From positions 73,311-109,797 of the forward strand of contig MU657301.1 in assembly GCA_026770575.1 (NCBI GenBank): a stretch of 36,487 nucleotides of DNA. Reading direction: 5' to 3'. This stretch comes from Pelagophyceae sp. CCMP2097. Lineage: Eukaryota > Sar > Pelagophyceae. Both the position numbers and the translations under genes were made by a program. This document shows positions 1 to 36,487 of this stretch, piece by piece. The notes beneath the pieces were generated by a model. The model was not told the DNA's origin. It ran no database searches and worked only from the letters and a program-made list of their open reading frames with translations. Numbering within the stretch: the first letter of the stretch is position 1; each line of letters starts with the position of its first letter.

Positions 1-117
1 CTAATAAAATGAGACTATCCTGATAAAAAAAACATTGGCAGAGACCATCCTAATAACATGGACTTCTCGCGCGGACCATCCTAATAAAATTTCTTTGGCA
101 GTGACCATCCTAACTTT
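1..117. repeat. Short degenerate direct repeats upstream of the channel gene
   Basis: The motif GACCATCCTAA recurs three times, with a diverged GACTATCCTGA copy at the left edge. Two copies are preceded by GGCAG. The stretch is AT-rich compared with the rest of the window. It may be the end of a larger repeat cut by the window edge. No coding content is seen. Confidence 0.6.
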
Positions 118-125
118 GTCCCATC

Positions 126-132
126 TATATAT
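126..132 (+). promoter_or_regulatory. Candidate TATA-like element
   Basis: TATATAT lies about 70 bp upstream of the ATG at 202, in an otherwise GC-rich genome. Position and composition suit a core promoter element for the channel gene. No other evidence supports it. Confidence 0.3.
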
Positions 133-201
133 CCCGCTACAATAGTAGCCTGAGATCTAGAGTTGGAAACCTAACCACGCAACGGGAAGGTGGGCGTCGC
201 G

Positions 202-3200
202 ATGAGTCGCACGGCGGCTCTCGGTCACGAGATCGAAGATGTCGACTCTGCCTTTGAAGATGCGCAGCGCGCGGCGGCGGTTGTGCACTTTAGCGTCCGC
301 ATCGACCACGCCACGTGTGGCGACGTGCTACGCTGCACCATCGCGCCGCAGAAAAGCGTCGGCGACCTACTAACTATGATCTCGGCGCGCCTCAAAGGCG
401 CGGGCCTCGAGGCCGTCTCGCTGCACTGGGAGGCGCGCACGATGATCGTGCGTCTGCGTCTGCGAGGGAGCGCCTTTGCGGGGATCGGTCCGACGTGCCC
501 TTTGCTTGGGCCCCGGAGCCGGCGGTCTGGGATCGTCGCTTCTCAGGAACTGGACCGCGAGCTCGGGTGCGGCAACGTCGGCCGCGAGCGGCTCGTGGCC
601 GAGGTCCGCAAGCTCGGATCCGGCGGCCTCTCGCCCGACGCGCCGCAGACCACGAGGCGCACGTGGTCTACCGGGACGGACTCTCCGACCGAGGAGCGGC
701 TGGCAGCGCCCGCGGCCGCCGAGGCGCCGCCCGTCGGCCAGCCTGGCGCGGCCCGCGGCGGGCTCGGTGCGGTCCAGGTCGCGTGCCTCATGGTGTTCGC
801 AGCGGCCGCGACGCACGTCCACCACGGGCGGCACGCGCCGACGGCGCCGCGCGCCGCGGGCCCGAGCGCCGAGCTGCTCGCCGAGCTCGGCTGCCTCCGG
901 CGCCGCGCGGAAGACGCCGCGGCCGTCTGCGACGACCTGTACCACCACCACGACCTGTACCACGACGCTCCCGACGAGGACGTACGGGGCGACGACCCGT
1001 TCTCCGGGAGTAAGCTGTTTGTGCTCGGCGTGCTCTGCGCCACGCTCGCAGCCGCGTTTTGGTTTTATCGACACCTCGACAACCTCCCGACGACGGTCAA
1101 GCGATGTGCGTGGTGTTCGCTGCTGTTGCCGCGCGAGAGGCGGAGGACGCAGCTCGCGAGCGCCAGTGTGGAAACGAGCGTTGGCCGCGCAGGGATCGTG
1201 GGCAAGGAGGTTGACGCGGCGACGCCGCCGATGCGCAAGCTCGTCGCGTACCGCATCGACTGCTGGTTCTCCTCGAACCCGAACAGTGAGCGCCGACTCT
1301 GATATCGTGCCGGACGGACCCGGCGCGGACACGGTCCGGCCTAGACGGTCCTAGACGGACCCAGGCGGATTCTGTCCGGTCGCGTCTCCGGTCGTGTCCG
1401 GTCGCGTCTCCGGCCGTGTTCGGTCCTTTGCGCGGTTCTTGCGACCCGCTTCGTCGCAGGCAAGTCGTTGGCGCTGCTGTACTTATCTCTGGCGCTCGTC
1501 GTCTACGGCGGCGGGTTCCTCTACGCGGTGAGCGCGACTGGGTTCGGCGAGTCGCTCTTCGAGACGTTGGTCGGCCTGGGCATCGACTGGACCTTTGCGT
1601 CTGCTGCGGAATCGGACTTTTACAGCGCCAGTGGGCTCCTCACCAGACTGGTGGCCATCGTGAGCTCGTTGGGAGGCATGTTCATCACCGCGCTGCTGCT
1701 GGGCATCGTTTCTGATAGTGTCGCCGGCCGCGTAGACGACTTGAAAAAGGGCCGGTCCGACGTCTTGGAGCAGAGGCACACTTTGATCTTGGGCTGGTCT
1801 GAAAAGGTGGTCAGCGTAGTCGAGCAAATCTCGCTGGCCAACGAGTCCTGCGGCGGCGGCACCATCGTGCTTCTCAGCGAGCGCGACAAGGAGGCGCAAG
1901 AGGCGGCGATGCGCGACCACGGCTACGCCGCTTTGGGGACTACCGTCATCTGCCGCCAGGGAAACCCGTTGATGCTCCACGACCTCCGCAAGGTCAGCGC
2001 CAGCCGAGCGAGGTGCATAGTCATCATAGCAGACGAAGGATGCACGCCCGACCAGTCAGACGCCCGGTCGCTGAGAATCGTCCTCTCGTGAGTTGGGCAG
2101 CCGCGCGGTATAACGACGAGTGGCCTCTCTCGCGGGATGGCGCGGCCTCTCTAGCGAGATAGTGTTGCGGCCGCACTTTGCGTTTCTAGGCTCGTGGGCC
2201 TGCGCGAGAGCGGCGCTCGGAGCGGCGGCGGCCTCGAGGGCTACGTCGTCGTCGAGGTGCAGGATATCGACAACGAGCCTTTGATGCGCATGGTCGGGGG
2301 TGAAAGCATCGAAACCATCGTGGCGCACGACATCGTCGGCCGCCTCATGATCCAGTGCGCGAGGCAGCCCGGCCTCGCGCAAGTCTGGGGTGGGCTCCTC
2401 GGGTTCGACGGCGCAGAGTTCTACCTCAAGAGCTGGCCAGAACTCCAAGGCGAGACGTTTGGCGGCTGCCTCTGCCGTTTCGCCGAGGCGGTGCCCATCG
2501 GCATTTTGCGTTCTGGCGGCGCGCTGCTGCTGAACCCGGGCGACGGCGCCGTTTTGGGCGTGGGCGATTTGCTCTGCGTCATTGCGGAGGACGACGACTC
2601 GTACGCGCCGTCGGCGGTGGCGCCTTTGGCCGAGGCCGGCGCTCTAGAGGCGCTCGCGGGTCTGCCGCTGGCGCCGGCGCCGGCGCCGGAGTGCGTCTTG
2701 TTCTGCGGCTGGCGGCGGGACATGGACGACATTGTTCAACTTCTCGACGACTTCGTCGTTGAGGGGTCCGAGCTCCACCTCTTCAACGAGGTCGACGTCG
2801 AGGACCAACGAGCGAGACTCCAACTGCAGCGCGACCAAAGACGCCGGCCGCCCGGCCTGACACACTTGACGGTGCACCACACGCGCGGCAAGCTCTGCAG
2901 CCGCCGAGACCTGGAGAAGCTGCCCATCCGCCGATTCACGTCCGCCATCATCCTCGCAAACGAAGACGCGGACGTCGACGCCACTGCCACGGACCGAGAC
3001 TCGCAGGCGTTGGCTACGCTGCTTTTGCTCCGAGACCTCCAGTCCCAGATCCGGGCCGTCGCCGCCGACGGCGCTTCCATTCGTGCGTCCCCGCCCGCAC
3101 CGCCCCCCTCTGACCGGCGCGGCACAGCGCGGCGGCCGTCGTTCGGGTCGCCGCAGGGCGTCGCGAGCTGGGCGGAGCAGATGCGGTCCACCGTCGCCGG

Positions 3201-3704
3201 CTGCGTCGTGCTCTCCGAGATCCTCGACGCGCGCACGCAGGAGCTCATCCACGAGGCCGGCATCTCCGACTACGTAAATGCCGCGTCCCTTTGCAAAACT
3301 GGTCCCCGCCGGAGCGGCCGCTAGGTGCTGTCGAACAAGCTCGTTTCCATGACAGTCGCCATGGTCGCAGAGGACCGACAAGTGAACAACATCGTCAAGT
3401 CGCTCTTCGAGGCCGAGGGCTCGGAGTTGTACTGCAGGCCCGCGAGCCGCTACGTCAAGCCCGGAGACGTGCTCTCCTTCTTCGACGTCATGCGCCGCGC
3501 GCGTCTGAGGCCAGAGCCCGAGATCGTAGTCGGCTACAAGGCCGCCGGCGACGCCGAAGCCGTCAGCGCCGGCGTCAAAAGTCGTCCAAAGTTGGAAAAC
3601 CGCCGCAGCCGTCAACCTCAGAATAGGTCCTGAACCCGCCCGACAAACACGTGCCGCGGCTCTGGGGCCCCGACGAGATGCTCATCGTCCTCGCAGAGGA
3701 CTAG
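202..3704 (+). CDS. CASTOR/POLLUX-type ion channel (DUF1012 family)
   Basis: Five-exon model: 202-1285, 1460-2087, 2190-3273, 3325-3561 and 3627-3704, about 1036 aa, with matching phases at each junction. The ATG at 202 is the first in frame. The N-terminal ~230 residues are poorly conserved. Hydrophobic segments follow (VQVACLMVFAAAA; KLFVLGVLCATLAAAFWF), then LALLYLSLALVVYGGGFLYAV, a pore-like stretch (GESLFETLVGLGIDWTF) and LVAIVSSLGGMFITALLLG. Two RCK-type regulatory regions follow. Family signatures are DQSDARSLRIVLSL, DIDNEPLMRMVGGESIE and WPELQGETFGG. The last short exon gives the family-like ending MLIVLAED. Plant CASTOR and POLLUX are cation channels of the nuclear envelope; the algal location is unknown. 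The last intron (3562-3626) uses a weak GTCAGC donor, so the C-terminus is the least certain part. The gene converges on the methyltransferase gene, with 148 bp between stops. Confidence 0.88.
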
Positions 3705-3786
3705 GTCACGGCGTGCCCCGTCACGTATTTCCTTGGCCCCGCCGATGACTTCCTCCCGTCGGCGGAGACCAAAGGCGCGGGGGTCT

Positions 3787-3816
3787 GTAAATCGAATTCG
3801 AATTTGTTCGATTTAC
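3787..3816. terminator. Perfect inverted repeat between convergent genes
   Basis: GTAAATCGAA and TTCGATTTAC form a perfect 10-bp stem with a 10-base loop that is also AT-rich. It sits between the channel stop (3704) and the methyltransferase stop (3853), the two genes being convergent. It could fold in both transcripts and mark 3' ends. A role in termination is inference only. Confidence 0.35.
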
Positions 3817-3852
3817 GTGGGCCCCTCGCCCTTGTGTGCGCCGCGCGGTCGG

Positions 3853-5497
3853 CTAGGTGACGTGGAAGAGGAGCGCGGTGAGGTATTCGCCCTCTGCGTA
3901 CGCCGGGTTGAGGACGTGGTCCGGCGCCGCCCCGGAAGTCCGAAGGAGCGTCACCTTTCGGCCCGCGCGCAGCGCTGCGTCCTCGACGACGCCGAGGTAG
4001 CCGCGCCTAGTCAAGCGGTGCGACCGTCGAAATCGGTCTTTGCGCACGAGGGCACGACCGCGGGTCAAAGGCACCCCTGATACCGCTCTGTCAGTCCGTT
4101 CTTCCGACCAGCACCACGGGCGCTGCCCCGCACGAGCACGTCATCGCGCTGGAGCAGGTGCACGTCATGAGGAGGCCGCCCTTCTTCACGGCGGCGATGG
4201 CGAGGGCATTGATCGAAGTATACTTTTTCGTCGCGCGCGGCAAATCCTTCACCGACGGCGCCAGCTTGGGCCTGCAAGGCGGCGGGGTGACGCTCGGGGG
4301 AACCCAAACCCTCCCGGGAAGCCCGCCGAGCCTCTCCGCGACCGTCGCTTCAAAGGCGCGGCTCTTCGCGGGTCGCAGATGACGATGTCGTAGGGCTCGA
4401 GCTGCTCCTCCTTATGTCGCTTCAAGAAGGCCTCGACGTCCGTCTTTTCGAACTTTGCCACGCCGTCGAGGCCGTTGCGCTGCGCGTTCAAGCGCGCCAG
4501 CAGGATGGCCTCGTTGGAAGAGTCGATGCCGAGGCAGTCCGTGGCGCCCGCCTTGGCCGCGGAGAGCGCAAAGCCGCCAGAGTAGCAGAAGAGGTCGAGG
4601 ACGCGCTTGCCTTCAGCCAAGCCCGCGACGGCTGCGCGATTCTCGCGCTGATCGCAGAAGAAACCAGTCTTCTGGCCCTTGGTCACGTCCACGACAAACT
4701 CGAGGCCCCGCTCGCGCGCCACAACGGTCGCCGGCGGCTCCGCCGGCGCCGGCGCATCCGCGTCGACGTCGCCGGGTTCGTCCATCGTCCAGCCGTCCTG
4801 CTTGAGTCTGGCGGCGGCGGGCCGCCAAACCACGGTGTGCGTCGGGAAGCGCTCGCGCAGGACCTCTTGTACAAAGTCCTTGCGCATCTCGACCCAGCCG
4901 GCAGAGATGCTGGCGACGACGCAGCTGCCTAAAACGTCCACAACCAGGCCCGAGAGGCCGTCGCCCTCCGAGTTCACCACGCGGTAGCTGTCCGTGTGAT
5001 CGCTCGGGAGGCAAAGAGCTGCGCGCCTCTGCACGGCCTCGTCGATTGTGCGCTTTACCGCCGAGCGCACACGCGCCTCGGAAGTCACGGCAGAGTCGCC
5101 GCCGTTGAGCATGCGCACGCGGTACATCGACTCCGGGTTGTAGAGGCCCCAGCCGATCAGCTGGCCGTTGCCGTCGACGACGTCGACGGGGCCGCCGGCG
5201 ACGCACGCGGATGTCGCAGCCTTGACCGCGCCGGAAAAGACGAGCGGGTTCCCGCGGCCTGCGGAGTCGGATCGGAGCGGTCCGAATTCCGGTCCCAGTG
5301 CCAAGGAGCCGGATACGGAGGTGTTGGGGGGCCTCACGGAAGAGCCGCGCCTTGCCGCCCTGGAGCGTCACGACCGCGGCGCCGGCCGCCGCGTTGCTCG
5401 CCACGAGGCGCCGCGCCGCGGCGGGCCCGACCGCCGCACGCTGCACGAACGCCGACGACAGCATGCCGAGGCTCAGGACCAGCAGCGCACGCCCCAT
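3853..5497 (-). CDS. RlmI-like class I SAM-dependent RNA methyltransferase, probably plastid-targeted
   Basis: Exons on the minus strand: 5497-5338, 5258-4370, 4271-4140 and 4006-3853, about 444 aa. RlmI methylates a cytosine of large-subunit rRNA in bacteria; an organellar rRNA target here is inference. A hydrophobic leader ends in SSAFVQ, resembling the ASAF plastid motif of heterokonts. A PUA-like region follows (RRGNPLVFSGAV; GGPVDVVDGNGQLIGWGLYN), then the family motif KGQKTGFFCDQRENR, SAM motif I VLDLFCYSGGFALSAAKAG, and after splicing CDPPKLAPS and TCTCSSAMT. The C-terminus ends AYAEGEYLTALLFHVT, as is typical. Intron 2 (4369-4272) must use a GC donor to keep the invariant DPPK motif intact. 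Intron 3 uses GTGCTC and a CTAG acceptor. The Asp/Glu/Ala/Pro insert before VVARERGLEF is not typical of bacterial RlmI. Confidence 0.88.
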
Positions 5498-5785
5498 CCG
5501 CCGCGCCTTCTCGTCGTCGCCTGTTTCGCCGAAATCCGATGGACCCTTCTCTGCGAGACTTCAAGCGTTAAAGAGGCCCGTGCCGTGGGACCCTTGCCCT
5601 GGGTTGATAAAGAGCCACGCCATGCTCCCTTCATATATCCTATAGGCGCCATGCTCCTCTAGCGCCCTCTTTCTTCAAGGGTGCCCCACGCAGGGTGGAT
5701 CTTCAGCAAGCGATGCGGCTCGTCGGCGCCGCACTTTTGGTTATATGCACTGGGATGTAAGTGGCGGCGGTCGCCCCTGCGGTGG

Positions 5786-7146
5786 CTAGCGCAGCTGCAT
5801 GCGGTCGATGGTCTTGACTGGGACGACCTCCTCGCGGTCCGGGTCGGTGCCGCGGAGTAACGTGAGCTCCAAAGTGGCGCCGACGTCAACGTCCTCGACG
5901 AGCGTGAGCAGGTCTTCAACAGTGCGCACGGCTTTCCCGCCGACGTGCGTGATGAGGTCTCCCAACGCCAGGCCGCCGCCTCGCGACCGACTGCATCCCA
6001 CGAGGCCCGCCGCATACCCCGGCGACCCCGACGGCGCCTCCATGACGAGGACGCCGCCGAGTGTGCGTCCGAGGCGCCGCGAGAGCTGCCTCGTCGCCTC
6101 GTCGTCGGAAACGGAAATGCCGAGCGACGGTCGGACCATTCGCCCGTAGCGAATCAGTTGGTTCACGATGCGTCTGACGGCGTCGACGGGCACGGCGAAG
6201 CCGACGCCGGACGCGCCCGGCGAGACGGCGGCGTTGACACCGACGAGGCGGCCTCGCGAGTCGAGGAGCGGCCCGCCCGAGTTGCCCGCGTTTATCGCCG
6301 CGTCCGTCTGGATGCAGCCCTTCAGAGCGCGGCCGCCGACGCCCGGCGCCTCGCGGCCCAGCGCGGAGACGACGCCTTTTGTGAGCGTCGTGTCGAAGCC
6401 AAAGGGGTTCCCAATCGCATAAACCGTCTGGCCCACGAGCAGCTCGGAGGAGCTCCCGACGTCGATGGGGACTAAGACGCCCGGCGGCGCCGTCACCTTG
6501 AGGACGGCGATGTCCGTCTCCGGCTCGGCGCCAACGAGGACGGCCTCGTACGACGACAGCGCCAAAGCGCCGCAGCCGCCGAGGCCGCCGACGACGGCCT
6601 TTTGCGCCTCTCGCACGACGGAGTAGCTCGTCACGACGTGGCCCTCCAGGTCCCAGACGAAGCCGCTTCCGCTGCCGACGTGCACGTCGGCACCGCGCAG
6701 CAGCAGCGGCGCCGCTTTCGAAAGTTGCTTCGCTTCGACGAACGCCACCGAAGGCGCGCACCGCCTGAAGAGTTTCACCGTCGCCTGCTCCTCCGAACTG
6801 AGGGCGGCAAGCACCCCGTCGTCGCCGTCGTCCTCCTCGCGCAGCGCCGACTGCAACCTACGATCGCGAGTGGGCTTCGTCGTCGCGGATCGTCGATTCG
6901 TCCAGCGCACCTGGCGACGAGGTCCGTCTTGTCGAGGCAATCTCGGAAGTCGACGCCGCGGTCGCCGAGGAGGCGCTTCAGCTCCGACGTCGTGAACTCT
7001 GTCATGGACACAGGCTTGGTCGCCGAACACGCCACGCCTCTTCTAGACTGCGCGCCAAAGTTGCGCGGCTGCGATACGAGGGAGAAACCCCGGAGCGCAA
7101 ACGCCGCCAGCAGCAGCGCGCATTTCGGCGCGCTCGACGCGCGCAT
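5786..7146 (-). CDS. Deg/HtrA-family serine protease homologue with catalytic His replaced by Ser
   Basis: Exons 7146-6911 and 6857-5786 on the minus strand, about 435 aa. A signal-like leader (MRASSAPKCALLLAAFALRG) is followed by a small SAP-like helix pair (TTSELKRLLGDRGVDFRDCL…DKTDLVARL), then the trypsin-like Deg domain and one PDZ domain ending near IDRMQLR, the Deg1 layout. The catalytic Asp (ETDIAVLKV, about D194) and Ser (INAGNSGGPL, about S272) are present. The usual TNYHV histidine reads TSYSV, with codon TCC at 6620-6622 giving Ser at about residue 158. Known Deg proteases need the His-Asp-Ser triad, so this copy is probably inactive as a protease or acts as a chaperone. Thylakoid lumen location is inferred from family and leader. 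The frame is open throughout, so it is not an obvious pseudogene. Confidence 0.88.
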
Positions 7147-7296
7147 ATCTTGCCGACACGTGCCTCTCCACACTCTGTTCCTTCGCCAAATGACGACCCT
7201 GTTCTGGAACTGGCAGAGGCCGCGGGCGCCGAGGGCCGAGGCCGCCGCGCGATATGTGCAGGACGTGACAAAATGGGCCGTCGATAACAACAAAAT

Positions 7297-9847
7297 TCAC
7301 GGCGTCACGAGTCGAGGAGGGGTCCACCTCCGGCCCAGGCTTGCGAGCCGAGCGCCGAGGCCCGAGCTTGCGAGCCTCGAGGTGAGCGTTTCGAGGTGGC
7401 CCGCGGCGCGGTCCGCGGCGATTCGGAGGCCGAGGAGGAGCACCCACGCGGCGAGGCCGAGCAAGTCCTGGGCGCCCTTCCTGGACCGCAGCATAGCGCG
7501 GACGTGCGTCGCGATTACGAGGTTGCGGACGCGCCGCCGGCGCCAAGCCGGCGGCCGCGAAGTCGGCGCCTGCAACGCCGCGTGTCTTCGCCGTCCGCCG
7601 TCGCCGAAGTCCGTCGTCGACAAAAAGCGTCGTCGTCGACACAAGGGGACTCACGGGCAGCCCGACGAAGAGGTCGTCGTCGCCGCCGAGCGCGTCGTAG
7701 ACGGCCATGGCGCTACGGCGGTCGGCGTGCGCGTCGGGGGCCGGCGGCGGCGCGGCGGCGCGCGATGGCCGCGGCGCGAGTGCCAACTCGCGCGTGTAGC
7801 GCGCGGCGCGCTGCGCGAGATCTCGCGAGTCCACATCGACGGCGAGCCGCCGTAGCGCGCGGCCGCCGGGCTGCTCGAGCACGAGCGCGAGGACCTTGGC
7901 CGCGACGTCGCTGGTCGGCGCGTCGCCCGCCACCGCGCCTCCGGCCGCGGCCGCGTCGCCGGTGGCAGCTTGCTGCTGCTGCGCGAGCATTTCGAGGCGT
8001 TTAAAGTCGAGCTGGGCGGGTTTCGCGTCGGCGTCGACGAGGAGCGCGGCTCTGAGCGCTCGTTCGCCGGCGCGCGTCCGCGGCGAGAGGACTCTGGTTG
8101 CGGCGTGCGGCGCCGCAGCCTCGAGTGCCGAGAGTGGCGGGTCCATGGCGGCCGCGAAGCCGTCGAGCGTGATGACGGCTCGGACGACGAATAAAAGCCA
8201 AGGTGGGAGAACGAATTGGTACGATAGCGAGAGGCGCGTCAGCCTGGCGGTGATCTCGGTGAACGACGCCGCCTTGGCGCCGCCGCCGGCGAGGACGTCG
8301 ACGAAGCCCGCGCGGAAGACCTCCTCGGAGCAGGCCTGCCACTTGCCGGGCCCGAGGCCGTCCGCGGGTTTTCCCGTCTTCGGGTCGACCCAGACCGCCG
8401 GCGTCGGCGGCAGCAGGCCCATGGTGCGAAAGGCCCCGAGGACGCCGAGCCAGTCCTCGGAGACGACGGCGGCGACGGCAGCGGCCATGGCCTCGATCTG
8501 CGGCATCTCCAGCTCCGTGACGAGGCCAAAGTCCAAGAGAACCAAACGGTTCTGCGGGTCGAACATCATGTTGCCGTAGTGCGGGTCCGCGTGGACGAAG
8601 CCCGTCCCGAAGAGCTGCAGGAAACAAACGTCGAGGCCCTTTGCGACCATGTCGCGCTGCCGCTCCGCACTGAGGCCGGCGAGCGACGACCCTGCGATCC
8701 ACTCGGCGACGTGGACGCGCGGCGAGACCTCGCGGGCGTAGACGCGCGGCACGCGGAGGTACGGCGCCTCGGAGGCATGGGCCTGCCAAAACGCGGGTGC
8801 GTTGCGAGCCTCCAACCGAAAGTCCAGCTCGCGAAATAAACCCGCTGTGACCTCGTCCACAACGGCCGGGTAGTCCGTCGAGTCGGACCCCCAGTACGCC
8901 TGCAGCGCCGCCAGTCCGAGGCGAATGGCGTGGCAGTCCAGCGCCACCTGCTCCACGACGCCCGGCCGCCGGACTTTGATGGCCACATCCGTGCCGCCGG
9001 CCGTCGTTGCCTTGTAGACCTGGGCCAGCGACGCCGCCGCGACGCACGTCTCCGAGACGATTGAAAACGTCAGAGGCTCTTCGTTTGGCGCCTCGAGCCG
9101 CGTCCTTCGCTGCAGCGCGGCCAAGTCCTCGGCGATGACGCGCAACGCAATGGCGTCGTCGAACGGCGCGTTCGAGTCCTGCAGCGATTCGAGCGCCGCC
9201 GCCGCCTCCTCGCCGACAATGTCGGGCCGCGTGGCCAGCGTCTGGGCCAGCTTGACGAAGACGACGCCGAGCTGAGACACCTCGCGCCGAAGCACCAGGC
9301 CGCGCTTCGACGCTTCCGGGCTCCGGCCTTGTGACTTGGCCAACTACAACCGAGCGACGTCGGAATCCGCCACGGCCGCGGGCGGACGAAGGACGCACAC
9401 GCGCGGCGCCAATGTCGTAGTCGTCGTCCTTGTCCAGGACCCAGGCGGCGCTGACGCGCGCCGCCGCCGCGCCGATGGCGCTGAGCCGCCGCGCGACGGC
9501 CCAGGGCCGCGCCGCCTGCGCCGCGCACCCGTCGAGACCCCGCCACCGGAGAGCGGCCCCCCCGAGCGCCCCCCGAGCGCCATATTCTTTCGAGCCCCGC
9601 TCCATTGCAGCGCGGTGCTCACGTAGTGCTTCCGAATCTCCTCGATCTTCTCGTCGAGGGACAGCGTCGCGGAGAGGAGTACGGGCTCAAGGACCGGGGA
9701 CTCGTACGTCGGCGCCTCGCCCAGCGACTCAGATCGCAGCTGCATCTGCATGCTCGCCGCCGGCTTCAGCGCCAGCGCCAGCGACTCCGCATACCCGCAG
9801 CACCACGCCGCGACGAGGCACAGCCTCAGTCGACTCCGCCGCATCAT
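7297..9847 (-). CDS. ABC1/ADCK (UbiB/COQ8-type) atypical kinase
   Basis: Exons 9847-9623, 9515-9399, 9343-7622 and 7569-7297 on the minus strand, about 778 aa. The leader MMRRSRLRLCLVAAWCCG suggests secretory-pathway entry towards the plastid. Splicing restores HYAARPWAVARR, then FVKLAQTLATRPD (the KxGQ motif, here KLAQ), the Ala-rich loop AAASLAQVYKA (its usual Gly is also Ala), the lysine strand VAIKVRRPGV, the catalytic loop GFVHADPHYGNMM and LLDFGLV. Catalytic Lys, Asn and DFG Asp are present, so it may be active. ABC1 kinases or ATPases regulate quinone and prenyl-lipid metabolism in mitochondria and plastids. The C-terminal ~200 residues are low-complexity and then contain LGLAAWVLLLGLRIAAD, a possible membrane segment. 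The last 52-bp intron is the least certain. It is transcribed away from the acyltransferase at 10045. Confidence 0.87.
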
Positions 9848-10044
9848 TTTCTTCAAGACCCCGACGGCGTCGGCGGCCATCCAGTTCAGCGAGTGGAATT
9901 TTAAAAACCGACCTTCGATCGAACGACCGGCCGAGAAGCTCTGATTCTGAGGCCGGCCAACGGCGGCGGCCCCGTCTGTGGGCTTTCGCGGCCTCACTGA
10001 CTCACTGTGTGCATCGCAGAGGAAGAAGGCCCGGCGCCGGTCGC
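9848..10044. promoter_or_regulatory. Shared upstream region of a divergent gene pair
   Basis: Only 197 bp separate the ABC1-kinase start (9847, minus) and the acyltransferase start (10045, plus). Core promoters for both must lie here or in the 5' ends of the genes. The part near 9885-9945 is relatively AT-rich. No clear TATA box is seen. A bidirectional promoter is inference. Confidence 0.4.
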
Positions 10045-11313
10045 ATGGCGGACGGCGCCGCGGAGCCGCGCGCGCCGCCGAGCGACGCGGAGCTGCGGCT
10101 GGCGGCGCGGGCCAAGTACGCCGCTCTTTACCCACCGCACGGCTCGCCACCGCTCCTCTTCCGCGCCTGGCAGTGGCTGCTTTTGGTCACCCTCGCACCC
10201 GTGAAAGTGCTGCTCGTCATGCTCATTTTCAGCCTTGCCGCGCTGTGGTGCTACGTCTGCACGCTCGGCGTCAAGGTCTGGGACTCGGCCGCGCGAGAGC
10301 CGCTGCCGCTACCGCCGCGCCGCCGGCGCCTCGTCGAGACGGGCGTTCGCGCGCTGTCGTGGTGCGCGCTCTGCGTCCTCGGCGTAGTCGTCACCGTGCG
10401 CGGCCGCGAGCATTGCCCCAAACGTGGTGCAGCGGCGTACACAATTGTGGCCAACCACGTCTCGATGCTCGACGCCATCTACGTCACCGCCGCGCTCTGC
10501 CCGTGCTTCCTCTGCAAGGCGGACCTGCGGTCCTGGCCAATCGTCGGCTACCTCGCAACGACGCTCCAGTGCATCTTCGTCAATCGCGAAACCGTTGCCC
10601 AAGACTTCGGGTCCGCGACGAACCGGCTTTTGCAGCGGCAGCAGGTCGGCGGCAGTCACATTTGCTGCTTCCCGGAGGGCACGACGGCAAACGACCGCTA
10701 CCTTTTGGCCTTTCGGTCGGGCGCCTTTGTCGCAGGGCGCACGGTGCACCCCGTGGTTTTGCGGTATCCGTTCCAATTCGTCTCGCCCATGTACGCCGAG
10801 ACGGCGCCTGGCACCATCCTCAAGCTCGCCGCGGCGCTGTGGTGGCGCCTCGACGTCAAGTACCTGCCGCCCTACGAGCCGAGTTCGGCGGAGCGCGCCG
10901 ACCCCAAGCGCTTCGCGGACAACGTGCGCCGAGTCATGGCCGCGGCCATGGATGACCCGCCTGTGGAGTGTTGCGACGTGACCAACGACGAGCTCCACAA
11001 GTTTTGGTTCCAGACCGTCGTAGAAAAGCGGCCCCTCGCCGAGTGCATCTCGCCCGACGACGTCCGGAAGTACGCCCACAAGGAGCCGCACCTCATGCTG
11101 CCCACCAGGCTCGCGCGCCGCGAGTCGAACAGAAGAGTGCACCCCGCGCCGCGAGCCACCACTGCGAACGCCGACGCTTCGAAAGATGCCGGCGTTTCGG
11201 CGAATGCCCATGTCGTGCAGATGCACTCCGCCGACGCCGAGCCGGGCACCGGCACCGCGCCTCCTTCGCCCGTCGGCGACAGGAGAGAGACCGTCGCCTC
11301 GGCAGAGCCGTGA
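10045..11313 (+). CDS. PlsC-family glycerolipid acyltransferase (AGPAT/LPCAT-like)
   Basis: Single exon of 422 aa from the ATG at 10045. Membrane segments lie at about residues 42-72 (WLLLVTLAPVKVLLVMLIF) and 104-117 (SWCALCVLGVVVTV). The acyltransferase box HVSMLD (about 138-143) fits the catalytic HxxxxD motif. FPEGTTAN (about 209-216) fits the glycerol-phosphate binding motif. VNRE near 179-182 fits block II. The family transfers an acyl chain from acyl-CoA to lysophospholipid or lysophosphatidic acid at the ER or plastid envelope; which substrate cannot be told here. The last ~80 residues are polar and low-complexity, without an EF-hand or a clear retention signal. The reading frame stays open far upstream (from 9430), but that part lacks family features and overlaps the kinase gene. 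Confidence 0.87.
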   Translation: MADGAAEPRAPPSDAELRLAARAKYAALYPPHGSPPLLFRAWQWLLLVTLAPVKVLLVMLIFSLAALWCYVCTLGVKVWDSAAREPLPLPPRRRRLVETGVRALSWCALCVLGVVVTVRGREHCPKRGAAAYTIVANHVSMLDAIYVTAALCPCFLCKADLRSWPIVGYLATTLQCIFVNRETVAQDFGSATNRLLQRQQVGGSHICCFPEGTTANDRYLLAFRSGAFVAGRTVHPVVLRYPFQFVSPMYAETAPGTILKLAAALWWRLDVKYLPPYEPSSAERADPKRFADNVRRVMAAAMDDPPVECCDVTNDELHKFWFQTVVEKRPLAECISPDDVRKYAHKEPHLMLPTRLARRESNRRVHPAPRATTANADASKDAGVSANAHVVQMHSADAEPGTGTAPPSPVGDRRETVASAEP

Positions 11314-11353
11314 CCCCAGAGTCCTTTTCGAATCTCATCTAATGAAAGCGAGA

Positions 11354-11399
11354 AGCTTGCTCTCGGTCCACCGAGCAGCTTGCTCTCGGTCCACCGAGC
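11354..11399 (+). repeat. Exact tandem duplication, two 23-bp units
   Basis: The unit begins AGCTTGCTCTCGGTCCACCG and repeats exactly once, at 11354-11376 and 11377-11399, just past the acyltransferase stop. Each unit contains the small inverted repeat CTCGGTCCACCGAG. Probably in the 3' untranslated region. Confidence 0.7.
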
Positions 11400-11470
11400 G
11401 CCCGACTGTCCAAGTCATCGCTGCCTCGTCGCGCAGCAGACAGTCACAAGAGGCGCCGTCGGATGCAGAA

Positions 11471-11521
11471 TAGGAATTCCTATTGGGGCCTACTAGAACT
11501 AGTAGGAATTCCTAGTAGTAG
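11471..11521. repeat. Nested palindromes around TAGGAATTCCTA
   Basis: The 12-base palindrome TAGGAATTCCTA occurs at 11471-11482 and 11503-11514, separated by a second palindromic stretch (CTACTAGAACTAGTAGG). A third copy is at 18650-18661. The arrangement resembles ends of a small inverted-repeat element, but no target duplication could be defined. Confidence 0.5.
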
Positions 11522-11593
11522 AAAACCCAAATGCCAGTGGAACAGAAAAGTATCTTGTGCCACGCTTCGATTGCGCCGCCGCCGTCGGTCGGG

Positions 11594-12775
11594 ATGTGGG
11601 GCTTCTTCAGCTCGTGGCTGACGGAGGACGACGTCCAGTTGGGTGGCGCGGCGTCGCCTTTTTTGACCGCCGATGAGAAGGCGGCGGCGTGGGGGGCGCA
11701 CGGCGAGCCGCCGGGCAAGGGCCCGCCCGCCGACGGCGAGGACCCGCTCGACGCCGAGGTGGCAGCCATCGTGCGCGCGCTCGCGCCGCGGACCGAGCCG
11801 TGGAACCCTTGCACGGCCGCCTTTTGGCGGCGCCACTTTGGCACGCGCCAGAGTCGCCGTATCACGTATGGGATCCCACCAGCCCGCATCGGAGAGGGTG
11901 AATCCCAGACGGCCCTTGGGATCCCAGACGCACTATACTGGATGGGACCCCATATCCCACGCGGCGCCTCAGGCACGGACTTCCTCGTCGGCAGCTGGCT
12001 CTTCCTCGTCTCGAGCGCGGTCTTCCTCGCGCTCGCCGTCGACCTCATTTTGGGCGCCAAAGACGCGGCGGACACGGCGGACGCGGCTGCGGACATGGTG
12101 TCCGCGGCCCTCTTCACCGCCGGCTCCACGTGGTTCGTCGCCATCAGCTACCCCGAGGAACTGGCGCTGTTTATGCTCCGCGCCCACCGCGCCGACTGCG
12201 AGGCGCTGCCCTGGTTTGAGCGCTACTTTACGCACAACTCGATGCTCCTCGCCACGTGGTCCTTCGCCCTCGCCTTTTTGCCCTACGCGGCCTTGGGCGG
12301 CTACTACATCGCCGTGGGCTGTTACGCATGGGGTGCGATCTACGTCGGCGGCGCGCTACTGAGCATGCTCTTGGTCGGCGCCTGGGTGGTCTCGGCGATG
12401 CCCGACTCGGTGCAGGCCAACGGCGGCCGCGGCTCGTCGATTTACTTTGATGCATGCTGTTGCTGCTGCGCCGCGGGCGAGGACTCCTGCGCGCGGAAAC
12501 ACCTCGGCACCGACGTCCTCGTCGGGGCGTGGCTCTTCGCGGGCCTCGGCTTGGCAGCGACGGCGGCGGCGGGGTGGCTCGTCGCTACGGCGCCGACAAA
12601 CCTCGACGCCTGGATCAGCTTCTTCTCCGTGGCTCCGTTCGGCGTCGGCGCGATGCTCATCCTCCGCGCCTCGTACCCGGGCTACGAACACGCGTCGCTC
12701 TGCTGCGGGGCCATCGGCTTCGACGAAGACGGCCAAGTCGGAGAGGAGACAGCACTGCACAAAGACATCTCCTAA
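11594..12775 (+). CDS. Multi-pass membrane protein of unknown function with internal repeat
   Basis: Proposed exons 11594-11858 and 11973-12775, about 355 aa, starting MWGFFSSW. About six hydrophobic segments follow a soluble N-terminus. The two halves share a motif, GTDFLVGSWLF and GTDVLVGAWLF, suggesting an ancient duplication of a two- or three-helix unit; this resembles YrhK-like membrane modules, but I cannot confirm it. A cysteine-rich loop (FDACCCCCAAGEDSCARKH) lies between the halves and another CC near the C-terminus, candidates for palmitoylation or metal binding. The intron (11859-11972, GTATCA donor, CTCAG acceptor) holds an introner-like element. Its length is 114 bp with no in-frame stop, so an unspliced mRNA would add 38 residues. 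An alternative ATG is at 11531. Confidence 0.7.
   Translation: MWGFFSSWLTEDDVQLGGAASPFLTADEKAAAWGAHGEPPGKGPPADGEDPLDAEVAAIVRALAPRTEPWNPCTAAFWRRHFGTRQSRRITYGIPPARIGEGESQTALGIPDALYWMGPHIPRGASGTDFLVGSWLFLVSSAVFLALAVDLILGAKDAADTADAAADMVSAALFTAGSTWFVAISYPEELALFMLRAHRADCEALPWFERYFTHNSMLLATWSFALAFLPYAALGGYYIAVGCYAWGAIYVGGALLSMLLVGAWVVSAMPDSVQANGGRGSSIYFDACCCCCAAGEDSCARKHLGTDVLVGAWLFAGLGLAATAAAGWLVATAPTNLDAWISFFSVAPFGVGAMLILRASYPGYEHASLCCGAIGFDEDGQVGEETALHKDIS
11861..11964 (+). mobile_element. Introner-like element, copy A
   Basis: This lies within the predicted intron 11859-11972. Imperfect inverted ends are TATGGGATCCCACCAG (11867-11882) and CTGGATGGGACCCCATA (11938-11954). It shares ATCACGTAT…CCCAYCAGCCC and the right end ATCCCACGCGG with the element at 21435-21562. 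The middle contains further GGGATCCCA-type half-sites. Its homologue lies in opposite orientation relative to its host gene. Confidence 0.6.
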
Positions 12776-12985
12776 GCCTGAAAGCGACGTTTCTTAAGCT
12801 ACCGAACCGCGCCCGTGGTCACCTCGGCCTCGGGCTCAGCGCCCGTCACCCCGGCCAGGGTTAACATTGTACTAATAGTCACTGCGGCCGCTAGACTAGG
12901 CCTCTGGGAGTAGTAGGCCCGGGAGCTCGGGAATGTTCGGGAGACATTCTTCTGGACTTGCAGGAAGGCTTCTACGGCCAGACCC

Positions 12986-13630
12986 ATGCCCGACGCTCGT
13001 TCAGCGTACCGCGAGCTCCTCCGCGTCGCGCAGCGCATGCTGCCCAATCAGCGCGCCGAAGCCCTCGCGCAGGCGCCGAGGCGGCGTCGTCGCGGCCGTT
13101 TGCAAATTGTTCCGTCTCGCATATCTCAACGTGTCATCGATGAAGCCTCCAAACGTGTCATCGATGAGCCTCCAAACGTGCCATCGAAAGACCGGCAGGC
13201 GCGCGCGGAACTGGCGAAGCACCGCGACGTCCGGGACGCGGCAGAGGTTCTCCGCCTCGTCAAGGTCCGTCTGGCCTTTGTACTCGGCTGCCGCCCGCTG
13301 AGGCCCCAATCGCAGATCTTCCAGTCGAAGACCGCCTACGCGCGCATGTGCACGCCGCGCAAGCGCGAGGCCAAGGTTTGTCTACGAAGCCCGTCGAAGT
13401 CTGGCGTCTTGGATTTTCGAATTTGGCTCTCGGGATTTCCCTCTAGGAATTTCCTCTAGATAGGAATTTCCTCTGATCATTTCCTCTAGGACAAGGTGGG
13501 CGGCCGCACAGTCATCGCCTACAACGCGGACGGCTCCAGGACGGAGCGCGACCACTTCGGCGGCTCGGGGACGTTTACGATCATGACCAAAGCGGAAAAA
13601 GTTGCGCAATTGCTCAAGGAGATCGGATAG
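12986..13630 (+). CDS. LYR-like (Complex1_LYR type) small protein
   Basis: Proposed exons 12986-13072, 13199-13375 and 13490-13630, about 134 aa. The start reads MPDARSAYRELLRVAQRML, close to the LYR-family opening helix (AYR in place of LYR). After removal of 13073-13198 it continues ARAELAKHRDVRDAAEVLRL then VKVRLAFVL, matching the following helices. The last exon adds DKVGGRTVIAYNADGS and ends LLKEIG. LYR proteins help assemble mitochondrial complexes and iron-sulphur proteins with acyl-carrier protein; that role here is inference. Intron 2 (GTTTGT to CTCTAG) is well supported. Intron 1 would need a GC donor, and is also open in frame, so the 42-residue insert may instead be translated. 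The unusual C-terminal extension prevents assignment to one LYRM subgroup. Confidence 0.6.
13128..13190 (+). repeat. Tandem repeat of about 23 bp in putative intron
   Basis: AACGTGTCATCGATGAAGCC, AACGTGTCATCGATGAGCC and a shorter AACGTGCCATCGAAAG copy follow one another. The array lies in the putative first intron of the LYR-like gene. The unit contains ATCGAT. Confidence 0.65.
13440..13489 (+). repeat. Repeated TTTCCTCTAG acceptor-like motifs in an intron
   Basis: The 3' part of the second intron contains several close copies of GGAATTTCCTCTAG, each ending in a pyrimidine tract plus AG. The last (acceptor at 13488-13489) is the one in phase with the final exon. Competing acceptors could give alternative splicing. 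Confidence 0.55.
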
Positions 13631-14050
13631 TAAACACGAGTAACTTTAGTATAGTCTACGCCGCGGACGCGTCGGTGAGGACGCACCCCGGGATCGACCC
13701 CACGACGCGCACTGACGCTCGAGACGTCAGCGGCACCCCGACACTCGACGCGTTCGAATGTTCAAACATCAACGCTCTGAAACTCGCTTTCCTTGCAGAA
13801 TCATTTAGCGAAAATTAACCTCGCTAAACAGACCCGGGGCGGCGCGCGCGCGCGCACCACACGCCGTGTCGAGACAGACTCGGAGCCCGCTGCCCACAGC
13901 AGCGCCTCCGCAACGCCCGTCGCGCCCGTCGCGCCCGAATCGCTCGGGAGTGCCCGTCCCCGGTCAGTCGGCCCTCGTTTCGAAATGGCCGAAATCCTGC
14001 AGAGTCGCTTCATGATCTTCGTATTCACATAGGTCGCCCGCACGACCGCG
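13631..14050. other. Intergenic stretch with one small hairpin
   Basis: No recognisable gene between the LYR-like stop and the MYND-type ATG. TTTAGCGA (13804-13811) and TCGCTAAA (13821-13828) form a perfect 8-bp stem. An alternating GC run (GGCGGCGCGCGCGCGC) lies near 13840. Promoter elements for the downstream gene are not evident. Confidence 0.4.
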
Positions 14051-15108
14051 ATGGACGAGCCGCTCAAGGCCGCCTCCCCAAAGCTCTGCTGCGTCTGCGA
14101 CGCGCCTAACTGCAAGCACTGCTCCAAGTGCAAGTCGCGGGACTACTGCGGCAAGGCGTGCCAGCTAGTAGACTGGAAGCGCGGGCACAACAAGGCGTGC
14201 AAGCAGCTCGCCGCTGCGTTCCAGGACCGGCTCCTCGACGAGCTCATGCCGGTAAAGCTGAAGATCAGGGAGGAGCCGGCCATTGTCCCGGACGTCTTGT
14301 TGGCGGACGGTTCCATGGCACGCGCACCGACTGTTCTAGCAGCGACGGCAGCTGTCAAGGCCGCTGTGTCGAACGATGACACGCCGTACTGGCGCGGTAC
14401 GTGCGCCATCTGCTTGGACATGCTTCCAATCGAACGTGAAAGACAAATATTCTACTTATGCTGCTGCACAAGACTTTGCGTGGAATGCCACGCATCTAAG
14501 TGCCGACAGCACGACGACCGGTGCCCGCTGTGCCGAGCGCCAACCCCCGCGTCGGCTGCCGAGGGCAGCAAAAGCATGCGGACAAGGGCAACGCCGAGGC
14601 GCAGGTGTAGCTCGGGGGCGCGTACCGCGACGGTGACATGGGGCTCAAGCAGAGCTTCAAGCGCGCGCTAAAGGAGTTCGAGCGAGCTGCCGCGCAAGGA
14701 CACGCAATGGCGCAGCTTGCGTTGGCCGGCACTTACGAGAATGGCCTAGGCGTCAAGCTCAACCTCGCGACCTCCACGAAGTGGCTTCGACTCGCAGCGG
14801 CGCAGGGCGTGCCTTGCGCGCAAGCCAACTTGGGCATGATGTGCTACGGCGAAGAAGGCATGGCCGTGAACTTCGACGAGGCCGTGCGGTGGTACGGCCT
14901 CGCCGCGGTGCAGGGCCACGCCGAAGGCCTCTTCTGCCTCGCCGCGTGCTACGCGCAGGGCCACGGCGTGCGGCGCGACTATTACGAGGCGTTGCGATTA
15001 TTCCGGCGCGCCGAGGCCAAGGGAGACTCCGGCGCCGTAGCGCAGGCCGAAGAGCTCGAGAAAAGGCTCGGGCTCAACTCGCCGGTAAACTCCGGCCGGC
15101 GGGTATGA
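14051..15108 (+). pseudogene. Broken MYND finger / RING-like / Sel1-repeat gene
   Basis: The first part (14051-14575) encodes a MYND zinc finger (CCVCDAPNCKHCSKCKSRDY…CGKACQLVDWKRGH) and a RING-like finger (CAICLDML…CRQHDDRCPLC). The second part (14638-15108) encodes Sel1-like repeats (AAAQGHAMAQLALAGTYENG; GVPCAQANLGMMCYGEEG; GHAEGLFCLAACYAQG). The two parts are in different frames. Between them the second frame reads KHADKGNAEAQV, a stop (TAG at 14608-14610), then LGGAYRDGD, which continues the Sel1 pattern. So there is one frameshift near 14560-14575 plus one nonsense codon. Either the gene is inactivated, or two truncated products are made, or there is a sequencing error. Intact relatives would be predicted E3-ligase-like scaffold proteins. 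Confidence 0.75.
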
Positions 15109-15582
15109 CCGCGCCCGCCCGGGCCGCCGGCGGCGCGAGGCGGCGCTCACTCGCTGCGCGCACGGTGCTCCGTCTACGTGCGCCGTCCACGCGGTCATCC
15201 ACTCGATGCTCGCCCACTCGAGACTCGCCAGCGAGGCCGCCGACAGCGACGACCGCCCCCACCAGCCGGCGGCCCCAGTTCCAACTGACGTACGTCCACC
15301 GGCGGCCCAAGGCGGCCACGGCAGCGGCCACGGCAGCGGCGCCGCACCGGGCGCGGCGCTGTCGGTAGCCTGGTAGTGAATGGGCGTTAACGACGGCACT
15401 GTCCCGTCGCGTCGAGGCTGGACCCGCCGTCACCGGGGTTCTTGTCGTCGTCGATGTCGTTGCTCTATCCGAGTCTAGCGTCAACGCCGAAACAAATCTT
15501 CGGGGCCCAAAAAAGGGGCAAACCACCAAACGGCCGAGGCGGAGTGCTTTGCGGCGCGCGAGGTCCCGGTCCCGCGGCCGCC
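15109..15582. other. Intergenic, no feature recognised
   Basis: GC-rich sequence between the Sel1-repeat stop and the kinase ATG. Short repeats such as GCGGCCACGGCA occur near 15315-15345. No conserved protein segment is seen on either strand and no clear promoter motif is visible. Confidence 0.4.
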
Positions 15583-17854
15583 ATGAACCGCTACAAGATC
15601 ACGAAGCAGCTCGGCGACGGGACGTACGGCTCGGTTCTCAAGGCCGTGAACCGGCAGACGGGCGAGGTCACCGCCGTGAAGAAGATGAAGAAGAAGTTTT
15701 ACACGTGAGTCCGCGGCCGGCGCGCGGCCCGGCGCGCGGCGCTGCCCGCGCGAATGCGACCGGAGCCGCAGGTGGGAGGAGTGCATGCAGCTCCGCGAGG
15801 TCAAGAGCCTCAAGAAGCTGTCATGACCCAACACCGAGCTGCGTCCTTGGCCTCGACGGGGACGGGAGAGCGTCGCGCGCCGGCCGGCCCGCGGCCGACG
15901 CCGGCGCGGCGACGACGTCGGGGCGCCGTGGCCTCGGTCCGGAGCCGACGTCAGAGGTCGGGCCTCGTCGGAAGGAGATTCGCGAAGAGTCTCTCGGCGG
16001 AATTCGGCTTTTGCTTGTTTGAACTCTCCAACGCGTCTTAGGAACCACCCGAACATCATCAAGCTCAAGGAGGTCATCCGCGAGAACGACGAGCTCTACT
16101 TCGTCTTCGAGTACATGGAGGCCAACCTCTACGAGGTCATGAAGAAGCGCGAGAGGTGCTTTCCCGAACGCTGCCTCTTCTCCGGCGCCGCCGGCGCCGG
16201 ACCCGCACGACACGGCGCTGGATCGCCTTCGCCGCAGGCACTTCCCCGAGTCCAAGATCCGCAACATCATGTACCAGATCTTCCAGGGCCTCGCGTTCAT
16301 GCACAAGTGAGGCCCCGGAGAGAAAAGCGCCCCGCGGGTTTCGACGGGACGCTTCGCTGCTCGCCGCGACGCGCCTTTGCAGGCACGGCTTTTTTCACCG
16401 TGACATCAAGCCGGAGAACATGCTCGTCAAGGGCGAGACGTGCAAGGTGGCCGACTTTGGGTTGGCGCGCGAGATCCGTTCGCGGCCGCCGTATACCGAT
16501 TACGTCTCCACGCGCTGGTACCGCGGGCCCGAGGTGCTGCTGCGCTCCGTCAACTACAACTCGCCCATCGACCAGTGGGCCTGCGGCTGCATCATGGCCG
16601 AGCTCTTCACGCTCCGGCCTTTGTTCCCGGGCAGTTCAGAGGCGGACATGATCTACAAAATCTGCTCCGTCCTCGGCAGTGCGTAGGCGCCCGCCCAGGC
16701 AGTCCGTCGCCATCCTCGCGGGGTCGCCGCGACGGCGCCGCTAGGCCCGACGATGCGCAACTGGCAAGAGGGGATGAAGCTCGCGGCGCAAATGAACTTC
16801 CGCTTCCCGCAGTTCGTGCCGACGTCGCTCACGGTGAGGCATCCTCCCGGCAACGAGGGGGCGCGACCATAAACACAGGCCATCATCCCCAACGCGTCGC
16901 CAGAGGGCATCAAGCTGATGGAGGACTTAATGAAGTACGACCCGCAGGGTGAGCCCCCGCCGCCGTGGCCGTGCCGCCCCGCCCCCGCCGTCGAGAATGC
17001 GATCCCCTCTCTTAGGCCGACCGACGGCGTCGCAGACGCTGCAGTACCCGTTTTTCCAAGTCAACGCTGGCCTGCCGCCCGCGGCGCCCGCCGCGGCGTT
17101 GCCGCAGGGCGCGGCGGCGCCGCAGCAGCAGTTCCAGCCGCAGGCCGCCGTCGCGTCGAGCTCCGCGAGCGCCGGCGCCGAGGACGTGCGTCGCCCTTTT
17201 GGTGTCACGCCACAGCCGTCCGCTTTTGGTGTCACGCCACGGCCGTCCGGACCCCTTGCGTAGATTCTGGCCGAGGCGACGGCGGCGATGGACGATGGCT
17301 TCGACGACGGCTACGCGCCGTCGTCGAGTGTCGGCAAGTACTCTGGCGGCGCGAGCTCGTACGCGGCCGCCGCCGCGGCGCCGCAGGCCACGGGCTCTGG
17401 CGTCGACTCGTCGGGCGGCGGCGCGTCCACGTCGCGGTACGCGCGCAACGCGCGCTACGGCCCGGGCCTCTCGAGCCACGGCGCGTCGAGCCACGGCGGC
17501 TCGGCGCACTCGCGGACCAACGTGTCAAACCACGGCGCTCCGGGCGCGCCGGGCGGCCCGGCGCGCGCAGCCCAGGGCGCCCTCGGCTACTCGGCCGCAA
17601 AGCAAGACCCCGCGGCGGTCGACGCCTACGGCGCGCCGGGCGGCCCAGGCGGCAGCTTCTCGGGCGGCGCAGTGGGCCTGCCGTCGGCGCAGGCGGCCTA
17701 CGGCGCCGCGCCGGCGGCGACGGGCAGCGGCGGCGCAGCCGTCGTCGGCCGCCGGCGCTTCATGGGCGGCGCGCTCTCGGGCCAGCGCGTCATGAATGGC
17801 GCGCAATCAGCCGCCGCGCCCGCGTACACAGCACAGCCGGCGACGGGCATGTGA
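15583..17854 (+). CDS. MAK/ICK (RCK-family) cilium-associated protein kinase
   Basis: Nine exons: 15583-15704, 15772-15819, 16042-16155, 16238-16306, 16383-16678, 16745-16833, 16879-16948, 17016-17185 and 17264-17854, about 522 aa, all junction phases agreeing. Landmarks: Gly loop GDGTYGS (about 11-17), Lys33, Glu50 ([10 protein letters not shown]), HRD at 123-125, DFG at 142-144, the activation-loop TDY (156-158), then PASTR-like [11 protein letters not shown]. The kinase domain ends [15 protein letters not shown]. The [16 protein letters not shown] and NMLVKGE context identifies the MAK/ICK/MOK group rather than MAPK proper. Such kinases limit flagellar length through intraflagellar transport; that role here is inference and implies a flagellated stage or a retained gene. 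The ~240-residue tail is rich in Gly, Ala and Ser and is probably disordered. Confidence 0.9.
17196..17249 (+). repeat. Tandem duplication, two 27-bp units, in kinase intron 8
   Basis: CTTTTGGTGTCACGCCAC(A/G) followed by GCCGTCCG is repeated at 17196-17222 and 17223-17249 with one mismatch. It accounts for most of the intron between the last two exons, so this intron may have grown by duplication. Confidence 0.7.
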
Positions 17855-18696
17855 GCCCCTCTTTGTGCTGATTGGCGGCCCCGTTGCCGCTTTTGCAAAG
17901 AGGCTCCGCGCGACCCAAACCCAAAAGAGACGCGCCCCGTTCGCAGGGCGAGCGGCTTCAGCGTCGGCCCGAGCGGCTACGGCCGCCACCGCGTCTAATG
18001 GCCGCCACCGCGCCCCATCGGCCCGGGGCTGCTTGCGCGAGCCCACGGCCCCTTTTTGCAAAAAGACGCCCTCGTCGTCCGACGCGGCGCGGCGAGCGCT
18101 TCCTCGAGGCCCGGCCCTTGGGCGACAGAGCGCGGCGCACGGCCCTCTGCTCAAAGCGCCGACGTGCGGGCGCCACTCGCGAGAACGCCCCTTCGGGACC
18201 TTAAGGCCTTTACGGCATGCAGTGATCCTCGACCCAGAACAACACGGGCCTCGGCGGCGAGGACCCCCCCCGTCAAAAAGGAAGAGGGCGTGATGTCGCT
18301 CTGGCCTTCAGTGACTGCAGTGTGCCATCTTTGATTCGGTCCGCAGCCGCAGTGCTCTGACCCACAGAGCTGCTTGCACATGTTCCGTGGTCAGTAGGAG
18401 GTGGCATCGACGCAATCGCAGTACTCGAGCCGGAACCGACGTTTGATGTCCTCACAAATTACAAAAAGGGACCCAGGACCTGCACGAGACGTTCGGACCG
18501 CCGACCGAACCCCCCCCACAATTTCGGCCTGCCCCCCCAACCCACCGCCCTCATAGCCTCCGAACAGCCTACTCCGCACGCCGGCGTGTCGGGAAGCGTC
18601 GCACATAGTCGAGGCCTCGCAAAAAATCGCTCTTGGTTAGGGGCCCTAATAGGAATTCCTAGGGCGCCGGACCTGAAAGGGTCCCGAACGGTGCCA
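17855..18696. other. Long intergenic region between convergent genes
   Basis: No convincing gene on either strand between the kinase stop and the FG-GAP protein stop. Small features seen: the palindrome CTTTTTGCAAAAAG (18052-18065), a C8 run near 18266, two C-runs near 18511-18540, and a third copy of TAGGAATTCCTA (18650-18661). A short minus-strand stretch reading CEDIKRRFRLEYCDCVDATS (about 18397-18456) looks protein-like but has no context. Confidence 0.4.
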
Positions 18697-21604
18697 TCAC
18701 GCATCATCGAAGTCTTCGTACTCTAGATTGAACATCATCTCCGTCTCGAAATCGTCGGCCTTAGAAGATTCTTGGCAGGCTCGCTTGACGACGCCGTTGA
18801 TCAGGCAGAGGACCATGGCCGCCGCCGAGATAAAAACAAAGAGCAAAATCGTGTCCCGATCCGACGCCGATCTCGACGAGCCGTCGTCCACGTCCGTCGG
18901 CAGCAGAGTCAGCCCCGTCACGGGCGTCAAAGTCGGCCCGGGCGTCCCCGGGACCCTCGGCGCGACGCTCGGCGCAAGGGTGGGTGCGCCAGTCGGCCGA
19001 GAGGACGGCGCGAGAGTCGGCGCGGAGGACGGCAGCGGAGTCGGCGCGGATGATGGAGCCAGAGTTGGGATGGAAGTCGGCTCTGCGCTCGGCACCGCCG
19101 TCGGCACCGCTGTCGGTTCACGAGTCGATGCCGAGCTCGGTACTGCAGTCGGCGCCGCGGTCGGCCCTCGAATCGGTGCCGAAGACGGCAGCGCACTCGG
19201 AGTGCTCGTCGGCCGAGACGACGGTGCGTTTGTCGGGATGGACGACGGCCGGGACGACGGTGCGTTTGTCGGGATGGACGAAGGCACCGAGGCTGGGATG
19301 GAAGTCAGCTCGGTCGTCGGGGTCGCGCTCGGCACCGCAGTCGGCGCCGCCGTTGGTCCACTCGTTGGTCCATAGGATGGTAAGCTCGTCGGGATGGACG
19401 AAGGCGCCGTTGAGGTGGGTGCGAGTGTCGGCGTGGGCGTGGGTGCGGGAGTCGGCACGTAAGTTGGCGTGCGAGTCGGCGCGTAAGTCGGCACATGAGT
19501 TGGCGCGAGAGTCGGCGCGTAAGTCGGCACGTGGGTTGGCGCAGGCGACGGTGCGCGAGTCGGTGGCAGCATCGGCGCGAGCGTCGGCACGTGCGTTGGT
19601 GCGGGCGTCGGCGCGAGCGTCGGCACGCGAGTTGGAGGCAGCGTTGGCGCGAGCGTCGGCGCGCGAGTCGGCAGCAGAGTGGGTGCGAGCGTCAGCGTGG
19701 GCGTCGGTGGGGGCGTCGGCGTCGGCGTCGGCAGAAACGTCGGCGGCCGCGTCGGCGTGCGATTCGGCGCGCGAGTTGGTCTCCACGAGGGCGTGTGGGT
19801 CGGCACGCGAGTCGGTCTCAGCGTCGGCGGCCGCGTCGGCGCGCGAGTCGGTCTCCGCTTCGGCGCGCGGGTCGGCGGCCGCGTCGGTGGCCGCGTCGGC
19901 GTGCGAGTCGGCGCGTAAGTTGGCACATGAGTCGGAGCGTAAGTTGGCGCGTAAGTTGGTGGCAGCGTCGGAGCGAGCGTTGGCGCGCGAGTCGGTCTCA
20001 GCGTCGGTGCGAGGGTCGGCGGCCGCGTCGGCGGCCGCGTCGGCGTGCGAGTCGGTCTTCGCGTCGGCGTGCGAGTCGGCGGCCGCGTCGGCGCGCGAGT
20101 CGGTCTCTGCGTCGGCGTGCGAGTCGGCGCGGGAGTCGGTCTCCGCGACGGCGGCCGCGTCGGCGGCCGCGTCGGCGCGCGGGTCGGCGCGGGCGTCAGC
20201 GCACCAGTGGATTCTCGTCTGTGCGTGTTTCGCAGCCTACGCGGCGGCCCTCTTTGTCGGGCGCCGGGCTTTTTAGGGCGCACCATCCGACAAGGCCGGC
20301 CCTGCGGCAGCAGTAGGCGACGTCGAGACGGCCGTCGCCGTCGACGTCTGCGACGACGAGCATGTCTACGACTTTGCGGTTCGGTTGCTTGACGTCGTCT
20401 GCGCACTTTGGCGCGACGTTTACGCGCGTCGGCGGGCCGAAGTTGCGGCCGCCGAGGTTTTCGACGGTGTAGAGCGCGACGTCTCGGCAAGCGCTGAAGA
20501 CGACGTCGACGTCGCCGTCGCCGTCAAAGTCAGCGCACCGCACGGAGAACGCGCGCGCCGCGCCGACGAAGAGCGGCTGCGCGGCAGAGAACGTTCGGCC
20601 TCCGCCGCCCCAGTGCACGACGACGGCGACTGCGGCGACGAACTTGGAAGTCGCGAGGACGTCGAGCCGGCCGTCACCGTCAAAGTCGGCGACGCAGATC
20701 TCGCGGTTGCCCGTGCCGGCCGGCTGCAGCGCCACGCTGTCTGCGGCGGCGAACGAACCGTCGCCGCGGCTGTTGTAGAAGACGCGCAGCGCGGCCTCGT
20801 CGGACGCCACGACGACGTCGAGGTTACCGTCGCCGTCGACGTCGGCGGGCAGCGCGTAGTGCGCGCCCGTGAGGTCCGCGTCGACGGCGTGGGCCGTGTG
20901 GGGCGCGCAATCGCCGCCGCCCTGAAGCGATTCACCGGCGACCCAGAACGTGCCCGCCTGCGTTGCGACGAAGACGTCGTTGGCGCGGCCGTTTCCGTCG
21001 ACGTCCGCCGCATAGACGCCGTGCGCCGCCCCCGGCGCGCAAAAGGCGCGGCGCGGCCGCAAAAGGCTCGCGTCGCCGCGCGCGTTCTCGTACCACAGGC
21101 CGCCGCCGTTGCCGCCCCAGACCACGTCGAGGTCGCCGTCGAGGTCCATGTCCGCGACGGCCAAGACGCGGCCTACGCCCGCCGCCTCGTAGCGCACGTC
21201 CCACCCGCCGCCGCCGCCGCCGCTCAGCGCGACGTAGAGGCGCTGGCTGGCCTTGGTCACCCAGACGAGGTCCGGCGAACCGTCGCCGTCGAGGTCGCCG
21301 CTGGCGAGGCCGTTGACGAAGTGGTTGTCCGGGCCGGGGAAGTCGTCGTCCCAGACGGGAGCCTCGTCCCGGAACGAGAGCAGGCCCGCGGCGCCGCACC
21401 AAAAGCCGCACCTGTCGCCGCGCGGCATGGCAGGCCGCGTGGGATCACGTATCCCATCAGCCCACGTTGGAACGTCGAACCCCCTGCGGTATGAGATGCC
21501 AGATTGGAATCCCATGGTCCCGAGAGGCTTGGCTGTATCCCATGATCAAAGATCCCACGCGGATTCTCGGGGCCGCACCAGAGGCCGAGCAGCCGCCGGC
21601 GCAT
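18697..21604 (-). CDS. FG-GAP/VCBS-repeat surface protein with Pro-Thr stalk and C-terminal membrane anchor
   Basis: Exons 21604-21579, 21411-20284 and 20236-18697 on the minus strand, about 897 aa. Splicing of intron 1 joins MRRRLLGLW to CGFWCGAAGLL, giving a good signal peptide. Seven calcium-loop repeats follow (DLDGDGSPD, DMDLDGDLD, DVDGNGRAN, DVDGDGNLD, DFDGDGRLD, DFDGDGDVD, DVDGDGRLD), suggesting a seven-bladed integrin-like propeller. A 47-bp intron then joins VGW to LRNTHRRESTGALTPAP, opening a stalk of over 300 residues built of xPTxxPT units, probably O-glycosylated. One membrane helix (TILLFVFISAAAMVLCLING) and a short acidic tail (ENMM-like FETEMMFNLEYEDFDD) end the protein. The architecture is that of a cell-surface adhesin or cell-covering protein. 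An upstream in-frame ATG lies at 21670. Confidence 0.82.
18960..20210 (-). repeat. Coding repeat array for Pro-Thr stalk
   Basis: On the minus strand the units are mostly variations of 12 bases encoding PT plus two residues, often one arginine or one alanine (APTR, PPTR, APTL, VPTY). Units are near-identical between about 19440 and 20210 and degenerate to Ser/Thr/Pro-rich towards 18960. Such arrays change length easily by slippage, so copy number probably varies between strains. Confidence 0.8.
21435..21562 (-). mobile_element. Introner-like element, copy B
   Basis: Perfect 12-bp terminal inverted repeats CCGCGTGGGATC (21435-21446) and GATCCCACGCGG (21551-21562) bound 128 bp lying within the proposed first intron (21578-21412, minus) of the FG-GAP gene. 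The right flank of each splice boundary repeats GGTGCGGC (8 bp), resembling a target duplication. It is homologous to copy A in the opposite orientation to its host gene, and to the truncated copy C at the right window edge. Confidence 0.6.
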
Positions 21605-21887
21605 CAAGACGTCGGCGGCCTTGCGATGATCCCGGCCCCAGGGCCCGATGCCGAAAAATGTGGGCGTCACGGAATTATGTCCGCGCGAATCCCATGTTCG
21701 AAATGTTCGATTTGCATTGTGATTTTGAGAAACGAACTTTCATTATGAAGTGACCTTGAGAAACGTCCCAAAGGAAGGCGCAATCCGCAGGTGCAAGAGA
21801 CCGTCTGAGACGCGCGGCGGGCGGCCCCGGCGCGCCTTGCGTCGACCTTTGCCGAGCCTCCGCTCGCCGGTCTGGCGTGCCGCGGAT
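21605..21887. promoter_or_regulatory. Shared upstream region of FG-GAP and IQ-motif genes
   Basis: The two genes are divergent. The interval includes a less GC-rich patch at about 21695-21760 with a repeated TTGAGAAACG (twice) that may be a regulatory repeat. No TATA box is clear. If the FG-GAP start is at 21670 rather than 21604 the region is shorter. Confidence 0.35.
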
Positions 21888-23566
21888 ATGGCGTGCTACG
21901 GGAGCGCGCAGGACTTCTCGCTGAGCTACATAACGCCGCGGCCGATGCGGGGCGTCTCTCGGGCGGAGATGCAGTCTTTGCTGGCGAGGTCGTCGGAGAC
22001 GGCGCGCCGCCCGCCGCGGACCAAGGTCGACCATACCTTCTCTGACATGTGCATCCGCCACGGCTTCAACCGCGACACGACCGTGCAGACCGCGTCGGCC
22101 AAACTCGAGCGGTCCAAGCAGGTCGAAATGCGGCGCGCATCGGCGGTGGCGCGGTCTGTGGCCATGTTCGACAAAGATGCGCGGTGCGTGGCGCGGCTCC
22201 AGGCGGAGCTGGCGCGGCACCAGATTGGAGCCGTGGCGCGCCTCTCCGACTGGTCGGGGTCGGTCATGATCCAATGCCGCGCGCGCGCGTGGCTAGCGCG
22301 CCGGCGGCGCCTGCGGCTGCGGCGCCAGCGCGCCGATGACTTAATCGCCGCCGTCGTCGAGCAAGAGCGGCAGCGCCTCGGCGCCGCGCGCGCCGTGCGG
22401 CGGCTCCGCGACCGCTTCCTCGCGCGGCGCGGCGCGCGCCTGGCCGTGGCGGGGGCGCGCATCCGCATGGCGGTGTGCGTGCTGCAGCTCGTCGCGCGCA
22501 CCATGCTCGCCAAGCGCGGCGACGTCCGGCGCAAGCTCCTACACAAAGTCGCGCGCACCGCCGTGCACAGCTGCATCCTCTACGGATTTGCCCGCGCACA
22601 GCAGTGCCTCATGGCCCCGCACAAGGCCGCCAAGCTCATCCAGATGATGTGCCGGCGACACCTGCGCTGGCGCCGCGCCGCGGAGAAGCGCCAGAAAAGG
22701 CTGCGCCACGGCCGGGCAACCAGCAACGCGCCGCCGCCGCGCAGGGCCGCCGACACCGCCAAGCCGTTCGCCGTGGATACTTCCAAGTTTGGCGCCGCGC
22801 TGAGCAGCGACCAGATGCAGTCGTACGTCCGCCAAGCGCAGGGCGCGAGCCTGGGCGGCGTCACGTCGGACGGCGTGCGCAATTTCCTGCAGGCGGCGAA
22901 ATTGCTGCACATCGACGACGACGAAGAAGACGCGGCGCTGCTCCGCGGCGGCGGCGGCGGCGACCTCCCCGCCCTCGCCGAGGACGAAGAGGACGACGCA
23001 GAATCGCCCCGCGGCAGCCCAGCCAAGCCGGGCAGCCCAGCCAAGCCGGGCCGCGCAAACAACCAGCCCGCGCCGCCACGCCGCCGCTCCCTCGACAAAC
23101 CAAGCGGCCAAATGCCGCAGAGGCCGTGAGTCCGCCGTCGCACCGGGCCCCGGGGCGCTCCGGCACCTCGCCTCGACCGCATTCGGATCCGATTCGCCTC
23201 GCAGGCACCGCACCTCCTTGGCTTCTCCGCAAAACGGCGCGGAGAGGCGGCGCGACTCGTCGAGGGTGGCGTCGACCCCGCGCGCCCACGGCGAGCGCTC
23301 GCCGACGCGCCTCGAGGGCAGCGGCTCGACATTCATCACCAACCCCGGGGCCGGCTCGCCTCCCAAGAGAGGCGCCGCAACCGCCACCAAGTGCGACCGG
23401 CGTCGGACGACTGCTTGCGAGGGGCGCTCTCGATGCAAACACCGAGAACGCGGGAGACCGCCGCCCTCGTAGGTTCACCGCGCCGGTTCCGCCGGAGTCG
23501 GCCTCGCGCCGACCGCCCAAGCCGCTCTCGACGCAGCGGCAGCCGCGGCCGGCCGAACCGCGATGA
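21888..23566 (+). CDS. IQ-motif (calmodulin-binding) protein
   Basis: Exons 21888-23125, 23205-23390 and 23473-23566, about 505 aa; the first donor is a strong GTGAGT and phases agree. Two IQ-like motifs are visible: IQCRARAWLARRR (about residue 127) and IQMMCRRHLRWRR (about residue 250). Between them lies a highly basic helical region with repeated Ala-Arg runs, suggesting a lever-like or coiled structure. A conserved-looking C-terminal part (SDQMQSYVRQAQGASLGGVT…FLQAAKLLHIDDDEED) precedes an acidic, proline-rich disordered tail. It probably binds calmodulin or centrin at a cytoskeletal structure such as the flagellum or basal body; this is inference from motif type only. The third exon is the least certain; without the second splice the protein would end at 23472. 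Confidence 0.75.
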
Positions 23567-23670
23567 CCGTCAGAGGATAACAAAAATGTGATGTCTTAAA
23601 GTCGACGAGCGAGCGGGCCTCCTGGGTACCGTCGCGTTGGGGGGGGGGGGGCATCAAAATGACGACAACG

Positions 23671-24719
23671 CTAGGTCTGAGGTTCGTCCGCGTCGTAGGC
23701 CGGCGTCCCGGAAGAGGCCGCGGAGCCACGGCGGGTCGACGGCGCGGCGTGGGCGCAAATCTGCGAATCGACGAGTTGCGCGTCGGCGGCTTGCAGAGGG
23801 GTTTGGCGTGGACGCACCTTTGCCGTAAGCTTGTCTCCGACGTAAAGTGAAGTCTCGAACCACTCGGGCTCGTTGCGCGCTTGCGGCCCGCGGCTCCGGA
23901 ACTGCGTCGCCAGCCGCGCCTCGACCTGGGGCGCACAAAAGTCCGCGGCGCGTCCCTCGGCGAGGTCCGGACGTTCGTTTCCGCGCCGGCGGCTGGGCGC
24001 ACCGCGTCGTGTTTCGAGAGCTTGACCTTCCGCCAGTGGACGTCGCGGTGGTGCCGGTGCCACTCTTGGTCCTCGGGCGTGCGGTTGCGCGAGAGGCCCG
24101 TCTGCACGAGCGCCGGCGCGGCGTTGTGACGGAGCATGCGGAGCTCGGCGGACTTTCTTGCGACGGCGTCGCCGCGGCTCAACGACGTCCGCGGCGGCGG
24201 CGGTTTGTGCTTCAGCGCCTCGGAATCGTCGTCTGGCGCCGCCGTCGCCCTCGGTGTCGCGGGCGCGGCGCGCACGCGCGAGAGCTTGTTCAGGGCAGAC
24301 GATAACTTCCCAAAGCGCGGCTTCACCGGCGCGTCGCCCCACGAAGCCGTGCCGTCGGACGAGCCATCGAACTGCCCCGCCGTCGACGACGTGTCGCTCG
24401 CCGCGTCGAGCTGCTGCCGCCGCCGCCGAGACGCCGCCAGCGTCGCCTGCGCCGGCCGAGTGCCTATATATACGGGCGTTTTTATAAGGGGTTCGGAGGT
24501 GCCGCGCCGCGGCGTGCCTCAGCGGACGGTGGCGCCCCTCGCGCGCGCACCGCGGAAGCGCTGCGCGTCGCGCGTGCGGGCCCAGGAGAACCATTCGCCG
24601 CTGCGTAGCTGCGTCCCTCCAATCGCTGCGCGAGCCTCTTGCTCCAACTCGTCCACCGTCGGCTCCGTCGCCGCCTGCGACGCCTCAGCAGGCTTCCGCC
24701 GCCGGCAACAGACGAACAT
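23671..24719 (-). CDS. Unknown protein, three-exon model
   Basis: Exons 24719-24528, 24446-23973 and 23925-23671 on the minus strand, about 306 aa. It begins MFVCCRRRKPAEASQ, with a cysteine pair that could be acylated. Non-low-complexity blocks are VDELEQEARAAIGG, SGEWFSWARTRDAQRFR, SELRMLRHNAAPALVQTG, EDQEWHRHHRDVHWRKVK and PEWFETSLYVGDKLTAKV. I do not recognise a domain. Both introns use weak GTCCGN donors; the second is 47 bp. The change of frame between exon 2 and exon 3 is well supported because VEARLATQF…EPEWFETS reads protein-like only in the second frame. A MITE ends 29 bp upstream of this ATG, and an in-frame extension runs into that MITE. The first exon is the least secure. Confidence 0.5.
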
Positions 24720-24748
24720 CCGCGCGTGGAGCTCGGCGCAGCTGTGCG

Positions 24749-25157
24749 GCCAAGGCACAACGACGCCTATGGATGGCTTTTCCGGCAAATATCGGTCGAT
24801 ACTATCGACAGGAATCCCGGCAAATATCGACTGGGAATCGACGATTATCGACTTTTTTACACTTAAATATCTCAATAAAGGCAAAATTAAGATTTTATAA
24901 AATCTTTATTGAGAAATATGTTAAAACAAACGTAAATAAGATTTAATTAAATCTTAAATATGCCTTTATTGAGATATTAAATTGCGAAATGACGAAAAAC
25001 ATGGTATTTGCGAGCGTCAGATTGTGTTGAGTCTAGCAAATAACGACGATTTTCCCGGTAATCCCGGCAAATGTCGATGAAATATCGCCGATTATCGTTT
25101 CGGCAAAAATCCCGGCAAATATCGATCGTGCCTATGCATAGCTGTCGTTGTGCCTTG
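24749..25157. mobile_element. 409-bp AT-rich MITE, hAT-like, with 8-bp target-site duplication
   Basis: Terminal inverted repeats CAAGGCACAACGAC (24749-24762) and its exact complement GTCGTTGTGCCTTG (25144-25157) are flanked by perfect 8-bp duplications TGTGCGGC (24741-24748 and 25158-25165). Subterminal copies of CCGGCAAATATCGA occur on both sides in inverted orientation. The AT-rich core is itself palindromic (CTCAATAAAGGCA at about 24870-24882 against TGCCTTTATTGAG at 24961-24973). No transposase is encoded. An 8-bp duplication fits the hAT superfamily, though Merlin-type elements also give 8-9 bp. Base composition differs sharply from the surrounding GC-rich DNA. Confidence 0.9.
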
Positions 25158-25245
25158 TGTGCGGCGCGGGGTGAACTCCCAGGAGGGGAGTTGAAGAAAT
25201 CCAAAATAGGTTCTTTTAAAAAGGGTGACCATTAAAAGTTTATTA

Positions 25246-25830
25246 CTAGGGAACTGCCTCTCCAATTTGGTACGCTCTCCTAATTTGGTACGCTTTCGCT
25301 ATTTTTAGCGCCGGGCAGGCTGTACGCCGACTACGAGGCTGATACTTCGGATCGGGGCCCGGGACGATGGTCTCTGCGAGCTGCCCAAATTTCAGGCTCG
25401 CCCGAGGGCTGGTTGAACCAGCCACCAACCCGCTAAGCTTCGCCAAAAAGGCAAGTCGGCCAAAATCTCTTGACCGGCGGCGGTGGTTCGGCGCGAGTCT
25501 CCCGACGAAGAGGTGCGGCTGCTTTGGTGTGTCGTCAGTGCGGCCGTCGCGGGGCCCGCGCCGTGAAGCGGGCCTCGGGGGGCATCCAGATTGCGCGCAA
25601 AGCTTCATTTTCCAACCGGAGTAGTTGTCACGAGAATGGCCCTGGCGTCAGATTGGCGGCCCGGCCTTCCTCATTGAAGTCCGAGGCGCGGTCGGGTGGC
25701 ATCGAGCCGCGCCACGCCGCGAAACGGGGCCCCAGGAGAGGCCGGATCGACCCGCTTGAGCGAAAAAGGTCAAAGCGTACCAAGTTGGGTGAAAATCAGG
25801 GCGTACCAAATTGGAGAGGCCGTTCCCTAG
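25246..25830. mobile_element. 585-bp non-autonomous element with TA flanks
   Basis: Inverted ends start CTAGGGAAC and continue for about 33 bp, with one mismatch in the first 30 (T or G after GGGAAC), through CTCTCCAATTTGGTACGC. Both arms carry a second inner copy of the TTGGTACGCTTT motif, the outer/inner arrangement of transposase sites seen in some Tc1/mariner elements. The element is flanked by TA on both sides (25244-25245 and 25831-25832). Internal sequence is GC-rich, with no complete transposase; weak protein-like segments suggest captured host sequence. Superfamily assignment is inference. Confidence 0.75.
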
Positions 25831-25973
25831 TAATACTAGTATTACTAGTATTCTCTCGAAGTCGAGGCCATTCGATCGACGGTCGCTCGGCGCGACGCGG
25901 CCGTCGATCGAGTTCCATTGACCTTCGGGTGGCCCTCCGCACGCCGTCGGCGTCCGGCCGGCCGTCGCATCGG

Positions 25974-27215
25974 ATGTTCACGACCGTGGCGTTGCTCACC
26001 TTGGCGGCGGCCCGGGCCCTCATCGCGCCGCCCATCGAGCAGGTGCGTCGCGCGCCCGCGCCGCCGCAAGCTCAACACCGCCGCCGCACGCTCAACACCG
26101 CCGCACGTTCAAGCGGTTCACGGCGCGGTTCAACATGCGGTTCAACGGCGCGTGACGGTTCTTGGTAGGTGGCGTGGCTGCGCGCGCGCGAGTCTGCGGA
26201 CTCTGTGTTCCTGGAGACGTGTTCAAGGCGGTACGAGTGCGTCGACGCGGCCGAGGCGCAGGACGAATCGCTCGTGGGCATGGCCGTCGATTTGACGGCG
26301 GTCGTCCACCTCGCCGAGCCAGAATACTGGGAAGGCCTCGGCTGCGCCGGCGCCGTGCTCTACGAATCCATCGTGCCGCGCGCCCTCGTCGACGGCAAAT
26401 CGCGCGCGCTCATTGGGCCCATCTCAGCGACGCCCGACGCGCGGCGCGCGGCGGCGAACTGCGCGCTATCCGCGCAGGGCGACGCGCTGGGCGGGCGCGC
26501 GTTCGCCGAGAAGTGGGTCATCGCAGACGTGGCCGGTGAGGACCTCGGGCGCGGGTCCGTGGAGTCGCCGCTCGTCGAGGGCCTGCGGCTGGCGGCGCTG
26601 GGCCGGTCCGGCGGCCGGATGGGGCTGCAGCTGGTCTGCGCGCTGTCGCCGGCGCCCGAGCTGTCCTTGTCGCTCATCGACTGGTCCGCCTCGTCGCCGC
26701 GCGGCGGCGTCGTCGACTTGAGGGCGCTCCGCGTCGTCGCCGCCGCCCTCGCGAAACGAGACGCCGCCGCGCTCGCGCGCCTCTCGCTCCTCCGAGCCCT
26801 CCTCGGCGACGTCGACCTGCGCGCCTCGCGAGGGCCCGACGCGTCGATCCGACTCAGAAACGACCGCGTCGTCGCTGAGCTCCTCCGAGCCGCGCGAGGC
26901 GGCGCAACCGAGGCCACGGTTATTTATGGCGCGGCGCACATGCGAGACCTCGACGCCCAACTCCGCCGCCTCGGCTTCCGGCGTGCCGCCGCAACCGACG
27001 CCTGGCGCGCCGCGTTCGACGTCCCGCGGTCGGACCGCGTCGGCCGCGCGGCTCTGGCGCTCGCCGCGTTCGTCGTCGCCGACGCAGTGGACTACATCGT
27101 CACTTTGCTCGAGGCCGCGGAGTCGCCCATCGCGGACGGGTTCACCCTCGTCGCAGCCTACGCTCTGCGCCACGCAGCACTCTACTACGCGCTCACAAAG
27201 TTCGTCGTCTCCTGA
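25974..27215 (+). CDS. TraB-family protein (TraB/PrgY/Tiki-like fold)
   Basis: Exons 25974-26042 and 26169-27215, about 371 aa. The first exon encodes a short hydrophobic leader (MFTTVALLTLAAARALIAPP) ending at a GTGCGT donor. Family features are the early GxxH-like segment MAVDLTAVVHLAEPEYWEGL, the VLYESIVPR strand, and the late VIYGAAHMRDLDAQLRRLGF, which carries the second conserved GxxH motif. The last ~80 residues contain hydrophobic stretches (LALAAFVVADAVDYIVTLLEA; LVAAYALRHAALYYAL). TraB-family proteins include cyanobacterial and plastid members of unclear function and metal-dependent Tiki proteases; activity cannot be judged here. The intron contains short repeats of CTCAACACCGCCGCACG. 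It converges on the TMEM184-type gene. Confidence 0.8.
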
Positions 27216-27349
27216 CACGCCGGCGCGGCGAAGCCGCCGCGCAGATATGAGTATGCAATTTTTCGCAATGGCCGCCGACGACGACGGCCGTATAGCCGCG
27301 GTGCGTCGGGATTCCATCGCGACGAGACACCGCGTCGCCGCCTCTGATG

Positions 27350-30241
27350 TTAGGGAGTCCGATACGGTGCTGCCGTGGTCTCTGCCCCTGCGGCTGTCGC
27401 GTCGGCGAGGATCACCCGCGCCTCGTGGGGCGCGGGGGACTCGAACATTGGCGGAGAGGCGCCGTCATCATCTCTGGGCCGTAGCGCCTCCGGGTCGTCG
27501 GGCCGAGGCGCCTCCGGGTCGTCGTCGTCGGAGAAGTTGAAACTCGGTGCACGGTCCCGCAGCGGCGTCTTCATCGGCGTCTCCATCGGCGTGCCCTCGG
27601 TGGCGACGCCGGCGGTGTCGGTGGCGTCGGCCTCGGCAGCGCCGCCGTCGGCGCCGTCGGCGGCGCCAGCCTCAACGTCGTCGCCGGCGTCGGTGTCGTC
27701 GGGGCCGTCGGCCACAGCAGCGTCGTCGTCGGCGTCTTCAAAGTCGTCGTCGGCTTCCTCAGCACCGTTGGCCACGGCGTCGTCGGCGGCGGCGGCGCTG
27801 TTGGCCACGGAGACCCCGGCGTCGTCGTCGTCGTCGTCTTCAAAGTCGTTTTCGTCGGCTTCCTTTAACTCGGCCTCCACCTCAGCCCTTTTTCGCTCCT
27901 TTTTCACCGTGGGCTGCTGGGGCGCGAGGACGTAGCGCATGTCCTGGATGAAGTCGCGCATGGCCAAATTGTCCGTCATGCGGACGACGGAGGGCGGCTT
28001 GAAGTTGGGCTGCCACTCGTCTGGCGAGAAGACGTACGAGTGCACCACGCTGGCCACAAACATCTCGACGCAGATCAAGAAGTTCTGCACCGCCTCTGCC
28101 AGCTCGGACTGCAGGGCGTTTTCCCGCGTCAGCGCCCAGATGACGGAACCTTGCCAGAAGGTGATGAAGACGACGCCTTTTACGCAGCAAAACTTTGGCC
28201 ACGGCGCGTGGCTCTCCAAATAATGCGCCGTGGCGTGGTAGACCTTTAAGAGGCCGGAGACGGCGACGGTCACGGAGAGGTTCGCCAAGACGAAGATGAC
28301 GAGCTTGGCGTCGGAGACCCACTGCGGCCGGTCCCGGTCGGAATAGTACTGCGCGTCGGCGCAGACGACCACGTACGCAGCGACGGAGAGGAGCGGCTTG
28401 CAGAGCACGAACTGCATCACGGCGACCATGCACTGCCTTAAAAAGGACCTCGGCGACGCTTTTCGGCCGCAGGGTGGGCAAAACGCGTACGGCAGGTGCG
28501 CTGACCCGTCCGCCTCCAGGCGCGCGACGAAGCGCGAGTACGGGTCCCGCCGCAGCAAAGCGCGGCCGCCCGGCGACGCGTCGCCCGCCAGAGCCTCGTC
28601 GCCGCCGACGATGCTGACCAAAAACGAGACAAAGACCCAGATGGTGTACGCCTCGTAGCCGTCTCTGACCATGGCCAAACCCGCCGCCGCCGCCGGGTAG
28701 AGCAGCGAGAGCCAGCAGCAGAGCGAGTAGATGGGCGGCATCCACAGGATGGCCAGGATCTTGCGCTGGATCTCGGGGTAGCGGAACTTGCGCGTGTGAG
28801 AGTAGACGCCCGACAGCGAAATGAGGAAGCAGAGCAGCGTAAAAGTGCCCGCGATCCAGTGGTAGATCAGGTCGCGCTCCGAGTCCAGCTTGATCTACGC
28901 ATGCGCGCCAAGTCCGGGCCGCGCAAAGCCCGTCGGTGCGCGCAATGCCGCTTCGGGCCGATTACCGCTTCCATGACGCCTCGAGGCTGCGCCGCCAAAA
29001 AGAGCGCCCAAAGAATCCTTTGGCATCGTCGGCCCAACTGACCTGCGTCGTCTCGCGGTAGTCGCCGAGCGCGTCCCGCAGCTCCTCGACGCGGCCGTTG
29101 AGGCGCGCCTCGACGCCGCCGGCCTGCGCGTCCGCGTAGCCGTGCGCCTCTATAGAGCTCTTGCCAACGTCCTTGAGCAGCTCCACATTGTCCGCCTCCT
29201 CGCGCGCAGCCGTGGCGTTCACCCGCCCGTCGAGCCGCGCGCCCTGCCGAGCCTAGGGGGGAAGCTTACGCGACGCGTGTCGTGGACGAGCAGGGGGGGT
29301 CGTTCGAGCGCCGCGGGGATCCCGCGACGGCTTTTTAACGCGTTGCGCGGCGTCCTTGCGGATTTTGGGGCCGCGCTTTGGACGCACCAGCGCGGCGGCC
29401 TCCGCGGCGTCCTGCGCCTCGAGCTGCGCGGAGAGTTCGTTCATCTGGTCGCGCAGGTCAAGGTCCGGGTCGCTCTCGTGAATGTCGCTGCGCAACGTAT
29501 TGATCTCCGCCTAGAGTCGATGGTCGAAGCGGTGCTGGGCCGTGACACCGACCCGCAAAGGCCGCGTCTCCTCCCTCGGCGACGCGCCTCCATCGAGTCG
29601 AGCCTGGCGCTCATTTTCGCATTCGACGCCTCGAGGCGCGCCGCCCGCTGCTCCGCGTCGCGCGCCTAGTTCCAAGGAGGCCCGTGCGCGCAGGGGCCGG
29701 CTCGTCTGCGCCATCGACTCTGTCGCCAAGGAGGCGTACGTCAGCGAGCGCGGCCTAGTGGGGTCTCGTTCAAGGGTCGCAGTGGCGTCTCGCTCAGGGG
29801 CCGCGGCGGCGATCGGCGGCTCCGGGCCGATGGCACGCACCGCGGCGCTCTGCGCGGCGTGCTCGGCGAGTTCGGTGTTGTTGCGGACGAGGCCCTGGAG
29901 GCGGTGGACCTCTTCTCTTTGCGCGGCGTCGCGCGCCTCGTGCTTCGCAATCTTGCGGCGCCACTCGGCCACGTCCGGGTACGTCCACTTGCCGTCCCGG
30001 CTCGTCAGGCCAAAGGCGCCGAGCCTATGCGCGGCGTGCCCGCGTCGCCGGCGGCAAACGCGACGGACCTCGAGAGCGCGGCGATGGCGAGGCACGCCGC
30101 CAAGAGGAAGCCGCAGACGCGCACGGCGCGCGTCGCCCGCCGGCGCAGCGGTGCCGGCGGCTCGGCCGCCGGCCGCCCGGCCGCCTCGAGGAGGTCTGCC
30201 GCCTCGGCCGCGGTAGATGGGCCCCGCCGCCGCTGCATCAT
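27350..30241 (-). CDS. Membrane-anchored coiled-coil protein fused to TMEM184/OST-alpha domain
   Basis: Exons 30241-30069, 30024-29841, 29665-29588, 29510-29388, 29252-29043 and 28894-27350 on the minus strand, about 770 aa. It starts MMQRRRGPS, with a membrane helix RVCGFLLAACLAIAALSR (about 41-58), then a long coiled coil across exons 2-5 (EWRRKIAKHEARDAAQREEV; ARLEASNAKMSARLDSME; QMNELSAQLEAQDAAEAAAL; NGRVEELRDALGDYRETTQ). Exon 6 holds the TMEM184/OST-alpha domain: HWIAGTFTLLCFLISLSGVY, KPLLSVAAYVV, VYHATAHYLE, KFCCVKGVVFITFWQGSV and NFLICVEMFVASVVHSYVF. A ~200-residue acidic tail follows. OST-alpha transports organic solutes; TMEM184 proteins are poorly understood. No ATG opens the last exon upstream of its first helix, which supports the fusion. 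The exon 3 donor appears to be GC. Only 233 bp separate it from SBNO. Confidence 0.75.
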
Positions 30242-30474
30242 CTCCGCGGCGTCCCGGTCCGGGAAAGACGCTTTTGAGGGGGGCGCTGGGGTCGGGAGGC
30301 GTCCTCGGCTGCGGAACCGGCCGGCGGGCCGGCACCCTAGGCAGGCTCCGACGAGGATTCTCTCCTGAAGAGTCCACTCTGAGGAGCCTAGAGTACTAAG
30401 GCTCAGGCTCGTGCAATTGCTCGTGCGACCAGTTGCTTGCGTTCAGCGATCATTTTTGAAAAGTTTCTCGAGAA
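30242..30474. promoter_or_regulatory. Shared upstream region of TMEM184-fusion and SBNO genes
   Basis: A 233-bp gap between divergent start codons. A palindromic GGAGCCTAGAGTACTAAGGC-like stretch lies near 30379-30400. Composition falls from GC-rich to more AT-containing at about 30445-30475 (CATTTTTGAAAAGTTTC). A bidirectional promoter is inferred from spacing only. Confidence 0.35.
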
Positions 30475-33400
30475 ATGGACGCCGCCGCGGCGCGCGTCCT
30501 GGCGCGGGCCGGCTCGCCGCCGAACTCGAACCTCCACCAGGCCGTGCGCGACCTCCTCGTCAAGGAGGCGCGGTCGGGCAAGACGAGCGACCAGGTACAC
30601 CCTCCCCACCGGCCGACTCCGCCTCTCCGATTCCGCGACGACGGCTCGCCCCGCTCCGAGGCATTTTCGCGAGGCGGTCCGTAGGCCGAGGCGGCGGTGC
30701 TGGCGATCCTGGTGCCAAAGTCGGAGCAAAAGTCGGCCAAGGCTTCCAAGGCGGCTCGCGGCGAGGACGACGAAAACGCTGTGGAGGAGGAAATCGAAGC
30801 CGAGGTCTTTGCGCACTACCGATGCGGCCTCTCGGCGACGTTTGCCTGCGGCAAGCAGCCGCTGCCGCACCCGGGCGACATCGCCGAGTCGAATCTGCTG
30901 GCTTCGGTGCCCATGCCACGGCTGACGTACGACACTCAAGCGCTGGACGGGTGCGCCGACCGCGGCACGCTATCCGAACTGCAGCTCGAGGGCGTCTTGC
31001 ACGCCTGCCAGCGGCACACGGTGCTCACGGGCGGCGTGCGCTCAGGGTTCTTCCTCGGCGACGGGGCGGGCGTGGGCAAGGGCCGACAAATCGCCGCCAT
31101 CGTTTTGGACAACGTCGCGCGCGGCCGAGGCAAGCACGTCTGGTTTTCGATAGCATCGGACCTCCGCCTGGACGCGGAAAGGGACCTCGGCGACGTGGGG
31201 TGCCATGTCGGCGTCGTCGACGGTTGCAATTCCCTCGACGCGCTATCGAAACTGGCCTTTGGCGGCGCGGCGGCCAAGCGCGGCGTCCTCTTTTCGACGT
31301 ACTCGACTCTGATATCGACGCTCTCGAGCAAGGGCCCGCGCCTCGAGCAGCTGGTGAATTGGTGCGGCGGACCCGCCTTCGAGGGGTGCATCATCTTCGA
31401 CGAGGCGCACAAGGCCAAGAACTACAACGCCACCAACGCCGAGGCCTCGACGAAAGTGAGCGCCGCCGTGATAGCGCTCCAGGACCAGCTGCCGCGCGCC
31501 AGAATCGTCTACGCCTCGGCGACGGGCGTCACTGAAATCACCAACATGGCGCACGCGACCGCGCCCGTGCAACCCGGGGCCCTCGCGGGGACGAGAGATC
31601 ACCGAGCGGCGTCGCAGAGGTGACGTGCCGGCGCTAGGTACGCGACGCGCCTGGGCCTGTGGGGTGCTGGCACGGCGTTCGAGACGTTCAAGGGCTTTGC
31701 GGAGACGATGGAGAAGCGCGGCGTCGGCGCTTTGGAGATGCTCGCGCTGGAGCTCAAGGTCTCTGGGGCCTACGTCTCGCGCGGCCTGAGCTGGCAAAAG
31801 TGCGAGTTTGATCACCTCAAGTGCGCTTTGCCCTCTGACCGGCGGGCCATGTACGACCGCCTCGCGGCGTGGTGGCGCGCTTTGCGGCGCGCGTTGGGGC
31901 ACGCTCTAAAGGTCGCGAACATGGCCAAGGGCGGCCCCGTCTGGCAGCGCTTCTGGGGCACGCAGCTGCGGTTCTTCAAAGAAGTCCAGACGTCGTGCAA
32001 GGTCCCCTTCGTCGTCGCCGAGGCCAAAGCCGCTTTAGCTGCGGGCCAGTGCGTCGTCATCGGCCTGCAGTCCACCGGCGAGGCGGGCCTCGACGCGGTG
32101 ATGCGCGAAATGGGCAAGCAGCCGGGCGACACGGTCAAGGACTTTGTCGCTGCTGCAAAGGTGGCCGCGCGCCAGTACGTGCTGCAGTTCTTTCCAATCG
32201 CCGAGGAGAAGGCGCTGGTGCCCGTGCCCGACGACGACGTCCTCGCGCGGCTGCTGCAGGTGGACCGCCGGCCGCCGCCTACATCGGCGGACGTGGCTCG
32301 CCACCGCCGCTTTTTGGAGCAGGCCAACGCGGCCCCGCAGCGCGAGGTCGAGGAGCTCGTCCTGCTGCGCGCGGACTGCCTCGCCGCCCTCGAGGCTTTG
32401 GACGTGCCGTGCTCGCCGCTGGACGCGCTGGTGGACGCCTTTGGCGGCCCTTCGGCGGTCGCGGAGATGACTGGCCGGTCGGCGCGAATCGTGCGCGTCG
32501 ACGGCCGGCTGCGCTACGAGGCGCGTCTGGCGACGGACAAGGACCAGTCCTTGAACGTGCGCGAGCGCAAAGCGTTTATGGCGGGGAAGAAGCGCGTAGC
32601 CATCATCTCCGACGCGGCTTCTACGGGCATCTCGCTCCACGCCGCCGTCGGCGCGCCTTCTGAGAATCTCCGAAGAGTCCACATCACGCTGGAACTCGCA
32701 TGGTCGGCGGACAAGTCGATTCAGCAGCTCGGTCGGTCGCACCGCGCCAACGAACGAAGTGCCCCTCTATACAAGCTCGTGACGACGGATTTAGCCGGCG
32801 AGTCGCGGTTTGGGGCCGCGGTGGCGAAGAGGCTTTCTTCGCTCGGCGCTTTGACAAAGGGAGACAGGCGCGCCGCCTCGGGCCAGGACATGTCTGATTT
32901 CGAAGTAGATACGTATCACGGCCGCCAGGCCCTGACGAAGCTCAGCGAGGCGTGCAATAACCGCTTCGAGAACAAAGTCGCCTACGGCCTCGACGCTCAG
33001 GCCCCGGCAAACGCTGCGCTGTACGCCGCGCTCGACTCCGCGCTGGAAGAGCACAAAGCGGCGCCGCGCAGGCCGTCCGACTCGGACTTTGTCGCGCGCT
33101 TCGCCACGGGCGCCGACGACGTCGACGACGCGGGCGGCGCGAGTATGGACGACCACCTCGCTGGCGACGACGCCACCTCGGTGGCGCTGCGCCTGGTCGT
33201 GCTGGCGAAGAAGGCTTATAGTGAACTCGACGTCGACCCGAAAAAGGGAGGCGACGTGCGCACGTTTCTGAACCGGCTCCAGTCGCTCTCCGTCTCCGGC
33301 CAGGCGCTGCTCTTCGAGTACTTCTCCGCATGCCACCGCGCCGTCATCGCCGACGCGCGCGCCAACGGCACGCTCGACGCCGGCGTCACGGACCTGCGCG

Positions 33401-34641
33401 CGGCTTCCGCGGTCGTCGAGTCGCAGGAAGTCGTCGGCGTCGACGCCGTCTCCGGCGCCGAGACGAATTTGTACGCGGTGACGCTGGACCGCGGCGTCTC
33501 GTTTGCGCAGGCTTGCGAGAAGCTGGCCGCGGCCAAGCAGCACGACGAAGACCAGGCTTCGTCGTCGGACCTCCGCGACGCGAGCCCCGCCGCGAAGAAG
33601 CGGCGGTCGACGGCGTCGGCCGAGGCGTTCCGCGGCACGGGGTTCTACGTCTCGCGCCGGCCGCTGCCGTCGACGCGCAGCCACGGGATTCTGCTGGCGG
33701 TGCAAAAGGCCAACAACCGCAGCTCGTATGTCGTCACTCGGCCCAACACTGGCACGTCGCCGTTTGAAATGCCTCGCAACGAACTCCACGAAAAGTACGC
33801 CGCCCACACCGCGTCGTGGCAGTTGGACGAAACCGCCGACGCCGAGTCCGCGTTGGCGGCGGCGGGCCCGTCCGCGTTGTGGGCAGCGGGCCAAAAAGCG
33901 CTCGAGGAGGCGTGGACGGCGCAGTATACGGCTGCGGACTCTACTGCGCGCGGGTCGCGGCGGTTCCAGATCGGCTTGGTATCGGGCGCGGTGCTCCCGT
34001 TTTGGCGCGCGCTGGAGCGGACAGTCATCGAGTACCGCGACGAAATGTCGCGCGCGGAGCAGGGCTTAAAGGTCTGCCGCGTCATTCTGGACGACGGCAC
34101 CAAGCTCGTGGGCATCCGCTTCCCGAAGGCGGTACTCGGGCCGTTGAAGGCCAACCTCGCGAGTGCCCACGAGCTCCGCGCCGAGCACGCGCGCAGCGCC
34201 GTCTCCGCCGAGCTGCCGACGCCCGTCGACGCCGCCGCGCTCCGGGTCGCGTCGACCAGGCCGCGAACCATCACGTCGTTCTTCAAGGCCGCCGCCGCGC
34301 CCGCGGTGCCTTTCAGCGCGCCCGCCGCGCCCGCCGACGCGCCCGCCGCGCCCGGCGGCAAGCCGGCGCCGGTCCGCCGGCAGCGCTCCTCAGGCGGCTC
34401 GGCGTCGTCGGCGTCGGCGTCGTCGAAGCCGGCTTCGTCGTCGGCTTCGAAGCGCAGCGCGCCGTCCATCGCGGGCTTCTTCGGCGCGCCAAAGCCGCCT
34501 GCCGGCGCCGCCGCGGCCGCCGTGGCTGCCGGCAGGCCGCCGCCCGTCGAGTTTTCCATCTGTCCGTGCTGCGAAGACCTCGTCGAGACGACGCGGATCA
34601 ACGACCACTTGGACAACCACTGCAAGGCCGCCAAGGACTGA
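30475..34641 (+). CDS. Strawberry-notch (SBNO) helicase-like protein with PIP-like boxes and C-terminal UBZ-like finger
   Basis: Exons 30475-30594, 30685-31550 and 31638-34641, about 1329 aa. Superfamily 2 helicase motifs: Walker A LGDGAGVGKGRQIAAI (K about 172), DEAH box IIFDEAHKAKN (about 279-282), YASATG, then after splicing NMAYATRLGLWGAGTAFETF and MEKRGVGALEMLALELK, typical of SBNO. The C-terminal helicase half has VAIISDAASTGISLHA and QLGRSHRANERSAPLY, then LAGESRFGAAVAKRLSSLGA. The tail carries TRPRTITSFFKA (about 1202-1213) and APSIAGFFGA (about 1270-1279), both PCNA-box-like, and ends with CPCCEDLVETTRINDHLDNH, a UBZ4-like finger. SBNO is a nuclear transcription and signalling regulator in animals; the tail suggests recruitment to ubiquitinated replication forks. 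Intron 2 (31551-31637) needs a GC donor. Confidence 0.92.
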
Positions 34642-35780
34642 CGCCGTGCAGCAAAGCGCGGGATTCGCCGGGAAGGCGACATTGGGCAGGAGGCCTTGGA
34701 AGCCACCACCCCGACATCGATAAAGACTTGACTGGAGTCTCGCGTCCCTCTCGACGGCTCGCACAACGGGACCGCGTCGAGCGCGTCCGAGGTCCCGCAG
34801 CTCTCGACGTCCGCGACGACGCAGCCTAGTAAACCAAATTAGATCAGCCGTTTTTTTGCGATTTTTTGGGCGAACATCCTGCCAAAATCCTATCGACCGG
34901 AAAGTGTAGGAGGCCTAGCCAGAGGGAGTTTTTCGACGATGACATGGAGAGGCGCCCCCTCCATGTGACCGTCGTAAAACCTCCCTCGAGCTAGGCCTCC
35001 TATATTCTCCGATCGATAGGGTTGATAGGATATCGCTAAAATGCATTACCCTTTTGGTCGACAACTTGGACTTGATTGAAAAACAATAAAAACCCAATAA
35101 AATCTCACGAGAAAACCAGAACGGACCTAAAAAATGTTAACGCCATTGGACTCGATTGGAGGCTGATTTGATTTGGACTGGACGCGCGAAATTTGATTTG
35201 GACTGATGGAGACCCCAGCGGACTGCCAGGACGAGGTTGTTCGGAGGATTTGCTTGCGGTCCTTACACACATTAGCGGCGAACAGTAACCTTTCCCCGTC
35301 GCGGTACGACACGTCCATCGGAGCGAGGCGCCGCGGTGGCGCCGGACGCGGCTGCGGCGGCATCGCTTAGTTTGAAAAATGTGGCGTTCGCGGCTGGCGC
35401 TGCGCTGCGGCGCGCTGCGCGTCGGTGGCTGCGCCGCGCTGGACCTTGTTTTAGAACGCGCTGTAAAAGGTCCCCGACCATGCGAAACGTTTCCCGAGGA
35501 TGCAATTACAAAACAATATCTTAGAAAACGCCCTACGAAGTTTTGTGGAACACGGCCGTACGCACGCGGCGTTGGGGGGCAGCGCGACGCCCGCGCGCGC
35601 GCGCCATGCCACGGAAGAACGCCGGACGGGGGGGCAGTGCGCAGCGGGTCCAAGTACGATTGGCTGCAACGGCGACGTCTAACGAAGAGCGCATCGGCTC
35701 GGGACTTATCGAATCGTACGGCTTCTTGACCGTGGCCTGCGACCGAGGCGCTTTCTGCGACCCGGACGGTGGCATCGTAG
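34642..35780. other. Long region without a recognised gene
   Basis: Between the SBNO stop and the partial gene. It contains a 132-bp hairpin element (34889-35020), an AT-rich stretch (35040-35110), a direct repeat of GATTTGATTTGGACT-type sequence (35163-35205), and possible 5' exons of the following gene. An ATG at 35379 opens a protein-like stretch (MWRSRLALRCGALRVGG) that might be an organelle-targeting first exon, but no junction to a later exon could be established. Confidence 0.4.
34889..35020. repeat. 132-bp near-palindromic foldback element
   Basis: The left arm starts CCTATCGACCGGA and continues through GTAGGAGGCCTAG, GAGGGAG and ACATGGAG; the right arm is its imperfect reverse complement, ending CCGATCGATAGG. 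Arms are about 65 bases with essentially no loop, so either strand can fold into one long hairpin. It may be a foldback MITE or produce a hairpin RNA. No clear target duplication was found. Confidence 0.75.
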
Positions 35781-35963
35781 GCGCGAGGCGGCAGACCACA
35801 TGCAAGTGGCGCAGGACGCCGCCATGCAAGAGGCGGAGGACGCCGACCGGAGAATCGAAAAGTCAGTCTTCCACGCCAACTCGGCCTTCCTCTTTTCGTA
35901 CGGCGCCTTGACCGTGGCCTGCGACCGAAGTGCCCCCGGCGACCCGGTGGCATCGCAGGCGCG
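35714..35963 (+). repeat. Duplicated intron 3' ends (two copies of about 70 bp)
   Basis: Copies at 35714-35785 and 35896-35963 share TCGTACGGC, CTTGACCGTGGCCTGCGACC and GGTGGCATCGYAGGCGCG; by hand about 59 of 68 aligned bases agree. Each copy ends with the acceptor AG and the first exon bases of a predicted exon, both in the same phase. Confidence 0.65.
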
Positions 35964-36410
35964 CGGCGCCGGACGTCGTCGTTGCAGGGGCGGCGACCAA
36001 GTCTCGGAGAATCGAAGGTTCGTCGGGCATCCACGTCGATTGGGCCGGCGCGTTAAAGTCAGACGGCGCGGGCAATGTCGCGGCGCCGGGCGAGCCCTCG
36101 TTCGAGTTGGACGTGACTGTCGAGGGCTCGTCTTCGTTAGGAAAAGGCGTCCTCGATTTGTCTCAGCTCGAGTCCCTGGCGTCCGGGCGGCGCGGCGGCG
36201 CCGCGGTCGTCGCGGTCGCGGCTGCCGCCGCGGGCGCGGGCGGCAACGTGAACGGCGACGCGGTCATTCAGCAGTCGGCGCGGAATGCGGTGCGTGACGA
36301 GTCTCGAGAGCGCCTTTCTCCGAGTTGCGCGCGCGACGAAATCGCGACACCGCGACGCAGTTTCTTTGCAGGCAGGAAGCACGCCACGCTTGTCAACGCA
36401 GACGCAAAAG
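35781..36410 (+). CDS. Partial gene of unknown function, internal exons
   Basis: Three internal exons: 35781-35861, 35959-36289 and 36372-36410, with agreeing phases. The product has a polar amphipathic stretch (DHMQVAQDAAMQEAEDADRR), then SSGIHVDWAGALKSDGAG, EPSFELDVTVEGSSSLGKGV, LDLSQLESLASG and an Ala/Gly-rich block. The 5' start is not found and the 3' end lies beyond the window. The donors GTCAGT (35862), GTGCGT (36290) and GTACTT (36411) are plausible. I recognise no domain. The final intron contains copy C of the introner-like element. Confidence 0.45.
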
Positions 36411-36440
36411 GTACTTTTAAACAGCGTCCGCTTTTTCGGG

Positions 36441-36487
36441 CAATCCCATATGGTTGAGGGATGCCATGTGGGCTCATGGGTGCGAGA
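36441..36487 (-). mobile_element. Introner-like element, copy C, cut by the window edge
   Basis: On the minus strand this reads CACCCATGAGCCCACATGGC and later CATATGGGATTG, matching the core of copies A and B (CCCATCAGCCCACGTTGG; TATGGGAT). It lies in a predicted intron that begins at 36411 and runs out of the window. Divergence is higher than between the other copies. Confidence 0.45.

What the first reader, a model, noticed from the sequence alone, without database searches (positions are those of the whole stretch)
34255..34641. SBNO helicase carrying two PIP-like boxes and a UBZ4-like finger
TITSFF and SIAGFF resemble PCNA-interacting boxes, and the last 26 residues follow the CPxC…INxHLD pattern of Rad18-type ubiquitin-binding fingers. 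I know of no SBNO with this tail. Together they suggest an SBNO acting at ubiquitinated PCNA, like ZRANB3 or SPRTN. The usual last Cys is replaced by His with Cys one residue later (DHLDNHC).
Basis: partly seen in the sequence, partly recalled or inferred. Interest (0 to 1): 0.75.

Follow-up and report, generated by a model that had tools for sequence, protein, structure and literature searches.

The report
SBNO helicase with PCNA/ubiquitin-reader tail
A gene in a marine alga encodes a poorly understood type of helicase whose tail carries signals resembling those that let DNA-repair proteins recognise tagged replication clamps, and relatives in animals, algae and other single-celled organisms carry the same kind of tail, which points to an overlooked old branch of the family that probably works at damaged replication forks.

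Summary
The tail is real: it shares an open exon with the SBNO core and ends an annotated 1329-aa protein of Pelagophyceae sp. CCMP2097. It is not unique. Relatives (animals, green and brown algae, diatoms, euglenids, oomycetes) form a branch separate from FORGETTER1-type SBNOs. A PIP-like motif follows the core in 135 of 135 representatives with tails of 90+ residues (9 expected by shuffling); 66 of 135 carry a Rad18/WRNIP1/FAN1-type finger (0 expected); 24 of 24 FORGETTER1-type representatives have neither. Many members without the finger carry another ubiquitin- or SUMO-type module at the end: UBA (green algae), SIM-like ends (brown algae, oomycetes), or a weak NZF-like match. This supports a helicase recruited to modified PCNA, but no binding was tested. 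Best reading: an ancient, apparently undescribed SBNO subfamily reading ubiquitin/SUMO-marked PCNA (confidence 0.6). Main rivals: a reader of other ubiquitinated chromatin, or FF motifs that bind something else.

The parts
30475..30594 (+). exon 1 of the SBNO-like gene (residues 1-40)
   Evidence: sequence; agrees with annotated P0002
30685..31550 (+). exon 2: most of AAA_34; Walker A-like GDGAGVGKG 31057-31083, DEAH 31399-31410
   Evidence: Pfam AAA_34 277.1 bits, E 1.8e-82; motif positions mapped onto
31638..34641 (+). exon 3 incl. stop: end of AAA_34, Helicase_C_4, SBNO alpha/beta region, tail; codons in frame from 31639
32416..33393 (+). Helicase_C_4 (C-terminal domain of strawberry notch)
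   Evidence: Pfam PF13871 287.5 bits, E 1.7e-85
33637..33804 (+). SBNO alpha/beta domain, weak match just under the curated cut-off (23.3 vs 24 bits)
34261..34284 (+). PIP-like motif 1, PRTITSFF (residues 1204-1211), no Gln
34459..34482 (+). PIP-like motif 2, APSIAGFF (residues 1270-1277), no Gln
34561..34623 (+). UBZ4-type zinc finger, inferred ligands C1304, C1307, H1319, C1324; candidate ubiquitin-contact Asp1321

Best explanation
The gene encodes a member of a second, ancient SBNO branch distinct from the FORGETTER1 (canonical SBNO) branch. A superfamily-2 ATPase core with intact-looking motifs is followed by a tail with two PIP-like motifs and a C-terminal UBZ4 finger. Proposed mechanism: the PIP-like motifs dock the enzyme on the PCNA ring, the finger reads mono-ubiquitin on that ring (the Rad6-Rad18 mark at PCNA Lys164, recalled knowledge), and the two weak contacts together recruit the ATPase to stalled or gapped forks, where it moves on DNA to remodel the fork or its nucleosomes. 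In relatives the C-terminal slot carries a UBA, an NZF-like finger or a SIM-like end, so the general rule would be 'PCNA contact plus reader of its ubiquitin or SUMO mark'. Shown by computation: gene structure, conservation, separateness from the FORGETTER1 branch, relationship of the family's finger to UBZ4 domains. Inferred: PCNA binding, ubiquitin binding, fork function.
For: PIP-like motif in 135 of 135 representatives with tails of 90+ residues, 9.1 expected by shuffling; strict form 129 of 135, 1.5 expected; UBZ pattern 66 of 135, 0.0 expected; neither in the tails of 24 of 24 FORGETTER1-type representatives, and no UBZ pattern anywhere in the 120 full proteins of that search. A core-only tree of 79 hand-picked rows separates 65 tail-branch from 14 FORGETTER1-type rows, SH-aLRT 100. 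In 33 of 66 UBZ-bearing members a Gln-containing Qxx[ILMV]xxx[FM] motif lies within 70 residues before the finger, 1.2 expected. Profile of 18 hand-picked fingers against PDB: WRNIP1 UBZ 1.1e-8, RAD18 UBZ 3.1e-8, TAX1BP1 fingers 1.6e-5, Pol kappa 3.9e-5, FAAP20 6.9e-5, FAN1 8.8e-5. Both Cys, N, H, D and the last Cys are invariant in these 18. Pfam's UBZ_FAAP20 matches 10 of 18 and zf-WRNIP1_ubi 8 of 18 at E up to 1. FAN1 aligns to the pelagophyte profile without gaps over the finger. Other readers at the end: UBA (Pfam E 2.3e-12 for P0093's end), SIM-like ends in 12 of the 15 so classed vs 0.37 expected in all 135. AF2 finger model pLDDT 92.2, beta-beta-alpha.
Confidence: 0.6

Rival explanations
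1. The tail reads ubiquitin on other chromatin proteins (H2A/H2B-ub, or FANCD2-ub as recalled for FAN1) and the protein is mainly a nucleosome remodeller or transcription co-activator like FORGETTER1; the PIP-like motifs only bring it behind the fork.
For: FORGETTER1 interacts with SWI/SNF and ISWI remodellers and sits at promoters of active genes (passages of PMC5040591); DNA damage after loss of mouse Sbno1 is explained by its authors through expression of Yeats4 (abstract of PMC12289961); the finger has FAN1 spacing.
Against: FORGETTER1-type proteins lack this tail (24 of 24 representatives); the part of the tail found in every representative is the PIP-like motif, not the ubiquitin reader.
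Confidence: 0.2
2. The conserved FF motifs are not PCNA contacts but another short motif (for example a REV1-binding FF motif or a family-specific partner site), with the UBZ reading ubiquitin independently.
For: Gln is in only 5 of 135 at position 1 of motif 1, where Pro is commonest (96 of 135).
Against: The rest fits the PIP pattern ([ST]-[ILM]-x-[SDN]-F-F-K), and a second motif before the finger has Gln in 33 of 66 UBZ-bearing members.
Confidence: 0.15
3. The finger is a structural Sgf73-type zinc finger that does not bind ubiquitin.
For: Best single-sequence match is Sgf73, E 2e-4; same H-x4-C spacing and a similar predicted fold.
Against: Sgf73 carries Glu where all 18 aligned family fingers keep Asp; with the family profile WRNIP1 and RAD18 lead and Sgf73 is not among the 60 of 65 rows shown; with the pelagophyte profile Sgf73 is at E 0.26.
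Confidence: 0.08
4. The tail is an annotation or assembly artefact, or a one-off fusion.
For: None found.
Against: The same kind of tail in six other proteins at 47-53% identity (P0003-P0008), one of them (P0008) from an MMETSP transcriptome ORF marked complete.
Confidence: 0.02

Closest known systems
FORGETTER1 / strawberry notch (canonical SBNO helicases)
   Same: AAA_34 plus Helicase_C_4 core; the same genome holds a FORGETTER1-type copy on contig C90
   Different: FORGETTER1-type representatives end 14-77 residues after the core with no PIP-like motif or finger (24 of 24); Arabidopsis FGT1 has a PHD finger (passages of PMC5040591)
WRNIP1 and RAD18 UBZ4 domains
   Same: closest solved structures to the family's finger profile (E 1.1e-8, 3.1e-8)
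   Different: other enzymes (recalled: WRNIP1 an AAA+ ATPase, RAD18 a RING ligase); the window's finger has one extra residue before the last Cys
FAN1 UBZ4
   Same: identical ligand spacing C-x2-C-x11-H-x4-C with HLD; aligned without gaps
   Different: FAN1 is a nuclease; its finger is near the N-terminus (residues 47-68 of the 1021-residue chain)
ZRANB3, SPRTN (PCNA plus ubiquitin readers)
   Same: works-like: PIP-type motif plus ubiquitin-binding zinc finger on a DNA-acting enzyme (recalled)
   Different: SNF2 ATPase and SprT protease respectively (recalled); neither domain is listed in the Pfam scan of the window's protein pieces
Srs2 (PIP-like motif plus C-terminal SIM; recalled)
   Same: brown-algal and oomycete relatives end in SIM-like VISIDDD / IDLVSDDDD after PIP-like motifs
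   Different: Srs2 is a UvrD-type helicase (recalled); the window protein itself has no SIM-like end by my pattern

Membership tests
SBNO helicases | AAA_34 N-terminal ATPase domain | tested here: met
   277.1 bits in exon 2, 78.5 bits at the start of exon 3, cut-off 27
SBNO helicases | Helicase_C_4 domain | tested here: met
   287.5 bits, cut-off 30.5
SBNO helicases | SBNO alpha/beta domain PF25373 | tested here: inconclusive
   23.3 bits, just under the cut-off of 24
FORGETTER1 (canonical SBNO) subfamily | groups with FGT1 in a core-only tree | tested here: not met
   65 tail-branch rows, window included, separate from 14 FORGETTER1-type rows, SH-aLRT 100; animal SBNO1 is represented only by a quail record flagged as contaminated
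UBZ4 (Rad18-type) finger | CxxC...HxxxC zinc ligands with INxHLD | tested here: met
   C1304, C1307, H1319, C1324, D1321; H-x4-C as in FAN1 instead of the common H-x3-C
UBZ4 (Rad18-type) finger | sequence profile related to solved UBZ4 domains | tested here: met
   for the family profile; the window's sequence alone reaches only E 0.024 to WRNIP1 and no Pfam cut-off
UBZ4 (Rad18-type) finger | beta-beta-alpha fold | tested here: inconclusive
   AF2 pLDDT 92.2 shows beta-beta-alpha, but structure matches are weak and shared with Sgf73 and others
UBZ4 (Rad18-type) finger | binds ubiquitin | not testable with these tools
   no binding assay
PIP box | hydrophobic residue at 4 and aromatics at 7, 8 | tested here: met
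   TITSFF and SIAGFF; motif 1 in 135 of 135 representatives
PIP box | Gln at position 1 | tested here: not met
   Pro and Ala in the window; Gln in 5 of 135 for motif 1, but a Gln motif lies before the finger in 33 of 66 UBZ-bearing members
PIP box | binds PCNA | not testable with these tools
   no assay and no complex modelling
ZRANB3 / SPRTN | SNF2 ATPase / SprT protease domain | tested here: not met
   neither is listed in the Pfam scan of exon 2 and exon 3 at E up to 10

The most novel reading that the evidence does not exclude
There is an ancient eukaryotic SBNO subfamily, present in invertebrate animals, algae, euglenids and oomycetes and not seen by name in vertebrates, insects, nematodes or land plants among the listed hits, that acts as a dedicated motor at ubiquitin- or SUMO-modified PCNA. 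Its mark reader (UBZ4, UBA, NZF-like, SIM) has been exchanged several times while the PCNA contact stayed, so it would be a damage-tolerance enzyme missing from the standard model organisms.
Probability: 0.5. Interest if true: 0.8.

Novelty: new variant of a known kind. Interest (0 to 1): 0.64.

Why it matters
The biochemical role of SBNO proteins is unclear; the two papers I looked into treat them as regulators of transcription or chromatin (passages of PMC5040591; abstract of PMC12289961). A sister branch with a conserved PCNA/ubiquitin/SUMO-type tail gives a concrete, testable function for the ATPase and suggests a replication-damage factor that the usual vertebrate, fly, worm and land-plant models may have lost. 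The exchange of one ubiquitin or SUMO reader for another at the same end of the protein would be a natural experiment on how modified PCNA is read.

Tried and rejected
Artefact or one-off fusion: rejected because relatives share the tail. Own-genome paralogues on C17 and C14: in open frames of 100+ residues of the fetched 9.5-kb stretches there was no UBZ pattern and two FF matches, both on the strand opposite to the paralogue; shorter exons were not scanned. The C90 copy is FORGETTER1-type and, as I read its exons, ends right after the core.

Literature for a published link: SBNO1+PCNA (5 papers, none about a link by title and abstract start), strawberry notch+UBZ (0), strawberry notch+helicase+replication fork (0), FORGETTER1+PCNA (0), strawberry notch+paralog+helicase+phylogen (5, none on this branch by title), SBNO1+DNA damage+helicase (10 hold the terms, 9 listed), strawberry notch+PCNA (7, none relevant by title), FORGETTER1+strawberry notch (8). 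A search asking for three of strawberry notch, ubiquitin, zinc finger and algae (747 papers, 20 listed) was too loose to use. This covers only the open library, so 'apparently undescribed' is no stronger than that.

PCNA in the window's genome: family searches PF02747 and PF00705 gave 0 matches, although the same kind of search found the four SBNO loci. I did not pursue it; introns or a gap in the assembly are likely.

Eight of 143 representatives with tails under 90 residues (truncated models or fragments) were dropped before the tail counts. The FORGETTER1-type tails are short (14-77 residues), so their lack of motifs mainly says that the tail is absent; 40 of those 120 tails were printed. 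The animal member of that set, P0154, is a Colinus record flagged UNVERIFIED_CONTAM, so the place of animal SBNO1/2 rests on the statement in PMC5040591 that FGT1 is their orthologue. The 18 fingers were picked by eye and leave out P0005, whose finger has H-x5-C. The tree rows were picked by hand (65 of 188 plus 14 of 120); P0089, P0166, P0236 and P0239 lie outside the aligned representatives, so their ends were not trimmed, only left out by the column filter. For the change count P0109, P0111, P0308 were set to UBA and P0089 to UBZ by hand. Some rows classed 'none' look UBA- or SIM-like by eye (P0029, P0071, P0086, P0077, P0096, P0117), so 33 of 135 is an upper estimate; some rows classed SIM (P0017, P0294, P0305) failed the second pattern.

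Full report
What is there. The window comes from the pelagophyte alga Pelagophyceae sp. CCMP2097: an annotated 1329-residue protein, P0002, matches the query frame at 100%. The gene has three exons, 30475-30594, 30685-31550 and 31638-34641; 3990 bases give 1329 residues plus stop (from the sequence and the protein). The second intron begins with GC instead of GT. Pfam finds the SBNO ATPase (AAA_34) and Helicase_C_4 far above cut-off and the SBNO alpha/beta domain just below it. Walker A-like GDGAGVGKG and DEAH are present. The tail lies in the last exon without a stop or frame change: PIP-like PRTITSFF at 34261-34284, PIP-like APSIAGFF at 34459-34482, and the finger at 34561-34623.

The tail belongs to a family. 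Two protein searches (with the window's protein, with P0068, a EukProt transcript that I take to be Euglena) listed 188 different proteins. By the names given they include pelagophytes, brown algae, diatoms, oomycetes, prasinophytes and other green algae, a placozoan, sponges, cnidarians, molluscs, nemerteans, bryozoans, echinoderms and amphioxus; many are unnamed. I reduced them to 143 representatives and dropped 8 whose tails were under 90 residues. All 135 remaining have a PIP-like motif after the core, against 9.1 expected in shuffled tails; 129 of 135 have the stricter [TSG][ILVM]xx[FY][FYW] form, against 1.5. 66 of 135 have the UBZ pattern, against 0.0 expected. The first motif has the commonest letters P-K-T-[IML]-x-[SDN]-F-F-K: Thr in 120 of 135, second Phe in 133 of 135, but Gln at position 1 in only 5 of 135. 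In UBZ-bearing members a second motif often lies within 70 residues before the finger; in 33 of 66 it is Qxx[ILMV]xxx[FM], with the Gln, against 1.2 expected. 17 of 66 had neither that nor an FF-type motif in this stretch, and in some short tails the FF motif found there is motif 1 itself.

The control. The same genome has another SBNO gene on contig C90 whose relatives are FORGETTER1 of plants. Of 120 listed relatives, 24 representatives have 14-77 residues after the core, none with a PIP-like motif or a finger, and none of the 120 full proteins matches the UBZ pattern anywhere. A tree of 79 hand-picked core sequences (tail left out, 935 columns, LG+C20 by PMSF, quick mode with SH-aLRT only) separates 65 tail-branch from 14 FORGETTER1-type rows with support 100. 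The only named animal row on the FORGETTER1 side, P0154, is a quail record flagged UNVERIFIED_CONTAM. That FGT1 is the orthologue of animal Sno/SBNO1/SBNO2 is taken from PMC5040591 (passages). The list from P0068 contains amphioxus, echinoderms and molluscs but no vertebrate, insect, nematode or land plant by name (the best 120 of 1100, many without an organism name), so absence there is likely but not proven.

What the finger is. Alone, the window's last 37 residues match yeast Sgf73 (E 2e-4) and the WRNIP1 UBZ (E 0.024), and no Pfam model reaches its cut-off. A profile of 18 family fingers is clearer: WRNIP1 UBZ 1.1e-8, RAD18 UBZ 3.1e-8, TAX1BP1 1.6e-5, Pol kappa 3.9e-5, FAAP20 6.9e-5, FAN1 8.8e-5; a partial match to a lysine-biosynthesis protein (1.2e-5) is probably chance, and Sgf73 is not among the 60 of 65 rows shown. 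Invariant are both Cys, N, H, D and the last Cys. Seven of 66 UBZ members (P0002-P0008) have extra residues before the last Cys: six have H-x4-C and P0005 H-x5-C. H-x4-C is the FAN1 spacing, and FAN1 aligns without gaps. Of these seven, the five placed in the tree fall with P0009 in one group, support 100. AlphaFold2 gives a confident beta-beta-alpha fold (pLDDT 92.2, pTM 0.57). Structure comparison adds little at this size.

Reader exchange. Where the UBZ is missing, other ubiquitin- or SUMO-type modules occur at the C-terminus. Green algae end in a UBA domain (precomputed Pfam UBA or UBA_7 in 22 of 188 proteins in the tables, in 0 of 120 in the table; direct Pfam check of P0093's end E 2.3e-12). 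P0009 and P0010 end in a finger resembling NZF/RanBP2 (below Pfam's cut-off; best PDB match the TAB3 NZF at E 0.15); P0009 lies inside the UBZ-bearing pelagophyte group in the tree. Ectocarpus, Scytosiphon and Pylaiella (brown algae), Tribonema and four of the five named oomycetes end in SIM-like VISIDDD, VDLVSDSD or IDLVSDDDD. By a second pattern 12 of 15 SIM-classed, 1 of 66 UBZ, 0 of 33 'none', 0 of 20 UBA and 0 of 1 NZF rows have a SIM-like end; 0.37 expected in all 135. The named diatoms keep two PIP-like motifs and no reader that I could recognise. The tree needs at least 14 changes among six tail states, 'no tail' and 'none' counted as states and 4 rows set by hand. That the replacements look like readers of the two marks known on PCNA (recalled knowledge) is the strongest indirect argument for the mechanism; the NZF and SIM calls are weaker than the UBZ and UBA ones.

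How it probably works. PIP-like motifs dock the ATPase on PCNA; the C-terminal reader adds affinity when PCNA carries ubiquitin (or SUMO in some lineages); the core then acts at damaged forks or on fork-associated chromatin. Shown: gene structure, family-wide conservation, separate branch, kinship of the family's finger to UBZ4. Inferred: binding to PCNA and ubiquitin, and the fork role. Main weakness: the missing Gln in both window motifs, and no binding data.

Known or new. The library searches found no paper that, by title and abstract start, describes an SBNO protein with PIP or UBZ elements. I read passages of PMC5040591 and the outline and abstract of PMC12289961; the latter links mouse Sbno1 loss to DNA damage, through expression of Yeats4. 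Works-like comparisons with ZRANB3, SPRTN, FAN1 and Srs2 are recalled knowledge except for the FAN1 alignment. I file it as an SBNO helicase of a tail-bearing subfamily, not as a member of any of those.

Noticed in passing
window 34886-35023: Inverted repeat (arms 48 nt, 83% complementary, 42 nt apart) about 245 bases downstream of the SBNO stop; a 161-base query over it gives 88 matches in the genome (part of them the same place on the other strand), so it looks like a miniature inverted-repeat transposon family.
   Followed up: partly
window 31551-31637: Second intron of the SBNO gene starts with GC instead of GT (GC-AG intron), consistent with the annotated protein P0002.
   Followed up: yes
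G000 contigs C90, C17, C14: Three further SBNO-like loci in the same genome; C90 is FORGETTER1-type, the nature of C17 and C14 was not worked out.
   Followed up: partly
G000: No PCNA_N or PCNA_C match in the genome although PCNA is expected in any eukaryote; introns or an assembly gap are likely.
   Followed up: no
window 27350-28894 (-): Neighbouring gene is an organic solute transporter alpha-like membrane protein (PF03619, E 9.2e-66).
   Followed up: no
window 18697-20523 (-): Long open frame of tandem APTRAPTRPPT-like Pro/Thr/Arg repeats.
   Followed up: no
P0009, P0010 C-termini: Pelagophyte-group SBNO proteins in which the UBZ is replaced by a W-x-C-x2-C-T-Y...C-x2-C finger resembling NZF domains.
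   Followed up: partly
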